NCBI GenBank assembly: GCA_021779835.1
Contig: JAJXZX010000005.1
Location: 1 to 64,000 of the forward strand
DNA from: Pseudomonadota bacterium
GTDB taxonomy: Bacteria > Pseudomonadota > Alphaproteobacteria > Rhodobacterales > Rhodobacteraceae
Direction of reading: 5' to 3'
DNA length: 64,000 bases
Part shown: piece after piece, positions 1-64,000 of the stretch
How positions within the stretch are numbered: the stretch's first letter is position 1
Layout of the letters: each line of letters opens with the position of its first letter
Translations under genes and position numbers: made by a program
Notes under the pieces: model-generated
What the model saw: only the letters and a program-made list of their open reading frames with translations
Database searches by the model: none
What the model was told of the DNA's origin: nothing

Positions 1-780
1 CAGCGCCTCAGCGTCCGGGATGCGGAACGACATGTCCGGCGTGAACCCCTCAAGGTTCGCTGTAATGCGCGCCTGCCCGATGCCCTCGGTGATCGACGAG
101 CCCGGCGCATCGAAAGTGCCCTTGGTATAATAGCTGAACAGCCCCGCGCCTTCCGGATCGGCCAAGCCGATCTTCACGCCCTTCGGCTGCAACGCCATAC
201 CAATCCCGGCCAATGTCCCGCCCGAGCCTACCGCGCAGATGAACCCGTCAACCTTGCCATCGGTCTGCGCCCAAATCTCCGGCCCGGTCGTCTCGATATG
301 CGCCTGTCGGTTGGCGACGTTGTCAAACTGATTGGCCCAGATCGCGCCGTTAGGTTCGGTTTGTGCAAGTTTCGCCGCCAAGCGCCCAGAATACCGCACA
401 TAATTGTTCGGATTCTTATAGGGCGCTGCGGGCACCTGAACCAATTCAGCCCCCGCCAGCCGCAGCATATCCTTCTTTTCCTGGCTCTGCGTCTCGGGGA
501 TCACGATCACCGTGCGAAACCCCATCGACGCGCCCACCAGCGCCAGCCCGATGCCGGTATTGCCCGCCGTGCCCTCGACAATAGTGCCGCCGGGCTTCAA
601 CTGCCCCTTCGCCACCGCATCGCGGATGATATACAGCGCGGCGCGGTCCTTGACCGATTGGCCGGGATTCAGAAACTCCGCCTTGCCAAGGATTTCACAG
701 CCGGTCTCCTCGCTGGCATTGCGAAGCCGGATCAATGGCGTGTTGCCAATCGCCTCAGACAGATCTTTTTGAATGCGCAT
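1..780 (-). CDS. cysK: cysteine synthase A, C-terminus cut by window edge
   Basis: This pyridoxal-phosphate enzyme makes cysteine from O-acetylserine and sulfide. The reading frame starts at the ATG at 780 (MRIQKDLSEAIGNTPLIRL) and stays open to base 1, giving about 260 residues of a protein that is usually 310-350 long. Family marks seen are the early GNTPL motif, PGQSVKDRAAL with the PLP-binding lysine, TAGNTGIGLAL (substrate loop) and a glycine-rich GSGGTLAG phosphate loop. It lies downstream of trgA and trgB on the same strand, the same neighbourhood as the Rhodobacter sphaeroides trgAB-cysK tellurite-resistance locus. The 91-bp gap to trgB leaves room for a separate promoter. Confidence 0.93.
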   Translation of the reverse strand, partial: MRIQKDLSEAIGNTPLIRLRNASEETGCEILGKAEFLNPGQSVKDRAALYIIRDAVAKGQLKPGGTIVEGTAGNTGIGLALVGASMGFRTVIVIPETQSQEKKDMLRLAGAELVQVPAAPYKNPNNYVRYSGRLAAKLAQTEPNGAIWANQFDNVANRQAHIETTGPEIWAQTDGKVDGFICAVGSGGTLAGIGMALQPKGVKIGLADPEGAGLFSYYTKGTFDAPGSSITEGIGQARITANLEGFTPDMSFRIPDAEAL

Positions 781-871
781 GCTCGCCACCCTCTCGCGTT
801 TGCAACCTTGATAGGCGCGCGACCGCAGGAACTCAAGCGCAGGGCCGCCCATCGCCGTCACGCACGCGTCA

Positions 872-1996
872 TCACACCGACACTTCGGCGCGCAACCGCG
901 CACGGTTCGCCGCCAACCAGTAGAGGGTCAGCAAAGTCGGCCCCACCTCGACCTCGCCGCTGGCGGCAAGCTCCATCGCGCGCGCGAATGGCAGCACATG
1001 CACACGGATATCCTCATGCTCCGCCGCCAGCCCGCCGATCCCCGCCGCGTCATCGGGCAAATCCGCCTGACCGACGAAGGCATACAGATACTCCGCCACC
1101 GTCCCCGGCGAGGAGTAATACCCCCCCACCTTCCACAGTGCGCCAAGATGCAGCCCCGCCTCTTCCTCCGCCTCGCGCCGCGCCGCCGCCTCGGGCGTCT
1201 CACCCGGATCGATGCGCCCGGCAATCGGCTCCAGCATCCAGGGCTGCCGGTCGCCACGCGCAAACGGCCCCATGCGGAACTGCTCGATCAGCACCACGCG
1301 ATCGCGCACCGGGTCATAGGGCAACACTGTCGCGGCATCGCCCGAGACCCAAACCGCGCGCCGCACCGGCTGGCTCATCTCGCCGTCAAAGCGACGAAAG
1401 CGCAGATCATAGTCCTCGACCGAGAAATACTGCGCATAGCCCTCGCCCTGCGCGAGCACCGCCGTATCCATCCCGCTCGCACGTCGGCGCACCTGCGTCG
1501 GCGCCGCTATGCCCGCCCGCAGCCGCGCCGCCGCAGTCACCAACATCGCCGGATAACGTGCCCGCGCCGCCTCTTGCGGCACCACGCCAAAGCCGCGCAT
1601 GAACGGCCCGGCCGCTGTTACCGCCACGTCGCCCATCTGCGCCCGCCAGTCCTGCAAGGACCACGGCGCGCCGGGCGTCAGTTGCGTCGTGTCGGGAAAA
1701 TACACCCGCGCCTCGACCGCGCCCTCGGCGGCCTTTGCCATCAAAAGCCGCGCATCATAGGCAAAGCCGCCCTCGTAGTAGTCCAGCCGCGCCACATCGG
1801 CGTCGCTAAGCCCGCATGCGAGCACGCCCACGGCCCGCGCGCCCGCTTGCTGCACGATCATCGGAAAGCTGCGCCCATTGGCCCAATAAACCGCATACCC
1901 CTCCAGCGTCGCAGGGCCTACCGCCACCTCGCGACCAACCACCGCCGCAAGCAACGGCGCATGGCACAACGTCCCGTAAAAGAAGAAATCCGCCAT
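872..1996 (-). CDS. trgB: TrgB-type fusion: gamma-glutamylcyclotransferase-like domain plus NUDIX hydrolase
   Basis: A 374-residue protein with two domains. The N-terminal half begins FFYGTLCHAPLL, the YGTL signature of the gamma-glutamylcyclotransferase/AIG2 fold. The C-terminal half carries a complete NUDIX box (GRIDPGE ... REAEEEAG), as in ADP-ribose pyrophosphatases. In Rhodobacter this arrangement is called TrgB and contributes to tellurite resistance; its substrate there is not firmly established to my knowledge. The start ATG at 1996 is 3 bases after the trgA stop, so the two are almost certainly co-transcribed. ADP-ribose hydrolysis is inferred from the motif only. Confidence 0.85.
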   Translation of the reverse strand: MADFFFYGTLCHAPLLAAVVGREVAVGPATLEGYAVYWANGRSFPMIVQQAGARAVGVLACGLSDADVARLDYYEGGFAYDARLLMAKAAEGAVEARVYFPDTTQLTPGAPWSLQDWRAQMGDVAVTAAGPFMRGFGVVPQEAARARYPAMLVTAAARLRAGIAAPTQVRRRASGMDTAVLAQGEGYAQYFSVEDYDLRFRRFDGEMSQPVRRAVWVSGDAATVLPYDPVRDRVVLIEQFRMGPFARGDRQPWMLEPIAGRIDPGETPEAAARREAEEEAGLHLGALWKVGGYYSSPGTVAEYLYAFVGQADLPDDAAGIGGLAAEHEDIRVHVLPFARAMELAASGEVEVGPTLLTLYWLAANRARLRAEVSV

Positions 1997-1999
1997 GGA

Positions 2000-2440
2000 T
2001 TACCGCCACTGGCGCGAGGACCACTCCGCCAGAATACCGCCAAGGCTGCCGCCCACCAGCAAGATCACCAGCAAGTCGGCGCGCAGCATCGCAATCGCGT
2101 AGTCGCCCGCAATCGCCACCATTGCCTGCAGCGCTTCAATCGGCCCCTTGTAGCGATGCTCCATCGACAGACGCACCATTTTGTCGCCGGCAAAAATCAC
2201 CAGCGCAAAGAACACCGCAGTGACCGAGGTCCGGATGCCGGAGCCGATCGCCACGCCATACCCGTCCCCCACCAGCGGCCCCATTACGAACCACCCGCAC
2301 AGCGCCCCCAACGCCGCGCAAATCGGCGACATCAGGGTGACGACGGTGCCCTCCGGCAGCGTGGGCTTGTAAGCCTCGGCGGCAAGATAGCAGATGATGA
2401 CAAACGCGATGGCGGAAACGAGTTTGGCGGCTGTTGGCAT
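2000..2440 (-). CDS. trgA: TrgA family inner-membrane protein
   Basis: A 146-residue protein of the TrgA family, made mostly of hydrophobic helices. I see about four membrane segments: near residues 5-22, 33-55, 65-85 and 120-138. TrgA was named for its part in tellurite resistance in Rhodobacter sphaeroides; its biochemical activity is unknown. It is the first gene of a trgA-trgB-cysK string on the minus strand with 3-bp spacing to trgB. A membrane location is inferred from hydrophobicity, and identity from overall resemblance plus gene order. Confidence 0.8.
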   Translation of the reverse strand: MPTAAKLVSAIAFVIICYLAAEAYKPTLPEGTVVTLMSPICAALGALCGWFVMGPLVGDGYGVAIGSGIRTSVTAVFFALVIFAGDKMVRLSMEHRYKGPIEALQAMVAIAGDYAIAMLRADLLVILLVGGSLGGILAEWSSRQWR

Positions 2441-2553
2441 GGGTTCGCGGGCCTCAGGTTCAAAGGTCTGTTACCAAGCAGTTATCGCCCTCAAAGCCCG
2501 CCATGCAAGAGGCGAGGCACCGAATTTACGCCTCGCCCCCCCGATCAGCGCCC

Positions 2554-3783
2554 TTACAGAACCTGATCCAGCGCGCGGATCAGCGCCTCGACCTCGGCGT
2601 GGCTGGTGTAATGCACAAAGCTCATGCGCAGCACCCCCTTGGCCGGATCGACCCCCATCGCCTGCAACGGGCGCACGGCATAGAAATCGCCGCCCCCCGC
2701 CATGATGCCATGCGCGGCCAGTGCCGCCGCGACCTCCTCACCCGGGCGCGAGGTCTCCACCGCCACGGTCGGCGCCCGCATCTCGGCCCGGCGCGGCCCC
2801 AGAAGGCGCACGTCATTGCGCGCGGCAAGGTAGTCCAGCAGTGGCTGCAACAACCGCACCTCATGCGCGCGCATCAGGTCATGCACGAACGCGCCCCGCG
2901 CCACCGCCGTCGCGGTGCCGCCGGAATGATGGGCAAACTGCGCATCAATATAATCCGCCATGCCAGCCGAGGCAGCCACCTGCGCATGATCCGGCCCCGC
3001 CGGGGTAAAGCGTTTGTAAAGCGTATCGCCGTTGAAATAATGCCCCTGATTGGGCAACGCCGCGCCCAAAGCGCGTCGGATCACCATGATGCCCTGATGC
3101 GGCCCATAGGTCTTGTAGGCCGAAAACAGGTAAATATCCGTCCCCAGCGCCGCGACATCCGGCAGCCCATGGGGCGCATAGGACACCCCGTCAACGCAGG
3201 TCGCCGCCCCCGCCGCGTGCGCCATCGCCACGATCTCTGCCACCGGGTTGATCTCTCCCACCACGTTGGAGCAATGGGGGAAACACACCAGCCGCACCTT
3301 GCCGTCGCCCAGCAACCCGGCCAGATCGTCTTGATCCAGGTGCCCGGTCTCGCGGTCGATCGCCCATTCGCGCACCTCGATGCCCCCGTCCGCCAACCTG
3401 CGCCAGACACCCGAATTCGCCTCGTGGTCCTGATTGGTCACAACAATCGCCGCGCCCTTCGGCAGCCATTGCCGCACCGCCTGCGCCAGCACATAGGTGT
3501 TCTGGCTGGTCGAGGGGCCAAAGCTCAGCTCATCGGTCGCCACCCCCATGATCGCGGCCAGACGAGCGCGCGCCTCGTCCATCTCCTCGCCACCCAGCCG
3601 CGACGCCTCGTAGGGCGCATAGGGCTGCACTTTACGCTCGCGGTAGAACCTCATCAAACGGTTAAAGACTGGCGCGCAAGTATATGAGCCTCCTGCGTTT
3701 TCAAAGAAGGCCTGACCTTGCAATGACGCCTCGGCAAAGGCCGGAAACTGCGCGCGGGTAAAGTCGATATCGAGGTTCTTCAT
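2554..3783 (-). CDS. class V aminotransferase / cysteine desulfurase-like PLP enzyme
   Basis: A fold-type I PLP protein of about 409 residues in the class V aminotransferase (NifS/SufS-like) superfamily. Typical motifs seen are an early FFENAGGSY segment, FGPSTSQNTY for phosphate binding, HCSNVVGEINPV, DGVSYAPHG with the PLP-contacting Asp, and FSAYKTYGPHQG with the Schiff-base lysine. I chose the ATG at 3783, not the in-frame ATG five codons upstream, because AAGGGAAG lies at ribosome-binding distance. I do not see a SufS-type active-site cysteine loop with confidence, so sulfur transfer should not be assumed; it may act on another amino acid. No operon partner lies close by. Confidence 0.8.
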   Translation of the reverse strand: MKNLDIDFTRAQFPAFAEASLQGQAFFENAGGSYTCAPVFNRLMRFYRERKVQPYAPYEASRLGGEEMDEARARLAAIMGVATDELSFGPSTSQNTYVLAQAVRQWLPKGAAIVVTNQDHEANSGVWRRLADGGIEVREWAIDRETGHLDQDDLAGLLGDGKVRLVCFPHCSNVVGEINPVAEIVAMAHAAGAATCVDGVSYAPHGLPDVAALGTDIYLFSAYKTYGPHQGIMVIRRALGAALPNQGHYFNGDTLYKRFTPAGPDHAQVAASAGMADYIDAQFAHHSGGTATAVARGAFVHDLMRAHEVRLLQPLLDYLAARNDVRLLGPRRAEMRAPTVAVETSRPGEEVAAALAAHGIMAGGGDFYAVRPLQAMGVDPAKGVLRMSFVHYTSHAEVEALIRALDQVL

Positions 3784-3978
3784 GAGCTTCCCTTTCAAGT
3801 CCGATTCAGACGCACCCGGGGGAAAGACCGTCCCATAAGGTGCAGCGCACCCCCGGAAATGGCAGGTCTTCCAGCCGAGCCGTCGTCCCGGAAGGGGTCG
3901 CGGCAGATCCCGCAGACGGCCTGCCGCCGCGAGATCGACCCAATGCCTAGCGCGGCGCGCGTGCCTCGTAAACCCCGC

Positions 3979-4968
3979 TCAGGCGTTCACATCAACCACG
4001 ACGCGCCCCTTGACCTGCCCCTGCAGAATCGCCGCACCCAAGGCGGGTAAATCCGCCAGCGTCGCGGGCTGCACCATCGCCTCCAGCTTGGCCATCGGCA
4101 GATCGCGCGCGATACGCTCCCACGCGCGCACCCGGTCCGCATAGGGCCGCAAGACCGAGTCGATGCCCAGCAGGTTCACCCCGCGCAACAGGAAAGGCAC
4201 CACCGTCGCAGGCAGGGCCGCGCCGCCCGCAAGGCCAACCGCCGCGACCGAGGCGCCGTATTTCATCTGCCCCAACACCCGCGCCAGCATCGCGCCGCCG
4301 ACGGCATCGACGCAGCCCGCCCAGAGTTCCGACTCAAGCGGACGCTTAACCACCTCGGCCAACTCCGCGCGCGGCACGATCCGGCTCGCGCCCAGTTCGC
4401 GCAGATATCCCTCCGTCTCGGGTCGCCCAGTAACCGCCGCCACCTGATAGCCCAAGTGGGCGAGGATCGCCGTGGCAACCGATCCGACCCCACCCGCCGC
4501 ACCCGTCACCAAAACCTCGCCTTTTGCAGGCGTTAGCCCGTGATCTTCCAGCGCCATAACCGCCAACATCGCGGTGAAACCCGCCGTGCCAACTGCCATC
4601 GCCGCCCGCGTCGTCAGCCCCTTCGGCAACGGCACCAACCAATCCGCGCGCACCCGCGCCTTTTGCGCATAGCCGCCCCAATGCGCCTCGCCCACGCGCC
4701 AGCCAGTCAGCACCACCTTGTCGCCCGGTTTGTAGCGCGCATCTGATGACGCCTCGACCGTCCCGGCAAAATCGATGCCCGGCACATGCGGCCAGTTGCG
4801 CACCAAGCCACCGCCCGCGCCAAGGCACAAGCCGTCCTTGTAATTCACCGTCGAATACTCGACCGCGACCGTCACCTCCGCCTCCGGCAAACGGTCCTCC
4901 GCCAGCACCTGAACCGAGGCGTGCGTTACCCCATCGGTATCCTTTTCGACCACAAGAGCCTTAAACAT
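3979..4968 (-). CDS. acuI: acrylyl-CoA reductase (NADPH), AcuI/YhdH family
   Basis: A zinc-free medium-chain reductase of 329 residues. Seen motifs are YSTVNYKDGL near the N-terminus, HVPGIDFAGTV, and the Rossmann nucleotide loop TGAAGGVGSVA. This family (YhdH/AcuI) reduces acryloyl-CoA to propionyl-CoA with NADPH and in Rhodobacterales detoxifies acrylate, including that from DMSP cleavage. The start at 4968 (MFKALVV) has a near-perfect AGGAGG Shine-Dalgarno 6 bases upstream; the longer open frame to 5178 has no such signal. No DMSP lyase is visible nearby, so the substrate in this organism is inferred from family. Confidence 0.85.
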   Translation of the reverse strand: MFKALVVEKDTDGVTHASVQVLAEDRLPEAEVTVAVEYSTVNYKDGLCLGAGGGLVRNWPHVPGIDFAGTVEASSDARYKPGDKVVLTGWRVGEAHWGGYAQKARVRADWLVPLPKGLTTRAAMAVGTAGFTAMLAVMALEDHGLTPAKGEVLVTGAAGGVGSVATAILAHLGYQVAAVTGRPETEGYLRELGASRIVPRAELAEVVKRPLESELWAGCVDAVGGAMLARVLGQMKYGASVAAVGLAGGAALPATVVPFLLRGVNLLGIDSVLRPYADRVRAWERIARDLPMAKLEAMVQPATLADLPALGAAILQGQVKGRVVVDVNA

Positions 4969-5069
4969 GGGCGTCCTCCTTACATCTCCGCGTCGCCCAA
5001 ACATGGGTTTGGTAACATAGCCGCAACAAATCTCTTGAGCAGACGCCAACGCTCTACTAGCCTCATCTC

Positions 5070-5075
5070 TATAAT
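5070..5075 (+). promoter_or_regulatory. candidate -10 box (TATAAT) for the downstream binding protein
   Basis: A perfect TATAAT lies 21 bases before the start codon at 5096, inside an AT-rich stretch of an otherwise GC-rich intergenic region. No good -35 hexamer sits at 16-18 bp spacing (TTGAGC at 5035-5040 is too far), so an activator may be needed or the box may be fortuitous. Confidence 0.35.
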
Positions 5076-5095
5076 AAACATCAACGGGGATTTTC

Positions 5096-6145
5096 ATGAA
5101 TATGCGCAACATTGTGCTGGCAGCAGCAGCGGCGTTCGCGATCGGCTCGCCGGCACTGGCAGCAGACGCGGGTCTCACGGTATTCGACTGGGCCGGCTTC
5201 GACCAAAAGAACCTTGTCCAGACCTATGTGGACAAATACGGCGCCCTGCCGACCTATGCCTTCTTTGGTGACGATGACGAGGCGTTCCAAAAGCTGTCGT
5301 CGGGCTTCAAGGTTGACGTCGCCCACCCCTGCTCGCAGATGATCCAGAAATACCGCGATGCGGGTCTGATCGTGCCTTGGGATACCTCGAAGATCCCGGA
5401 TTTCAAGAACATCGCGCCGCGCTTTCTGAACTCCAAGGTATTCGTGGACAATGGCACGGTTTGGTACATTCCGACCGACTACGCCTACACCGCGACGCTG
5501 TATAACGCAGACAAGGTTCCCGCTGCCGACGCGGCCTCGCTCGATGTGTTCGTCAACCCGAAATACAAAGGCCGCATCTCGCTGCCCGACAACTCGGATG
5601 ACGTCTGGGCGCTCGCCTTGCTTGCCACCGGCGTCACCGACTGGACCACGGTTTCCGACGCGCAATTCGCCAAAGCCGCCGCTTGGCTGCGCGAGGCGCA
5701 TAAGAACGTGGTGTCCTACTGGACCGATCCGTCGAACCTGAACCAGCTGATGCAGTCGGGTCAGGTTCTGGTGTCGTGGTCGTGGAACGACTCGGCCACG
5801 CAGTTGAAAGCGGCGGGACAGCACGTCGTGTTCAACCGCTCGCCGAAAGAAGGCGCGTCAAGCTGGTTCTGCGGCTGGGTCCACATGAAAAACGCTCCCG
5901 GCGATCCGCAGAAAGCCTATGATTTCGTCAACGCCTTCCTCGGCAAAGATACCGCCAAGGGGCTGTTGGACGATATGGGTTACGCGTCAACCAACACGGT
6001 CGGCGAAAACGCGATTCCGCATGATGAACTGGTGGCCCATGACGTCGATCCGGTCACGACCACCTTGCTGGCGCAGACCCCGCTTGACCAGAAACTCCGC
6101 GACCGGATGGTGGCGGAATTCCAGAAGATCAAGTCGGGCTTCTGA
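5096..6145 (+). CDS. periplasmic polyamine-type (PotD/PotF-like) solute-binding protein
   Basis: A 349-residue extracellular solute-binding protein. Residues 1-23 form a Sec signal peptide (basic start, hydrophobic core, ALA-A cleavage motif). The mature part resembles spermidine/putrescine binding proteins: TVFDWAGFDQKNLV at the start, WYIPTDYAYTATLYNADKV, and a tryptophan-rich VSWSWND loop for a cationic ligand. No permease or ATPase gene lies beside it, so it is an orphan binding protein that would have to serve a transporter encoded elsewhere. A GGGGA ribosome-binding site precedes the start, and a strong terminator follows the stop, so it is a one-gene unit. The ligand is inferred. Confidence 0.85.
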   Translation: MNMRNIVLAAAAAFAIGSPALAADAGLTVFDWAGFDQKNLVQTYVDKYGALPTYAFFGDDDEAFQKLSSGFKVDVAHPCSQMIQKYRDAGLIVPWDTSKIPDFKNIAPRFLNSKVFVDNGTVWYIPTDYAYTATLYNADKVPAADAASLDVFVNPKYKGRISLPDNSDDVWALALLATGVTDWTTVSDAQFAKAAAWLREAHKNVVSYWTDPSNLNQLMQSGQVLVSWSWNDSATQLKAAGQHVVFNRSPKEGASSWFCGWVHMKNAPGDPQKAYDFVNAFLGKDTAKGLLDDMGYASTNTVGENAIPHDELVAHDVDPVTTTLLAQTPLDQKLRDRMVAEFQKIKSGF

Positions 6146-6172
6146 GACCCAGTTGGGGTAAGAATTGAAAGG

Positions 6173-6201
6173 CGCCCGGGGAAAACTCCGGGCGTTTTTT
6201 T
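6173..6201 (+). terminator. rho-independent terminator
   Basis: A 7-bp GC stem (CGCCCGG/CCGGGCG) with a short loop is followed by seven T residues (6195-6201), 28 bases after the stop of the binding-protein gene. This is a textbook intrinsic terminator. Confidence 0.93.
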
Positions 6202-6400
6202 GCGAACCGGGGATCTTGCGCTCGGCAACGCTTGGTAATGCTGTTGATACAAATGATTTAGGCAAGAAAATTGAGGTTTTCCTGTCGCGGCAGCGTGGGT
6301 TCGGTTCATCCGAATGGCGGCTATGCGGGACGCAGCGAATATTGGCGTTTTGGCCCGCGTCGCGGCCCGGACTGCGCGCGCCCCCCCATGCTCTGCGCCC

Positions 6401-6429
6401 TTGCGATCCCCCCCCGGCCCGCCTATATT
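6401..6429 (+). promoter_or_regulatory. sigma-70 type promoter of ssrA
   Basis: TTGCGA (6401-6406), a 17-bp spacer, and TATATT (6424-6429) lie immediately upstream of the acceptor piece of the tmRNA. The predicted start point is about 6436. The same TTGCGA -35 is seen before purC (22857-22885). Confidence 0.75.
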
Positions 6430-6435
6430 CGTTCT

Positions 6436-6760
6436 GTCCGGGTCAAACCGGACTATGGTGATAAACGCGCATGTAATAAGCGGATCGGACCCGGGGGCGG
6501 TACCCGGCGACTCCACCAAAAACCCGACATTGCGGGTCATGGGGTCGAAACAGGATCGACGAACGACTAAAGATGTTAGCTTTTGCCCGGTGAGGTACCA
6601 CCGTTATCGGTCCGAAACGTACAGTTGCCAATGACAACCGTGCTCCGGCAATGGCTCTGGCTGCGTAAGCAGTTCGAGTCGCCGAAACTAAGTCCTTGCG
6701 CTTAGCAGCGTAAGGCGGGGTTCGCAGGCACCTGGCAACAGAAGCCTGCACTTTCCCGCC
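6436..6760 (+). ncRNA. ssrA: tmRNA, circularly permuted two-piece form
   Basis: tmRNA rescues stalled ribosomes and tags the nascent chain for proteolysis. The permuted alphaproteobacterial order is visible. The acceptor piece comes first and ends in CCA at 6518. It is followed by a short intervening loop with its own hairpin (6521-6538), which is expected to be processed out. The coding piece then begins GGGGTCG at 6541 and pairs with CGACTCC at 6508-6514 to rebuild the tRNA-like acceptor stem. The tag frame at 6627-6668 reads ANDNRAPAMALAA then TAA. A pseudoknot-like GC hairpin (GCAGGC/GCCTGC) closes the 3' end, which I place near 6760. The ends are estimated. Confidence 0.95.
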
Positions 6761-6877
6761 TTCGTGACCTTGCTAACCCGCGCCCGATGCTTTCGGCGGA
6801 AAAACCCGCGCCGCACCTCTTTCATTCGATCCCGAATCCCTTATGCTGCCGGAAATTGCGTCCGAAAGGCTGATCCG

Positions 6878-7339
6878 ATGTCGCGTACCATTGATTACGG
6901 CAACTTGATGCACCGCGCGATGCGAGGGCTCATCCAAGAGGTGCTGAGCGACGTCGCGAAAGACGGCCTTCCCGGCGCGCATCACTTCTTTATCACCTTC
7001 GACACCGGCCATTCCGGCGTAAAAATGGCGGATTGGCTGAAAGAGCGTTATCCCGCGGAAATGACCGTGGTGATCCAGCATTGGTTCGAGAACCTGACGG
7101 TCAGCGACGACGGCTTTGGCATCACGCTGAATTTCGGCAACCAGCCGGAACCGATGTATATTCCCTTCGACGCGGTGCGCACCTTTGTTGATCCCTCGGT
7201 GGAGTTCGGCCTGCGGTTTGAAACGCATGACAGCGAAGACGAGGACGACGAAGAGGCCGACTTTGCCGAGGACGCCGAAGACGACGAACCCCGCAAGGAT
7301 GCCGAAGTGGTCAGCCTCGACAGCTTCCGCAAATCCTGA
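6878..7339 (+). CDS. sspB: SspB-family ClpXP adaptor
   Basis: SspB binds the ssrA tag and delivers tagged proteins to ClpXP. The protein is 153 residues: a folded N-terminal domain (about 1-115, including HHFFITFDTGHSGVKM and the beta-rich VSDDGFGITLNFG segment), then a very acidic linker (EDEDDEEADFAEDAEDDE), then a short tail EVVSLDSFRKS that fits the ClpX-docking peptide of the family. The start ATG at 6878 matches family N-termini; the open frame extends 38 codons further without support. It lies 118 bp after ssrA on the same strand, so tag and adaptor genes are physically linked. Confidence 0.9.
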   Translation: MSRTIDYGNLMHRAMRGLIQEVLSDVAKDGLPGAHHFFITFDTGHSGVKMADWLKERYPAEMTVVIQHWFENLTVSDDGFGITLNFGNQPEPMYIPFDAVRTFVDPSVEFGLRFETHDSEDEDDEEADFAEDAEDDEPRKDAEVVSLDSFRKS

Positions 7340-7425
7340 TTTGCGGCGGTATACGACAGTATGCCAATTGATTTCGTAACCATTGGCCGCTATTCCCTCC
7401 GCTATATCTTCAGGAGGCTTGCAGC

Positions 7426-8820
7426 ATGACCGCCACCCGCACCGAAACCGACAGCTTTGGCCCGCTAGAGGTTCCCGCCGACAAATACTGGGGCGCGCAG
7501 ACCCAGCGTTCCGTGATGAACTTCCCGATTGGCTGGGAACGCCAGCCGGTCAAGATCATCCGCGCGCTTGGCGTCATCAAGAAAGCCTGTGCGCTGGTCA
7601 ACATCGCGCAGGGCGACATCGACGCAAAGCTGGGCGAGACCATTGCCGCTGCGGCACAAGAGGTGATCGACGGCAAGTTCGACGACAACTTCCCGCTGGT
7701 GGTGTGGCAAACCGGCTCTGGCACCCAGTCGAACATGAACGCGAACGAGGTGATTTCCAACCGCGCGATCGAGATGCTGGGCGGTGAGAAGGGCTCCAAG
7801 AAGCCGGTTCACCCGAACGACCATGTCAACATGGGGCAATCCTCGAACGACACCTTCCCCACCGCGATGCATGTCGCGATCGGCTTGATGGCGCGCGATG
7901 TGCTGCTGCCGGGACTGGAAAAGCTGCACGCGGCGCTGGCGGCGAAATCGGTGGAGTTTAAGGACATTATCAAGATCGGCCGCACCCACACCCAGGATGC
8001 GACGCCGCTGACGCTGGGGCAGGAGTTTTCCGGCTACGCGCATCAGGTCTCGCAGGGGATCATGCGCGTCAACAAGGTGCTGCCAGAGATTTATGAGTTG
8101 GCACAGGGCGGCACCGCCGTCGGCACCGGGCTGAACACCAAGGTCGGTTGGGACACCCGCGTCGCGGCGCAAATCGCGGCGATCACTGGCCTTCCCTTCG
8201 TCACCGCGCCGAATAAATTCGAGGCGCTGGCGGCGCATGATGCGATGGTGATGTTCTCGGGCGTGCTGAAGACCATCGCGGCAAGCCTGTTCAAGATCGC
8301 CAACGACCTGCGCTTTCTCGGCTCGGGGCCGCGGTCGGGTCTGGGCGAGTTGATCCTGCCGGAAAACGAGCCGGGCTCGTCGATCATGCCTGGCAAGGTC
8401 AACCCGACGCAAGCCGAGGCCCTGACCATGGTGTGCGCGCATGTGATGGGCAACGATGCCGCCGTGGGTTTCGCCGGCAGCCAAGGGCATTTCGAGCTGA
8501 ACGTCTTCAACCCGATGATGAGCTATAACGTGTTGCAAAGCATGCAGCTTTTGGGCGATGCGGCGGGGTCGTTCACCGACAATATGGTGGTCGGCACCAA
8601 GGCGAACATCGCGCGCATCGACAAGCTGATGAAGGAAAGCCTGATGCTGGTGACGGCGCTGGCACCGACCATCGGCTATGACGCGGCGACCAAGGTGGCC
8701 AAGACCGCGCATAAGAACGGCACCACCCTGCGCGAAGAGGCGATTGCGCTGGGTTATGTCGATGGCGAGACCTTCGACAGCGTGGTGCGGCCCGAAGACA
8801 TGATCGGCCCCAAGGGCTGA
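7426..8820 (+). CDS. fumC: class II fumarate hydratase
   Basis: A 464-residue fumarase of the TCA cycle (fumarate to L-malate). Seen are the substrate loop [31 protein letters not shown], the [16 protein letters not shown] segment, and the superfamily signature [13 protein letters not shown]. Length and motifs match iron-free class II enzymes, stable under oxidative stress. AGGAGG is placed 8 bases before the ATG. DUF4169 follows by 1 bp, then a ribbon-helix-helix gene, so the three form one transcription unit. Confidence 0.97.
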
Positions 8821-8821
8821 G

Positions 8822-9019
8822 ATGGCAGAGATCGTCAACCTCAACCAAGCTCGCAAAGCACGCAACAGCGTGAAGAAACGGGCAGAGGCTGATGAAAACG
8901 CTGCAAAGTTTGGGAGATCGAAGGCCGAGAAGCTGATCGAACAGGCGCGGGCTGACAAGGCCCGCGCCGCCCTCGACGCCCACCGCCGCGACCCTGCCAA
9001 ACCGCAGGACGACGCATGA
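8822..9019 (+). CDS. DUF4169 family small protein
   Basis: A 65-residue, highly charged, Lys/Arg/Ala-rich protein beginning MAEIVNLNQARKAR, the hallmark of DUF4169. It has no membrane segment and is predicted to be largely helical. Function is unknown. It begins 1 base after fumC and overlaps the next gene by 4 bases (ATGA), implying coupled translation. Its tie to fumC seems recurrent in Rhodobacterales, from memory. Confidence 0.75.
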   Translation: MAEIVNLNQARKARNSVKKRAEADENAAKFGRSKAEKLIEQARADKARAALDAHRRDPAKPQDDA

Positions 9020-9231
9020 GCGGGCGGCCGGTCAAACACTCGCTGACCCTGCGCGGCCACCGCACCAGCGTGTCGCTGGAAGAGGATTTCTGGCGCGCCT
9101 TCCGCGAGATTGCCGAGGCGCGGGGTTTGGGCATCAACCAACTTGCGATCGAGATCGACGAGGCGCGCGGCGATATTGGCCTCGCCTCGGCGATCCGCGT
9201 CGCAGTGCTGCGCCATTTTCGGCAGGCTTAA
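9016..9231 (+). CDS. ribbon-helix-helix domain protein
   Basis: A 71-residue protein whose whole length fits a ribbon-helix-helix fold: a beta strand (TLRGHRTSVSLE) followed by two helices (DFWRAFREIAEARG and GINQLAIEIDEARG). Such proteins usually dimerise and bind DNA as repressors, but this subfamily (RHH_4-like) has no assigned targets that I know of. It overlaps DUF4169 by 4 bases. No toxin gene follows, so an antitoxin role is unlikely. Confidence 0.75.
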   Translation: MSGRPVKHSLTLRGHRTSVSLEEDFWRAFREIAEARGLGINQLAIEIDEARGDIGLASAIRVAVLRHFRQA

Positions 9232-9296
9232 CACCTCGTCAACTGAAACGCGCCGGTGCGGATTGTGGGTTCGGCGCCGAACGTGTTTACTGCGCT

Positions 9297-10640
9297 TTAG
9301 CGCCGCTGCAATTCCAGCCAGATCCCATCACGCGCACGCACCGTCAGGTAGGCCACCGGCACCGGTTCACGCCCGGCGACCGGGACAAAGCGAAACGCCC
9401 GGGCCAACAGCGCCAGCAAAAGCGGCCCTTCGACCATGGCGAACCCTGCCCCGGTGCAAACGCGCGGCCCTGCCGAAAACGGCATATAGGCATCGCGCGC
9501 GCAAACGCGGCCCGATTCGGTTTGCCACCGATCGGGGGCAAATGCGTCGGGCGCGGCCCAAATCCGCTCGTGGCGGTGCAGGTGCCAGGGACTTAGCACG
9601 ATCTGCGCGCCAGGGCGCACCTCACGTTCACGCAGCACCTCTGGCTTCACATTTTCGCGCACCAACATCGGCACCGGCGGATAAAGCCGCAGGCTTTCGC
9701 GGAACACGTCCCGCGTGAACTTCAGCCTGGAAAGCTCTGAGAACTCTGGCGTTTCACTTAAACTCGCCGCCTCTGCCGCTACTCGGTCCTGCACTTCCGG
9801 ATGCGTCGCCAGCAGATAGAGCGCCCAGCCCAAAGCCGAGGCGCTGGTTTCGTGCCCGGCCAGAAAGAAGATCGCGACCTGATCGACCATCTCCTCGGTC
9901 TCAAACCGCGCGCCGGTTAGAGGGTCGGCGGTGGTCATGATCTTGGTCGCCAGATCGTCCGGCGCGCGCCCCTCGGCAATCTCGCGCGCGCGCGTCGCCG
10001 TCAGCCGGGTAATCAGCCCCCGGATCGCCTTGGCAGAGGCCTTGGTCCGCGCCCGGTGAAAGCGCGGGAACCAGCGTGGGATTGGCAGAAAGGCGGCGAG
10101 GTTCAGGATCGGCTGGGTGCGCTGATAGGTGCGAAACTCGGTGAACACGGCTGCCGCAATCTCGTTCTCGATCGGGATGGAAAACAGCGTGCGAAAGATC
10201 ACATCTGCCGCCGTATGGCTCATTTCGCCCTCGATCTCCTGCACGCCCTCCACCATCCGGGCCGCAGCCGCGAGGCCTGCATCGCGCATCGCGGGAAAGG
10301 TATCGCGCAGCCGCCCGCCCTCGAACGCCGGGTCGATGATGCGGCGCTGCCGCTTCCACTCCTCGCCGTTCGTGACGAAAACCGAGCGCCCCAGCAGCGG
10401 GCGCAGCCCCTCACTAATACGGCCCGATTTGGGGAAATCGTCGGGCCTCTCGTTCAGCACCAGCCGGACCAGCGCGGGATCGTTGCACATGTAGGACCGG
10501 AAAAACGGCGTGCGGAATTCTGCCATCCACGCCCGATAAAGCCGCGCCGGTTGCGCCGACAGGATATCAGCGCGGAACAGCCGCAAGTAGCGCCAAAGCG
10601 AGACCTTATCGGGGCGCGGGCTGGGTTTTGGTGGGATCAT
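9297..10640 (-). CDS. cytochrome P450
   Basis: A 447-residue heme monooxygenase. All core motifs are visible: I-helix FLAGHETSAS (AGHETS at 261-266), the K-helix ExxR as ESLR (315-318), and the heme loop PFSAGPRVCTGAGFA with ligand Cys395. There is no N-terminal anchor, so it is a soluble bacterial P450 needing separate redox partners, which are not adjacent. It overlaps the upstream membrane hydrolase-like gene by 4 bases (ATGA), so the two are translationally coupled. The substrate cannot be read from the sequence; overall it resembles fatty-acid or xenobiotic-type P450s of alphaproteobacteria. Confidence 0.93.
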   Translation of the reverse strand: MIPPKPSPRPDKVSLWRYLRLFRADILSAQPARLYRAWMAEFRTPFFRSYMCNDPALVRLVLNERPDDFPKSGRISEGLRPLLGRSVFVTNGEEWKRQRRIIDPAFEGGRLRDTFPAMRDAGLAAAARMVEGVQEIEGEMSHTAADVIFRTLFSIPIENEIAAAVFTEFRTYQRTQPILNLAAFLPIPRWFPRFHRARTKASAKAIRGLITRLTATRAREIAEGRAPDDLATKIMTTADPLTGARFETEEMVDQVAIFFLAGHETSASALGWALYLLATHPEVQDRVAAEAASLSETPEFSELSRLKFTRDVFRESLRLYPPVPMLVRENVKPEVLREREVRPGAQIVLSPWHLHRHERIWAAPDAFAPDRWQTESGRVCARDAYMPFSAGPRVCTGAGFAMVEGPLLLALLARAFRFVPVAGREPVPVAYLTVRARDGIWLELQRR

Positions 10641-11845
10641 GTCACACTCGTATAGCGCGAGAAGGCGTGTTCGATGCGGCTTTTGGACGGCGTGCGCTCG
10701 GCATAGCGCGCCGCGAGGGTTTGCGGCCCGGCCGTGATGCGGAAATAGTCGTAGTCGCCGGGGCGGTCAAAGGCGCAAAGGTATTGAAAATGCAGACGAA
10801 AGAACTTCCACCGCAGCTCTTTCCACCGCTCGGGCGACAGCGTTTGGGTGAAGGCGGCGGAAAACACCAAGGGCCAGCGCTTGCCCTCGGGTGCCACGCC
10901 CGACACCGCCACCGGATCGCACAAAGCAAAGGCGCAGCCGTCGCCGGGTGCTGTCACATCAACCCATGTCAACTCATCCCGCGCGGACAGGTAGCGCAGA
11001 TCGCCGCGCAGGCGCGCCGCCTTGGGCAGGAACGACACCATCGGCACCACCTGCCCCAGCGATAGGAACGCCAGCGCCGGGGTGCCCTGAACGCCGCCCT
11101 CACGGATCAGATCGGCGAGGATCGACACCGCCAGATGCGCGCCGGAGGAGTGGCCGACCACCAGAACCTCATCGACATCGTCGTGCAACGCCGCCTCAAT
11201 CGCTGCGCGAAACTCCGCCATGCGCGCTTCCAGCGCGGGGGGGTTGGCGCCGCCAGACTGCGCCGAATATGCGTAATCGTGCATCAGATAGTAGGCGAAC
11301 AGCTTGCCGTCGCGAGCCTTGAACCAGCTCAGCACGAACGGCACCAGCGCCGCGCCCGCCAGCGCGCCAAACCACCACGGCAGCCACAAAGCCATCAGCG
11401 TGGCCAGCGCCCACGCCAGCCCCAGCGCCACCAATAGCTGCAAGATCAGCGCCCCAATCGGATAGAGCGCCGCAATCATCGGCCCCTTGCGCAGCCGCAT
11501 AAGCCGCCACAGAGCACCCGAGCCGATATAGGCCCAAGCGGTGCGCAAAAGCTGGCCGTAGGTCGCCAAAATCCCCTGCTCCATCGAGCCGCGCACGATG
11601 TCGGACCACACCATCACATCGACGTCCGCCGCGACATTCGCTCCCTCAATCTCGGCCTCGACGTGCCAGCCATAGGCGCCCCCGGTCTGCTTGGGCTTCA
11701 GCGCCAAATGATAGCCGGAAATCGCCGCCTGCGCCGTGCCCTCTTTGCGGTAAAGTTCGCGGTAGCGGCGCGGATGGATCGGATCATAGCCGGGGATGTA
11801 GAACACCCGCCGCCGCGCCACCTTTATCGCCCGATTGTCGCCCAT
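10637..11845 (-). CDS. membrane protein with alpha/beta-hydrolase-like domain
   Basis: A 402-residue protein. A lipase-type nucleophile elbow GHSSG is at residues 231-235 (Ser233), and RRVFYIPGY near residue 13 looks like the first strand and oxyanion loop of an alpha/beta hydrolase. Two strong membrane helices (about 121-148 and 152-175) interrupt the fold between these parts, which is unusual. The P450 start overlaps its stop by 4 bases. Hydrolase activity is inferred from one motif; acid and His residues were not assigned. It may handle a lipid-like substrate with the P450. Confidence 0.7.
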   Translation of the reverse strand: MGDNRAIKVARRRVFYIPGYDPIHPRRYRELYRKEGTAQAAISGYHLALKPKQTGGAYGWHVEAEIEGANVAADVDVMVWSDIVRGSMEQGILATYGQLLRTAWAYIGSGALWRLMRLRKGPMIAALYPIGALILQLLVALGLAWALATLMALWLPWWFGALAGAALVPFVLSWFKARDGKLFAYYLMHDYAYSAQSGGANPPALEARMAEFRAAIEAALHDDVDEVLVVGHSSGAHLAVSILADLIREGGVQGTPALAFLSLGQVVPMVSFLPKAARLRGDLRYLSARDELTWVDVTAPGDGCAFALCDPVAVSGVAPEGKRWPLVFSAAFTQTLSPERWKELRWKFFRLHFQYLCAFDRPGDYDYFRITAGPQTLAARYAERTPSKSRIEHAFSRYTSVT

Positions 11846-11926
11846 ACCGCCCCCATTTCCCGCGAAAGCGTAGCGGAAAAGTTTGGCGGAAATAAGGGGC
11901 TTACCTGCCGCACACGGTGCGCAGGC

Positions 11927-12679
11927 CTAGCCTAGACCCGACAGCGCCGGGACATGTTCCAGCAGCCAATAAGAAAAGCTGGAAAATCCCCCGGTCAGCA
12001 TCAACAGCCCGATGGTCCAGAGCAGCAGCCCCATCATCCGCTCAATCCTCTCCATATGCGCCTTCATCCAGCGCATCAGGCCGGTCAGGCGCGGAAAGAA
12101 CGCGGCAACCAGGAGGAACGGGATGCCAAGCCCCAGCGCATAGACAGCCAGCAGAAGGGTGCCACGGCTAACGCTCGCCTCGTTCGCGGCCAGCGACAGG
12201 ATCGCGCCCAGTTGCGGGCCGATGCAGGGGGTCCAGCCAAAGGCAAACGCCAGCCCAAGCACATACGCGCCAAAGGCCGAGCCGCCCCGGTCGCCCGCAT
12301 CCAGCCGCGCCTCTCGGTTCAGGAAGGGGATGCGGATCACGCCGAGAAAATGCGCGCCGAACACCATGACGATGAGGCCCGACAGCGTGGCGAAGGTGGT
12401 GGAATTGTGCAGAAAGAACGCGCCAAAGGCCGAGGCGGTGAAGCCGAGAAACAGGAACACCGTCGAGAGGCCCAGCACGAAAAACAGCGCGGCGAGGATC
12501 GGGCTGCGGCGATTTTCGCCGGTGCCCGACATCTCTGCCACGGAAATCCCGCTCATATAGGCGAGATAGGGCGGCACGATGGGCAGCACGCAGGGGCTGA
12601 GGAACGACAGGATGCCCGCACAAAGCGCCACGAACATCGCGGGCAAAAGACTGGCATCGATAAGCTGAATTCCAAACAT
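11927..12679 (-). CDS. ccdA: CcdA-type cytochrome c biogenesis / thiol-disulfide membrane protein
   Basis: A 250-residue polytopic inner-membrane protein of the CcdA/DsbD-beta family. It carries electrons from thioredoxin across the membrane to keep apocytochrome c and periplasmic thiols reduced. The conserved redox cysteines are in LSPCVLPIVPPY (Cys30) and GWTPCIGPQL (Cys152), within a pseudo-symmetric six-helix pattern. It is divergent from tusA with a 99-bp shared upstream region. No ccm or dsb genes are adjacent. Confidence 0.9.
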   Translation of the reverse strand: MFGIQLIDASLLPAMFVALCAGILSFLSPCVLPIVPPYLAYMSGISVAEMSGTGENRRSPILAALFFVLGLSTVFLFLGFTASAFGAFFLHNSTTFATLSGLIVMVFGAHFLGVIRIPFLNREARLDAGDRGGSAFGAYVLGLAFAFGWTPCIGPQLGAILSLAANEASVSRGTLLLAVYALGLGIPFLLVAAFFPRLTGLMRWMKAHMERIERMMGLLLWTIGLLMLTGGFSSFSYWLLEHVPALSGLG

Positions 12680-12778
12680 ATCCGTCCCCTTTCGCCCCCC
12701 ATAAACGGTTTGGCGCGCGCCGTCACCTGTTCAGGGCGTCACATTGACGTGGCGCGGGGCGCGGCCTATCACCGCCGC

Positions 12779-13009
12779 ATGATCTGGGATGTTGAAGTCG
12801 ATGCTTGCGGGCTGATCTGCCCGCTGCCCGTGCTGAAAGCGCGCAAGCGGCTGATGGCGATGGCCAGCGGTCAGGTGCTGCGGCTATTGACCACCGACCC
12901 CGCCTCGATCATCGACGTGCCGCATTTCTGCGCGCAATCCGGGCACGCGCTACTAGAGACGGCGAGCGAGGGGCCGACCGTCAGCTTTCTGATCCAGCGC
13001 GGCGTCTGA
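12779..13009 (+). CDS. tusA: TusA-family sulfur carrier
   Basis: A 76-residue TusA-like sulfurtransferase. The CPxP motif is clear (LICPLPVLKARK, Cys14), followed by a DPAS-type loop (TTDPASIIDVPHFC) and a C-terminal strand. Such proteins relay persulfide sulfur, for example to tRNA 2-thiouridine synthesis or molybdenum cofactor enzymes. The ATG at 12779 starts the conserved core; the long open frame upstream is the antisense of ccdA. It is divergent from ccdA and convergent with rne, sharing the terminator at 13037-13062. Confidence 0.85.
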   Translation: MIWDVEVDACGLICPLPVLKARKRLMAMASGQVLRLLTTDPASIIDVPHFCAQSGHALLETASEGPTVSFLIQRGV

Positions 13010-13036
13010 TGCCTGCATAAAGGTGCGTGAAATGAG

Positions 13037-13062
13037 AAACGCCGGGACGATGCCCGGCGTTT
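13037..13062. terminator. bidirectional terminator between tusA and rne
   Basis: A perfect 10-bp inverted repeat AAACGCCGGG/CCCGGCGTTT with a 6-base loop lies between the convergent stops of tusA (13009) and rne (13082). It ends in TTT on each strand, as expected for a shared intrinsic terminator. Confidence 0.8.
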
Positions 13063-13081
13063 CCCATAATGGTTTAGGCGC

Positions 13082-15814
13082 TCAGCGACCCAGCGACCAC
13101 CAGCCGCGTTTCTTCGGCTTGTTGTCGTCTTCCGTCGGTTTTTCCTTGGCCACATCGGGCGTTGCCATCACAACGGGCGCGTCGGTGGTGTTCACCGCAT
13201 CATCCGTCATCGGCACCGGCGCGACAGCCTCTACGGCGGCCACCGGCTCCGCTGCAACAGGTTCCGGCATTGCAACCGGCTCTGGCACGGCGACAGGCTC
13301 CGCAGCCGCTTCCACCGCAGGTGCTGCCGCCTTAGCCGCGCGCGACCGGCTTGGTCGCTTCGGTGCGGCCTCGGTCTGCACCGCATCGCTGATCGCTTCC
13401 GTCGCCGCTGCCACCTGCGCCTTGGTCTGACGCGGCGCACGTTTGCGCGGCGCTTTCACCGGGGCCTCAGCCTCTGCCGCAGCTTCAACCGCAACCTCGG
13501 CAACGCCGCCCTCATCGGCAACGACCTCGGCGACCGGCTCTTGTGCCGCAACCGCATCCGCCGCACCGCCTGATTTAGAGCGCGAGCGCGACCGGCTGCG
13601 TTTGCGCGGCGTCTTGACCGGCGCTTCCGATTCTACCGCAGCGTCGCCGTCTTCGGCGCCAGCCTCGTCGCCATTGGCGTCCTCGGCGCTGGACTCTTCG
13701 CCCGCCCCCTCGCCATTGACGCCAGTGCCGTTCTTCCGACGACGCCGACGCCGACGTTTTTTGCGCGGCCCGTTCGGAGCCTCGCCCGTTGCCGCCGCCT
13801 CGGTCGTGGTTTCCACAATCTCCGCCGCTTCTTCCTCTTCCTCTTCGATCTCGATCACGTCTTCTTCGACCACATCGTCCATCAAAGTGGTATCGACCGA
13901 AACCGCGTGACTGATCTCAGGCACCACCCGCGTCGCGGTCTTGAACTTCTCGATCAGGAAATCCGGGCTGACCAGCGTCGGGTCCGCTTCGACCCGGACC
14001 GACATGCCATAGCGCACCTCGATCTGCGCGATATGCTCGCGTTTCTGGTTCATCAGGAAGTTGGCCACCGCCACCGGCGCGCGCAACAGCACCTCTTTCG
14101 AGCGTTTGCGCGTCCCCTCTTCCTCCAACTGGCGCAGGATCGACAGCGCAAGGCTGTCATCCGACCGGATGATCCCGGTGCCGTGGCAATGCGAGCAAGG
14201 TGCCGTCGTCGCCTCCAGCATCCCCGGACGCAGGCGTTGACGCGACATCTCCATCAGGCCAAAGCCCGAGATACGGCCGACCTGAATGCGGGCTCGGTCG
14301 GTTTTCAGCTTGTCCTTGATCTTTTTCTCGACCGCCGCGTTGTTGCGCCGCTCTTCCATGTCGATGAAGTCGATCACGATCAGGCCGGCAAGGTCACGCA
14401 ACCGCAGTTGCCGCGCGATCTCTTCCGCGGCCTCAAGGTTGGTCTTGGTCGCGGTATCCTCGATCGAGCCCTCTTTCGTCGCCCGGCCAGAGTTGACGTC
14501 AATTGCCACCAAAGCCTCGGTCACGCCGATCACGATGTAGCCGCCGGATTTCAGCTGCACCACCGGGTTGAACATGCCCGACAGGTAGCTTTCCACCTGA
14601 TAGCGCGCGAACAGCGGCATCGATTCATTGTATTCCTGCACGACCTTCGCGTGGGACGGCATGATCATCTTCATGAAGTCCTTGGCGACGCGGTAGCCCT
14701 CGTGGCCCTCGACCAACACTTCTTCGATCTCGCGGCTGTAAAGGTCGCGGATCGAGCGTTTGATCAGGTTGCCTTCCTCGTAAATCGCCGCCGGAGCGAT
14801 CGATTTCATCGTCAGGTCGCGGATCTGCTCCCACAGGCGCATCAGGTATTCGTAGTCGCGCTTGATCTCCGGCTTGGTGCGCTTGGCGCCTGCCGTGCGG
14901 ATAATCAGGCCCGCGCCTTCCGGCACTTCGATCTCGCCCGCGATTTCTTTCAGCTTTTTGCGATCCGCCGCCACGGTGATCTTGCGGGAAATCCCGCCGC
15001 CACGCGCGGTGTTCGGCATCAGCACACAATAGCGGCCAGCGAGGCTGAGGTAAGTCGTCAGCGCCGCACCCTTGTTGCCGCGCTCTTCCTTGACGACCTG
15101 CACCAGCATGATCTGGCGCACCTTGACGACTTCCTGGATCTTGTAGCGACGCGCGCGCGGTTTGCGCGGCTGGCGAATTTCCTCGGACACGTCCTCGTCG
15201 GCAATCGACTCGATCTCTTCGTCGTTGTCGGCTGCGTGGTCTACTGCGCGATAGCGCCGCTCGCGCGGCTCTTCATCGGCCGACTCGACCGAATGTTCAT
15301 GCTCGTGGCGATGATCATGCGGCTGCTCGTCATGTGTCTCGGCGCCCGCATCGTAAAGCGCATCGGCGCCGCGGTCTTCGCCCAGATCGACAACATCCAT
15401 GCCGCCAATCTCGCCCGTCGTCACCGCATCAGCATCGACGACCGCCTCGGCCTTCGGCTCGGGGCGTGGGTTGCGCGGGCGACGGTTGCGCTCGCTGCGG
15501 CCCTCGTCGTCTTCCTGCGCCCGCGCATAGGCGCGCTCTTCGTCCAGCAGGGCTTTGCGGTCGGCTTGCGGGATCTGATAGTAATCCGGGTGGATTTCCG
15601 AGAACGCGAGGAAGCCGTGGCGGTTGCCGCCGTAATCGACAAAAGCGGCCTGAAGCGAAGGCTCCACCCGCGTCACTTTCGCCAGATAAATATTGCCAGC
15701 TAGTTGGCGTTTGTTGACCGTCTCAAAATCGAATTCCTCGACCTTGTTTCCGTCGACCACGACCACGCGCGTTTCCTCGGCGTGGGTGGCATCGATAAGC
15801 ATCTTGATTGACAT
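13082..15814 (-). CDS. rne: ribonuclease E
   Basis: The endonuclease core of the RNA degradosome, 910 residues. The start at 15814 gives MSIKMLIDATH, the usual N-terminus. The S1 domain (about 30-130) is split by a large acidic, His-rich insert (about 90-230, with EHEHSVESADEE-type runs), typical of alphaproteobacterial RNase E. Then come the RNase H-like and DNase I-like catalytic parts (VAIDVNSGRAT with the metal-binding Asp; IVIDFIDM) and the Zn-link cysteines in CSHCHGTG. The C-terminal 300 residues are Ala/Glu/Pro-rich with Arg-rich blocks such as RKKRRRRRRRK, the RNA-binding and partner-scaffold region. Confidence 0.97.
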   Translation of the reverse strand: MSIKMLIDATHAEETRVVVVDGNKVEEFDFETVNKRQLAGNIYLAKVTRVEPSLQAAFVDYGGNRHGFLAFSEIHPDYYQIPQADRKALLDEERAYARAQEDDEGRSERNRRPRNPRPEPKAEAVVDADAVTTGEIGGMDVVDLGEDRGADALYDAGAETHDEQPHDHRHEHEHSVESADEEPRERRYRAVDHAADNDEEIESIADEDVSEEIRQPRKPRARRYKIQEVVKVRQIMLVQVVKEERGNKGAALTTYLSLAGRYCVLMPNTARGGGISRKITVAADRKKLKEIAGEIEVPEGAGLIIRTAGAKRTKPEIKRDYEYLMRLWEQIRDLTMKSIAPAAIYEEGNLIKRSIRDLYSREIEEVLVEGHEGYRVAKDFMKMIMPSHAKVVQEYNESMPLFARYQVESYLSGMFNPVVQLKSGGYIVIGVTEALVAIDVNSGRATKEGSIEDTATKTNLEAAEEIARQLRLRDLAGLIVIDFIDMEERRNNAAVEKKIKDKLKTDRARIQVGRISGFGLMEMSRQRLRPGMLEATTAPCSHCHGTGIIRSDDSLALSILRQLEEEGTRKRSKEVLLRAPVAVANFLMNQKREHIAQIEVRYGMSVRVEADPTLVSPDFLIEKFKTATRVVPEISHAVSVDTTLMDDVVEEDVIEIEEEEEEAAEIVETTTEAAATGEAPNGPRKKRRRRRRRKNGTGVNGEGAGEESSAEDANGDEAGAEDGDAAVESEAPVKTPRKRSRSRSRSKSGGAADAVAAQEPVAEVVADEGGVAEVAVEAAAEAEAPVKAPRKRAPRQTKAQVAAATEAISDAVQTEAAPKRPSRSRAAKAAAPAVEAAAEPVAVPEPVAMPEPVAAEPVAAVEAVAPVPMTDDAVNTTDAPVVMATPDVAKEKPTEDDNKPKKRGWWSLGR

Positions 15815-16249
15815 GTGTTTCCATTGCACCGCCGCACCACGACGCGCGCCCGGACGGATCCGGGCGGTTGGCCAAGGCGCAGAGAGTGTCTTGTTTGGGC
15901 GATGCGTCTGCCTGTGTCATGCGCCAAGGGGCGCCCAAAGGGGCGACCGAGTCCTGGCTTCATCACTACTGCGCGCTTCATCGCGGTTATTTCCTGAGGC
16001 GCCGCCTCGGCGGCACCCATCTGTAAAAGCCCGTAATGTCAGTGACATACCGAGCAATCTGGCAGCCTTTCGGCCAATCGGTCCGGGGGTTCGCGGTGTG
16101 CGAGCGTCATGCCCACGCCTTCGAACCAGCGGCGAAACTGATATATTGGGTCAGGTCGCATGACACGAAACCCGCATGAAGCGACACTAGCGGTTGCGAC
16201 AGGCAAATGACAATGGTCTTTTTTGACGCCAGTATCGGCGGCCGTGGCG
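15815..16249. promoter_or_regulatory. rne leader / gene-free region with hairpins
   Basis: These 435 bp have no convincing gene. Reading toward rne, an 8-bp perfect stem (CGCCCGGA/TCCGGGCG) with a UCCG tetraloop lies at 15847-15866, ending 32 bases before the start codon. A second GCCGC/GCGGC hairpin sits at 16001-16014. In other proteobacteria the rne leader is structured and cleaved by RNase E itself for autoregulation; that role here is inferred. An AATATA-like -10 candidate for the minus strand is near 16140-16146, without a convincing -35. Confidence 0.5.
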
Positions 16250-16471
16250 CTAGCGTGCAGGCCGCATCATCCAATAAAGCGCGAACAGCACCAGCAATGG
16301 CAACACCACTTGCACGGTGCGCAACGCATAGATCGGCGTCAGCAGCCGCGTCGGTTTGCGCTCGTAGCATTTGCCACAAACCGGCGAGAACATCCGTGTA
16401 TTGTGACCGCAATACGGGCAGGTAACGCCACGGATCGAATGAAGGTTAGGCAAAGGTGACCTCGAAACCAT
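16250..16471 (-). CDS. small zinc-ribbon membrane protein, unknown function
   Basis: A 73-residue predicted protein with two CxxC pairs (CPYC near residue 18, CGKC near 32), forming a zinc ribbon, then a positively charged stretch (ERKPTR), then one membrane helix (about 47-68, VQVVLPLLVLFALYWMM) and a short RPAR tail. The ribbon would face the cytoplasm by the positive-inside rule. The ATG at 16471 has only a weak ribosome-binding site. The organised Cys pattern plus helix argue it is real; I do not recognise a family. Confidence 0.5.
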   Translation of the reverse strand: MVSRSPLPNLHSIRGVTCPYCGHNTRMFSPVCGKCYERKPTRLLTPIYALRTVQVVLPLLVLFALYWMMRPAR

Positions 16472-16785
16472 AAGTGTGACCCAAGGGGAGAGATGAAACG
16501 AAAATCACTCGGAAACCGCACAACAGTTCGTCACGTCCGCCAGTGTATGCGGAACAAGAAGATTGGCCGCTAACCAGCTGAATTACTTAACTTTACAAAA
16601 TCATGATCTAACATATTCTATTTATGGTCTCTTACAGTATCACGTCTATGTCAAGTCATCGACGCCGCTAAGCGCCAGCGTTCCAACACCCAAACCGCGC
16701 CGACCTGTCAGAGCAATCAGATAAAATATTTCCGAGCAATATCTATTTATATCAATATGTTATGAATGAGTTGTGCAACGCACCA
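16472..16785. other. AT-rich intergenic island
   Basis: These 314 bp hold no gene I can support. The part from about 16560 to 16765 is strikingly AT-rich against its neighbours, with runs such as AATATTT and TTTATATCAATATG. It lies downstream of dctD and upstream of the zinc-ribbon gene, so it may hold that gene's promoter, or be a remnant of foreign DNA. Confidence 0.5.
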
Positions 16786-18117
16786 TCAGACGTAATCAGC
16801 CCGACTCAGCCCGTATTTCGCCATTTTCTCATTCAACGTGCGGCGCGGCAAGCAAAGCTCTTCCATCACCGCGACAATCGACCCGCGATGCCGCCGCATC
16901 GTGTTATCGATCAGCATCCGCTCGAACGCCTCGACATAGTCCTTCAACGGCTTGCCTTCGGTCGTCATCGCCGGCCCCGCCGCCTCGTTATCCGCCATCA
17001 AAAGCGAGGCAATCGAGCCCGAGCCGCGCCGGTTCTGCAAAACCGCCCGCTCTGCCACGTTCACCAACTGCCGCACGTTCCCCGGCCACGGCGCCTGCAA
17101 CAGCTGCGCCGCCTCTTGCGCCGTCACGGCGGGCGCTTCACAGCCGTAGTCGTCGGCGAACTGCTCTGCCATGCGGATGAACAGCGTCAGAATATCCTCG
17201 CCCCGCGTCCGGAGTGGAGGCAGCGTGATTTTCAGCGCCGCGAGCCGGTAATAAAGGTCAGGGCGCAAGGAATCCTCGACCGTCTTGTCTGGCGCATGTT
17301 CGTTACAGATCGCGATGATGCGGGTATCGGCAGGCATTCCCTGATCGTTAATCATGGTCAAAAGGCGCGCCTGCATGCCTTGGCTCAGCGCCTCGATATC
17401 TTCCAGACACAACGTCCCGCCGCGCGCTTCCTCGACCAGAGGCAAACCAGTGCCCTCTTCCGTCGGACCAAACAGCCGCGTCGCCAGCGCATCTTCGGAA
17501 AACGCGGCGCAAGAGATGGTGACAAACTTCCGCCCCGCGCGCGGCCCCACCGCGTGCAGCGCGTGCGCCACCAAGGTTTTGCCGGTGCCCGTCTCGCCAT
17601 CGATCAGCACATGGCCATCCGCCTGCCCCAGATCAAGGATATCTTCGCGCAGCCGCTCCATCACCGGCGAGGTGCCAATCAGTTTGCGCATCAAAACCGT
17701 GCCGTCCGACAATTCGCGCCGCAACGCGCGGTTATCCAGCGTCAGCCGCCGCGTCTGGGTGGCGCGCTTGGCCAGTTCGGTCATGCGGTCGGGGTTGAAG
17801 GGTTTCTCAAGGAAATCGAACGCGCCCAGCCGCATCGCCTCGACCGCCATCGGCACGTCGCCATGCCCGGTAATCATGATGACCGGCAGGCCGGAATCCA
17901 TGCTCATCAACCGCTTGAGGAAGGCCATGCCATCCATGCCCGGCATCTTTATGTCGCTGACCACGACGCCCGCAAAATCCGCGCCGATGCTTTTCAGCGC
18001 CTCTTCGGCAGAGCCATAGGCCTCGGTATCGAACCCCGACAGCGCCAGCCACTGGCTGATCGATTGCCGCATGTCCTGCTCGTCGTCGACGATCGCCACT
18101 TTCATCGCACGCGCCAT
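16786..18117 (-). CDS. dctD: DctD-like response regulator lacking the GAFTGA loop
   Basis: A 443-residue NtrC-family regulator paired with the DctB-like kinase just upstream. Receiver domain: phospho-Asp55 in VVSDIKMPG, with Lys at the end of FLEKPF. AAA+ domain: Walker A GETGTGKT (174-181) and a modified Walker B GGTLCLEDIEA. A C-terminal Fis-type helix-turn-helix lies at about 415-440. Between LFG (215-217) and the Walker B strand, the sigma-54-contacting GAFTGA segment is absent: the chain runs directly GPTEEGTGLPLVEEARGG. Such regulators are known to work without sigma-54 in Rhodobacter (NtrC, HupR type). Control of C4-dicarboxylate uptake is inferred; no dctPQM genes are nearby. Confidence 0.85.
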   Translation of the reverse strand: MARAMKVAIVDDEQDMRQSISQWLALSGFDTEAYGSAEEALKSIGADFAGVVVSDIKMPGMDGMAFLKRLMSMDSGLPVIMITGHGDVPMAVEAMRLGAFDFLEKPFNPDRMTELAKRATQTRRLTLDNRALRRELSDGTVLMRKLIGTSPVMERLREDILDLGQADGHVLIDGETGTGKTLVAHALHAVGPRAGRKFVTISCAAFSEDALATRLFGPTEEGTGLPLVEEARGGTLCLEDIEALSQGMQARLLTMINDQGMPADTRIIAICNEHAPDKTVEDSLRPDLYYRLAALKITLPPLRTRGEDILTLFIRMAEQFADDYGCEAPAVTAQEAAQLLQAPWPGNVRQLVNVAERAVLQNRRGSGSIASLLMADNEAAGPAMTTEGKPLKDYVEAFERMLIDNTMRRHRGSIVAVMEELCLPRRTLNEKMAKYGLSRADYV

Positions 18118-18122
18118 CAGGT

Positions 18123-19886
18123 CTACTCCGCTGCTTCAATGTCTTTTTGCAATATGGGCAACTGCACTTCGAATACAGCCCCCCCGCCCTCGCCATTATG
18201 GGCGGTCAGGCGTCCGCCCAAGTCCTTGACGATGCCCGAGGAGATGGCAAGCCCCAAGCCGACGCCCTCGCCTGGGCGTTTGGTGGTGTAGAACGGCTCA
18301 AACAGCGCGTCGAGGTTGGCGATGCCATGGCCGTTGTCGCGCACCGAAAGCGTGGCGGTTTCACCGGCGGACAGGAAGATGTCGATCTTGGCGTCGGCCT
18401 CGCCCTTGGTCGCGTCAAGCGCGTTGCGCAGCAGGTTGATGATGACCTGCTCCAGCCGGATGCGGTCGGCCATCACCATCACCGGCGTGCGCGGCAGGGT
18501 GCGCGTGATCTTGACGGCGCGGGTTTTCAACTGCGGCTCCATCATCGACAAGGCCACGGAAACACAGGATTTTACGTCGATCGGCTCGAACGCCTGCCCG
18601 CCCTTGCGCGCATAGCTTTTCAACTGACGCGTGATGGCGCCCATGCGTTCGATCAGGTCGTCGATGCGCTGAAACGACGACAGTGCCTCATCAGGGCGCT
18701 TGCGTTGCAGCAAGAGCCGCGCGCCTGCCAGATAGGTTTTCATCGCGGCGAGCGGCTGGTTCAACTCGTGGCTGACCGCCGCCGCCATCTCGCCCAGGGC
18801 GGCGAGTTTGGAGGACTGCGCGAGGGTCTGTTCGGCCACGGCGAGGTCCTTTTGCACCCGCTCGCGTTCAGCGACTTCCCGCTGGAGGCGGGCGTTCAAC
18901 TGGCGCAGTTCCGCCGACTCGCGTTGGAACAGCGCCGATTGCGACAGGGCACGGCGCGACAGGATGTAGAAGGTCAGCGCCAGAAGGATCGCGAAGCCCA
19001 TGATTTCCAGCGCCAAAACGCCATTGACCTGATCGCGGATCGAATCATACCGGGTGAAAGAGGTCAGCGTCCAACCGTGGAACGGGATCGGGGTCGAGTT
19101 CTTCATCACCGCCATGCCGCGCAGATAGGCGTCGGGGCGCGCCTGCGTCCAATCGGCGGTGACGTTCCACGCCCGCTCAATCGCCGAGGGCGCGTCGCGC
19201 ACCGCAAGCGCCTCTTTCAGCGTCAGCCCGCGCCAGCGCGGCTCGGTTGACAGGATGACGTAACCCTCTGTATCCGAAGCAATTACCGCGTCAGAGAACC
19301 CGGCCCAGCTTTTCTCGAACTTGTTGAGGTCAACCTCCACCACCACCACGCCAATCGAGGCATTGTTGGCGGTGACGTTGCGCGAATAGCTGAATTCATA
19401 GCCGCCCGCATCGCGGCGGTTGACGGTAAACACCGAGTCCTTGGAGCGTTGCGCCTCGACAAAGGACGCGTTGGCCCGGAGGTTGGCGCCGATGCGGTTG
19501 CGGTCGGTAGAGCCAACCACGCGGCCATCGGAATCCAGCAGCAAAATCGAGGCCGCGCCGATTTCGGTTTGCAGCGACATCAGGCGCTGCGAGGTCGAGG
19601 TGAAATCGGTCGTGGTCAGCGCCTGAATCAGCGCCGGATCGCGCGCCAGCAGCAAAGGCACCACCGAGGTGCGTTGCAACTCGCTCATCACGTTGCCGGA
19701 ATAAAGCGCAAGGCGAAGTTCGGCGCGGTTGCGCGTCGTTTCCAAAAAGCGTTGCGTCAGGATGGAATTTGTCATGTAAACCAAGACAATAGCCACACCG
19801 ATCAACAGGGCCACAACGATACGCGCCACCCAAGGCTTGCGCCGGGGCGGGTCGCTTAGCAGATCGTCGGTATCGGTCAGGGCCAT
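18123..19886 (-). CDS. dctB: DctB-like sensor histidine kinase
   Basis: An inner-membrane histidine kinase of 587 residues from the ATG at 19886; an in-frame TTG at 19946 would add 20 residues and overlap purQ. It has a membrane helix (21-40), a periplasmic double-PDC/Cache sensor (about 45-285), a second helix (288-310), a coiled coil, then the H-box AAVSHELNQPLAA (His373). The N-box is NLLRNALDA, with G-boxes DNGHGI and GEGVGLGLAIS. DctB kinases sense periplasmic C4-dicarboxylates such as succinate and fumarate. The stop is 5 bp before dctD, so the pair is co-transcribed, possibly also reading on from purQ. Confidence 0.88.
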   Translation of the reverse strand: MALTDTDDLLSDPPRRKPWVARIVVALLIGVAIVLVYMTNSILTQRFLETTRNRAELRLALYSGNVMSELQRTSVVPLLLARDPALIQALTTTDFTSTSQRLMSLQTEIGAASILLLDSDGRVVGSTDRNRIGANLRANASFVEAQRSKDSVFTVNRRDAGGYEFSYSRNVTANNASIGVVVVEVDLNKFEKSWAGFSDAVIASDTEGYVILSTEPRWRGLTLKEALAVRDAPSAIERAWNVTADWTQARPDAYLRGMAVMKNSTPIPFHGWTLTSFTRYDSIRDQVNGVLALEIMGFAILLALTFYILSRRALSQSALFQRESAELRQLNARLQREVAERERVQKDLAVAEQTLAQSSKLAALGEMAAAVSHELNQPLAAMKTYLAGARLLLQRKRPDEALSSFQRIDDLIERMGAITRQLKSYARKGGQAFEPIDVKSCVSVALSMMEPQLKTRAVKITRTLPRTPVMVMADRIRLEQVIINLLRNALDATKGEADAKIDIFLSAGETATLSVRDNGHGIANLDALFEPFYTTKRPGEGVGLGLAISSGIVKDLGGRLTAHNGEGGGAVFEVQLPILQKDIEAAE

Positions 19887-19932
19887 GCGCAGAGGATACA
19901 GCGCCCGGCGCGCCGCCTCAAGCCACCGCGGG

Positions 19933-20601
19933 TCAGGCCGCGACAAGCGCCGTCATCAGCGAGCGGAAAAGCACCGATCCGTCGGTGCCGCCCTGCGCGG
20001 GGTCGATGCAGCGTTCGGGGTGGGGCATCATGCCCAAAACGCGGCGGTTTTCCGACAGGATGCCCGCGATATCGGCCACGGCGCCGTTGGGGTTTTGCAT
20101 ATAGGTGAAGGCGATGCGGTCCTCGGCCTTGAGGCGGGCGACGAGGTCGGCGTCGGCGGTGTAATTGCCGTCGTGGTGCGCGATCGGCACCGAGGCGATG
20201 GTGCCGCGCGACCAGCCGGAGGTGAAGGCGCTATCAGTGGTCTCGACACGCAAGTCCACGGATTTGCACACAAATTTCAGCCCCGCATTGCGCATCAGCG
20301 CGCCGGGGAGCAGGCCGGTTTCGGTCAGCACCTGAAAGCCGTTGCAGACGCCCAGCACATAGCCGCCGCGCCCGGCATGGGCGATCACCGCCTGCGCGAT
20401 GGGCGAGCGGGCGGCGATGGCGCCGCAGCGCAGGTAGTCGCCAAAGGAAAAGCCGCCGGGGATGCCGACCACGTCTATGTCCTTGGGAAGACTGGTATCT
20501 TTGTGCCAGATGCGCACCACCTCGGCCCCTGCCGCCTTGAAGGCTACGGCCAGATCACGATCACAGTTCGACCCCGGAAAGGTGATGACGGCAGCTTTCA
20601 T
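19933..20601 (-). CDS. purQ: phosphoribosylformylglycinamidine synthase, glutaminase subunit
   Basis: PurQ supplies ammonia from glutamine to PurL for the fourth step of purine synthesis. The 222-residue class I glutaminase shows the nucleophile elbow GVCNGFQ and the catalytic His-Glu in MMPHPERC. The start at 20601 (MKAAVITFPGSNCD) has AAGGGG at proper distance and fits family N-termini; the frame extends further upstream only by chance. PurS is encoded upstream but separated from purQ by an alcohol dehydrogenase gene. Confidence 0.96.
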   Translation of the reverse strand: MKAAVITFPGSNCDRDLAVAFKAAGAEVVRIWHKDTSLPKDIDVVGIPGGFSFGDYLRCGAIAARSPIAQAVIAHAGRGGYVLGVCNGFQVLTETGLLPGALMRNAGLKFVCKSVDLRVETTDSAFTSGWSRGTIASVPIAHHDGNYTADADLVARLKAEDRIAFTYMQNPNGAVADIAGILSENRRVLGMMPHPERCIDPAQGGTDGSVLFRSLMTALVAA

Positions 20602-20684
20602 GGCAGACCCCTTGGATGCTTTGGATGGGGCCTGATAGCGCAAATGGGGCCTGCGTTCCAGCCCCAACCGGGGGAGCGCGCGGG

Positions 20685-20727
20685 CGTATGGAAAGCGTAT
20701 GTAAATCGTATGTTTTTCATACATACG
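20685..20727 (-). repeat. CATACG 11-bp phased repeat, copy A
   Basis: On the minus strand this reads as an inverted CGTATG, a short TATGAAAAA spacer, then three CATACG units whose starts are exactly 11 bp apart (spacers ATTTA and CTTTC). On the plus strand the CGTATG hexamers are at 20685-20690, 20696-20701 and 20707-20712, and the inverted copy is at 20722-20727. It sits between the alcohol dehydrogenase and purQ. Two related copies lie near 51.35 and 51.48 kb. Confidence 0.85.
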
Positions 20728-20752
20728 ATATGCGCATTGGCCGCAGGCGGCG

Positions 20753-21793
20753 TCAGCGCGTGAAATCGGTGATGACGGCGACGCCGGGGGCGGCGGGGGC
20801 GTCGAAGGCGCGCAGTTCCTCGGTCGCCTGGCTGAGCACGATGCGGCGCGCGATCAGGGGCGAGAGGTCAACGTGGCCGCCCTCGATCAGGCTGAACAGG
20901 CTGGGGTAGCGCCAGCCCGGCATACCGCGCGTGCCGTAGATCGCCAGTTGGCCGGAATAGACCGCGTCCATCGGCAGGCGCATGGTGAGGTGGTCGCCCG
21001 CGGGCATACCGATCTGCACCATGCGGCCCCGTTTGCGCAAAGAGCGGATGGCGGCGACGGTGGTTGCCTCGATCCCCAGCGCCTCGATCGCGACATGGGC
21101 GCCGCCGCCGGTGAGGTCGCGGATGGCGGCGGCGGCATCGACCTCTGCCGCGTTCACCACCGCGTCGGCGCCGAGGCGTTTGGCGTAGGCGAGTTTTTCG
21201 GGCACCACATCGACCACCACGACCCGCGCGCCGATGGCACGGGCGAGCAGCATGGCGGACAGGCCGACGCCACCGCCACCGATCACCGCGAGCCACTCGC
21301 CGGGGGCAAGCGCGGCGCGGTCGGTCAGCGCTTGCCATGCTGTCGTGACGCGGCAGCCAAGCGCGGCGGCCAAAGCAGGCTCCATCCCCTCGGGCAGGCG
21401 CGCGAGGTTGGCGTCGGCGTGCGGCACGGCGATGCGTTCGGCAAAAGCGCCGGCTTGGGTGAAGCCGGGAAGCGCTTGGGTGGCGCAGATGGTCTGGTGC
21501 CCGGCGCGGCAATCGGGACAGGTGCCGCAGGCGAGGATGAAGGGCGCGATGACGCGGTCGCCCGCGCGCCAGCCGGTGACGAGGGGGCCGGTTTCCTCGA
21601 CCACGCCGCAATATTCGTGGCCGGGGATATGGGGTAGCGGCACCGGGTCGCCGCCGGTCCAGGCGTGCCAGTCAGAGCGGCACACGCCGCAGGCCAGCAC
21701 GCGCAACACCACGCCATCGGCGGGGCACACCGGGTCCGCGACCTGTGTCAGTTCCAGCGGCGCGCGGAAACCGGTCAGCAGGGCGGCGCGCAT
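20753..21793 (-). CDS. zinc-dependent medium-chain alcohol dehydrogenase
   Basis: A 346-residue NAD(P)-dependent alcohol dehydrogenase. Catalytic zinc ligands are visible in CGVCRSD (Cys38 region), GHEYCG (His-Glu) and the later Cys150 region. The structural zinc motif is CGTCPDCRAGHQTIC, and the Rossmann loop is GGGGVGLSA. It has no evident role in purine synthesis, yet lies between purS (1 bp away) and purQ on the same strand, and so is probably expressed with them. The substrate is unknown; many relatives act on small alcohols or formaldehyde adducts. Confidence 0.9.
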   Translation of the reverse strand: MRAALLTGFRAPLELTQVADPVCPADGVVLRVLACGVCRSDWHAWTGGDPVPLPHIPGHEYCGVVEETGPLVTGWRAGDRVIAPFILACGTCPDCRAGHQTICATQALPGFTQAGAFAERIAVPHADANLARLPEGMEPALAAALGCRVTTAWQALTDRAALAPGEWLAVIGGGGVGLSAMLLARAIGARVVVVDVVPEKLAYAKRLGADAVVNAAEVDAAAAIRDLTGGGAHVAIEALGIEATTVAAIRSLRKRGRMVQIGMPAGDHLTMRLPMDAVYSGQLAIYGTRGMPGWRYPSLFSLIEGGHVDLSPLIARRIVLSQATEELRAFDAPAAPGVAVITDFTR

Positions 21794-21794
21794 C

Positions 21795-22034
21795 TCAGGC
21801 GATCTCGACCGTGTATTTCTCGATCACGGTGTTGGCGAGCAGCTTTTCACACATCGCGCGCACCTCGGCCTCGGCGGCTTTGCGGTCGGTGGCGGCGAGG
21901 TCGAGTTCGATCACCTTGCCCTGACGGACGGCATCGACGCCGGAAAAGCCCAGCGTGCCAAGCGCGTGTTTGACCGCCTCGCCCTGCGGGTCAAGCACAC
22001 CATCCTTCAGCATCACATGCACACGCGCTTTCAT
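21795..22034 (-). CDS. purS: phosphoribosylformylglycinamidine synthase subunit PurS
   Basis: A 79-residue PurS, the small structural subunit that bridges PurQ and PurL in the three-part FGAM synthase. The sequence MKARVHVMLKDGVLDPQGEAV and the closing VIEKYTVEIA are characteristic, and the length is normal. It lies 12 bp after purC. In related genomes purQ normally follows directly; here an alcohol dehydrogenase intervenes. Confidence 0.93.
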   Translation of the reverse strand: MKARVHVMLKDGVLDPQGEAVKHALGTLGFSGVDAVRQGKVIELDLAATDRKAAEAEVRAMCEKLLANTVIEKYTVEIA

Positions 22035-22046
22035 GGTTTTGGCCCC

Positions 22047-22808
22047 TCAGTTGATCAGTGTCGGTTTGGTTGCATGGGTGACGTTCGAGGGCAGGACGCC
22101 CAGACGACGCGCCACTTCGGTATAGGCGTCCGGCATCGCGGCGGGATCGCGGCGGATTTGGTCGCGCTCCAGATGCTCATCGACGCGCAAATCCCACAGG
22201 CGGCAGGAATCCGGGCTGATTTCGTCGGCGACGATCAGGCGTTGGAAGTCGCCTTCCCAGACGCGGCCGACCTCGATCTTGAAATCGGCGAGGCGGATGC
22301 CGACGCCCAGCATGACGCCCGACATGAAATCGTTGACGCGCAGCGCGAGCGCCACCATGTCGTCAAGATCCTGTTGCCCGGCCCAGCCGAAGGCGATGAT
22401 GTGTTCCTCGGAGACCAGCGGATCGTCGAGCTTGTCGTCCTTGAAGTAGAACTCGACAATCGGGCGCGGCAGGGCGGTGCCTTCGGGGATGCCAAGGCGG
22501 GTCGAGATCGAGCCTGCGGCGTAGTTGCGCACCACGACCTCGATCGGGATGATTTCGGCGGCGCGGATCAGTTGTTCGCGCATGTTGATGCGGCGGATGA
22601 AATGGGTGGGCACGCCGATGGCGTTCAGCCCGGTCATGAAGAATTCCGACAGGCGGTTGTTCAACACGCCTTTCCCCTCGACCACGTCCTTTTTCAGGGC
22701 GTTTACCGGGGTGGCGTCATCCTTGAAATACTGCACAAAGGTTCCGGGCTCGGGGCCTTCGTAAAGGATCTTGGCCTTCCCCTCGAATATTTTCTTGCGC
22801 CGCGCCAT
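22047..22808 (-). CDS. purC: phosphoribosylaminoimidazole-succinocarboxamide synthase
   Basis: SAICAR synthetase, 253 residues, joining aspartate to CAIR with ATP in purine synthesis. Seen motifs are [13 protein letters not shown] at the N-terminus, TDF-like [22 protein letters not shown] and the late [22 protein letters not shown] metal-binding region. The ATG at 22808 has GGAG 6 bases upstream; the longer frame upstream crosses the promoter and hairpin and is rejected. It is the first gene of the purC-purS-ADH-purQ unit. Confidence 0.96.
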
Positions 22809-22815
22809 GGTAACT

Positions 22816-22839
22816 CCGATCCGCATGCGGACGGATCGG
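22816..22839 (-). promoter_or_regulatory. hairpin covering the purC ribosome-binding site
   Basis: A perfect 8-bp inverted repeat CCGATCCG/CGGATCGG with an 8-base loop. In the transcript its 3' arm includes part of the GGAG Shine-Dalgarno (22814-22817) of purC, so folding would limit translation. A regulatory role is inferred. Confidence 0.5.
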
Positions 22840-22856
22840 TCCGCGCGCTCGGGCCC

Positions 22857-22885
22857 GCTATATGCCATGATCCACTTTGTCGCAA
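22857..22885 (-). promoter_or_regulatory. sigma-70 type promoter of purC
   Basis: On the minus strand, TTGCGA (22885-22880), a 17-bp spacer, and TATAGC (22862-22857). The predicted transcript starts near 22850 and includes the hairpin at 22816-22839. Confidence 0.6.
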
Positions 22886-22960
22886 GGCCGCGCCGGGGCT
22901 TGTGGCGCAGGCATGTCATACGCATATGCAAGGTATCATCACGAAAACGAGAGGCTAAAA

Positions 22961-23275
22961 ATGAGCACCTTTGACGAACGTGAGACCGCGTTTGAGGCGA
23001 AATTCGCCCATGACGAGGAGATGCAGTTCAAGGCCGAGGCGCGCGCCAATCGGGCGCTGGGGCTGTGGGCGGCCGGGTTGCTGGGGTTGAGCGGCGATGC
23101 AGCGGCGGCGTATGCCGCAACGGTGGTCAGCGCCGATGTGACCGAGGCCGGGCCGCATGACGTCCTGCGCAAGGTCAGCGCCGATCTGGGCGACCGCGCG
23201 ACGCCCGCGGCCGTTCGCGCCAAACGGGCCGAATGTCTGGTGATTGCCAAGGGCGAGTTGGTGGGCAAGGCGTAA
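22961..23275 (+). CDS. F1F0-ATPase inhibitor subunit zeta (DUF1476)
   Basis: A 104-residue protein of the DUF1476 family, shown in Paracoccus and relatives to be the zeta subunit that blocks reverse rotation of the alphaproteobacterial F1-ATPase. The N-terminal inhibitory segment [24 protein letters not shown], followed by the helical bundle with LWAAGLLGL, fits the family closely. It is divergent from purC and stands alone; ATP synthase genes are not in the window. The ATG at 22961 is preceded by a GAGG ribosome-binding site. Confidence 0.88.
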
Positions 23276-23398
23276 CCATCGCCCGGCGCATCATCTTGAT
23301 GCAGAGAATGGGTTTGCCAGCGCGGCCCCAGCGTGCGAAATCAGGCGGGACCGGCGCTGGCCGGTCACCCGTGCAATTTCCAAGACTGAGGTGCTGCG

Positions 23399-24406
23399 AT
23401 GAGCGACCTGCTGGCAACCCTGCTTTCCACCCGCGACTGGCTGATGGCCGATGGCGCGACCGGGACCAACCTGTTCAACATGGGGCTGTCCTCGGGCGAC
23501 GCGCCGGAGATGTGGAACATCGAGAAGGCGGACAACATCCGCAAGCTGTATCAGGGCGCGGTGGATGCGGGCAGCGACATCTTCCTGACCAACTCTTTCG
23601 GCGCCAATGCCAGCCGGCTGAAGCTGCACAATTTGCAGGGCCGCACGCATGAGTTGAACAAGATCGCCGCCGAACTGGGCCGCGAGATTGCCGACAAGGC
23701 GGGGCGTCCGGTGGTGGTGGCAGGCTCGATGGGGCCGACCGGCGAGATTTTCGCGCCGATGGGCAGCATGACGCATGAGATCGCGGTAGAGGTGTTCCAC
23801 GAGCAGGCCGAGGGGCTGAAAGCGGGCGGCGCGGATGTGCTGTGGGTCGAGACGATTTCGGCGGCGGAAGAATTCCGCGCGGCGGCGGAAGCGGCGCGGC
23901 TGGCGGGGATGCCGTGGTGCGGCACCATGAGTTTCGATACCGCCGGGCGCACCATGATGGGCATCACCTCTGCCAGCCTTGCCGATCTGGTGGAAAAGCT
24001 GCCGCATCCTCCGCTGGCGTTTGGCGCGAACTGCGGTGTGGGCGCGTCGGACCTGATGCGCACCATTCTGGGCTTTGCGGCGCAAGGATCAGCGCTGCCG
24101 ATCATTGCCAAGGGCAATGCGGGCATCCCGAAATATCACGACGGCCATATCCATTACGACGGCACGCCCGCGCTGATGGCGGAATATGCGGTGCTGGCGC
24201 GCGATGCGGGGGCCAAGATCATCGGCGGTTGCTGTGGCACCATGCCGGAGCATCTGCGCGCCATGCATGAGGCGCTGATGACGCGCCCGCGCGGGCCGCG
24301 CCCGACGTTGGAGCTGATCGCGGAAAAACTGGGCGGATTCTCATCGGCCTCGGATGGCACTGGCGACGATGCCGGCCCGGTGCGACGGGTGCGGCGGCGG
24401 GGATAA
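23399..24406 (+). CDS. bmt: homocysteine S-methyltransferase component (Bmt-type) of split methionine synthase
   Basis: A 335-residue homocysteine S-methyltransferase domain protein. Zinc-binding cysteines are seen in GANCGVG and GGCCGTMPEH, and the start MADGATGTNLF is typical of the family. Databases call it betaine-homocysteine methyltransferase. In Rhodobacterales this protein acts as the homocysteine-binding part of a split, cobalamin-dependent methionine synthase, together with a separate corrinoid protein and a pterin-binding protein. The corrinoid partner (25744) and DUF1638 (26710) are nearby, supporting that role. A hairpin follows the stop. Confidence 0.88.
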   Translation: MSDLLATLLSTRDWLMADGATGTNLFNMGLSSGDAPEMWNIEKADNIRKLYQGAVDAGSDIFLTNSFGANASRLKLHNLQGRTHELNKIAAELGREIADKAGRPVVVAGSMGPTGEIFAPMGSMTHEIAVEVFHEQAEGLKAGGADVLWVETISAAEEFRAAAEAARLAGMPWCGTMSFDTAGRTMMGITSASLADLVEKLPHPPLAFGANCGVGASDLMRTILGFAAQGSALPIIAKGNAGIPKYHDGHIHYDGTPALMAEYAVLARDAGAKIIGGCCGTMPEHLRAMHEALMTRPRGPRPTLELIAEKLGGFSSASDGTGDDAGPVRRVRRRG

Positions 24407-24416
24407 CGAGACAAGG

Positions 24417-24447
24417 CCGGGGCTCTGCCCCGGACCCCGGAGTATTT
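24417..24447 (+). terminator. terminator-like hairpin with GGAGTATTT tail
   Basis: CCGGGGC/GCCCCGG (24417-24433, loop TCT) follows the bmt stop by 10 bases and leads into CCCCGGAGTATTTGC. The GGAGTATTT tail matches the recurrent intergenic element seen at 29770-29839 and 51410-51424. Confidence 0.6.
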
Positions 24448-24478
24448 GCACCAGGAGAAATCGTGGGCGCGGATTTGC

Positions 24479-25567
24479 TCACAGGCCGAGCGACAGTTGG
24501 TCGCCGGGTTTTGGCGGCACTTTGAACAGATCACAGCGGAGCGGCGGCGTGGGGGTGTTGAGCCCGAGCCGCGCTTTGGCGAGGCGGAAGCGTTGCGCCA
24601 TAAGGTCGGCCCAGATCCCCTCGCCGCTCATGCGTTTGCCCCAGTCGGCGTCGTAGTCCTTGCCGCCATGCAACTCGCGCACGCGGCCCATCACATGGGC
24701 GGCGCGGTCGGGGTAGTGCTGCGCCAGCCAATCGCGGAACAGCGGCGAGACCTCCCGCGGCAGGCGTAGCGAGATCATCGCGGCGCTGGTGGCGCCTGCG
24801 TCGCGCGCGGCGGCGAGGATAGGCTCCAGCTCGTGATCGGTGAGGCCGGGGACCAGTGGCGCCACCATGACGCGGGTCGGGATGCCCGCTTCGGCAAGGC
24901 GGCGGAGGGTGGCGAGGCGACGCGCCGGCGTGGGCACGCGCGGCTCCATCTTGCGCGACAGCGTGGCGTCCAATGTGGTGACCGAGATGCCGACATGGGC
25001 GATGCCGAGGGCCGCCATCGGGGCAAGGAGGTCGATATCGCGTTCGATCAGCGTGCCTTTGGTGGTGATGGCGACCGGGTGGTGGTGGGCGGACAACACC
25101 GTGAGCACCGCGCGCATCACGCCGAGGTCGGCCTCGATCGGTTGATAGGGGTCGGTGTTGGTGCCGATCGCGAGGGGGGCGGGGCGGTAGCTTTTGGCGG
25201 AAAACTCGCGGGCCAGCACGGCGGCGATGCCCGGGCGCGCGATCAGTTTGGTTTCGAAATCAAGGCCGGGCGAGAGGCCGAGGTAGGCGTGCGTCGGGCG
25301 GGCGAAGCAGTAGATGCAGCCGTGCTCGCAGCCGCGATAGGGGTTGAGCGAGCGGTCGAATGGCAGATCGGGCGAGGTGTTGCGGGTGATGGCGCTGCGC
25401 GGGGTTTCCACCGCGACCTCGGTGCGCAGGAGTTTGGGCTCCTCCTCGCGGTCCCAGCCGTCGTGGAACACCACGCGGGACTGCGGCTCATAGCGACCGG
25501 ACGCATTTGCGGTGGCACCGCGGGCGCGGACGTTCAGCGAGGGCGGCAGGGTTTCATCGGCGGACAT
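24479..25567 (-). CDS. PA0069-family radical SAM protein
   Basis: A 362-residue radical SAM protein of the SplB-like PA0069/Rv2578c family. The 4Fe-4S ligands are in GCEHGCIYCFARPTH (Cys80, Cys84, Cys87; CX3CX2C), followed by a TIM-barrel pattern with TNTDPYQP and TTKGTLIERD. Members resemble spore photoproduct lyase but are found in non-sporulating bacteria, and the reaction is not established. It is transcribed opposite to bmt and the corrinoid gene, lying between them. Confidence 0.88.
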   Translation of the reverse strand: MSADETLPPSLNVRARGATANASGRYEPQSRVVFHDGWDREEEPKLLRTEVAVETPRSAITRNTSPDLPFDRSLNPYRGCEHGCIYCFARPTHAYLGLSPGLDFETKLIARPGIAAVLAREFSAKSYRPAPLAIGTNTDPYQPIEADLGVMRAVLTVLSAHHHPVAITTKGTLIERDIDLLAPMAALGIAHVGISVTTLDATLSRKMEPRVPTPARRLATLRRLAEAGIPTRVMVAPLVPGLTDHELEPILAAARDAGATSAAMISLRLPREVSPLFRDWLAQHYPDRAAHVMGRVRELHGGKDYDADWGKRMSGEGIWADLMAQRFRLAKARLGLNTPTPPLRCDLFKVPPKPGDQLSLGL

Positions 25568-25743
25568 GCGCGATATCTAGAACAAATGCGGAACGAAATC
25601 CAGCAAGCGCGCATCACATTCCGCTTGATCGGCGCACCAACTTCGGCCAAGTCGTGGAATGCACGGCGCATGTCGTAATCCGGACAGTGATGCCAGGGCT
25701 TTGGCCGCATTTAGAGCCTACCACGCGACCGCAGGAGAATGTC

Positions 25744-26439
25744 ATGGCCGACGACGAAATCATCCTTTCCGAACTCTCGGACGACGAACTCGTCTTGCAG
25801 ATGCATGACGACCTTTACGACGGTCTTAAGGAAGAGATCGAAGAATCGGTGAACATTCTGCTGGAGCGGAAATGGACCCCCTATGACGTGCTGACCAAGG
25901 CATTGGTCGCGGGCATGACCATCGTGGGCTACGACTTCCGCGACGGCATCCTGTTCGTGCCGGAAGTGCTGCTGGCCGCCAATGCGATGAAGGCGGGGAT
26001 GTTCATCCTCAAGCCGCTGCTGGCCGAAACCGGCGCGCCGCGTATGGGCAAGATGGTGATCGGCACCGTCAAGGGCGACATCCACGACATCGGCAAGAAC
26101 CTTGTGGCGATGATGATGGAGGGCGCGGGCTTTGAGGTGCGCGACCTTGGCATCAACAACTCGGTCGAGAAGTATCTGGCGGCGCTGGAAGAAGATCAGC
26201 CGGACATTCTGGGGATGTCGGCGCTTTTGACCACGACGATGCCCTATATGAAGGTGGTGATCGACACGCTGAAGGAAAAAGGCCTGCGCGAGGAGTATAT
26301 CGTGCTGGTCGGTGGCGCGCCGCTGAACGAAGAGTTTGGCAAGGCGATCGGCGCCGATGCCTATTGCCGCGATGCCGCCGTTGCGGTGGAAACCGCCAAG
26401 CAATACATGCTGCGCAAGCACAACGCCGTCGCGGGCTGA
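25744..26439 (+). CDS. corrinoid (B12-binding) protein of split methionine synthase
   Basis: A 231-residue methyl-carrier protein. A helical cap domain (about 10-100) precedes a Rossmann B12-binding domain with the lower-ligand motif GDIHDIGKNL (His114), then MSALLTTT and VGGAPLNEEFG. Layout and length match methyltransferase cognate corrinoid proteins. With bmt upstream and DUF1638 downstream, it is most likely the cobalamin module that shuttles the methyl group to homocysteine. AGGAG precedes the ATG, and a strong terminator follows. Confidence 0.9.
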   Translation: MADDEIILSELSDDELVLQMHDDLYDGLKEEIEESVNILLERKWTPYDVLTKALVAGMTIVGYDFRDGILFVPEVLLAANAMKAGMFILKPLLAETGAPRMGKMVIGTVKGDIHDIGKNLVAMMMEGAGFEVRDLGINNSVEKYLAALEEDQPDILGMSALLTTTMPYMKVVIDTLKEKGLREEYIVLVGGAPLNEEFGKAIGADAYCRDAAVAVETAKQYMLRKHNAVAG

Positions 26440-26458
26440 GGCCACGGAAAATTGAAGC

Positions 26459-26485
26459 GGCCCCGGCGCGATCCGGGGCCTTTTT
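26459..26485 (+). terminator. rho-independent terminator after the corrinoid gene
   Basis: A perfect 8-bp stem GGCCCCGG/CCGGGGCC with a 6-base loop is followed by five T residues, 20 bases after the stop at 26439. Confidence 0.93.
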
Positions 26486-26548
26486 CATTGCGACGTCTTG
26501 GATTGGTGGCGTCGAAGCGCCACATCTGTCGTGAAGGAGGCCGCTGCC

Positions 26549-26713
26549 ATGCCGCTGCGCGCGTTCATTCTGTTGATCGTTGCCGTGATGTCTGCCGCCG
26601 CTGTGACGCTGGGCGCGGGCTATCTGCTGCGCGGCGGCATTGGCGAGGGGGCGGCCATCGGGGCGCTGCTGGCGGCGGCGCTGGCGCTGCAAATCGCGGC
26701 GCGACGCGCATGA
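26549..26713 (+). CDS. small two-helix membrane protein
   Basis: A 54-residue hydrophobic protein with two predicted helices (about 5-27 and 33-50) joined by a short RGGIGEG turn. A perfect AAGGAGG ribosome-binding site precedes the ATG, and the stop overlaps the DUF1638 start by 4 bases (ATGA), which strongly supports translation. Function is unknown; by position it may assist DUF1638 or serve only as a coupling ORF. Confidence 0.65.
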   Translation: MPLRAFILLIVAVMSAAAVTLGAGYLLRGGIGEGAAIGALLAAALALQIAARRA

Positions 26714-27345
26714 TCCCCGATGACCGCAGCCTGACCGAACGCGGCCTGCCGCTGGAGGCGCATCAGGGGCGGGTGCTGCTGTTGGCCTGCGGTGCACTGG
26801 CGCATGAAATCCTGACGCTGAAGCGGATGAATGGCTGGGATCATCTTGATCTGACCTGCCTGCCCGCCAATCTGCACCTGTGGCCCGACCGAATTCCGGC
26901 GGCGGTCGAGGCGGCGGTGCTGGAGCATCGCGACGCTTACGCGCAGGTCTTTGTCGTCTATGCCGATTGCGGCACCGGCGGGCTTTTATTGCAAAAGTGC
27001 AAGGATCTGGGCGTCGAGATGGTCGAAGGCCCGCATTGTTATTCGTTTTTTGAAGGCAACGACGCGTTCGCCAAGCTGGCCGACGATGAATTCTCGGCGT
27101 TTTATCTGACCGATTTTCTGGTGCGCCAGTTCGATGCCTTTGTGTGGCGCCCGATGGGCCTCGACCGCCACCCGGAACTGCGTGACATGTATTTCGGCAA
27201 TTACACCAAGCTAGTCTATCAGGCGCAAACCAATGACGCAGGTCTGGACGCCAAGGCAGAGGACTGCGCGCGTCGCCTTGGGTTGGCGTATGAGCGGCGG
27301 TTTACCGGCTACGGCGATCTGGCGACAACCCTCGCGCGGCTTTAG
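26710..27345 (+). CDS. DUF1638 protein linked to the split methionine synthase
   Basis: A 211-residue DUF1638 protein. Visible marks are LLLACGALAHEI near the N-terminus, HLWPDRIP, VVYADCGTGGLL (conserved Cys) and GPHCYSFFEG. Gene-fitness work in Rhodobacterales (Phaeobacter) linked DUF1638 to function of the multi-part B12-dependent methionine synthase, probably in reactivating oxidised cobalamin. The nearby corrinoid protein and bmt agree. It starts within the stop of the small membrane protein and ends convergently with sufE, overlapping by 3 bases. Confidence 0.85.
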   Translation: MIPDDRSLTERGLPLEAHQGRVLLLACGALAHEILTLKRMNGWDHLDLTCLPANLHLWPDRIPAAVEAAVLEHRDAYAQVFVVYADCGTGGLLLQKCKDLGVEMVEGPHCYSFFEGNDAFAKLADDEFSAFYLTDFLVRQFDAFVWRPMGLDRHPELRDMYFGNYTKLVYQAQTNDAGLDAKAEDCARRLGLAYERRFTGYGDLATTLARL

Positions 27346-27770
27346 GCGCTGGCGGCGGCGGCGGCGACCGAGCGAATCCGCTCTACCATCGCGCGCACTC
27401 CGTTTGATCGTTGGGCGGACAGGTGTTCGGCAAGACCAAGCCGCGTCAGTTCGGCGGGCGCATCCACCTTCAGCACCTCGGCGACCGTCAGGCCCGCGTA
27501 AAGCGCGTGCAACACCGCGACCAGACCGCGCACGATCAGTGCGTCACTTTCGCCCTGAAAGTCGAACACCGCGCCAGGCCCCTGCCCTTCGACGCGCGGC
27601 AGGATCCAGACCTGACTGGCGCAGCCCAAAACCTTGGTGGCCGGCACGCGAAACGCCTCGTCCAACGGCGGCATGGCGCGGCCAAGCTCGATCACATGGC
27701 GATAGCGGTCTTCCCAATCGTCCAGAAATTCGAACGTCTCGGCGATCTCTTCGAATGCAGGCGTAGCCAT
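27342..27770 (-). CDS. sufE: SufE-family sulfur acceptor
   Basis: A 142-residue SufE protein, which accepts persulfide from the cysteine desulfurase SufS and stimulates Fe-S cluster assembly. The acceptor Cys50 is in KVLGCASQVW and the partner motif LVAVLHALYAGLT is present. The ATG at 27770 has GGGAGA at ribosome-binding distance; the longer frame upstream overlaps the divergent lipoprotein gene and is rejected. Other suf genes are not in the window. Confidence 0.92.
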   Translation of the reverse strand: MATPAFEEIAETFEFLDDWEDRYRHVIELGRAMPPLDEAFRVPATKVLGCASQVWILPRVEGQGPGAVFDFQGESDALIVRGLVAVLHALYAGLTVAEVLKVDAPAELTRLGLAEHLSAQRSNGVRAMVERIRSVAAAAASA

Positions 27771-27894
27771 CGGTTTCTCCCTCACTGACCATTGACGTAA
27801 GGCGCGCGTGCGTAAAGGTCCAGTCCATGCGACGAGCGCCTTTTCAAAGCCCCCGCTTTCGGCTACCCAAGACCGGAACTGATAGGGGAGCGAG

Positions 27895-28365
27895 ATGAGA
27901 AAACCGTTGCTGGTCGCGATGATGGTGGCCCTGTCGCTCGGTGGCTGCGCGAGCGTGCGCAGCTCGCGGCTCAATCCGTTCAACTGGTTCGGAGGATCGA
28001 CGCAGAAAGCCACCGACAAGCTCGCCGCAGTTGCACAAGTCAGCACTGAACACCGCCCGCTGGTCGATACGGTCGAATCGCTGGTGATCGAGAAGATCCC
28101 CGGCGGCGCCATCGTGCGCGCCACCGGCCTTTCGGCGACGCAGGGTTATTGGGACGCGGCCCTGATTTCCGACACCGGCAACGTGGCCGTCAACGGCGTG
28201 CTGACCTATCGCTTCGTGATTTCGCCGCCCGCGAAGGCCGCGGCTGTCTCGACGCCGCAATCGCGCGAGGTGACGGTGGCGCGCTATCTTACGACGATTG
28301 AGCTGGACAGCGTGCGCGAGATCACCGTGGTCGGCGCCAGCAATTCCCGCTCCAGCCGCCGCTAA
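27895..28365 (+). CDS. predicted lipoprotein, unknown function
   Basis: A 156-residue protein with a signal peptide ending in the lipobox LGGC (Cys18), followed by ASVRSSRLNPFNWFGGS, a hallmark of a Rhodobacterales lipoprotein group. The rest is predicted to be beta-rich, with a conserved VEKIPGGAIVRATGLS stretch and a basic C-terminus. It should be anchored to the outer membrane, since residue +2 is Ala and not Asp. Function is unknown. It is divergent from sufE. Confidence 0.75.
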   Translation: MRKPLLVAMMVALSLGGCASVRSSRLNPFNWFGGSTQKATDKLAAVAQVSTEHRPLVDTVESLVIEKIPGGAIVRATGLSATQGYWDAALISDTGNVAVNGVLTYRFVISPPAKAAAVSTPQSREVTVARYLTTIELDSVREITVVGASNSRSSRR

Positions 28366-28377
28366 GGCGCGCGCGCG

Positions 28378-29532
28378 TCAGATCTTGATGACGCGCACGT
28401 CCGAGCCTTTGGCAGTCAGCGCGATCTCGCCCTTGCACAGCCGCAACGCGTCTTCGCCGAACACTTCGGCGCGCCAGCCGTGCAGGGCGGGCATGTCGCG
28501 CTCGCCCGCCGCGATGGCGTCCAGATCGGCGGCAGAGGCGATCAGCTTCGCCGCAACCCCCGAGCCTTCAGACTTGGCCTTCAACAGCACGCGCAACAGA
28601 TCGGCGAGGGCCGGATTGACCTGCAACTGCTCGCGGCTGAGGTCGGGCTTGGGCATATCCTCGGGCTTCATCGCAAGGCCCGCCTTCACCGCGGCAAGGA
28701 TGCCATCGGCGATCTCGCCCCGCCGCGCTTCGCGCAGCAGCAGGCGGGAGCGGCCAAGATCGTCATAATTCAGCGGCTTGGTCGAGGCGAGCTCAACCAG
28801 CGCGTCGTCCTTGTAGATGCGCGAACGCGGGATGTTGTGCCCCTGCGCATAAGCCTCACGGAAACGGGCGAGTTCCTGGACCACGGCAAGGAATTTGCCG
28901 GAATTGGTGCGCGTCTTGACACGCTGCCACGCCTCGGCAGGATCGACGGTGTAGGTGGCGGGGTCGAGCAGCACGGCAAGTTCCTCGGCGACCCATTTCT
29001 GGCGGCCCGACTTCTCGATCTCCCGCGCGAGGAATTCGTAGATCACCCGCAGGTGGGTGACGTCGGCCACCGCGTAGGTCAGCTGCGCGTCCGACAGCGG
29101 GCGGCGCGACCAATCGGTGAAGCGCGAGGATTTGTCCAACGGCTCTTTGGCGATCTTTTTGACCAGCGTTTCATAGCCGACCTGCTCGCCAAAGCCGCAA
29201 ACCATGGCGGCGACTTGGGTGTCGAACAGGGGGGTGGGGAACACCTTGCCCTCGACAAAGAAGATCTCGAGATCCTGCCGCGCGGCGTGGAACACCTTGA
29301 CGGTGCCCTCATGGCGGAACAGGTCATAAAGCGGCTCTTGCGACAGGCCCTCGGCCAAGGGATCGATCAGCACCGCCTCGCCATCCTTGCCGGGCAGCGC
29401 CATCTGGATCAGGCACAGTTTCGACCAATAGGTTCGCTCGCGCAGGAACTCGGTATCGACGGTGACATAGGGTTGGGCTTTGGCGGCTGCGCAAAAACGG
29501 GCGAGCTCTTCGGTCGTGGTTATGGTGTGCAT
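28378..29532 (-). CDS. rnd: ribonuclease D
   Basis: A 384-residue 3'-5' exoribonuclease for tRNA and small RNA 3' ends. DEDD catalytic acids are seen in VTVDTEFLRE (Exo I), FHAARQDLEIF (Exo II) and the Exo III region YAVADVTHL with its tyrosine. A HRDC domain occupies about residues 205-290. The length matches the family. It ends 12 bp from the convergent lipoprotein gene. Confidence 0.95.
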   Translation of the reverse strand: MHTITTTEELARFCAAAKAQPYVTVDTEFLRERTYWSKLCLIQMALPGKDGEAVLIDPLAEGLSQEPLYDLFRHEGTVKVFHAARQDLEIFFVEGKVFPTPLFDTQVAAMVCGFGEQVGYETLVKKIAKEPLDKSSRFTDWSRRPLSDAQLTYAVADVTHLRVIYEFLAREIEKSGRQKWVAEELAVLLDPATYTVDPAEAWQRVKTRTNSGKFLAVVQELARFREAYAQGHNIPRSRIYKDDALVELASTKPLNYDDLGRSRLLLREARRGEIADGILAAVKAGLAMKPEDMPKPDLSREQLQVNPALADLLRVLLKAKSEGSGVAAKLIASAADLDAIAAGERDMPALHGWRAEVFGEDALRLCKGEIALTAKGSDVRVIKI

Positions 29533-29849
29533 CCGGGTCCCGGCCTGACGTTTGGTGCGGGGTCATCCCGCAATTCCGCTATAGGGGGCGGGGAAACGAA
29601 AGGAAAGGGCCGCGCGGGGGAGGCTCGGCGCCGGGATCGGGATAGCGCGGCAGGCGCGCGCGATGGCGCGCCATGCAACCCTACGTCAGTGCGTTGATTT
29701 TATTATGGTTCACTATTTTTTGTGCCCCAAATGCCACCCCGGCCCCCACGCGCCCCTTTCGGCTTCTTTTTGGCAAAAATACTCCCGCCGGAGGCTCCGG
29801 CGGTGGGGTCTGCGCCTCCGGCGGGGATATTTGGACCAAAGCAAATGGC
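29533..29849. repeat. gene-free region with palindromic GAGTATTT element after purN
   Basis: No gene is supported here. From about 29770 to 29839 there is a large imperfect palindrome. Its 12-bp perfect arms are CCCGCCGGAGGC (29784-29795) and GCCTCCGGCGGG (29814-29825), flanked by TTGGCAAAAATACTC on one side and the inverse-like GATATTTGGACCAA on the other. A nested 8-bp stem is at 29785-29803. Read on the minus strand it follows purN as a hairpin with a T-rich tail, so it probably ends purMN transcripts. Confidence 0.75.
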
Positions 29850-30443
29850 TTAGGGCAGCAACACCGGGCGACGGTCGCCGGACGCGAAGCGGCGCAGGAC
29901 GGCGGGGTAAAGCAGGTGTTCCTGCACCAGCACGCGGGCGGACAGGCTGTCGGCGGTGTCATCAGGCAGGATCGGCACGCGGGCTTGGCCAAGGATGGGG
30001 CCCGCGTCGAGTTCGGGGATCACCTCATGCACGGTGCAGCCGGCCTCTCGGTCGTGGGCGTCCAGCGCGCGTTGGTGGGTGTGCAGGCCGGGATATTTCG
30101 GCAAAAGCGAGGGGTGGATGTTGAGCATCCGACCGGTGAAGTGGCCGATGAAGGCGGGCGTCAGGATGCGCATGAAGCCTGCGAGGCAGAGGATGTCGGG
30201 GCGAGCGGCGAGGATCGGACGCAGCAGCTCCGCCTCGAACGCGGCGCGGTCACCCTTGAAGGGGCGGTGATCGACTACCGCCGTCGGGATACCCATTTCG
30301 GCGGCGCGTTTGAGACCGCCCGCGCTTGCGTCATTGGCCAGCACCAGCACCGGGCGCGCCGGGTGGTCGCCCGTCATCGAGCGCGCCAGCGCCACCATGT
30401 TGGAGCCGCCTCCCGAGATCAGCAGGACGACGCGTTTGCTCAC
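29850..30443 (-). CDS. purN: phosphoribosylglycinamide formyltransferase
   Basis: GAR transformylase, 197 residues, using 10-formyl-THF in the third purine step. Seen are the start [11 protein letters not shown] (phosphate loop), the catalytic Asn-His-Asp set in [22 protein letters not shown], and [12 protein letters not shown]. The start is a GTG at 30443 that overlaps the purM stop (GTGA), so the two are coupled. Confidence 0.95.
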
Positions 30444-31486
30444 GCGAGGGTGCCGCTGTAGCGCACGCCCTGCCCCGCGGTGACATGGCCAAGGCGGCTG
30501 ACGGTCTCGCCCGAGGCTTTCAGATGCGCCTCAATCGCGTCGGCGCGGTTTTGCGCCACGACCAGGATCATGCCGATGCCCGCGTTGAAGGTCTTGAGCA
30601 GTTCGGGCTGGCTGAGCTCTGCGGTATCGGCCAGCCAGCGGAACACCGGCGGCAGTTTCCATGCGGTCAGGTCGATGGTGGCGCCAAGGTCATCGGGCAG
30701 CACGCGCGGCAGGTTCTCGGTCAGGCCGCCGCCGGTGATGTGAGCGAGCGCGTGGACGCCGCCGGCGCGGATCGCATCCAGTGCGGATTTGACGTAAAGC
30801 CGGGTGGGCGTCAGCAGGGCCGCGCCCAGCGTGCCGTCGCCGAACGGCGAGGGCGCGTCCCATGCGAGGCCAGAGCGTTCCACCACTTTGCGCACGAGGC
30901 TGTAGCCGTTGGAATGCACGCCGTCCGAGGCGAGGCCCAGCAGCACGTCGCCCTCAACCACGCCTGCGGGCAGGTCTTGGCCACGCTCCATCGCGCCGAC
31001 GGCGAAGCCAGCAAGGTCGAAGTCGCCGCCGTGATACATACCGGGCATTTCGGCGGTCTCGCCGCCCACCAGCGCGCAACCGGATTGGGCGCAGCCTTCG
31101 GCGATGCCGGTGATGATGGCGGTGGCCTGGTCAACGTCCAGCTTGCCGGTGGCGAAGTAGTCGAGGAACAGCAGCGGTTCCGCGCCTTGGCACACGAGGT
31201 CGTTGACGCACATGGCGACAAGGTCGATGCCGATGGTAGCGACATTGCCGGTGTCGATTGCGATGCGCAGCTTGGTGCCAACGCCGTCGGTCGCCGCAAC
31301 AAGGATCGGGTCGTTGTAGCCTGCCGCCTTGAGGTCAAACAGCGCGCCAAAGCCGCCGAGGCCGGACATCGAGCCCGCCCGCGTGGTGCGTTTGGCGGCG
31401 GGCTTGATCCGCTCGACCAGCGCATTGCCCGCGTCAATGTCGACGCCTGCGTCGGCATAGGTCAGGCCGTTTTTCGGTTGCGTCAT
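30440..31486 (-). CDS. purM: phosphoribosylformylglycinamidine cyclo-ligase
   Basis: AIR synthetase, 348 residues, closing the imidazole ring in the fifth purine step. Typical segments seen are [13 protein letters not shown], the glycine-rich [23 protein letters not shown] and [11 protein letters not shown]. It is followed by purN with a 4-base overlap, the common purMN operon. Confidence 0.97.
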
Positions 31487-31799
31487 CTGGCGGTCCCCTT
31501 TGGCGGTTTTGCCGATGCTCTAGACGATTGGCGGCTCTTGCGCAACGAGGCGGCGCGGGGTTTTCACGCGGAAGCAGGCGGCGGCGTCAATACTGGCCGC
31601 TCCCGAAGGGCTGATCGGACCGGGGGCCGCGAGGGATGCGAAGGCTCCGCCGCACGGGGCACATCGAAACACCGCCCCGCACGCGCCTGGAATCAAATTC
31701 AAAATTCGGCGGCTGTGGTCCGCGTTGCCCGGAACCACCCAATCCCCCCGAATGGGAAAGGAAGCCGGGGCTTTGCCAAACCCCGGCCTCTGACCGGGA
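31487..31799. terminator. intergenic region with terminator of the ABC operon
   Basis: No gene is seen in these 313 bp. A hairpin GCCGGGG/CCCCGGC (31764-31787) lies 13 bases past the stop of the binding-protein gene. On the minus strand it is followed by TTCCTTT, a likely terminator for the importer operon. The rest, up to the purM start, presumably carries the purM promoter, which I cannot place. Confidence 0.65.
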
Positions 31800-32888
31800 T
31801 CAGACGCCCCAGATTTTCGCATAGGCGTCGCGGTAGCCGTTGCCGGGATCAAAGATGTTCTTGTCGCCACCGTCGAACGCGACGTTCTCTTTGGTCACGA
31901 CATGCAGCGGCGAGGTATAGCCCGACCAGGCCTGCCCCTGAACCGCGCGATTAAGCTCGTCCACCAGTTGCCAGCCTTGCAGGTTCAGCGGCTCTGCCAC
32001 CGTCACCGCCTGATACTGGCCCGCCCGAATACGCTGATAGGCGCTTTCCGAGCCGTCGCCCGCTGCAACCGCCTTGGGTGCGCCATCGCCCGCGATGCCG
32101 GCGGCCGCCAAGGCCGGGCCCATGAAGTCGAAGTAGATGTCGTTGATCGCCAGGCTGTGCGTCCACTTCGCCCCATATTTTTGCAGCAAGGCGGTGGTCA
32201 GCGTGGGCATCCGGTTAGAGGTGTCGGCGATCGGCGTATCGACATATTCCAGCACGGTGCCGCCGAGTTTCTCGATCTCTTGCTTCATGCGGTCGGCCTT
32301 GGCGATGGCGATGGCATAGGTCGAGTCGGTAAAGATCACCACGCCCGGCTTGCCGCCCGCATCGGCATAGGCCCAATCGGCCGCAACCTGCGAGACCAGC
32401 ATCGGGTCGGTCGAGACGTTGGCGAAGACGCCCGCATCGGCATCGGGCCCGATCTTGGGCGAGGCGTGCCAGCTGACCATCGGCACCTTGGCATCATGCG
32501 CCTGCCCCATCGCGGCCTTCTGTTCCACCGCATCGAAGCCGTTGATGATGATGCCGTCGGGTTTCAGCGCCAAAGCTTGCCCAAACGCCGCCGCGCGCCC
32601 GCTGACCGAGCCTGCGCCATCCAGAACGCGCACCGTCCAGCCGATCTTCTTGGCGGCCTCCTGCACGCCGTTTGTGACGCCAAGGATACCGCCGTTCTTC
32701 ATATCGGCGGCCAGCACGACGATGGTCTTGCCCTTTGCCGCCTTGGGGCCGGTGGTGGGGCCGTCCCAGGTTTCCTGCTTGCCCGCGTATTTCTTCACCA
32801 GTGCCAGCGCGTCCGACATGGTATCGGCTAGGGCCGGAAAGGCTGCGGCGCTGGCCATCAAAGCGCCAAGGAATGTCCGTCTTTTCAT
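31800..32888 (-). CDS. periplasmic sugar-type ABC binding protein
   Basis: A 362-residue type I (ribose-binding-like) periplasmic protein. The Sec signal peptide MKRRTFLGALMASAAAFPALA starts with a twin-Arg-like RR but lacks a strong Tat motif. The mature part shows KTIVVLAADMKNGG, PDGIIINGFDA and VVIFTDSTYAIAIAKADRM, typical of substrate-binding proteins for CUT2 importers. I place the start at 32888 because GGAGGAG sits just upstream. It is the last gene of the three-gene importer operon; from context the ligand is probably a sugar acid or related compound. Confidence 0.88.
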   Translation of the reverse strand: MKRRTFLGALMASAAAFPALADTMSDALALVKKYAGKQETWDGPTTGPKAAKGKTIVVLAADMKNGGILGVTNGVQEAAKKIGWTVRVLDGAGSVSGRAAAFGQALALKPDGIIINGFDAVEQKAAMGQAHDAKVPMVSWHASPKIGPDADAGVFANVSTDPMLVSQVAADWAYADAGGKPGVVIFTDSTYAIAIAKADRMKQEIEKLGGTVLEYVDTPIADTSNRMPTLTTALLQKYGAKWTHSLAINDIYFDFMGPALAAAGIAGDGAPKAVAAGDGSESAYQRIRAGQYQAVTVAEPLNLQGWQLVDELNRAVQGQAWSGYTSPLHVVTKENVAFDGGDKNIFDPGNGYRDAYAKIWGV

Positions 32889-32917
32889 GATGTCTCCTCC
32901 CAGAGTTGTCATTTCAG

Positions 32918-33940
32918 TCACGTCTTAGCCGCGCCTTTGCGGCGCTGTGCATATCCTGCGATGCCGATGGCGATCAGCAGCGTGCAGCCGTTGAACATAG
33001 GCTCCACCCAGAACGATCCGCCGAATTGCTGGATGCCCGAGATGCCGACGGCAAGGATCGTCACGCCCACGATGGTGCCCCAGACGTTGACGCGGCCCGG
33101 CTTGATGGTGGTCGAACCAAGGAAGGCCCCGACCAGCGCGGGCAGCAGGTATTCCAGCCCGACGCTCGCCTGCCCGATGCGCAGTTTAGAGGCGAGGATG
33201 ACCCCGGTGACCGCGGTAAGCAGGCCCGAACTGACGAAGGCTCCCACCACGAATTTGCGCGTGGGAATGCCGTTCAGCTCTGCAGCGCGCTGGTTGGCGC
33301 CGATTGCGTAAAGGTAGCGACCGACCGGCGTGTATTCCAGCAGCAGCCACATCACGACGGACAGGGCCAGCACATAGAAGCCGGTGATCGGCAGGCCGAG
33401 GATAAAGGTGCCGTTGATCGCGTAAAAGCCGTTCGGCAACATGCCCACGACCTGCCGCCCGCCGGTGTGCCACAAAGCGATGGAATACAGCACCGTGCCC
33501 GTGCCCAGCGTGGCGATGAAGCTGTCAATCTTTGCCACTTCGACCAGCAGACCGTTCAGGAAGCCAACACCCGCACCCAACGCCAGCACGATCAGCACGG
33601 CCAGCGGCCACGGCACGCCGAACATCGTTTGCAGCGAGATGGCAAGGATGTGCCACAGCACGATGCCATAGCCCACCGTCAGGTCGATCCGCCCCGCCAC
33701 CATCGGGATCATCGCGGCCAGCGACAGCAGCGCAATGATCGACTTGTCCGACAGGATCGCCCGCAGGTTCAGCCGCGTCGGGAAGGTGTCGGGCAGCAGG
33801 ATCGAGAACAGAACCATCAGCAGCACCATCAGGATGACCAGCCCATAGGTCGGCGCCAGCCGGATCAGCCGCGGGCCAAGCGGAAGCCCCTTGAGGTCGT
33901 CCTTGGTAGGCTCCAGCGCATTCGATTCAAGCGACGGCAT
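32918..33940 (-). CDS. CUT2-family sugar ABC transporter permease
   Basis: A 340-residue RbsC-like inner-membrane permease with about 8-10 membrane helices. The ribose-permease signature is visible as IDSFIATLGTGTVLYSI and YAIGANQRAAELNGIPTRK (the loop that contacts the ATPase). Its start overlaps the end of the ATPase gene by 14 bases. It works with the binding protein and the double-domain ATPase as one importer. Confidence 0.92.
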   Translation of the reverse strand: MPSLESNALEPTKDDLKGLPLGPRLIRLAPTYGLVILMVLLMVLFSILLPDTFPTRLNLRAILSDKSIIALLSLAAMIPMVAGRIDLTVGYGIVLWHILAISLQTMFGVPWPLAVLIVLALGAGVGFLNGLLVEVAKIDSFIATLGTGTVLYSIALWHTGGRQVVGMLPNGFYAINGTFILGLPITGFYVLALSVVMWLLLEYTPVGRYLYAIGANQRAAELNGIPTRKFVVGAFVSSGLLTAVTGVILASKLRIGQASVGLEYLLPALVGAFLGSTTIKPGRVNVWGTIVGVTILAVGISGIQQFGGSFWVEPMFNGCTLLIAIGIAGYAQRRKGAAKT

Positions 33941-35444
33941 GGGCGGCTCCTTGTGCGGCTTCGCCGGCGGATGCGGCTTGGATGAGGGATTCGGTGGACA
34001 GCTCCACCCCGGTCAGTTCCGCCACAACGCGGCCACGGCTGAACACCAGGGCGCGGTGGCAAATGTTGGCGATCTCTTCAAAATCGGTCGATACGACCAG
34101 CACCCCCATGCCCGAGGCGAGGGCTTGGTAAAGCAGGTGATAGATCTCTGCCTTGGCACCGACATCGACGCCGGCGGTCGGGTCTTCGGCGACCAGCAGC
34201 CGGCGCTTGGTGGCAAGCCAACGACCCACGATGACTTTTTGCTGATTGCCGCCCGACAGCGCCTCGATCGGCAGCGTCGGGTCGTTCGGCGACAGACCGA
34301 CCACCCGGCCAACCTCCTGCGTCATCGACTCTTCGCGCCGGGTGCCAAGAAAGCTGAGCAGGCGGCGGCCGGTGGCAGAGGGGTTGGCGTAGGTATTCTC
34401 GCGGATGGTCAGGCCGGTCGCCACCGACTCGGTCACCCGATCCCGCGCGACGAGGCCAACCCCCGACGACATCGCCGCCTGCGGCGTGGACAGGTCCGGC
34501 GTCGAGCCCTCCAGCGTGACGTGGCCGGTGTGCGGCACGACGCCGAACAGGCTGCGCCCCACATCCTCGTGCCCGGCGCCGCGCAGACCCACCAGCCCCA
34601 GCAACTCGCCGCGTTGGATGGCAAAGCTGACCGGGCCGACCTGCGCCGTCACCAAGTCCTGCACCCGCAGAATCTCGGGCCCCTCTTGCACCACCGGGCG
34701 CGCGATTTCCCGCGCTTTGCGGCCAACGATCAGGCTGACCAATTCCTCGGGCGTGGTGTGTTGAATGTCGCGCATACCGACCATTTGCCCATCGCGCAGC
34801 ACCGCGACGCGGTCGGCAATGCGAAAGATCTCATCCAGCCGATGGCTGACATAGATCATGCCGACACCCTTGGCCTTCAGCGGGCGCAGCGCGGCGAACA
34901 GGCGGTCCACCTCGTCGGCGGGCAGGCTGGCGGTGGGTTCATCCAGCACGAGGTAGTCGCAATCCGCGGCCAGCGCGCGCGCAATGGCGACCAGAGATTT
35001 TTCGGTCCGCGTCAGCGACGAGACGCGCATGGTCGAGGGGAAATCGGCGGCGACGCGGGCCAACGCGGCATCGGCCATGGCTTCGGTTGCCGCCCAGTCG
35101 AGGCGCCCGCCCCGGCGGCGATAGCCCAGCGCCAGCGCGATGTTTTCGGCCACCGTCATCCACTCGATCAGCCCGAGATCCTGATGGATGAACGCCACCG
35201 CCTGCCCGCCGACCTTGCCCGCGACATGGGCATAGGGCGCGCCATCAATGCTGACGCCGCCACTGTCGGGACGGTGAATACCGCCCAGCACCTTGATCAA
35301 CGTCGATTTGCCCGCGCCATTCTCGCCCAGCAGCGCCACGATCTCGCCACGGCCGACTTTCAGCGAGACACCGCGCAGCGCCAGCGTGCCGCCGAAGCTC
35401 TTGACCACAGAGTCGAAGAAAAGGCCCCGGTCAGCCTGCGTCAT
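33927..35444 (-). CDS. CUT2-family sugar ABC transporter ATPase, two ATP-binding domains
   Basis: A 505-residue RbsA-like ATPase. The N-terminal domain has Walker A GENGAGKST, an ABC signature LTRTEKSLVAIARAL (degenerate, LSxGQ replaced) and Walker B YLVLDEPTAS. The C-terminal domain has a weak Walker A (GLRGAGHED), signature LSGGNQQKV and VAEDPTAGVDVG. Asymmetric sites are normal for this family. The ATG at 35444 has GGGAGG upstream. It is the first gene of the importer operon, divergent from a LacI regulator, with palindromes in between. Confidence 0.93.
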   Translation of the reverse strand: MTQADRGLFFDSVVKSFGGTLALRGVSLKVGRGEIVALLGENGAGKSTLIKVLGGIHRPDSGGVSIDGAPYAHVAGKVGGQAVAFIHQDLGLIEWMTVAENIALALGYRRRGGRLDWAATEAMADAALARVAADFPSTMRVSSLTRTEKSLVAIARALAADCDYLVLDEPTASLPADEVDRLFAALRPLKAKGVGMIYVSHRLDEIFRIADRVAVLRDGQMVGMRDIQHTTPEELVSLIVGRKAREIARPVVQEGPEILRVQDLVTAQVGPVSFAIQRGELLGLVGLRGAGHEDVGRSLFGVVPHTGHVTLEGSTPDLSTPQAAMSSGVGLVARDRVTESVATGLTIRENTYANPSATGRRLLSFLGTRREESMTQEVGRVVGLSPNDPTLPIEALSGGNQQKVIVGRWLATKRRLLVAEDPTAGVDVGAKAEIYHLLYQALASGMGVLVVSTDFEEIANICHRALVFSRGRVVAELTGVELSTESLIQAASAGEAAQGAAHAVA

Positions 35445-35486
35445 GTCTTTGATCCCTCCCCGTCCCGGGCCTTGGCTTTGATCCAA

Positions 35487-35553
35487 GTTTACCGGTAACG
35501 TAGGCAGCGTGAGCCAAGGATGGCCGTGAGTCAAGAATAAAGTTAACGATAAC
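35487..35553. promoter_or_regulatory. two LacI-type operators between ABC operon and regulator
   Basis: A perfect palindrome TTACCGGTAA lies at 35489-35498 and a near-palindrome GTTAACGATAAC at 35542-35553. The second is nearly identical to sites at 37534-37545 and 40009-40020. CG-centred palindromes of this size are typical for LacI-family regulators. They lie between the divergent importer operon and the LacI-type gene at 35587. Confidence 0.75.
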
Positions 35554-35586
35554 ATTTCGGCGGGCACGCCGATTTCGGGACGCGGA

Positions 35587-36594
35587 ATGACACGGAAAAA
35601 CAAGGCCAATCTGGAAGATATCGCGCGCGAAACCGGCGTGTCGAAGATGACGGTCAGCCGTGTGTTGCGGGGCGCCTCGGGTTTTTCAGACCAGACGCGG
35701 GCGCGCGTGCTGCGGGAAGCGGAGCGGTTGGGCTATGTGCCGAATCGGCTGGCGGCGGCGTTCGGGTCGGAACAGGCATCGACGCTGGTGGGCATGTGCG
35801 TGCCGCGCCTGACCTCGGGGCATTTCAGCCATGTCCTTGACGGGGTGGACCGCGCGCTGTCGCGGCTTGGGTATCAGGTGATGATCGGCTGCAACAATCA
35901 CGCGCCGGAGGAGGAAGAGGCCTGGGTGCGCCAACTGGTCAGTTGGCGGCCCGCCGGGGTCATCCTGTCGGGGCGCCACCACTCGCCCGGCACCGTGGAA
36001 CTGTTGCGCAACAGCGGGATGCCGGTGGTGGAGATCTGGGATCTGACCACCGCGCCGATCGACATGGCGGTGGGCTTTTCGCATTTCGATTGCGGGGTCG
36101 AGATGGGGCAGTTTCTGATCCGCCGCGACCGCCATCGCATCGGTCTGGTCGGCGCGCTCGCTGGCGCGCACGAGATGGGGCGTGCCCGCCGCGAAGGGTT
36201 TCAAAGCGCGCTGGCGCGGGGCGGACGCCCGCTGGCCGACGCCGAGGTGCTGATCGACGCGCCGGGCTTTTACGCGGGCTATTACGGGCTGGAGACGCTG
36301 CTCAGCCGCTCTCCCCGGCTCGACGCGGTGTATTTTCACAACGACGAGATGGCGATTGGTGGGCTCGCCTATGCGCAGGCCAAGGGCATCCGCGTGCCCG
36401 CAGATCTTGCCATCGCGGGCTGGGGCGGGATGGAGGCGGCGGCCATCCTGCCGATGCGGTTGACGACGACCGTGGTGCCGACCACCACGATCGGCAAACT
36501 TGCCGCCGAGGGGTTGGTGGCGCGCCTGCGCGGCGAACCGGTGCAGGATGTGGTGGTGGTCCCGACGCGGCTGGTGCCGGGGCAAACCGTTTAG
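35587..36594 (+). CDS. LacI-family transcriptional regulator of the sugar-acid cluster
   Basis: A 335-residue LacI/GalR regulator. The helix-turn-helix is NLEDIARETGVSKMTVSRVLRG (about 8-28), followed by a hinge (RLGYVPNRLAAAFGS) and a periplasmic-binding-like effector domain (VGMCVPRLTSGHFSHVLDGVD onward; FHNDEMAIGG for effector contacts). It resembles GntR-type gluconate repressors. It is divergent from the importer operon, and the palindromes upstream suggest it represses both itself and the cluster. Confidence 0.9.
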   Translation: MTRKNKANLEDIARETGVSKMTVSRVLRGASGFSDQTRARVLREAERLGYVPNRLAAAFGSEQASTLVGMCVPRLTSGHFSHVLDGVDRALSRLGYQVMIGCNNHAPEEEEAWVRQLVSWRPAGVILSGRHHSPGTVELLRNSGMPVVEIWDLTTAPIDMAVGFSHFDCGVEMGQFLIRRDRHRIGLVGALAGAHEMGRARREGFQSALARGGRPLADAEVLIDAPGFYAGYYGLETLLSRSPRLDAVYFHNDEMAIGGLAYAQAKGIRVPADLAIAGWGGMEAAAILPMRLTTTVVPTTTIGKLAAEGLVARLRGEPVQDVVVVPTRLVPGQTV

Positions 36595-36597
36595 CGC

Positions 36598-37494
36598 TCA
36601 GGGCCGTTGCGCGCCGTTGCGGTTCAGCGTCACCGCGTAAACGCTGGTGGTCGCGGTGATGTAAAGCTGATGCTTGGCCCTGCCGCCAAAGCACAGGTTC
36701 GACACCGTCTCAGGCACCAGAACCTTGCCCATCAGATGCCCGTCCGGCGCAAGGCAATGCACCCCATCGGCGGCAGAGGACCACAGGTTGCCGTCTGTAT
36801 CGGCGCGGATGCCGTCGGCGCATCCCGGCGCGATCGTGTGAAACACAGCGCCCCCACTCAGCCGCCAGCCGTCGCCCACATCAAAGGCGCGGATATGCTG
36901 CGGGTCGTTGCTGTGCATCCGCCCGGTGTCGGCCACATAAAGCCGCCGCTCGTCGGGGCTGAAGGCAAGCCCGTTGGGGCAGGCGAAATCGGTCAGCACG
37001 GCGGCAATGCGCCCCGAGGGATCGACGCGGTAAACGTTGCAGGGCAGTTCCTGCGCGGCGCGGAAGCCCTCGTAATCCGTCATGATGCCGTAATGCGGAT
37101 CGCTGAACCAGATTGCGCCATCCGAGGTGACAACCACATCGTTGGGCGAATTCAGCGGCTTGCCTTGATAGCTGTCGGCAATCACCGTGATCGCGCCATC
37201 CAACTCGGTCCGCGTCACACGGCGGGTTCCATGCTCGCACGACACCAGCCGCCCCTGCCGGTCGCGGGTGTGGCCGTTGGCGTAGTTCGACGGCTGACGG
37301 AACGCGCTGATACCGGCGCCCGGCGTCCAGCGCAGGATGCGGTTGTTGGGGATGTCGGAAAACAAAAGGCACCCCGCATCGCCGAACCACACCGGCCCCT
37401 CGACCCAGTCAAACCCGGTGGCGATTTGCTTGACCGGCGCATTGCCCAGCACATAGGTGCCAAAAACCGGGTCGATCACCTCGAAACAGGACAT
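36598..37494 (-). CDS. SMP-30/gluconolactonase-family lactonase
   Basis: A 298-residue six-bladed beta-propeller hydrolase (SMP-30/LRE family). Metal ligand motifs seen are WVEGPVWFG (Glu), NSPNDVVVTSDG (Asn) and YVADTGRM (Asp region). It would open a sugar lactone to the free acid, feeding the dehydrogenases nearby. The ATG at 37494 has GGAGGA upstream, preferred over a TTG at 37512. It is convergent with the LacI gene (3 bp apart) and divergent from the GlcG-like gene, sharing an operator at 37534-37545. Confidence 0.88.
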   Translation of the reverse strand: MSCFEVIDPVFGTYVLGNAPVKQIATGFDWVEGPVWFGDAGCLLFSDIPNNRILRWTPGAGISAFRQPSNYANGHTRDRQGRLVSCEHGTRRVTRTELDGAITVIADSYQGKPLNSPNDVVVTSDGAIWFSDPHYGIMTDYEGFRAAQELPCNVYRVDPSGRIAAVLTDFACPNGLAFSPDERRLYVADTGRMHSNDPQHIRAFDVGDGWRLSGGAVFHTIAPGCADGIRADTDGNLWSSAADGVHCLAPDGHLMGKVLVPETVSNLCFGGRAKHQLYITATTSVYAVTLNRNGAQRP

Positions 37495-37533
37495 CGCATT
37501 CCTCCGCGTCAACAGCTATGGTAGCCCGACTTT

Positions 37534-37545
37534 GGTAACGATACC
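37534..37545. promoter_or_regulatory. LacI-type operator
   Basis: GGTAACGATACC, an imperfect CG-centred palindrome, lies 40 bases upstream of the lactonase start and 32 bases upstream of the GlcG-like start. It differs from GTTAACGATAAC (35542-35553) at two positions. Confidence 0.7.
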
Positions 37546-37576
37546 TATTTCCCCGGTCAAACCCAAAGGAGCCACC

Positions 37577-38002
37577 ATGAGCGACGCAACCGCCCCTGCC
37601 CTGCACCTGACCGATCAGGCGCTTTTGACCATGCTTGCCGCCGCGCGGGCCATGGCCGAGGCGATCGGGCAGCCGCAATGTATCGTCATCGTGGATATAT
37701 CGGCGGTCGAACTGGCAAGCCTCAGGATGCTTGGCTCGCGCGTGCTGTCGCTGCAATCGGCGCGGGCCAAGGCGATGACGGCGGCCTCGACCGGCAAGCC
37801 CTCTGCCGCGCTGCCAGAGGCGGTCCGCCAGACCATCGCGCTGGCCACCGGCGGCGCGATGACCGGTCTGCCCGGCGGCCTGCCGATCCGGTTCGCGGGC
37901 CAGTTGGTCGGCGGCATCGGCATAGGCTCTGGCAGCGGCGCACAGGACGAAGAGGTCGCGCGCGCCGCGCTGGCCGCGGTTGGCGCCGATCCGGTCAGCT
38001 AA
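37577..38002 (+). CDS. GlcG/HbpS-family protein
   Basis: A 141-residue GlcG/HbpS-like protein. It shows the N-terminal helix LTMLAAARAMAEAIGQPQCIVIVD, an ARAKAMTAASTGKPS segment and a glycine-rich PIRFAGQLVGGIGIGSGSGAQDEEVARAAL end. The fold binds heme or acts as an accessory to hydroxyacid metabolism; its function in sugar-acid clusters is not established. It overlaps the end of the idonate dehydrogenase gene (convergent) by 8 bases. Confidence 0.8.
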   Translation: MSDATAPALHLTDQALLTMLAAARAMAEAIGQPQCIVIVDISAVELASLRMLGSRVLSLQSARAKAMTAASTGKPSAALPEAVRQTIALATGGAMTGLPGGLPIRFAGQLVGGIGIGSGSGAQDEEVARAALAAVGADPVS

Positions 38003-39026
38003 AGGCGATCTGCACCTTCATCGCCTGCGCGCGGTCAGAGGCGGTGCGAAACGCGGCCTCCGCCTCGGCCAGTGGCAGCGTGTGGGTAATCAGCGGCCGC
38101 ACGTCGATCAGCCCTTGCCGCATCAACGCGATGGCAACGGCAAATTCCTCGTGGAAGCGGAACGAGCCGCGCAGCTCCAGCTCTTTCGCGGTGATCGCCA
38201 TCATCGGCAGGGTCATGTCACCCCCCAGCCCCAGTTGCAGGATCACGCCCCGCGGGCGCATCGCGGCAATGCCCGCCGCCAGCGCCATCGCCGCGCCAGA
38301 GCATTCATAAAGCACATCAAAATGCCCCTTGTTCGCGGTAAAGGGCGCAAGCGCGTCGGGTGCCTCCCTGGTGTTCACCACATGCGTCGCGCCCAGCTTT
38401 TTCGCCATGCCCAGCGTGAAATCCGACAGGTCGGTCGCCACGATCTCTGCCGCGCCCGCCCGCTGCGCCGCCACGATGGCTAGACAGCCGATCGGCCCGC
38501 AGCCAGTCACCAGCACCCGCTTGCCCAGCATCACCCCCGCCCGCCGCGTGGCGTGCAGCGTCACCGCCAGCGGCTCTGCCATCGCCGCCTCGCCCGCGCT
38601 CAGCCCCTCGGCATCGACGCATTGGCTGGCCTCTGCCACCAGCACCTCGCGGAATGCGCCCTGAATATGCGGGAACGGCATGGCGCTGCCGTAAAACCGC
38701 ATGTTCAGGCATTGGTTGGGCAGCCCCTCAAGGCAATAGACACAGTGCCCGCAGGGCCGCGACGGCGACACCGCCACCAACTGCCCGAGGTGCAAGCCCG
38801 TCACCCCCGCCCCAAGCGCCTCGACCCGTGCCGAGACTTCGTGGCCAAGGATCATCGGCTCTTTCAGCCGCACCGCGCCAAAGCCGCCGTGGTTGTAATA
38901 ATGCAGGTCCGACCCGCAGACGCCGCCGGTGGCCAACCGCAGGCGCACCTGCCCCGGTCCGGCGACCTCCTCTGGGCGGTCTTCCAGGCGGAGGTCGTGC
39001 GCAGCATGAATGACAATGGATTTCAT
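37995..39026 (-). CDS. idnD: L-idonate 5-dehydrogenase-like zinc dehydrogenase
   Basis: A 343-residue zinc-dependent medium-chain dehydrogenase. Zinc motifs are GGVCGSDLHYYNHGG, GHEVSARV and the structural cluster CGHCVYCLEGLPNQC; the Rossmann loop is GCGPIGCLA. Length and motifs match L-idonate 5-dehydrogenases, which oxidise L-idonate to 5-keto-gluconate, the substrate of the gluconate 5-dehydrogenase encoded 1 kb away. The ATG at 39026 overlaps the stop of the upstream hydroxyacid dehydrogenase gene. Sorbitol or threonine dehydrogenase activity is an alternative. Confidence 0.82.
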   Translation of the reverse strand: MKSIVIHAAHDLRLEDRPEEVAGPGQVRLRLATGGVCGSDLHYYNHGGFGAVRLKEPMILGHEVSARVEALGAGVTGLHLGQLVAVSPSRPCGHCVYCLEGLPNQCLNMRFYGSAMPFPHIQGAFREVLVAEASQCVDAEGLSAGEAAMAEPLAVTLHATRRAGVMLGKRVLVTGCGPIGCLAIVAAQRAGAAEIVATDLSDFTLGMAKKLGATHVVNTREAPDALAPFTANKGHFDVLYECSGAAMALAAGIAAMRPRGVILQLGLGGDMTLPMMAITAKELELRGSFRFHEEFAVAIALMRQGLIDVRPLITHTLPLAEAEAAFRTASDRAQAMKVQIAFS

Positions 39027-39973
39027 CACAGCACCGGGGTCAAAAGGGGGTTTCCGGCGAAATACGCCGTCAGATTATCGCGCAGCAACTGGCCCATCGC
39101 CTTGCGCGTCTCGACCGTGCCAGAGGCGTGGTGCGGTTGCAGCAGCACATTGGGCAGCGCCAGAAAGCGCGGGTTCAGCTTTGGCTCACCCTCGAACACG
39201 TCCAGCGCCGCCGACCCCAGCCGCCCGCTTTCCAGCGCATCCAGCAGCGCCTCCTCGTCGATGTTGGCGGCGCGCGAGATGTTGATCAGCATCCCCTCAG
39301 GGCCAAGCGCCTCGATCACCCGGCGATCCACGATGTGCCGGGTGGCGGCAGAGGCCGCAAGGGTGACGAAATAGAAATCCGCCCAATCCGCCAGCGCCAC
39401 CGGGTCGGGCATATAGGTCCAGTTTTTCGCATACTCCTTCGGCGTCGGGTTGCAGTAGGCCACGTCCATCCCGAACCCTTCCAGCCGCAGCGCGACCTCG
39501 TGGCCGATGCGCCCAAGCCCAAGGATACCCGCGCGCCGCCCCCAGACCCGCCGTTGCAGCGGATAGCCCCCGCGCGAGGCCCACGACCCGTCGCGCACCC
39601 AAGCCTCGGCCCCGTTCATCCCCCGCGCCTGCATCAGCATCATGCCAACGCCAAGGTCGGCCACATCCTTGGTCAGCACATCGGGGGTGTTGGTCACCCG
39701 GATGCCGCGCGCCCGGCAAGCGTCAAGGTTCACCGCGTCATATCCCACGCCATAGACGCTTATCACCTCCAGCTTCGGGCAGGCCGCGATGACCTCGGCA
39801 CTGGCGCCCAACTCGCCCCGCGTCGCCATACCGCGCACCCGTGGACCAACCTCAGCCAGAAACGCCGCCTTGTCCGCCGCTTCGAAATAGCGGTGCATCA
39901 CGAAGGCTTCATCGAGTGGCTTTTGGTCCCAGTCGGGATAAGATCCCATCTGAATGATTTCCGGCTTGGGCAT
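39026..39973 (-). CDS. D-isomer-specific 2-hydroxyacid dehydrogenase
   Basis: A 315-residue NAD(P)-dependent 2-hydroxyacid dehydrogenase. It shows VYGVGYDAVNLDACRARGI, the Rossmann motif GLGRIGHEVALRLEGFG, catalytic Arg in NISRAANIDEEAL, Glu in VFEGEP and His in QPHHASGTVETR. Family members reduce glyoxylate, hydroxypyruvate or 2-ketogluconate. Given its gluconate/idonate setting, 2-ketoaldonate reduction is most likely. It is the first gene of a two-gene unit with idnD, and divergent from idnO across the operator at 40009. Confidence 0.85.
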   Translation of the reverse strand: MPKPEIIQMGSYPDWDQKPLDEAFVMHRYFEAADKAAFLAEVGPRVRGMATRGELGASAEVIAACPKLEVISVYGVGYDAVNLDACRARGIRVTNTPDVLTKDVADLGVGMMLMQARGMNGAEAWVRDGSWASRGGYPLQRRVWGRRAGILGLGRIGHEVALRLEGFGMDVAYCNPTPKEYAKNWTYMPDPVALADWADFYFVTLAASAATRHIVDRRVIEALGPEGMLINISRAANIDEEALLDALESGRLGSAALDVFEGEPKLNPRFLALPNVLLQPHHASGTVETRKAMGQLLRDNLTAYFAGNPLLTPVL

Positions 39974-40008
39974 GTGAACTCCGGTGCGTTTGGCGCTTGA
40001 CAGACTTT

Positions 40009-40020
40009 GTTATCGTTAAC
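40009..40020. promoter_or_regulatory. LacI-type operator
   Basis: GTTATCGTTAAC, the exact reverse complement of the site at 35542-35553, lies between the divergent hydroxyacid dehydrogenase (start 39973) and gluconate 5-dehydrogenase (start 40080) genes. Confidence 0.78.
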
Positions 40021-40079
40021 ATAACCGGGAGAGAAGCGATTTGTCGAGGGCCGATTTCGCAGTTCTGAGGAGAATCGAG

Positions 40080-40832
40080 ATGCCATCCCCCCTGTTTGAC
40101 CTCACCGGCCAGCGCGCGTTTATCACCGGATCGTCGCAAGGCATCGGCTTTGCCTTGGCAAAGGCGCTGGCCGAGGCCGGGGCCGAGATAGTGCTGAACG
40201 GCCGCGATGCCGACAAGCTGGCCGCCGCCGCGCAACACCTGGGCGCGCGTAGTCTTGCCTTCGACGTGACCGACCACGCCGCCGCCCGCGCCGCGGTTGA
40301 CGGGTTCGAGGCCGACACCGGCCCGATCACCATCCTTGTCAACAACGCCGGAATGCAGCACCGCGCACCCTTGGAAGATTTCCCGCCAGACGCGTTCGAG
40401 CGTCTGCTGCGCACCAATATCTCCAGCGTTTTCAACGTGGGCCAAGCCTGCGCGCGCCATATGATCGCGCGCGGTCGCGGCAAGATCATCAACATCGCCT
40501 CTGTGCAAACCGCCCTCGCCCGCCCCTCCATTGCGCCCTACACCGCCACCAAGGGCGCGGTGGGCAATCTGACCAAGGGCATGGCGACCGACTGGGCGAA
40601 ATACGGGCTCAACTGCAACGCCATCGCGCCGGGGTATTTCGACACGCCCCTGAACGCGGCCCTCGTCGCCGACCCCGACTTCTCGGCATGGCTGCAAAAA
40701 CGCACCCCCGCCGGGCGCTGGGGCAAGGTCGAGGAACTGGCGGGCGCCTGCGTTTTCCTCGCCTCCGACGCCGCGTCTTTTGTCAACGGCCACGTCCTCT
40801 ATGTGGACGGCGGCATCACGGCGTCGCTGTGA
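40080..40832 (+). CDS. idnO: gluconate 5-dehydrogenase-like short-chain dehydrogenase
   Basis: A 250-residue SDR enzyme. It has the cofactor loop TGSSQGIGFALA, NNAG, catalytic Ser in IASVQTALARPS, and the Tyr-Lys pair YTATKGAVGN; the end VNGHVLYVDGG is standard. It resembles gluconate 5-dehydrogenase (IdnO), interconverting 5-ketogluconate and gluconate. GAGGAG precedes the ATG at 40080. Its stop overlaps the gluconokinase start (TGATG), and it heads the plus-strand operon. Confidence 0.87.
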   Translation: MPSPLFDLTGQRAFITGSSQGIGFALAKALAEAGAEIVLNGRDADKLAAAAQHLGARSLAFDVTDHAAARAAVDGFEADTGPITILVNNAGMQHRAPLEDFPPDAFERLLRTNISSVFNVGQACARHMIARGRGKIINIASVQTALARPSIAPYTATKGAVGNLTKGMATDWAKYGLNCNAIAPGYFDTPLNAALVADPDFSAWLQKRTPAGRWGKVEELAGACVFLASDAASFVNGHVLYVDGGITASL

Positions 40833-41332
40833 TGTTGCGCGTGGTGCTGATGGGGGTATCGGGCTGCGGCAAGTCCAGCGTGGGGGCCGCGCTGTCGGCC
40901 CGGCTTGGCGTGCCCTATATCGAGGGTGACGACCTGCACCCGCCGGAAAACGTCGCCAAAATGGCACGCGGAGAGCCGCTGACTGATGCCGACCGCTGGC
41001 CTTGGCTTGACCGCGTGGCTGAGACGCTGGCCACCCGCGCGCCCGCGATTGTCGGCTGCTCGGCGCTGAAACGCATCTATCGCGACCGCCTGCGCGCAGG
41101 GGCCGGTGGCGCGCTGCACTTTGTCCACCTTACCGGCGATCCGGCGCTGATCGCCGCCCGCATGGCGGCGCGCAAGGGCCACTATATGCCGCCCGCCCTG
41201 CTCGCCAGCCAACTCGCCACGCTGGAGCCGCCGGGCCCGGACGAAGGCGCGATCACGCTGTATATCGCGCAGTCCCTGCCCGAGATGGTCGCAACCGTCG
41301 CGGCAGCCCTGAAAGGACTCCGCCATGACTGA
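40832..41332 (+). CDS. gntK: gluconokinase
   Basis: A 166-residue GntK/IdnK-type kinase phosphorylating gluconate to 6-phosphogluconate, which enters the Entner-Doudoroff or pentose phosphate routes. Walker A is MGVSGCGKSSVG. Other marks are EGDDLHPPENVAKMARGEPLTD (substrate loop), CSALKRIYRDRLR and GHYMPPALLASQ. It overlaps the genes on both sides by 1 and 8 bases, so it is part of a tightly packed operon. Confidence 0.94.
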   Translation: MLRVVLMGVSGCGKSSVGAALSARLGVPYIEGDDLHPPENVAKMARGEPLTDADRWPWLDRVAETLATRAPAIVGCSALKRIYRDRLRAGAGGALHFVHLTGDPALIAARMAARKGHYMPPALLASQLATLEPPGPDEGAITLYIAQSLPEMVATVAAALKGLRHD

Positions 41333-42212
41333 CCGCATCGCGCTGATCGGGGCGGGCGCCATGGGCGGCGCCATCGGGGCGCGCCTGGTGCGCACCGGCA
41401 CGCCGCTGACCGTGTTCGACCTCGACGCGGCCAAGGTCGCGGCCTTGACCGCTCTCGGCGCCACAGCAGCCCCCAGCGCCGCTGCCGCCGCCACCGGGGT
41501 GCGCGCGGTGATCCTTAGCCTGAACGCGCCCAAAATCGTGCGCGCCGCCGTCTTTGGCCCGCAGGGCGTGGCCGAAGGGGCGGCACCCGGCACGCTGCTG
41601 ATCGACATGTCCTCCATCGACCCCGAGGCGACCAAATCGCTGGCGGCAGAGGCCGCAGCCCGTGGCTTGCGCTGGGTGGATAGCCCCCTGTCGGGCGGCG
41701 CGCCAAAGGCCGAGGTCGGGCAACTGACCCTGATGCAGGGCGGCGCTGCGGCGGATGTCGCCGAAGCGCAGGCGATCTTGTCACAGGTTGCCGCCAACCA
41801 GACCCGGATGGGCCCACCCGGCGCCGGGCAGACCACCAAGCTCATCAATCAGGTGCTGTGCGGCCTGAACTTCCTTGCCGTGGCCGAGGCGACAGCATTG
41901 GCAGAGGCCGCAGGCGTTGACGCGACCGCCATCCCCACCGCGCTGAAAGGCGGGCGCGCCGACAGCGCGATCTTGCAGGAATACATGCCCCGTTTCGCCG
42001 CGCGCGATTACCGCCGCACCGGCCGCATCGACAACATGGTCAAGGATCTGAACGGCGCGCAAGACCTCGCCCGCCTCACCCACACGCCGATGCCGCTGAC
42101 CGCGATCTGCGCCGAGGTTCACCGTATGCTGACCGCTGCGGGCCTTGGCGGCGAAGATCAGGCGGCGCTGATGGAATTCTTCAACGGACCCAACAAGGAG
42201 GCTTTCCGATGA
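41325..42212 (+). CDS. NAD(P)-dependent dehydrogenase, 3-hydroxyisobutyrate dehydrogenase family
   Basis: A 295-residue beta-hydroxyacid dehydrogenase. The N-terminal Rossmann loop is GAGAMGGAIGARL. The substrate motif is DSPLSGGAPKAEVGQLTLMQGG, and the catalytic Lys is in GAGQTTKLINQVL. Relatives act on tartronate semialdehyde, L-threonate or 3-hydroxyisobutyrate. In this operon a sugar-acid-derived hydroxyacid is likely. It starts inside gntK and overlaps the next gene by 4 bases. Confidence 0.87.
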   Translation: MTDRIALIGAGAMGGAIGARLVRTGTPLTVFDLDAAKVAALTALGATAAPSAAAAATGVRAVILSLNAPKIVRAAVFGPQGVAEGAAPGTLLIDMSSIDPEATKSLAAEAAARGLRWVDSPLSGGAPKAEVGQLTLMQGGAAADVAEAQAILSQVAANQTRMGPPGAGQTTKLINQVLCGLNFLAVAEATALAEAAGVDATAIPTALKGGRADSAILQEYMPRFAARDYRRTGRIDNMVKDLNGAQDLARLTHTPMPLTAICAEVHRMLTAAGLGGEDQAALMEFFNGPNKEAFR

Positions 42213-42541
42213 TCACCCGCTACGCCCTGTTCGAGGGCCATGTCCGCGACGGGCAGGAACAGGCCTTTCGCGCCGCCGTGCTGGCCGAAATCCTGCCGAA
42301 ATGGAAAGCCTTTCCCGGCGCGCTTGCCGTCCGCGTCAGCTTTGCCGAAGCGCGCGACGACGGCGCGCCAGAATACCCGCTGATCCTCGCGATCAGCTAT
42401 CCCGACCTTGCCGCCGTCGATACAGCACTCGCCAGCCCGGTGCGCGCCGAGTCCCGCGCCGCCACGGAATCTGTGATGGCGCGCTTTTTCACCGGGCGCA
42501 TCCATCACCACGTCACCAACGCCTATGACACCGAATTCTGA
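42209..42541 (+). CDS. small Dabb/EthD-like alpha-beta barrel protein, unknown role
   Basis: A 110-residue protein with the alternating strand-helix pattern of dimeric alpha-beta barrel proteins (MITRYALFEGHVRDGQEQAFRAAV; closing FFTGRIHHHVTNAYD with clustered His). It is the last gene of the idnO-gntK operon, overlapping the dehydrogenase by 4 bases. It may be a sugar mutarotase-like or ligand-binding accessory, but I cannot assign a function. Confidence 0.65.
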   Translation: MITRYALFEGHVRDGQEQAFRAAVLAEILPKWKAFPGALAVRVSFAEARDDGAPEYPLILAISYPDLAAVDTALASPVRAESRAATESVMARFFTGRIHHHVTNAYDTEF

Positions 42542-42622
42542 CCCCCAAACGCCCCACCCTTGCATTCGCGGGGGCGTTGCGGTCTTGTCCTCTCAGTCAC
42601 AGGAAGTCGATAGCCCACCCTT

Positions 42623-43639
42623 ATGAGTAGCGCACGCAAGGCCCCCACGATGCAGGACGTTGCCCGGGTGGTGGGCGTCTCTCCCATGACCGTCAGCCGC
42701 GCCTTCCGCAATGACGCCTCGGTCAGCGAAAAGACGCGCGAGGCGGTGGTGAAGGCGGCAGAAGACCTTGGCTACGTCTTTGACAGCACCGCCTCGACCC
42801 TGCGATCCCAGCGCACCGGCTTTGTCGCCGTCACCATCCCCTCGATCAACAACGCCAACTTTGCCGATACCGTGCGCGGCTTGTCCGAGGGGCTGAAACC
42901 GCAGGGCTTGCAGATCCTGCTGGGCTACACCGACTACGACATCCACAAGGAAGAGGCGCTCATCGAACAGCTTCTGCGCCGCCGACCCGAGGCGATTGTG
43001 GTCACGGGCGGCAAACACACCGACCGCGCGCGCCGCCTGCTGGCCAACGCGGGTATCCCGGTGATCGAGACCTGGGATCTGCCGGACCATCCCATCGGCC
43101 ATGTCGTCGGCTTCTCCAACGCGCAGGCGGTGGGCGAGATGGTCGATCATCTGGTGGCGCGCGGTGCCACCCGCATCGCCTTTATCGGCGGCGACGCCGA
43201 CCGCGACACCCGCGGCACCGACCGCCGGCTGGGCTTTATCGCGGCGATGCAGCGCCACGGACTAGACGCCACGCGCCTTGTCGCCGTCGGCGCCCCGCCG
43301 ATTTCGATGCGCGAAGGCGCGCTGGCAATGGCGGGCCTGCTCGACTCCTTGCCCGACACCGAGGCGGTGATCTGCGTCTCCGACCTCTCGGCCTTTGGCG
43401 CGCTCAGCGAATGCCAGCGTCGCGGCATCGCGGTCCCCGGTCAAGTCTCCATCGCGGGCTTTGGCGACTATGAGATCGCCGCCACCTGCGTGCCGGACCT
43501 CACCACGCTGAACCCATTCCCCCACGACATCGGCGCCAAAGCCGCCCAGATCATCGCAACAGCGCTCGCCTCGCCGGGATGCGACGCACAATGTATCAAA
43601 CTGGCGCCAAAGCTGATTTCCCGCGCCAGCACCCGCTAG
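42623..43639 (+). CDS. second LacI-family regulator (GntR-like)
   Basis: A 338-residue LacI/GalR regulator. Helix-turn-helix TMQDVARVVGVSPMTVSRAFRN (about 9-30), hinge LGYVFDSTASTLRSQ, and an effector domain with VTIPSINNANFADTVRGL and CVSDLSAFGALSECQ. It follows the gluconate operon on the same strand by 81 bp and resembles gluconate repressors. The 12-bp operator motif seen in the three divergent regions is not found in its own upstream gap, so it may be read through from the operon. Confidence 0.9.
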   Translation: MSSARKAPTMQDVARVVGVSPMTVSRAFRNDASVSEKTREAVVKAAEDLGYVFDSTASTLRSQRTGFVAVTIPSINNANFADTVRGLSEGLKPQGLQILLGYTDYDIHKEEALIEQLLRRRPEAIVVTGGKHTDRARRLLANAGIPVIETWDLPDHPIGHVVGFSNAQAVGEMVDHLVARGATRIAFIGGDADRDTRGTDRRLGFIAAMQRHGLDATRLVAVGAPPISMREGALAMAGLLDSLPDTEAVICVSDLSAFGALSECQRRGIAVPGQVSIAGFGDYEIAATCVPDLTTLNPFPHDIGAKAAQIIATALASPGCDAQCIKLAPKLISRASTR

Positions 43640-43778
43640 GTATTCGCGCCCAGCCCCAACCGCCGCCCCGCCTTCGCAAAAATGCACAGAGGCCCTGCAT
43701 TTTCGTCGCCGCCCTGCGATTGACCGGCGCGAACCAAGCGGCGACAGTTCCCGCGAACCCTCAACCGGAGATCGCCCC

Positions 43779-44027
43779 ATGACCGACAAACCCGCCCCGC
43801 ATATCGCGCAAAAGGCCCCCTATGCCGTCGAGCTTGAGGCCGGAAAATCCTACTACTGGTGCAGCTGTGGCCAGTCGAAATCGCAGCCGTTCTGCGACGG
43901 CAGCCACAAGGGCAGCACCTTCGTGCCGCAGAAATTTGACGCCACCGAAAGCAAGACCGCCTACCTGTGCGGCTGCAAACATTCGGCCAACGCGCCCTTC
44001 TGCGACGGCTCGCACAAAGCGCTGTAA
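43779..44027 (+). CDS. twin CDGSH iron-sulfur protein
   Basis: An 82-residue protein with two CDGSH-type 2Fe-2S motifs: CSCGQSKSQPFCDGSH and CGCKHSANAPFCDGSH (three Cys and one His each). Such tandem proteins bind two labile clusters and are linked to redox or iron sensing, or cluster transfer. There is no signal peptide, so it is cytoplasmic. It stands alone, with 138 bp of upstream space. Confidence 0.92.
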   Translation: MTDKPAPHIAQKAPYAVELEAGKSYYWCSCGQSKSQPFCDGSHKGSTFVPQKFDATESKTAYLCGCKHSANAPFCDGSHKAL

Positions 44028-44050
44028 GCATCCCACGGGCCGCCGGGGCT

Positions 44051-44314
44051 TTACCGCTCCGGCCCCTCCTTCGCCAACGCGCGCAGGTCAGGCGCAATTG
44101 CGCAATAGCCGGGCAAGTCGGGCGCGCCCGCGCCGTGATGGGCCAGCCACTGCGTGCAATCCGCCTTGCGCCCACACGCCACACAACGCGCGACCATCAG
44201 CGATAGGTCGTCACCGGTCAGCCGCTTGTCGCGCAACGCGCCGCTCAGGCTCAGGCCCAGCGCCCGCGCCATGCCCCGCGTCAGCCAATAATGCTCGTCC
44301 AGCTTGTCCGTCAT
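44051..44314 (-). CDS. DUF6455-like small cysteine protein
   Basis: An 87-residue protein with a Cys pattern CVACGRKADCTQWL plus a further Cys in GYCAIAPDL, giving four cysteines that may bind metal. The N-terminal HYWLTRGMARALGL segment and overall pattern match small DUF6455 proteins of Rhodobacterales. Function is unknown. It is convergent with the CDGSH gene. Confidence 0.65.
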   Translation of the reverse strand: MTDKLDEHYWLTRGMARALGLSLSGALRDKRLTGDDLSLMVARCVACGRKADCTQWLAHHGAGAPDLPGYCAIAPDLRALAKEGPER

Positions 44315-44467
44315 GTCCTCTCACAGCCCAAGTCAGGCGGCTCCCCGACCCCGCCACTATTGCCGCAAATTTCCGCGCCCAACATGACGCGGATCAATAT
44401 GCCAATCATTGCGTGATCGACCCCATGAAGGCTTTCGCCGCGCCGCCGCCCGCGCTATCCTTGCCGC

Positions 44468-44710
44468 ATGTTTACCATCGAGCATGATTTCGACGCGACC
44501 GTGATCACCCTCGTTGACGAGGGCGAGCCGCATTTGCAGGAAGACGTCACCGTGCAAGCATTCGAGGATTGCGTGACGATCGAGCAATATGACGAGCGCA
44601 CCGATGAGGTGATGAAAATTACCCTGTCGATGGCGCAGGTGCGCGACATGGCGGCGGCGCTGAACCTGCCCGAAGGCGTCTATCGCCTGCGCCCCGCGCC
44701 CAAGAAATAG
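44468..44710 (+). CDS. small acidic protein, unknown function
   Basis: An 80-residue protein rich in Asp/Glu, predicted to have beta strands (FTIEHDFDATVITLVDEG; VTIEQYDERTDEVMKITLS) and a final helix (AQVRDMAAALNLPEGVYRLRP). No membrane segment and no cysteine-binding site. I do not recognise the family. GC-rich third codon positions support it as coding. Confidence 0.6.
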   Translation: MFTIEHDFDATVITLVDEGEPHLQEDVTVQAFEDCVTIEQYDERTDEVMKITLSMAQVRDMAAALNLPEGVYRLRPAPKK

Positions 44711-44740
44711 GCGCGCAACCCGGCCAAAAGACGCCTGATT

Positions 44741-45211
44741 TCAAAGCTTTGACGAAATGATCCCGGTGTTGAAGCCGCCCATGCGCAACTCGCCAAACAG
44801 TCGCTGATACTCGATTTTCGGGCACAGGTTCTCGATCACCCGCAGGCCATGCGCCTCGGCGGTAGCCGTCGCCCCGGCGTGTTGCACCCCAAGCTGCATC
44901 CAGATCGTGCGCAGATGCGGCAGATGCGCCAGCGCCTCGTCCACGATGCCCGGCACCGCGTCTGATCGGCGAAAGATGTCCACCATATCAACCGGCTCGG
45001 GGATAGCCGTCAGGTCCGCGCGCACCGTCTCGCCAAACAGCACCTCTCCGGCATGGCCCGGATTGACCGGGATCACGCGAAACCCCTTCAGCCCCAGATA
45101 GCGCGCGACATAATAGCTTGGCCGCACCGGATTCATCGAAATGCCGACGACGGCAATCACCTTCGTCTCGGTCAGGATCTGGCGCAAAAGGGCATCGGGA
45201 TAGGCACTCAT
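44741..45211 (-). CDS. CoA-binding domain protein
   Basis: A 156-residue CoA-binding (YccU-like) Rossmann protein. It has IAVVGISMNPVRPSYYVARYL, the GFRVIPVNPG strand-loop, VDIFRRSDAVPGIVDEAL, and the closing CPKIEYQRLFG with a conserved Cys. Such proteins bind CoA but have no known reaction. The ATG at 45211 fits the family N-terminus; an in-frame extension upstream crosses a hairpin and is rejected. Confidence 0.85.
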   Translation of the reverse strand: MSAYPDALLRQILTETKVIAVVGISMNPVRPSYYVARYLGLKGFRVIPVNPGHAGEVLFGETVRADLTAIPEPVDMVDIFRRSDAVPGIVDEALAHLPHLRTIWMQLGVQHAGATATAEAHGLRVIENLCPKIEYQRLFGELRMGGFNTGIISSKL

Positions 45212-45268
45212 CCCGCAACGATACCGCACCGCAGGCGGTTGGCAACGGTGAAAGCGCCGCACAAAGAA

Positions 45269-45292
45269 GCGCCCGGACACAATGCCGGGCGC
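45269..45292 (-). terminator. GC hairpin upstream of the CoA-binding gene
   Basis: A perfect 8-bp inverted repeat GCGCCCGG/CCGGGCGC with an 8-base loop. On the minus strand it is followed by TTCTTTGT, resembling a weak terminator between rlmB and the CoA-binding gene. It may alternatively be an attenuator for the latter. Confidence 0.5.
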
Positions 45293-45444
45293 CAGTCGCG
45301 GAACGAGGGACAGTGCATAGAAACTCAGGGGTTCCGAACCTGGGCTTCGCTGTTAACAGATAAGGTCGGAACCGCCCGTTTTAAGAGCCTGTCGCGATTC
45401 TGTGAAAAATTGGTTACCGGCGCGCCAAAAGTCGCGCATACCGC

Positions 45445-46224
45445 CTAGCCGCGCGTCTGCACCGCGTAAAGCGCCACCGCCGTCGCGTTTGAGACGTTGA
45501 GCGAGCCAAATCCCCCCGCATAGGGAATACGCACCAGCGCATCACAGGTCTCGCGCGTCTTTTCGCGCAGACCCGGCCCCTCGGCGCCCATCACAAGACC
45601 AATCGGCCGCGTGCCGCTCGCGGCCAGCGCCTCGCCCAGCGTTTGCCCCGCCTCGCCGTCCAGCCCGATCAGCAGATAGCCCATCGCCTTCAACGCCTCC
45701 ATCGCGTCGGACAGGTTGGTGACGCGGAAATATGGCTGCCGCTCCAGCGCGCCAGAGGCGGTCTTCGCCAGCGCCCCGGTTTCCGGCGCGGAATGGCGGG
45801 CGGGCGCAATTACCGCGCGCGCGCCAAACACCTCGGCAGAGCGCAGAATGGCGCCGACGTTATGCGGATCGGTAACGCGGTCCAACAGCACCACCAACGG
45901 CGCGCCCGGCCCGGCGGCGCAGCGATCCTCCAGCCGCCCCCAGTTCAGCGGCTTGACCTCAAGCGCCGCGCCCTGATGCACCGACTCCGGGTCGATCGGC
46001 ACGTCAAAATGGCGCGGATCAACGATTTCCGGCGTCATGCCGCTGGCCGCAATCGCCTCGGGCAGCTTGTCGGCGGCGTTCTTGGTCAAGACCAGCCGCA
46101 GCTTTTCCCGCGCGGGGTTTTCCAGCGCATCGCGCACGGCGTGCAGGCCAAACAGCCACAGGGTCTCTGCCGCAGCGGCGCGGCGCGACCGCTCTTTGTC
46201 GATGACCCAGGCTGGTTTCTTCAT
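45445..46224 (-). CDS. rlmB: 23S rRNA (guanosine-2'-O-)-methyltransferase RlmB-type (SPOUT)
   Basis: A 259-residue TrmH-family methyltransferase. An N-terminal substrate-binding domain (LWLFGLHAVRDAL) precedes the SPOUT knot with LLDRVTDPHNVGAILRSAEVFG, LVMGAEGPGL and IPYAGGFGSLNVSNATAVALYA. These are the three motifs of the TrmH/RlmB group. RlmB methylates G2251 in the peptidyl-transferase P loop. The ATG at 46224 has AAGGGA upstream. A divergent tRNA-Tyr gene is next. Confidence 0.9.
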   Translation of the reverse strand: MKKPAWVIDKERSRRAAAAETLWLFGLHAVRDALENPAREKLRLVLTKNAADKLPEAIAASGMTPEIVDPRHFDVPIDPESVHQGAALEVKPLNWGRLEDRCAAGPGAPLVVLLDRVTDPHNVGAILRSAEVFGARAVIAPARHSAPETGALAKTASGALERQPYFRVTNLSDAMEALKAMGYLLIGLDGEAGQTLGEALAASGTRPIGLVMGAEGPGLREKTRETCDALVRIPYAGGFGSLNVSNATAVALYAVQTRG

Positions 46225-46368
46225 GGCATGTCCCTTTTGTGCGGGCCGCGACAATGGGGCCGCAGGCCGCAGCGCGCAAGGGATTTCGCGCGCGCCAGCG
46301 CCACCGCGCGCAAAGCGGCGTTTCGGCCTTGACGCCTCTGGGGGGGTCCGCTAATCACCCCGCCATGT

Positions 46369-46452
46369 GGGCGACGCGCTGCAAGGTGCGGCAGCAGACT
46401 GTAACTCTGCGGAGGCGACTCACGCCTGGTTCGATTCCAGGGTCGCCCACCA
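46369..46452 (+). tRNA. tRNA-Tyr (anticodon GTA)
   Basis: An 84-nt class II tRNA. Acceptor stem GGGCGAC/GTCGCCC, discriminator A and an encoded CCA (46450-46452). The anticodon stem GCAGA/TCTGC holds loop CTGTAAC with anticodon GTA. It has a long variable arm and a T arm CCTGG-TTCGATT-CCAGG. A promoter-like TTGACG-N17-TAATCA lies at 46329-46357. Confidence 0.95.
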
Positions 46453-46977
46453 ACTCTTCCCTCCTGTTGCAAACACACGACGGGCTGATTACCAGCGGGC
46501 ACACCCCGGCCGAGGCATTATCGTCCACCGCCCGGCACCGCAGATCCCTGCCCCCCACAGCCTTGCGCCATCAGGCCGCCGACGATTCGCACCTTTCGAC
46601 CCGTGAATGCTCACCGCAGCAGACGTTTGCCTAAATTTTGCGCAGACAGCGAAGTCGTTTTGATCGCAGCGCCCCAAACCCACGCAACGTGCCGCGCAAA
46701 AGCACCGGCCTGACACCCTCGCATCCGCAGCCACATGGCGATTTTAGGCAATCGTTTTATAAACTTACCCATATCACCATCAACGCCGTGTGTCGCGCCG
46801 CGCCTCACCCCAGCCTTGCCAGCGGCATCTTGCCGTTTTGGCAAGCCCATCGGAGAGGTGTCTTGATAATTTTACACGGCGGTATTACGAGTTACCCTAT
46901 CGGATGGTGGCTTTTATACCCTCGCGATGCTCTGCTCGGCGGTTATTTACCGCGCAATACTGAGAGAGAGATTTGTC
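46453..46977. other. gene-free region before the glycosyltransferase/NusG pair, with ops-like motif
   Basis: I find no convincing gene in these 525 bp. The later half is AT-rich relative to the window, with TTTTATAAACTTACCCATATC near 46755. A GGCGGTATTACG motif at 46878-46889 shares its first seven bases with the ops element that recruits the NusG paralogue RfaH in enterobacteria. It lies about 90 bp before a gene whose downstream neighbour encodes such a NusG paralogue. Confidence 0.45.
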
Positions 46978-48150
46978 ATGTTATTTGATGCACCCCTCTT
47001 GGCGTTTGTGGCTGCTTTGGTTGTCAGCTTCGTCCTTATCACAACAAAATCCGTGCATGGCCGCTTCACGCTTGATTGCGTTGCCGGTGCGCAGAAAATC
47101 CATTCCGGCTCTGTTCCCCGCGTTGGCGGTGTTGCGGTCGTCCTTGGCGCCTGCGCCGGGGGCCTGTTGCTGAGCCCCGCCAGCGAGCTGTGGTGGATGC
47201 TGGCCGCATCGGCGCTGCCGGCCTTCGCGTTGGGGCTGGCCGAAGACGTCACCAAGGTCGTGGGCGTCAAATTGCGCTTGCTGGCGACCGTCTGTGCCGG
47301 GGTGACCTTTTCGCTCGCAACCGGCTATTCGATCCATAACCTCGGCATCGCGCCGCTGGATGTGGTGCTGGGCCTGCCGCTGGTCGCGGTGGCCTTTACC
47401 GGCTTCGCCGTCGGCGGCGTCACGAATGCGTTCAACATCATCGACGGCTGCAACGGTCTGGCCGCAGGCACCGCGCTGATCCTGTTCGCGGCCTTCGCGG
47501 CCATCGCCTATAAAGTCGGTGACGTGCAACTGCTCGGCGCCACGCTGGTCGGCATGAGCGCGGTCGCCGGGTTCTTTGTGGTCAACTTCCCGATGGGCAA
47601 GCTGTTTTTGGGTGATGCGGGCGCCTATTCGATCGGCTTCCTGCTTGCGGCGATTGCTGTCGCCTTGCCTGCGCGCAACCCCGACGTCTCGCCACTGATT
47701 GGCCTTCTCGTGCTGATTTACCCTGTGTCCGAGACGATCTATTCGGTCGTCCGGCGCATGAAGCGCGGCGGCGGCGCGATTGGTCAACCCGACCGCCTCC
47801 ACCTGCACAGCCTGATATATAAGGCGCTTCACACCGTCATCGACACATCTGTGCTGCGCAACTCGGCCTCCAGCGTGCTGCTCTGGGGCCTGCCGCTGAT
47901 CTCGGCGGTGATGGCGGTGGCGGTGGCGCGCGGGGATGCGGAACTGGTTCTGCTCGCCACCGTGGTCAATATCGCCCTCTACCGCGCCGCCTACAGCATT
48001 GCGGGGTTTGCCGCGCGTCGGGCAAGCGCGCCGCGGTTGCTCCCCAAGCCCACTGCACCCCCCAAAGGACAACGCCCTGCCCTTGGCGCGCAAATGGCGG
48101 GGGCGCCGTCCCAAACAGAGTATGCCCTGGCCGATGCTTCCGCTCACTGA
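46978..48150 (+). CDS. WecA/MraY-like polyprenyl-phosphate sugar-1-phosphate transferase
   Basis: A 390-residue polytopic membrane protein with about 10-11 helices of the glycosyltransferase 4 (WecA/TagO) superfamily. Visible motifs are SGSVPRVGGVAVVLG (N-terminal loop), GLAEDVTK in place of the usual DD, NAFNIIDGCNGLAAG (substrate and metal loop), FLGDAGAYSIGF and the basic-His motif DRLHLHSL. It would start a lipid-linked polysaccharide by moving a sugar phosphate from UDP-sugar to undecaprenyl phosphate. It overlaps the NusG paralogue gene by 17 bases. Confidence 0.85.
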   Translation: MLFDAPLLAFVAALVVSFVLITTKSVHGRFTLDCVAGAQKIHSGSVPRVGGVAVVLGACAGGLLLSPASELWWMLAASALPAFALGLAEDVTKVVGVKLRLLATVCAGVTFSLATGYSIHNLGIAPLDVVLGLPLVAVAFTGFAVGGVTNAFNIIDGCNGLAAGTALILFAAFAAIAYKVGDVQLLGATLVGMSAVAGFFVVNFPMGKLFLGDAGAYSIGFLLAAIAVALPARNPDVSPLIGLLVLIYPVSETIYSVVRRMKRGGGAIGQPDRLHLHSLIYKALHTVIDTSVLRNSASSVLLWGLPLISAVMAVAVARGDAELVLLATVVNIALYRAAYSIAGFAARRASAPRLLPKPTAPPKGQRPALGAQMAGAPSQTEYALADASAH

Positions 48151-48646
48151 CGCCCCTTGGTATGTCGCCCAAGTGCGCCCAAACTGCCTGCCGATGGCGG
48201 TTCGTGGGCTGACGCGGCAAGGTTTTGGCCTGTTTCTGCCCAAGATCATTTTGGACCCAAAAAAGACCAGCAGGGGCAAGAGGGCTTGGGTGCCGCTGTT
48301 CCCCGGCTACATCTTCGTGCGCTTCGATCCGACCCGCCCGGCGTGGCGCGCAATCAACAGCACGCGCGGGGTGTCCAAACTGGTGAGCTTTGGCGCCGAC
48401 GGGCCGCGCCCGGTGCCCGGCGGGCTGATCGGCGCATTGCAGGCGCGCTGCGATGACAACGGCATGCTTCTTGCCCCCGACGACCTCGCCCCCGGCGACC
48501 GTGTCCGCCTGCTGCGCGGCCCGTTTGCCGACATCGTCACCGAGATAGAGCGGGTAGAGCCTGACCGCCGCATCTGGCTCTTGATTGACATCATGGGGCG
48601 GCAAACCCGCGTCGGCGTCGATTTCGAGGATCTGGCGCGGGCGTAA
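48134..48646 (+). CDS. NusG/RfaH-type specialised antitermination factor
   Basis: A 170-residue NusG paralogue. The NGN domain starts PWYVAQVRPN and includes the RNA-polymerase-contacting GFGLFLPKI and VPLFPGYIFVRFD; a KOW motif follows (APGDRVRLLRGPFADIVTEIERV). Such factors (RfaH, LoaP, UpxY types) let polymerase read through long polysaccharide operons. Here it overlaps the sugar transferase gene, but no long operon follows in the window. The start may be 48134 or the ATG at 48122; neither has a strong ribosome-binding site. Confidence 0.85.
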   Translation: MLPLTDAPWYVAQVRPNCLPMAVRGLTRQGFGLFLPKIILDPKKTSRGKRAWVPLFPGYIFVRFDPTRPAWRAINSTRGVSKLVSFGADGPRPVPGGLIGALQARCDDNGMLLAPDDLAPGDRVRLLRGPFADIVTEIERVEPDRRIWLLIDIMGRQTRVGVDFEDLARA

Positions 48647-48752
48647 CCCCCACCGCCGCCCAAATCTTCGCCCAGAGCCGCCAACGCGGCTCGACGCACC
48701 GGCGATTACCCGCTAAATCTTGCACCAACCATATGATTTCCGGGGTTTCCGC

Positions 48753-49547
48753 ATGAGCGACCGTTCTTACCGTTTCACCCACGCCATCACCCGCGCCCCC
48801 GCTGCCAGCATCACCAGCGGCCTGCGCGCCGTCGATACCGGAACCCCCGACCTCGCACTGATGCAGCAACACCACGCCGATTACGTCGCCACCCTGCGCG
48901 CCACCGGCGCCACCGTGATCGAACTGCCCGCCCTGCCCGCCTACCCCGACTCCGTCTTCGTCGAGGACACCGCCCTTTGCCTGCAAGAAGGCGCCGTCGT
49001 CATGCGCCCCGGCGCGCCGACCCGGCTGGGCGAGGCCGCCGAGATGGCCCCCACCCTGCGCGCGCTTTACGCCGAGGTTGTCACCATCGACGGCCCCGGC
49101 ACCATTGAGGGCGGCGACATCCTGACCACCGAACGCGAAATCCTCGTTGGCCGCTCTGCCCGCACCGACGCCGCAGGCATTGCCGAAATGACCCGCGCCG
49201 TCGCCCGCTGGGGCTACGCGGTGCGCGAGGTCTTCACGCCCCCCGGCGTCCTCCACTTCAAAACCGACTGCTCGCTCTTGGACGGCGAAACCATCCTCGC
49301 CACCAAACGCCTTGACGCCTCCGGTTGCTTCAAAGGCTACCGCGTGATCCACACCGCCGAGGGCGAAGAGGCCGCTGCCAACGCGATCCGCTTCAACGAT
49401 GTCGTCCTGCTCCCCTCAGGCTTCCCCCGCACCGCCGAGGCTTTGTCCCGCGCGGGCTTCACCCTGCGCGAGATCGGCAACAGCGAATGTGCCAAACTCG
49501 ATGGCGGCATGTCCTGCCTCAGCCTGCGGTTTTCGCCCACCCGATAG
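48753..49547 (+). CDS. dimethylargininase (DDAH family)
   Basis: A 264-residue guanidine-modifying enzyme hydrolysing dimethylarginine to citrulline and dimethylamine. The start RYRFTHAITRAPAAS matches the family; Asp and Glu residues are in YPDSVFVEDTA and TIEGGDIL, His in VLHFKTDCSLL, and the nucleophile Cys in GGMSCLSLRF. Arginine deiminase-like activity on other guanidines is an alternative. No arginine pathway genes adjoin it. Confidence 0.88.
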   Translation: MSDRSYRFTHAITRAPAASITSGLRAVDTGTPDLALMQQHHADYVATLRATGATVIELPALPAYPDSVFVEDTALCLQEGAVVMRPGAPTRLGEAAEMAPTLRALYAEVVTIDGPGTIEGGDILTTEREILVGRSARTDAAGIAEMTRAVARWGYAVREVFTPPGVLHFKTDCSLLDGETILATKRLDASGCFKGYRVIHTAEGEEAAANAIRFNDVVLLPSGFPRTAEALSRAGFTLREIGNSECAKLDGGMSCLSLRFSPTR

Positions 49548-49635
49548 GGTCGTGACTGCCGTTTCAGCATTTTCCCCTGCGCGGCCGCCACCCGCGCTGC
49601 TATAGTCCACACGACAACGTGAGGCAGGACAACGC

Positions 49636-50640
49636 ATGGCCGCTAAAGACACCACAGCGCAAAACTTCAACATCCTGATTATCGGTCAGGGTGGCCGCCT
49701 GAAGTATGAGGCGCTGCTGTTCGCCGCCAGCCTGCGCGCCTCCAACCCCGACCTCAAAGCGCGGCTTTTCATCGCCGAGCCGCAGCCCGGCCCGCGCTGG
49801 CGCGAGGATCCCCGCATCCACGACCCCGCCGCGCGCCAGATGCTCACCGACTTGGGCGCCACCTTCCTGCCGTTCGAAAACCGCCACTTCGGCGACAACT
49901 ACCCCAACGGCAACAAGATCGAGGCGCTGCTGGCGATGCCAGAGGGCGAGCCCTTCGTCTTCTTCGACACCGACACCCTCATCACCGGCCCGCTCGCCTC
50001 AGTCCCGTTCGACTTCACCAAACCCTCCGCCTCGCTGCGCCGCGAAGGCACATGGCCCACCATCGAACTTTACGGCCCCGGCTATGGCCAGATCTGGAAA
50101 TCGCTCTACGACAAATTCGGCCTCGATTACCAAAGCTCGCTCGACCCGACGCAGCCCGACGAATTCTGGGCGCGCTACCTCTATTTCAACGCCGGCTGGT
50201 TCTTCCACCGCTGCCCGCGCGAATTTGGCGAGCGTTTCCTCACCTACGCCCTGCAAATCCGCGACAACCCGCCGGAGGAGATCATCTGCCAAACCATGTA
50301 TCCCTGGCTTGACCAGATCGCCCTGCCGCTGGTGATCCATTCCCTTGGCGGCGGTCGCCACACCCTCCCCGACGGCCTGCTTGATGGCTCGGTCTCCTGC
50401 CACTATCGCCTGCTGCCGCTGCTTTACGCGCGCGAAAGCGATGCGGTGGTGAAAGTGCTGGAAGACATCGCCGCGCCGAATGCGATGAAAAAACTGCTGC
50501 GAGAGTATGAGCCGGTCAAGAAGCTGGTCTATCAGGGCAAGGGCCGCAAGGTGCGCGACCTGTTCGACCGCGCCGACCTGCCGCGCCGCGAACAATCGAT
50601 CCGCAACACGATCAAGCGCGAGAACCTCTGGATGCGCTAG
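49636..50640 (+). CDS. putative GT-A glycosyltransferase-like protein, unknown
   Basis: A 334-residue protein with a nucleotide-diphospho-sugar-type start (FNILIIGQGGRLKYEALLFAASLR) and a DxD-like motif in FVFFDTDTLITGP, consistent with a GT-A fold. The middle is rich in aromatic residues (WARYLYFNAGWFFHRCP). The C-terminus is basic, with KKLVYQGKGRKVRDLF. No signal peptide or membrane helix. I do not recognise a characterised family; activity is inferred from the fold motif alone. Confidence 0.65.
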   Translation: MAAKDTTAQNFNILIIGQGGRLKYEALLFAASLRASNPDLKARLFIAEPQPGPRWREDPRIHDPAARQMLTDLGATFLPFENRHFGDNYPNGNKIEALLAMPEGEPFVFFDTDTLITGPLASVPFDFTKPSASLRREGTWPTIELYGPGYGQIWKSLYDKFGLDYQSSLDPTQPDEFWARYLYFNAGWFFHRCPREFGERFLTYALQIRDNPPEEIICQTMYPWLDQIALPLVIHSLGGGRHTLPDGLLDGSVSCHYRLLPLLYARESDAVVKVLEDIAAPNAMKKLLREYEPVKKLVYQGKGRKVRDLFDRADLPRREQSIRNTIKRENLWMR

Positions 50641-50747
50641 GCAGTCAGGCCGCCGCCCCTTGCGCCTGCCCCCCTGCGTCACCCGACGCGCCACGCTTGA
50701 CATGAATTTTATCCGGGTGTAAATCGACTCAACCCAAGGAGTCGACC

Positions 50748-51317
50748 ATGCACAGATCAGTCACCGCATTTCAAGGCACAACCCGGATCGCCTTCGGCCC
50801 GCTGGCCGAGGTGGCACGCAGCGTGCATCACGCCGTCGCCGCACAGATTCGGCAAGAGATTCTGGCCTTCGAGGATGCCACCGGCCGCGTCGTCGATCTC
50901 AACCTGTCGGGCAGCGCCGATGACGTTGCCGCCCGCTACACCCTCCCGCCCGACACCCGCGCCCGCGGCCGCCCGAAACTGGGCGTCACCGCGCGCGAGG
51001 TGACGCTGTTGCCGCGCCACTGGGACTGGCTCGCCACCCAACCCGGCGGCGCCTCCGCCACCCTGCGCCGTCTGGTCGAAACCGCCCGCCGCACCGGCGC
51101 CGCGGGCGACCGCCGCCGCACCGCGCAAGAGGCCGCCTACCGCGTGATGCAGGCGCTCGCCGGCGACCTACCCGGCTATGAAGAGGCGCTGCGCACCCTC
51201 TTTGCCGATGACGCCGAGGGCTATGACCGCAACATCGCAACCTGGCCCGAGGACGTGCGCCGCTACTGCCGCGCCCTCGCCTTCCCGCCCGAACCCAACG
51301 ACGCGGCCGAGGCCTGA
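50748..51317 (+). CDS. DUF2239 family protein
   Basis: A 189-residue protein of the DUF2239 family. It shows FQGTTRIAFGPLAEVA, the ARGRPKLGVTAREVTLLPRHWDWLA segment and TARRTGAAGDRRRTAQEAAYRVMQALAGDLPGYEEALRTLF. The central RGRPKLGVTAREVTL is reminiscent of DNA-binding basic motifs, but the function is unknown. AAGGAG precedes the ATG. It stands alone, followed by repeat elements. Confidence 0.82.
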   Translation: MHRSVTAFQGTTRIAFGPLAEVARSVHHAVAAQIRQEILAFEDATGRVVDLNLSGSADDVAARYTLPPDTRARGRPKLGVTAREVTLLPRHWDWLATQPGGASATLRRLVETARRTGAAGDRRRTAQEAAYRVMQALAGDLPGYEEALRTLFADDAEGYDRNIATWPEDVRRYCRALAFPPEPNDAAEA

Positions 51318-51343
51318 GGCTCGCGCGCCCGGATGCAGTAAAT

Positions 51344-51386
51344 CGTATGCATGAAAAACATACGATTTACATACGATTTACATACG
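51344..51386 (+). repeat. CATACG 11-bp phased repeat, copy B
   Basis: CGTATG (51344-51349), a CATGAAAAA spacer, then CATACG at 51359-51364, 51370-51375 and 51381-51386, exactly 11 bp apart with ATTTA spacers. Same design as copy A at 20685-20727 but in the opposite orientation in the window. Confidence 0.88.
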
Positions 51387-51409
51387 CCCGCCGCGCCCCC
51401 AATTTCTTC

Positions 51410-51424
51410 TTGGCAAAAATACTC
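51410..51424 (-). repeat. GAGTATTT element, half copy
   Basis: TTGGCAAAAATACTC is identical to 29770-29784. On the minus strand it reads GAGTATTTTTGCCAA with a T-rich run, like the tail found after other genes, and could end a minus-strand transcript from the small ORF at 51511-51636. Confidence 0.7.
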
Positions 51425-51476
51425 ACCTGCAACCCCAGCCCCGTGACCCGCCGCCTCAAACCGGGCGCAGCACTAT

Positions 51477-51508
51477 CGTATGTCTGAAAAACATACGAAA
51501 AACATACG
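51477..51508 (+). repeat. CATACG 11-bp phased repeat, copy C
   Basis: CGTATG (51477-51482), a TCTGAAAAA-type spacer, then CATACG at 51492-51497 and 51503-51508, 11 bp apart. A shorter relative of copies A and B, 130 bp after copy B. Confidence 0.85.
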
Positions 51509-51510
51509 GC

Positions 51511-51636
51511 TTACACATCGAAATAATCGCCTGTCTCCAATGGCTTGGTGCCGATCTTGCCCCCGCCCTTCATGTCGCAGTTGTGCCGCGCGGCCCCCTC
51601 CCCTAACTTGACGTCAAACAGCCCCCGGGAGGACAC
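51511..51636 (-). CDS. candidate 41-residue protein, divergent from metY
   Basis: A possible small gene with GTG start at 51636 and TAA stop at 51511. The protein has single Cys and His residues (ARHNCDMKGGG) and a closing GTKPLETGDYFDV. Support: strong G/C preference at third positions, a balanced amino-acid mix, and a terminator-like GAGTATTTT element downstream on the same strand. Against it: no good ribosome-binding site, and its 5' end abuts the metY start. I do not recognise it. Confidence 0.3.
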   Translation of the reverse strand: MSSRGLFDVKLGEGAARHNCDMKGGGKIGTKPLETGDYFDV

Positions 51637-51637
51637 T

Positions 51638-52924
51638 ATGACCAAGGCCTATGGTTTCGACACCCTTCAAATCCACGCCGGCGCCCGCCCCGACCCCGCC
51701 ACCGGCGCGCGGCAGACGCCGATCTACCAGACCACCGCCTATGTCTTCCGCGACGCCGACCACGCCGCCGCGCTTTTTAACCTGCAAGAGGTCGGCTACA
51801 TCTACTCGCGCCTGACCAACCCCACCGTCGCCGTGCTGCAAGAGCGTATCGCCACGCTGGAGGGCGGCGCGGGCGCGGTTTGCTGCTCCTCCGGCCATGC
51901 TGCGCAGATCATGGCGCTGTTTCCGCTCATGGCGCCGGGACGGAATATCGTCGCATCCACAAGGCTTTACGGCGGGACGCTCACCCAGTTCAGCCAGACG
52001 ATCAAGCGCTTTGGCTGGTCCGCCAAGCTGGTTGATTTCGACGACCTCGCCGCGGTCGAGGCCGCCATAGACGGCGACACCCGCGCGGTGTTTTGCGAAT
52101 CCATCGCCAATCCGGGCGGCTATATCACCGACCTCGACGCGATCGCGGCGATCAGCAACCGCCACGGCATTCCGCTGATCGTTGACAACACCTCTGCCAC
52201 GCCGTGGCTCTGCCGCCCGATCGAACACGGCGCAACGCTGGTGGTGCATTCGACCACCAAATACCTCACCGGCAACGGCACCGTCACCGGCGGTTGCGTC
52301 GTCGACTCGGGCAAATTCGACTGGTCCGCTTCCGACAAGTTCCCCTCGCTATCCGCCCCCGAACCCGCCTATCACGGCCTGAAATTCCACGAGACGTTCG
52401 GCAGCCTCGCCTTCACCTTCCACGGCATCGCCATCGGCCTGCGCGACCTTGGCATGACGATGAATCCACAAGGCGCCCACTATACCTTGATGGGAATTGA
52501 GACGCTTAGCCTAAGGATGGAGCGTCACGTCGCCAACGCCAAGCGCATCGCCAACTGGCTGGAGGGCGACGCGCGGGTGGAAAAGGTCACCTACGCGGGC
52601 CTTGCCTCCTCGCCCTACCACGGTCGCATGGCGCGGATTTGCCCCAAGGGCGCAGGTGCTTTGTTCACCATCGCGCTGAAGGGCGGCTATGACGCCTGCG
52701 TCAAACTGGTCGATAGTCTGGAGATTTTCAGCCACGTCGCCAACCTGGGCGACACCCGTTCGCTGGTGATCCACCCGGCCTCGACCACCCACCGCCAGCT
52801 TGAGCTGGACCAGCAGATCAAGGCCGGCGCCGGGCCAAACGTGGTGCGTCTGTCAATCGGCATCGAGGACGCCGAGGATCTGATTGCCGATCTGGATCAA
52901 GCGCTTAGCAAGGCCAGCGCCTGA
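51638..52924 (+). CDS. metY: O-acetylhomoserine sulfhydrylase (MetY)
   Basis: A 428-residue Cys/Met-metabolism PLP enzyme making homocysteine from O-acetylhomoserine and sulfide. It starts YGFDTLQIHAGARPDPATGARQTPIYQTTAYVF, with SSGHAAQIMAL for PLP contacts, VDNTSATPWLCRPIEHGA, and the Schiff-base Lys in HSTTKYLTGNG. The length over 420 separates MetY from shorter MetB/MetC types. GGGAGGA precedes the ATG. A perfect palindrome TTGACGTCAA at 51608-51617 lies 21 bp upstream and may be an operator. With bmt and metK it supplies the methionine route. Confidence 0.93.
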   Translation: MTKAYGFDTLQIHAGARPDPATGARQTPIYQTTAYVFRDADHAAALFNLQEVGYIYSRLTNPTVAVLQERIATLEGGAGAVCCSSGHAAQIMALFPLMAPGRNIVASTRLYGGTLTQFSQTIKRFGWSAKLVDFDDLAAVEAAIDGDTRAVFCESIANPGGYITDLDAIAAISNRHGIPLIVDNTSATPWLCRPIEHGATLVVHSTTKYLTGNGTVTGGCVVDSGKFDWSASDKFPSLSAPEPAYHGLKFHETFGSLAFTFHGIAIGLRDLGMTMNPQGAHYTLMGIETLSLRMERHVANAKRIANWLEGDARVEKVTYAGLASSPYHGRMARICPKGAGALFTIALKGGYDACVKLVDSLEIFSHVANLGDTRSLVIHPASTTHRQLELDQQIKAGAGPNVVRLSIGIEDAEDLIADLDQALSKASA

Positions 52925-52931
52925 TCCAGAC

Positions 52932-52954
52932 GACCGGCCCCAACGGGGCCGGTC
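52932..52954. terminator. hairpin between convergent metY and SIMPL genes
   Basis: A 10-bp perfect stem GACCGGCCCC/GGGGCCGGTC with a 3-base loop sits in the 34-bp gap between the convergent stops. There is no T tract, so efficiency as an intrinsic terminator is uncertain. Confidence 0.7.
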
Positions 52955-52958
52955 CCAC

Positions 52959-53654
52959 CTATGGCGCGATATTGATCACCACGGTCACATCTGCGGTGAT
53001 ATTCATCTCGCCCTGCGCAATCGGCACCGCCTCGGCTTTCGCCATGGCAAAGGTGCCCATCATCACCGGGCGCGGGCCCGCCCCCCCATCCTCGGAAATC
53101 GACTGGATCACCCCCAGCTTAACCCCCGCCGCATCCGCATAAAGCCGCGCCTTGCGCAGCGCCTCCACCACCGCCGCCTTGCGCGCCGCGTCCTCCGCCG
53201 GTTGCCGCGCGGCGATATCAAACGACACCCCCGAGAACGTATTCGCGCCGTTTTTCACCACGCCGTCCAGCACCGCGCCCAGATGATCCAGCGCGCGCAC
53301 CCGCACGTTGACCCCGTTCGACGCCACATATCCCACGATCTTGGGCGCCTTCCCCATTGAAGAGGCGGAGTTATCCCAGCGCGGCCCCAGCGACAGGCCC
53401 GATGTCTGCACATCCTTCTCGGCAATGCCTTCGCTTTTCAACTGGGCGATCACCGCCGCCAGTTGCGCCGAATTCTGCGCCATGGCCGCCGCCGCCGTCG
53501 CCCCCTCGCTGGTCACGCCCAGCGTCACCGTCGCCATGTCCGGCACTACGGAAATCGAGCCCTCGCCCGTCACCGTGATCTGCCCCGGTGCCGGGTCCGC
53601 CAGCACAGGCGCCGCCAATACAATCAAAAGCAGAGCCGTATTCAGAATCCGCAT
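52959..53654 (-). CDS. SIMPL-domain (DUF541) periplasmic protein
   Basis: A 231-residue protein with a Sec signal peptide (MRILNTALLLIVLAAPVLA, cleavage after ALA) and a SIMPL/DUF541 domain: ITVTGEGSISVVPDMATVTLGV at the start and a closing ITADVTVVINI strand. The family (BP26, YggE) forms ring-shaped oligomers in the periplasm and is linked to oxidative stress, with no defined activity. It is divergent from the large fusion gene at 53813. Confidence 0.88.
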   Translation of the reverse strand: MRILNTALLLIVLAAPVLADPAPGQITVTGEGSISVVPDMATVTLGVTSEGATAAAAMAQNSAQLAAVIAQLKSEGIAEKDVQTSGLSLGPRWDNSASSMGKAPKIVGYVASNGVNVRVRALDHLGAVLDGVVKNGANTFSGVSFDIAARQPAEDAARKAAVVEALRKARLYADAAGVKLGVIQSISEDGGAGPRPVMMGTFAMAKAEAVPIAQGEMNITADVTVVINIAP

Positions 53655-53812
53655 AAATGATCCTCCAATTCACGCACAAACTTGCGCGATCCTAGCCCAA
53701 GCGAGCGCCACCGCACGGGTCTTTCCTTTCCGTCGGCAATTTCCTGCTGTAGACAATACACGACTTTGGCGGAGACTCCCCGTCCTCCGCAGTCCTGTGC
53801 TAGAGCCTAGGA

Positions 53813-56665
53813 ATGAAACCAAGTTTTGCACTCAATTTGTCGCACGAAGGCATTGGCCTTCTGCACCGCACCATCCGCGGCTGGCTGCTGGTGGGCGAAG
53901 TCGCGCTGGACGTTCCCGATCTGGCCGAGGCGATGGGCTATCTGCGCAGCACAGCGCTGGGGCTGGAGCCGCGCGGGATCACGACCAAGCTGATCCTGCC
54001 CGCCTCGCAAATCCTTTACACCACGATTGATGCACCCGGCCCCACCGCGTCAAAGCGGCGCGCACAAATCCGCGCCGGGCTGGAAGGGATGACCCCCTAT
54101 GCGGTTGACGATCTGGTTTATGACTGGGCCGGAACCGGCAACCTGGTGCAGGTCGCCATCGTCGCACGCGAGACGCTGGACGAGGCCGAAAGCTTTGCCA
54201 CCGAACATCGCTTTGGCCCGGTGTCGTTCGTGGCGATCCCTGCGGCAGGCGAGTTCGCGTCAGAGCCTTTCTTCGGGGCGACCAAGGCCTCAATCGACCT
54301 GCTGGACGGTGACAAAGTCGAACGGGATCAAGACCCTGTGCGTATCGTCGGTAGAGCGGTCCTGCCGCGCGCCGAGACCGACGAGCCCGCCGAGGCTGAG
54401 GAAATCCGCGCGGCACCTGAGGAGGCTGCGGCGGACATCGTCCATGCCCCGGCCCCCGAGGCAGAGCCTGCCCCCGTGGTCGAAGAACCAGAGGCACCCG
54501 CGCCCGTAGAGACGCCAGCCGTTGCCGCCGATCCGATTGTCGCCGCGGAACCGGTGGCAGACGTTGCCCCGCCGCCGGCCGAACCCGCGGCACCCGCGCC
54601 GGAACCCGAGCCGCCGTTGGTCATTCCGGCCGACGACGCGCTGAACGACCTCCCGCACAAACCCGTTGTGCTGGAGGAACTGGGCGACGTTCCCCCCGAG
54701 GCGCCCTCATCGGCACGGCCGAAGTTGGAAACCTTGAGCACCAGCGTGACCGATCCGGTGATCGAGGACACGCCCATCAGCGACACGCCCATCAGCGCAA
54801 AAACGTCTAGTCCGTTCGGCGGCAAAGCGAAAGGCGAGAGCGCCAAAGGGACCGCGCCTGCCGAGATCGGCGCGCCCACGTTCAGCAGCCGCCGCACGCT
54901 ACCCGGCGCAAACGACGCCCTTGGGGTGCCGAAGCTTGGGGCCGCCGTGCCCGTGACAAGCACACCGCCCGTGACCAAGGCGGAGGAGGCCCCAAGCCCC
55001 GCGAAAACCGGCGCGCCCGCGCTTGGCGGCGTCAGCTCACCAACCAAGCCGCGCCCCGCGACGATGCCCGATGCGGTGCGCACCGCGCTTGCCGCCAAGG
55101 CCGCAAAACCGCCGGCGTTCAAAGCGCAAAAGCCAACCATCCCGGCAAAGCCCAAGGCAAACAGCGGCGAACCCCTGACCCGCTTCATCCCGCACAAAGG
55201 CAAGCCCGGCGCGGCCGCAATCGAACCACCGGCCCCCAGCACGCCCATCCCGGCCAGCGAACAAGAGGCCATGACGGTGTTCGGCGCGCGCGGCGATGGG
55301 GTGCAACGTGGCAAGCCGCGCTATCTTGGCCTGATCCTGACGGTTATTCTGCTCGCCCTGCTTGCGGCAGTTGCGCTTTGGTCAACGGTTTTTCTGTCTG
55401 ACAATAGCGCGACCGGTCCAAAGACGACGCAAACCGCCTCGGTCGCGCCCGCCAAACCGGCGGCAGAAGCGGCACCCGCCTCCAGCACAGAGACCAGCGG
55501 CCAGACGCTGTCTGCCACCGTGGCGAACCCGGCAGCCCCGGCACCGGCAGAGGTTGCAGCGACCGGCACACAAGCCGCCCAAGCGTGGCAACCGCAAGCG
55601 GGGCTTGGCACGCCAAAGGTCGATGGGTCGAACGGGATGGCACTTGCCTCGGTTGACCCAAAGGTTGCCGTGCCAGCAACCGCCCCGCGCCCAGAGGCGA
55701 CAACGCTTGTGTCTGACGTCGCACCCGAACCCGCGCAAACCCCGCCTTCGCTTGCAGATATTGCCGCCGCGAAGGCCGCAGCGGCAGTGGCGGCAACGAC
55801 GGCGGTGGCGCAGCCTGATACCGCCGTTGCAGCGCTGACGCCACCAACTGCCCCCTTGGGCGCCATCACCGCGCCGGAGGTTGCACCGGCCACCCCGCAA
55901 GCGAACGCGGCGCCGCTGGACCCGCCACCGGAGGCCGACCCCGCCCTGTCGCACGTCAAACCAAAGCCCCGCCCCGCCGCTCTTGGCGGGCCAATTACAG
56001 CGGCCACCGCAGCATCGGTTCAACCCGCGCAAGCGCCTGTGGCTGACACCAGCACCAGTGCCATGGCGCCGGTCACGACGATCCGCCCGAAGGGTCGCCC
56101 CGCCAGTCTGGATGCCGCTCCGGTCGCCGTTGCGCAAACCCCGCCGCCCACTCCTCCGGGAATACTGGTCGAACCCACCAGCCCCCTTGCGATTGCCTCG
56201 TCGATTGTTCCAAAGACGCGGCCAGCTAAATTTGCCGCTGTCGCCGCAGCGACGCCAGCAGCAGCGCCCCTGCCCCAAAGCGATTCCACCGCGTCAATCA
56301 ACCAAGCCCTTGCCGCAGCGGTTGCCGCCCCTCAGCCAAAGGTGACGCAGGCTAGCACGGCGATGGTTGCGGCGGCTGACAGCAAACCAGAGCCGGCGGT
56401 CGATGTGCCCCAAATACCGGTCAGCGCCTCGGTCGCGAATGAGGCCACTGTCGCGTCGGCCATCAACGTCAACCGCGTCAATCTGCTGGGCGTCTATGGC
56501 ACCAACTCTGACCGCAGGGCGCTCGTGCGCCTGCCGAACGGCCGCATCCTCAAGGTGCAAGTCGGCGATGCCTTGGATGGCGGACGCGTTGCCGCCATCG
56601 GCACCGACAACCTCTACTACGTCAAGAACGGTCAGAACGTGCAACTGACCATGCCGCGCGGCTGA
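53813..56665 (+). CDS. 950-residue membrane protein with GspL/PilM-like N-terminus and GspC/PilP-like C-terminus
   Basis: I do not recognise a characterised protein. Residues about 1-165 resemble the cytoplasmic part of GspL/PilM: ITTKLILPASQILYTTIDAPG and IRAGLEGMTPYAVDDLVYDWAG. Residues about 166-500 are a disordered Pro/Ala/Glu-rich linker with repeated motifs. One membrane helix follows (about 503-525, YLGLILTVILLALLAAVALW). Then comes a second Ala/Pro/Thr-rich linker with KPKPRPA/RPKGRPA repeats. The last 65 residues (NRVNLLGVYGTNSDRRALVRLPNGRILKVQVGDALDGGRV) resemble the GspC/PilP periplasmic homology domain. This would span the inner membrane and reach across the periplasm. No other secretion or pilus genes are in the window. 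Confidence 0.7.
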   Translation: MKPSFALNLSHEGIGLLHRTIRGWLLVGEVALDVPDLAEAMGYLRSTALGLEPRGITTKLILPASQILYTTIDAPGPTASKRRAQIRAGLEGMTPYAVDDLVYDWAGTGNLVQVAIVARETLDEAESFATEHRFGPVSFVAIPAAGEFASEPFFGATKASIDLLDGDKVERDQDPVRIVGRAVLPRAETDEPAEAEEIRAAPEEAAADIVHAPAPEAEPAPVVEEPEAPAPVETPAVAADPIVAAEPVADVAPPPAEPAAPAPEPEPPLVIPADDALNDLPHKPVVLEELGDVPPEAPSSARPKLETLSTSVTDPVIEDTPISDTPISAKTSSPFGGKAKGESAKGTAPAEIGAPTFSSRRTLPGANDALGVPKLGAAVPVTSTPPVTKAEEAPSPAKTGAPALGGVSSPTKPRPATMPDAVRTALAAKAAKPPAFKAQKPTIPAKPKANSGEPLTRFIPHKGKPGAAAIEPPAPSTPIPASEQEAMTVFGARGDGVQRGKPRYLGLILTVILLALLAAVALWSTVFLSDNSATGPKTTQTASVAPAKPAAEAAPASSTETSGQTLSATVANPAAPAPAEVAATGTQAAQAWQPQAGLGTPKVDGSNGMALASVDPKVAVPATAPRPEATTLVSDVAPEPAQTPPSLADIAAAKAAAAVAATTAVAQPDTAVAALTPPTAPLGAITAPEVAPATPQANAAPLDPPPEADPALSHVKPKPRPAALGGPITAATAASVQPAQAPVADTSTSAMAPVTTIRPKGRPASLDAAPVAVAQTPPPTPPGILVEPTSPLAIASSIVPKTRPAKFAAVAAATPAAAPLPQSDSTASINQALAAAVAAPQPKVTQASTAMVAAADSKPEPAVDVPQIPVSASVANEATVASAINVNRVNLLGVYGTNSDRRALVRLPNGRILKVQVGDALDGGRVAAIGTDNLYYVKNGQNVQLTMPRG

Positions 56666-57760
56666 TCAGCTGGCTTTCAGCACGCCCCGGTCGATCTGAT
56701 CCTGCTCGATCGACTCGAACAGCGCCCGGAAATTCCCCTCGCCGAACCCATCGTCGCCCTTGCGCTGAATGAATTCGAAGAAGATCGGGCCGATCACGGT
56801 TTTCGAGAATATCTGTAGCAGGATCCGGGTCTCGCCACCGCCCACCACACCCTCGCCATCAATCAGGATGCCGTATTTCGCCAGCTTCTCCAGCGGCTCC
56901 TCATGCCCCACCACACGGGTCTTGCTAAGTTCGTAATAGGCCATCGGCGGCTTGGGCATGAACTTCAGCCCGCGCGCGGCAATCTCATCCGTGGCGGCGT
57001 AGATGTCGTTGGTGCCGACCGCGATATGCTGGATACCCTCGCCGTTATAGCGTTTGAGGTATTCCACGATCTGCCCGGTCTCGCCACGATCCTCGTTGAT
57101 CGGAATACGGATACGCTCGCAGGGCGAGGTCAGCGCGCGGCTGTGCAGGCCAGAAAACTTACCCTCGATATCGAAGAACCGGATTTGCTTGAAGCCGAAG
57201 ATATCGCCGTAGAACTTGAACCAAGTGTCCATGTTCCCCTTGTGGACATTGTGCGTCAGATGGTCGAGGTAGTGGAACCCCACCCCCGTCGGTTTCGAAG
57301 CAGCGACCCAATCAAACTCGGCGTCATAGGGGTTTTCGCTTCCGTAGCGGTCGGTGAAATACAGCAAGCTGCCGCCGATGCCGACGATCGCAGGCAGATC
57401 GAGCGCTTTGTCCGCGCCAAGGTAGGGCTGCGCCCCTTTGGCAACCGCATGGTCAAACGCGTGCGCCGCATCCACGACGCGCCAGCACATCGAGGGCGCG
57501 CAGGGGCCGTGTTCCGCAACAAACCGCATGGCCTGACTGCCCGGCTCGGCGTTAAGAACGTAGGTGATGTCGCCCTGCTGCCACAGTTCGACCGCCTTGC
57601 GCTTGTGGCGTGCGGTCAGTGCAAAGCCCATGCGCGCGAAAAGGTCGCGCAGCACTTGCGGATCGGAATGAGCGAATTCGACAAACTCGAACCCATCGGT
57701 GCCCGCCGGATTGGCCGCTGAAATCACCGCCTTGGGGGCGGAATGCGGAAATGGTCCCAT
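56666..57760 (-). CDS. hppD: 4-hydroxyphenylpyruvate dioxygenase
   Basis: A 364-residue Fe(II) dioxygenase converting 4-hydroxyphenylpyruvate to homogentisate in tyrosine breakdown. Iron ligands are visible as His167 (FHYLDHLTHNV), His245 (GIQHIAVGTND) and Glu329 (GPIFFEFIQRKG). AGGAGC precedes the ATG at 57760. It is divergent from an Lrp-type regulator with palindromes between, and ends directly against the stop of the large fusion gene. Homogentisate dioxygenase is not in the window. Confidence 0.96.
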   Translation of the reverse strand: MGPFPHSAPKAVISAANPAGTDGFEFVEFAHSDPQVLRDLFARMGFALTARHKRKAVELWQQGDITYVLNAEPGSQAMRFVAEHGPCAPSMCWRVVDAAHAFDHAVAKGAQPYLGADKALDLPAIVGIGGSLLYFTDRYGSENPYDAEFDWVAASKPTGVGFHYLDHLTHNVHKGNMDTWFKFYGDIFGFKQIRFFDIEGKFSGLHSRALTSPCERIRIPINEDRGETGQIVEYLKRYNGEGIQHIAVGTNDIYAATDEIAARGLKFMPKPPMAYYELSKTRVVGHEEPLEKLAKYGILIDGEGVVGGGETRILLQIFSKTVIGPIFFEFIQRKGDDGFGEGNFRALFESIEQDQIDRGVLKAS

Positions 57761-57870
57761 GATGTAGCTCCTGTGCGCGTTTGATCTGAAGATACGCCTC
57801 ACACATCGCGTTTTTTGCGCATTCTTTAGTGCGGAGCCACCAATTCGCGCGTAACCTCCGCGCCGATGTG

Positions 57871-57892
57871 GCGTAATACGCGGAGCTTACGC
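57871..57892. promoter_or_regulatory. candidate Lrp-type operator
   Basis: An inverted repeat GCGTAA-N10-TTACGC (57871-57892) ends 2 bases before the lrp-type start codon. A further GCGTAAC half-site is at 57849-57855, toward hppD. The regulator likely binds here to control itself and hppD. Confidence 0.55.
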
Positions 57893-57894
57893 AT

Positions 57895-58350
57895 ATGCTG
57901 GACCAAACCGATTCCCGCCTGCTGGCAGAGTTGCAAAAGAATGCCCATCTGACGGCCGAGGCGTTGGGTGAGATTCTGAACCTCTCGCCCAGTCAGGCCG
58001 GTCGCCGCCGCCAACGGCTGGAGGCAGAGGGCTTTATTGTCGGCTATGCCGCCCGGCTTGATCCGACCCGGATTGGTCTGTCGGTGCAGGCCTTTGTGCA
58101 GGTCCAATTGACAACCCATGCGCCCGAGGGCGCGCGGTCGTTCGCCACGTTGGTCAGCACGCGGCCCGAGATCATCAGCGCCTGGACCCTGACCGGCGAG
58201 GCGGATTATCTGCTGCGGGTCTATTGCGCAGACCTGCCCGCGCTGAACCGCCTGATCCACCAGATCCTGCTGCCCCACCCCGCCGTGGCGCGCGTGCAAA
58301 GCCAGATCGTGATGGATCAGTTCAAGGCCGACGCGCCGCTGCCAACGTAA
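57895..58350 (+). CDS. Lrp/AsnC-family transcriptional regulator
   Basis: A 151-residue Lrp-type regulator with a winged helix (DQTDSRLLAELQKNAHLTAEALGEILNLSPSQAGRRRQRLEAEG) and a C-terminal RAM ligand domain (ILPHP-type LLPHPAVARVQSQIVMDQFK). It is divergent from hppD, so it likely controls tyrosine degradation, probably sensing an aromatic amino acid. It ends 3 bp from the convergent trmB stop. Confidence 0.9.
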   Translation: MLDQTDSRLLAELQKNAHLTAEALGEILNLSPSQAGRRRQRLEAEGFIVGYAARLDPTRIGLSVQAFVQVQLTTHAPEGARSFATLVSTRPEIISAWTLTGEADYLLRVYCADLPALNRLIHQILLPHPAVARVQSQIVMDQFKADAPLPT

Positions 58351-58353
58351 ACC

Positions 58354-59094
58354 TCAGCGCCGCCGGAAGGTCGCGTAATCCGGCACGCGCCCTTCGCGCA
58401 GGGCCTTTTGCTCATACCGCGTCGAAAACCAATCGTCCCACGGCGTGCCGGAATGGGCCACGAGGTCAAAGCCCGCCTTGGGCACCTCAAGCAAGGTCTG
58501 GCGCATGTAGTCGGGAATGTCGGTCGCCACGCGGAACTCTGCCCCCGGCGCCATCACCTGCGCCAAGGGAACCAGATGGTCCTGCGTCACAAACCGGCGG
58601 CGATGGTGGCGGCGTTTTGGCCAAGGGTCGGGGTAGTTGAGGAAGGCGCGCGCGACCCGTTCCTTGGGCAGCACATCAAACAAATCGCGCACATCGCCCG
58701 GATGCACGGCAAGGTTGGTGACGCCCGCGCGGCGGATTTTGCCCAGCAGCATCGCCACACCATTGATGAACGGCTCGCACCCGATCAGACCAATCTCGGG
58801 ATAACGCGCGGCCATATGCACCATATGCTCGCCGCCGCCAAAGCCGATCTCCAGCCACAGCGGGCGGTCATCGCCAAACATCGTCTCCAGATCAAGCGGC
58901 GCGCGCTCCGGGTTTTCGGCAGGCCACACGCCATGCGGGCGCAGCGTCTCAAGATCCTCGGAGAGGTAGGTCTTTTGCGTGCCCCGCAACGTCTTGCCGT
59001 GGCGCCGCCCATAGAAGTTGCGCCATTCCGGCGCGGCATCCTCGGGCAAGCCGCCCGTTTGCCCGTCGTCGTCTGTCGTGGTGTCTTCGGTCAT
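58354..59094 (-). CDS. trmB: tRNA (guanine-N7-)-methyltransferase
   Basis: A 246-residue Class I methyltransferase making m7G46 in tRNA. The SAM-binding loop is WLEIGFGGGEHMVHMA; catalytic and substrate motifs are YPDPWPKRRHHRRRF and ATDIPDYMRQTLL, followed by RYEQKALREGR. The acidic N-terminal extension (MTEDTTTDDDGQTGG) is variable in the family. The ATG at 59094 was chosen over an extended frame. It is the last gene of the phoH-to-trmB string. Confidence 0.95.
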   Translation of the reverse strand: MTEDTTTDDDGQTGGLPEDAAPEWRNFYGRRHGKTLRGTQKTYLSEDLETLRPHGVWPAENPERAPLDLETMFGDDRPLWLEIGFGGGEHMVHMAARYPEIGLIGCEPFINGVAMLLGKIRRAGVTNLAVHPGDVRDLFDVLPKERVARAFLNYPDPWPKRRHHRRRFVTQDHLVPLAQVMAPGAEFRVATDIPDYMRQTLLEVPKAGFDLVAHSGTPWDDWFSTRYEQKALREGRVPDYATFRRR

Positions 59095-59163
59095 GTCAGT
59101 CCTGATCCCGGCTTTGGGGCGTCTAAGCGGACCCACGCGCCAAGGTCAAGCAATGATCGCCCG

Positions 59164-59628
59164 TCAGCCCCGACCGCGATAGGGTTGCACACCCTGCTCG
59201 GGGATCCACACGCCTTCGGGTGGCGCGCCGGTTTGCCAGAATACATCAATCGGAATGCCACCGCGCGGATACCAATAGGCGCCAATGCGCAGCCATTTGG
59301 GGTCGAGGAGCGCCACCAGTCGCTTGCCTATATCCAAGGTGCAATCCTCGTGGAACGCGCCGTGGTTGCGGAAGGACACGAGGTAGAGCTTCAGCGATTT
59401 CGACTCGACCAGCCAGTCGCCCGGAATGTAGTCGATCACGATGTGCGCGAAATCCGGCTGGCCGGTCATCGGGCAAAGCGAGGTGAATTCCGGCGCGGTG
59501 AAGCGCACGACATACTCGGTGCCGGAATGTCCGGCGGGCACCCGTTCGAGGATCGCCGCCTCCGGGCTTTCCGGGGCCGAGGTCGGCTGCCCCAGTTGGG
59601 ACAGCCCGGATACGTCGGTCTTGACCAT
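59164..59628 (-). CDS. queF: NADPH-dependent 7-cyano-7-deazaguanine reductase
   Basis: A 154-residue short-type QueF reducing preQ0 to preQ1 in queuosine synthesis. The nucleophile Cys52 and Asp59 are in [11 protein letters not shown]; the QueF signature ESKSLKLYL is at 75-83. The ATG at 59628 overlaps the metK stop (TGATG), so the two are coupled. Pairing metK and queF makes sense because queuosine synthesis needs SAM. Confidence 0.95.
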
Positions 59629-60794
59629 CAGAGACCCTTTTTCAACACATCCGCCAGATCGGTGCGTTCCCACGAGAAGCCGCCGTCGTTCTGCGGCGCG
59701 CGGCCAAAGTGGCCATACGCGGCGGTGCGCGCATAGATCGGGCGGTTCAGGCCCAAATGCGTGCGAATACCGCGCGGGGTCAGGTCCATCGCCTGCGCAA
59801 CGGCACTTTCAATCGCGGCCTCATCCGCTTGCCCGGTGCCGTGGGTGTCGACATAGATCGACAGCGGCTTGGCCACCCCGATGGCGTAAGACAACTGGAT
59901 CGTGCAGCGATCCGCGAGGCCAGCGGCCACCACGTTCTTGGCCAGATAGCGCGCGGCATAGGCGGCCGAACGGTCAACCTTGGTCGGATCCTTGCCCGAA
60001 AACGCGCCGCCGCCATGCGGGGCAGCACCACCGTAGGTATCCACGATGATCTTGCGCCCCGTCAAACCCGCGTCGCCATCCGGGCCGCCGATCACGAAGG
60101 TGCCGGTGGGGTTGACCCACCACTCGGTTTTCTCCGTGATCCAGCCCGACGGCAGAACTTCGCGGATATAGGGCTCCACGATGGCGCGGATGTCGGCAGA
60201 GGTTTGTTTCTTGTGCGCATGTTGGGTCGAGAGCACGATCGAGGTGACTTCGACCGGCCTGCCATCCTCATAGCGCAGCGACAATTGCGACTTGGCATCC
60301 GGGCGCAGGTCGGGCTCTGCCCCCGATTTGCGCGCTTCCATCAGGCGGCGCAGGATTGCGTGGGCGTAATGGATCGGCGCTGGCATCAGTTCCGGCGTTT
60401 CCGTGCAGGCATAGCCGAACATGATGCCCTGATCGCCAGCGCCGTCACGGTCCACGCCCTGCGCGATATGGGCCGACTGCTTGTGCAGATAGTTATGCAC
60501 CTTCAGCGTTTCCCAATGAAACTTCTTCTGCTCGTAGCCGATGTCTTTGACGCAATCGCGCACGATACCGTCCACGCGGTCCATGAAGGCGTCGAGTTTC
60601 TCGGGGTCGCTGAGGCCCACCTCACCGCCGACCACAACGCGGCTGGTGGTGGCAAAGGTCTCACACGCGACGCGCGCATTCGGCTCTTCGGTCAGAAAGG
60701 CATCAAGGACAGCGTCCGAGATACGGTCACAGACTTTGTCGGGGTGACCCTCCGAGACGGACTCGGACGTGAACGTGTAATTCTTGCGTGACAT
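59628..60794 (-). CDS. metK: S-adenosylmethionine synthetase
   Basis: A 388-residue MetK making SAM from methionine and ATP. Seen are [24 protein letters not shown] (ATP loop), [12 protein letters not shown] and [16 protein letters not shown]. The length matches. A SAM/SAH riboswitch occupies the leader just before the start, covering the ribosome-binding site. It follows lnt on the same strand. Confidence 0.98.
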
Positions 60795-60803
60795 GGGGAA
60801 GTG

Positions 60804-60844
60804 CTCCGTTGGGTAAATCTGCCACGCCAGGAAGCCGTTGTGAC
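60804..60844 (-). promoter_or_regulatory. SAM/SAH riboswitch of metK
   Basis: The transcript reads GTCACAACGGCTTCCTGGCG then GTGGC, a short spacer, and CCAACGGAGCAC before the ATG at 60794. This matches the SAM/SAH riboswitch class known upstream of metK in Rhodobacterales: a stem GTCAC/GTGGC with a CUUCC-containing loop that can form a pseudoknot with GGAG, the Shine-Dalgarno at 60804-60807. Ligand binding is expected to block translation. Confidence 0.9.
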
Positions 60845-60883
60845 AGTTGTGCAAAGGCGGGGTATCCCCACCGACCCGCGCGG

Positions 60884-62404
60884 TCAATGGGCGATTCGCC
60901 GCCGCCGAAGGAATAGCCCGAAAGCGAGCGCGAGAAGCAACACCGCAATGGGCATATCGCCCGTGCGGCTATAGGGCGTTGGCGGAAATGCCCCGGGAAT
61001 GGCCGCGTCAATATGCCCCTCGGCCAACATCGGCAGGCTTTGCAGCACCCGCCCCCGCGCGTCGATCACCGCAGAGACGCCGGTATTGGCGTCGCGCAAC
61101 ATCGGCAAGCCCTGCTCGATCGTTCGCAGCCGCGCCTGCGCCAGATGCTGGAACGGCCCGGACAGGGTGCCAAACCACGCGTCATCGGTGACTTGCAGCA
61201 TCCAGTCCGCCCGGCGCGGCGCGGCGCTTACATCCTGTGGAAACACGGCCTCGTAACAGATCAGCGGCAACACGGAGCCAAGCGGGCCAAGGTCAAGCAC
61301 CGCCGCCCCCGGCCCAGGCGTATAGCCATTGCCCTGCGAGGGCGCGTAATCAGGGATGCCGGTGATCTGGTACAGCAGGTCGCCCAGCGGGATATACTCG
61401 CCGAACGGCACAAGGTGATGCTTGTCGTAAGTGCTGGTCACCCGGCCCGCCGGATCAAGGACCGCAAGACTGTTATAGGCGCGGTCAGCCTCCGTCCGCT
61501 GTATGCCAAGTGCCACGGTCGCGCCGTTAGCAGCGCTTGCGATCAGTTGCAGCCCTTGCCCGGCGCGATTGAGCAGAAACGGCACCGCGGTTTCCGGCCA
61601 GACGATCAAATCCGGCTTGGGCGTTCCCGGGAGGGCAGTTTGCTCCAGCAGGCGGCGGAAGAATTCGCGCTGTAGCTCCGGTTGCCATTTCAGCGATTGC
61701 GTCGCGTTGGGTTGCACAAGACGAACGATGCCGGGATGCGCGGGCGCAGGCTCTGGCAGGTCCAACCGCCACAGGCCGTAGCCGCCGGCCGCGCCCAACA
61801 GCGCGCTGGCGAAAATCGTGCCACGGACAAGGCCAAAAGCCGCCGGGGCAGCGGCGGCCAGCGTGGTCATCAAGGTCAGCCCGATTGCCCCTACAAGTGC
61901 GGCCACTTGCGCGGGCCAAGCGCCGATCCAGATATGGCCGACCAAGTTCCACGGAAATCCGGTGAGGACATAGGTGCGCAACAACGCCGTTGCAGCCAGC
62001 AGCACCGCGAAGGCCAGCGCCCTGCCCCGCTGATCGCGTCCCAATGGCACGGCCAGACCCGCTGCCAGCGCCCAAAATAGCGCCATGCCAAACGACATGA
62101 ACACCAGCGCGAAGGGCGCCATCCAGCCGTCTTGTTGCACGTCGATCAGGAAGGGATTGACGATCCAGAACATCCCGGCGGCAAAATAGCCCGCGCCTGC
62201 GAACCAGCCCAGTGCCGTGGCGGCCCGCCAACCCTTCTCTTGCGCCAGAACCCCAAACAGGGCTGCAAGCGCCGGCATCGCCAACCACCACCACCCGAGC
62301 GGAGCGAGACCAGAGGCGACAACCGCGCCCAGCAACGCGCACAGAACCAGCCGCCCACGCAAACGGCGCGCTGGAAGCCCCAAATCCATCCACGAGCGCG
62401 CCAT
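60884..62404 (-). CDS. lnt: apolipoprotein N-acyltransferase
   Basis: A 506-residue inner-membrane enzyme that adds the third acyl chain to lipoproteins. About six N-terminal membrane helices precede the periplasmic nitrilase domain. Its catalytic triad is visible: Glu in VWPETAVPF, Lys in [14 protein letters not shown] and Cys in [11 protein letters not shown] final helix ([16 protein letters not shown]) is followed by RRRR. It lies 3 bp downstream of the corC-like gene. Confidence 0.95.
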
Positions 62405-62407
62405 CGG

Positions 62408-63325
62408 CTATTTGTCCGCCGTGCCTGCAGGCGCTGTCGCACGCACCGCGCCGGGCAGTCGAACGCGCAAGCGCTTGATCCGGCGCGGATCGGCGTCGAC
62501 GACCTCGAACTCTACCCCGCTTTCATGGCGGATCACCTCGCCTCGCGCAGGAACCCGCCCGCACAACAGAAAGACGAGGCCGCCGAGGGTATCGACCTCG
62601 TCATCCTCCAGATCGTTGTGCAGCGCAAAGCCGATCATCGCCTCGAATTCATCAAGCGGCGCACGCGCCTGCGCAAGAAAGACGCCGGGCTTCTCCTCGG
62701 CCCAGAGGCCGCCCTCGTCTTCGTCGTGTTCATCCTCGATCTCGCCGATCACCGTTTCGATCAGATCCTCGATGGTCACCAAGCCATCAACGCCACCGTA
62801 TTCGTCGATCACCAATGCCATATGCACCCGGTCACGCTGCATCTTTTGCAGCAAGACACCGACGGGCATCGAAGGCGGCGCGTAAAGGACGGGCCGCAAC
62901 ATCTTGCGCAGGTTGAATTTCCCGGCACCGGTGCCAAACCCGTAGTTCAGCGCAAGATCCTTGAGCAGGATCAACCCAAGCGGCTTGTCCAGCGTGCCTT
63001 TGTAGACCGGCAGCCGCGAATAGCCGTGTTCACGGAAAATCGCGACCAATTCCTCTTTGCCGATCTCGACCGGCACCGCCGCGATTTCGGCCTTTGGCAC
63101 CGCCACGTCATCAACACGCAGGCGGCGCAGGTTGCCTATGCCGAAAGCGGGCGGGCTGACCGAACCGGCCTCGCCCTTTGGCGCCATATCGTCGGATTTA
63201 CCCTGCGCATCGGAGGGCGTCGGGCTAAGCGCATCCAGAAGGCGTCCCAATAACCCGCGCTGTCCGGTTTCCTCTAAATCGGAGGCACTCTCTGAGGCCT
63301 CGGATCCGTCACTACTACTAGCCAT
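62408..63325 (-). CDS. corC: CorC/HlyC-type CBS-domain protein
   Basis: A 305-residue cytoplasmic protein with an unstructured acidic-Ser N-terminus (1-75), two CBS domains (about 75-200; YSRLPVYKGTLDKPLGLILLKDL and MALVIDEYGGVDGLVTIEDLIE) and a C-terminal CorC_HlyC/transporter-associated domain (FEVVDADPRRIKRLRV). Its linkage to magnesium efflux and membrane integrity is family-based. It lies between ybeY and lnt, the classic order. Confidence 0.92.
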   Translation of the reverse strand: MASSSDGSEASESASDLEETGQRGLLGRLLDALSPTPSDAQGKSDDMAPKGEAGSVSPPAFGIGNLRRLRVDDVAVPKAEIAAVPVEIGKEELVAIFREHGYSRLPVYKGTLDKPLGLILLKDLALNYGFGTGAGKFNLRKMLRPVLYAPPSMPVGVLLQKMQRDRVHMALVIDEYGGVDGLVTIEDLIETVIGEIEDEHDEDEGGLWAEEKPGVFLAQARAPLDEFEAMIGFALHNDLEDDEVDTLGGLVFLLCGRVPARGEVIRHESGVEFEVVDADPRRIKRLRVRLPGAVRATAPAGTADK

Positions 63326-63369
63326 CTGTCCTTTCCAACTGCCAGATCCCCTTCACAAGGTGGTATCCG

Positions 63370-63873
63370 CTACGAATATGGGTCGGCCACCCCAAGGCTG
63401 GCAAGGATGCCGGTCTCGGTTTTCTCCATCAAGGTCGCGTCGCCTTCACGGATGTGGTCATAGCCCAGAAGATGCAAGGTTGCATGAACGATCAAATGCG
63501 TCACATGATTGTGGAGCGTTTTGCGTTGCTCATCCGCCTCGCGGTTGCAGGTTTCCCAAGCGATTGCGATGTCGCCCAGCTCCTCCGGCATCGCCGCGGA
63601 CCCGTTTGGCATCTCGGGCAGGGCCCCCTCGACCGCGGCACCCCGCTCCGCCGATGGCCAGCTGAGCACATTGGTCGCTGTCGGTTTTGCGCGGAAATCG
63701 CCGTTCAGCTCGGCAATCCGCGCGTCGTTGCAGCCCATCAGGCACAACTCGAAACTGCCCGGATCAAGCCCAAGCGCCGCCAAGGTCGCGCGCGACGCAA
63801 CCTCGGAAACGCCGGCAAGGTCGGCCCCCTGCCAGCGCGCGTCTTCAATCACTGTGTCAACCAGCCGCCTCAT
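63370..63873 (-). CDS. ybeY: endoribonuclease YbeY (16S rRNA maturation)
   Basis: A 167-residue single-strand endoribonuclease needed for 16S rRNA 3' end maturation and ribosome quality control. The metal motif is [11 protein letters not shown] (HxxxHxxGxDH), preceded by TNVLSWPS and [10 protein letters not shown]. The start is probably the ATG at 63873 ([14 protein letters not shown]); an ATG four codons upstream is possible. It overlaps the phoH end by 17 bases. Confidence 0.95.
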
Positions 63874-64000
63874 CGTCGCGCTCATACGCCTCGATGATGC
63901 GGGCGACAAGCGGGTGGCGCACCACATCCTTCGAGGTGAAGTAGCTGAAGGTGACGCCCTTGACGCCGTTCAGAATCCGCTCCGCCTCGGCGAGGCCAGA
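63857..64000 (-). CDS. phoH: PhoH family ATPase, C-terminal end only
   Basis: The last 47 residues of a PhoH-like protein enter from the right edge. They read [20 protein letters not shown], then [20 protein letters not shown] and a short acidic tail, the usual PhoH ending. The stop is at 63857-63859, inside ybeY. phoH-ybeY-corC-lnt is a widely conserved string for RNA and envelope maintenance. Confidence 0.92.

Follow-up and report, generated by a model that had tools for sequence, protein, structure and literature searches.

Permuted ssrA and the adaptor gene sspB as a recurrent alphaproteobacterial gene pair, with a predicted sspB promoter in Rhodobacteraceae

The window analysed here, a 64,000-nucleotide stretch of a Rhodobacteraceae genome, contains a permuted ssrA gene with sspB downstream of it in the same orientation, and this adjacency is more general than the window alone could show. 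The arrangement would represent the alphaproteobacterial version of a long-standing linkage in which permuted ssrA precedes sspB. Where very few nucleotides separate the two genes, transcription would have to enter sspB from ssrA, having begun either upstream of ssrA or within it, and the tmRNA precursor would double as the sspB mRNA leader. In the family of the window, sspB would have its own promoter, additional or instead, which mostly lies 24-31 nt upstream of the start codon. In this genome sspB would be transcribed mainly from a promoter at about 6814-6847, with some read-through from ssrA, which is to be expected since no terminator intervenes. Taken as a whole, this is the explanation we favour, with fair though not strong confidence. 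Both genes are well known, and a stable RNA that also forms the leader of an mRNA encoding the adaptor of the same pathway would, if true, be an uncommon coupling; the family of the window provides the contrast case, with a separate (predicted) sspB promoter.

tmRNA puts a tag on stalled nascent chains, and SspB binds this tag and hands the tagged protein to ClpXP. The features of the locus are as follows.

6401..6429, + strand: predicted ssrA promoter, TTGCGA / 17 nt / TATATT (promoter scan and class-wide consensus)
6436..6518, + strand: acceptor piece of the two-piece tmRNA, 3' CCA at 6516-6518, 5' end approximate (sequence, ARAGORN, Rfam)
6519..6540, + strand: intervening segment, presumably cut out of the permuted precursor (sequence, Rfam)
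6541..6752, + strand: tmRNA coding piece (ARAGORN, Rfam)
6627..6668, + strand: tag frame ANDNRAPAMALAA and stop (ARAGORN)
6724..6749, + strand: hairpin GCAGGC...GCCTGC closing the 3' end of the tmRNA, no strong U-tract behind it (sequence, fold)
6814..6847, + strand: sspB promoter-like element conserved in Rhodobacteraceae, CTTTC ... CGAATCCCTTATGCT, 30 nt upstream of the ATG (conservation)
6842-6847, + strand: TATGCT block of the sspB element
6878..7339, + strand: sspB, alphaproteobacterial SspB adaptor, 153 aa, acidic linker, C-terminal VVSLDSFRKS (Pfam, structure match, alignment)
7426..8820, + strand: fumC, class II fumarate hydratase, downstream of sspB (database match, neighbour survey)

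The permuted tmRNA gene runs from 6436 to about 6752 on the + strand and encodes the tag ANDNRAPAMALAA; ARAGORN places it at 6426-6759 (+) with the same tag. It belongs to the Rfam family alpha_tmRNA (RF01849), which matches 6397-6752 over model positions 1-355 at 300.8 bits (E 8.6e-87) against a gathering score of 50. This match is the sole one in the genome, and the family tmRNA_permuted (RF04321) also matches the gene. The order is the permuted one, with the CCA lying 5' of the coding piece; a tag frame and its stop codon are present. As read from the sequence, the acceptor stem is formed by 6508-6514 pairing with 6541-6547, the first seven bases of the coding piece (from G6541), and the arms of the terminal hairpin are 6724-6729 and 6744-6749. 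The gene has the same order of acceptor piece, intervening segment and coding piece as the Caulobacter-type two-piece tmRNA (RF01849) and is not notably different from it; the tag differs by sequence only. Across the class the consensus at ssrA starts is CTTnnA ... CCTATATT, with the layout CTTnnA, 18 nt, TATATT.

The sspB gene starts at the ATG at 6878 and its stop ends at 7339; its product is a member of PF04386 (156 bits, cut-off 27) and the only match to that family in the genome. Among solved structures its closest relative is 2nys (AGR_C_3712p; full-domain match, E 7.6e-35), the Agrobacterium SspB; 2qas and 2qaz are those of Caulobacter. The C-terminal VVSLD.FRK is common to these structures and the window protein, which otherwise diverge in sequence only, and the V/I-VSLD segment is kept in seven aligned family members. 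The predicted function of the protein is that of the adaptor binding the tag and delivering to ClpXP. SmpB and ClpX are encoded elsewhere in the same genome, so that the rescue pathway is complete as far as tested. The gene 3' of sspB, fumC, is the usual one there, in 71 of 76 family loci with room for it among the best-matching loci of a larger set.

An earlier note on this DNA had described ssrA and sspB as same-strand neighbours 118 bp apart with no terminator between them. Both statements are borne out: the gap is 118 nt from the ARAGORN end (6759) to the ATG at 6878, or 125 nt from the Rfam end, and a scan for terminator-like sites on the + strand was blank from 6752 to 6878. Within 5800-7800 it listed a single + strand site, at 7348-7365, 3' of sspB. 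A classical GC hairpin with T7 is seen by eye at about 6171-6205, 3' of the gene upstream of ssrA; such terminators therefore exist in this genome, yet none occurs in the ssrA-sspB gap. Folding of 6712-6880 (z -1.73) gave the hairpin at the end of the tmRNA, and no long run of U follows it. The two genes thus have the arrangement of a co-transcription unit in being neighbours on one strand with no intrinsic terminator between them; the further mark of such a unit, a second gene with no separate promoter, is not seen, given the predicted promoter-like element at 6814-6847.

To see how far the pairing extends, 114 genomes taken from across the class, with close to as many families represented, were searched for RF01849 and PF04386. 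An over-threshold tmRNA was found in 108, SspB in 107 and both in 105; two genomes with sub-threshold tmRNA matches only (G047, G068) were not used. Direct adjacency was defined as a Pfam match starting on the same strand no more than 400 nt from the tmRNA end (median 106). The pairing, for which the earlier note had proposed a survey in alphaproteobacteria, clearly recurs: sspB lies directly 3' of ssrA in 75 of the 105 genomes with both genes, or 75 of 102 where adjacency could be judged, contig ends (G065, G016) and a partial match (G106) accounting for the difference. The non-adjacent pairs comprise 14 on the same contig, farther apart or otherwise arranged, and 16 on another contig. Such recurrence, in 75 of 105 genomes sampled class-wide, is more than chance would give, and from this distribution the linkage probably dates from early in the class. 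Outside it, none of 51 genomes of a phylum draw with over-threshold RF00023 and PF04386 had the genes adjacent when coordinates were compared by eye, and the non-alphaproteobacterial pairs on one contig were more than 100 kb apart. In E. coli, sspB sits in an operon with sspA and ssrA lies near smpB; these are likewise trans-translation genes linked to a partner, but the partners differ from those of the alphaproteobacterial pair.

The spacing within the adjacent genomes is informative. In 18 of the 75, no more than 61 nt separate the tmRNA end from the start of the SspB Pfam match, a distance for which the choice of start codon is irrelevant; by our own estimate this is too near for an ordinary promoter outside ssrA together with a short leader and the first codons. 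From the tmRNA end to the picked sspB start the median is 76 nt, with fewer than 45 nt in 25 of 74 genomes (G069 having no picked start codon), although a simple rule chose the starts and probably put some of them too far 3'. Several genomes with short gaps are not small (G080, 5.9 Mb; G104, 6.0 Mb; G064, 4.5 Mb), so that genome streamlining alone is not a sufficient explanation. Related genomes are similar: in the family of G107 the gap is 17-30 nt in eight of nine genomes (one of the eight, G220, having a truncated locus and an estimated end) and 120 nt in the other; the one further genome of the family of G080 has a gap of 60 nt; and in the family of G052, which among the adjacent set has the SspB nearest to 2qas (63%), sspB lies within 1.5 kb 3' of the tmRNA in 23 of 29 genomes with a tmRNA. 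In the 18 short-gap genomes the tmRNA precursor is probably also the 5' leader of the sspB mRNA, and a joint transcript would be the simplest explanation of the shortest gaps in the class.

If read-through matters, adjacent genomes would be expected to lack a U-tract (at least 5 T in 8) behind the tmRNA hairpin. A U-tract follows ssrA in 22 of 75 adjacent genomes vs 19 of 31 non-adjacent ones, the latter including three genomes without sspB and leaving out G065, where the downstream bases are missing. The difference lies in the GC-rich genomes, where U-tracts are rarer when sspB is adjacent (3/39) than when it is not (4/7); in the two AT-richer strata (9/18 vs 8/12 and 10/18 vs 7/12, adjacent first) there is no clear difference. 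The stratified test gave p 0.04 with kinship ignored, which is weak support for read-through.

These data bear on another account of the window, in which a single RNA begun at the ssrA promoter and running on through sspB would be the main source of sspB mRNA, and both products would be freed by processing at the ends of the tmRNA. The gap without a terminator, the same gene order in most of the class and the U-tract contrast in GC-rich genomes are all consistent with it, but this contrast is not clear in the AT-richer strata, and the conserved promoter-like element at 6814-6847, close to sspB, argues against it; we therefore think it unlikely, if still worth considering, as the main source here. 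The proposal in the earlier note that processing of one transcript could yield both products is well supported for other alphaproteobacterial lineages, where the gap leaves too little room for a promoter, but is not needed in the window itself, where sspB has a promoter-like element of its own.

That element is shared by the family as a 34-nt sequence, CCCCTTTCCTT-N6-CGAATCCCCTATGCT, mostly 24-31 nt before the ATG. It exceeds the threshold at 74 of 81 loci in five-fold cross-validation, with random folds across which related loci may be divided, vs 1 of 1415 control windows, which were random 110-nt windows from the same loci that may lie in coding DNA and may differ in composition from intergenic DNA. 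Conservation amounts to 33.5 bits within the element, compared with 3.0 bits over the preceding 30 nt and 6.1 over the 25 nt that follow. The copy in the window scores 40.1 and the next best site in the window 9.0, using a matrix trained on the scored loci. The element is present alike where ssrA and sspB are 120 nt apart and where the gap is 2-4 kb, and the other family member in the class draw, G018, in which the genes are non-adjacent, scores 36.5.

The two blocks of the element are 17 nt apart, with CGAATC conserved between these hexamer-like blocks, and the CTTTC at the -35 place differs from the sigma-70 consensus. Because of the 17-nt spacing and the related layout of the ssrA promoter (CTTnnA, 18 nt, TATATT), we read the element as a promoter; on the strength of its conservation, 6814-6847 is probably a separate promoter of sspB. 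The earlier note had held that a strong sspB promoter with no read-through from ssrA would count against a joint transcript; the first part of this is now predicted, while read-through may still occur alongside it. Alternatively, the 34 nt could be another cis signal of sspB, either a regulator site or an RNA element in the 5' UTR of a read-through transcript. Its content of about 33 bits, in our judgement above that usual for promoters, the conserved CGAATC and its uniqueness in the genome would fit such a signal; the spacing of the blocks as -35 and -10 boxes, the similarity to the ssrA promoter (CTT...CCTATATT, 18 nt) and the tight distance to the ATG, which fits a short 5' UTR, speak for a promoter instead, and we consider the alternative quite improbable.

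Other assignments were tried and rejected. A heat-shock (RpoH) promoter was discarded because the window has CTTTC without TTG at this place; RpoHI and RpoHII promoters have TTG in the -35 region, according to PMC3441632. A regulon role was dropped, as the whole-genome search gave a single match at up to 3 mismatches and the reversed pattern none. The element is also not class-wide: the 73 other adjacent genomes with a picked start score below 0, as judged from the best 12 in falling order, and among 22 non-adjacent sspB genes only that of G018, from the same family, scores. In two Leisingera loci (L122, L133) a GC hairpin with a T-run is seen by eye just before the element, about 55-75 nt before the sspB start; this would insulate sspB from transcription upstream.

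Within the family the two genes are mostly apart. The survey covered the best 80 SspB loci of a larger set of named genomes, which, judged by title, belong almost entirely to Rhodobacteraceae and their kin; in these, a tmRNA was present in the examined DNA of 56 and absent there in 24. In only 9 of the 80 is ssrA directly 5' of sspB on the same strand with a gap below 300 nt, and in 46 it lies 0.8-4.6 kb 5' of sspB. Tight linkage is therefore not required in this family. The adjacency in the window may be ancestral and retained, or may have been left behind by a deletion. The 46 loci (e.g. L068, L069, L086) have recurring genes between the two, mostly on the same strand, the largest groups being, by names assigned by eye, chromate transporter (29 loci), von Willebrand-like (16), NTF2-like (10) and ChrB-like (8). 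At one locus, of Phaeovulum vinaykumarii (L128, 4436-4767), the tmRNA lies just 5' of sspB but is inverted, and has the odd tag ANTNAAPRALAA.

Such separation would also be expected if the adjacency were inherited gene order with no regulatory meaning, both genes being expressed independently everywhere. The pair is split in most of the best 80 loci and split or separated in 30 of 105 genomes class-wide (three not judgeable), and the 10 rows with direct adjacency are dispersed over the SspB tree, with 9 changes, a number not clearly below that in shuffles. Against this stand the same-strand order in 75 of 105 genomes, from nearly as many families, and at least 18 genomes with a gap leaving a promoter no room, and we regard this account as very unlikely. 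Our preferred reading, of an old pair with a family-specific sspB promoter, extends to a broader suggestion that we hold about evenly poised: in much of the Alphaproteobacteria, the tmRNA precursor would be bifunctional, comprising the tmRNA pieces and the adaptor mRNA, and one promoter together with passage through the hairpin would set the supply of tag and adaptor, co-regulating ssrA and sspB; some families, including that of the window, would have gained or kept an sspB promoter, freeing the pair to drift apart.

In a literature search covering titles and abstract openings, none mentioned ssrA-sspB adjacency in alphaproteobacteria. It may well have been published already, most likely by Keiler et al. 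2000 or by Lessner et al. 2007, the latter on SspB of C. crescentus. The pair was also looked for on viral contigs; three from IMG/VR (L267, L268, L269) have an SspB relative, with no tmRNA in the stretches examined, and may be host DNA.

Elsewhere in the window, a SAM-SAH riboswitch (RF01727, 59.1 bits) is present at 60802-60849 on the - strand, directly 5' of an open reading frame (59628-60887, - strand) that by eye resembles S-adenosylmethionine synthetase; this riboswitch 5' of the synthetase gene is a known arrangement.
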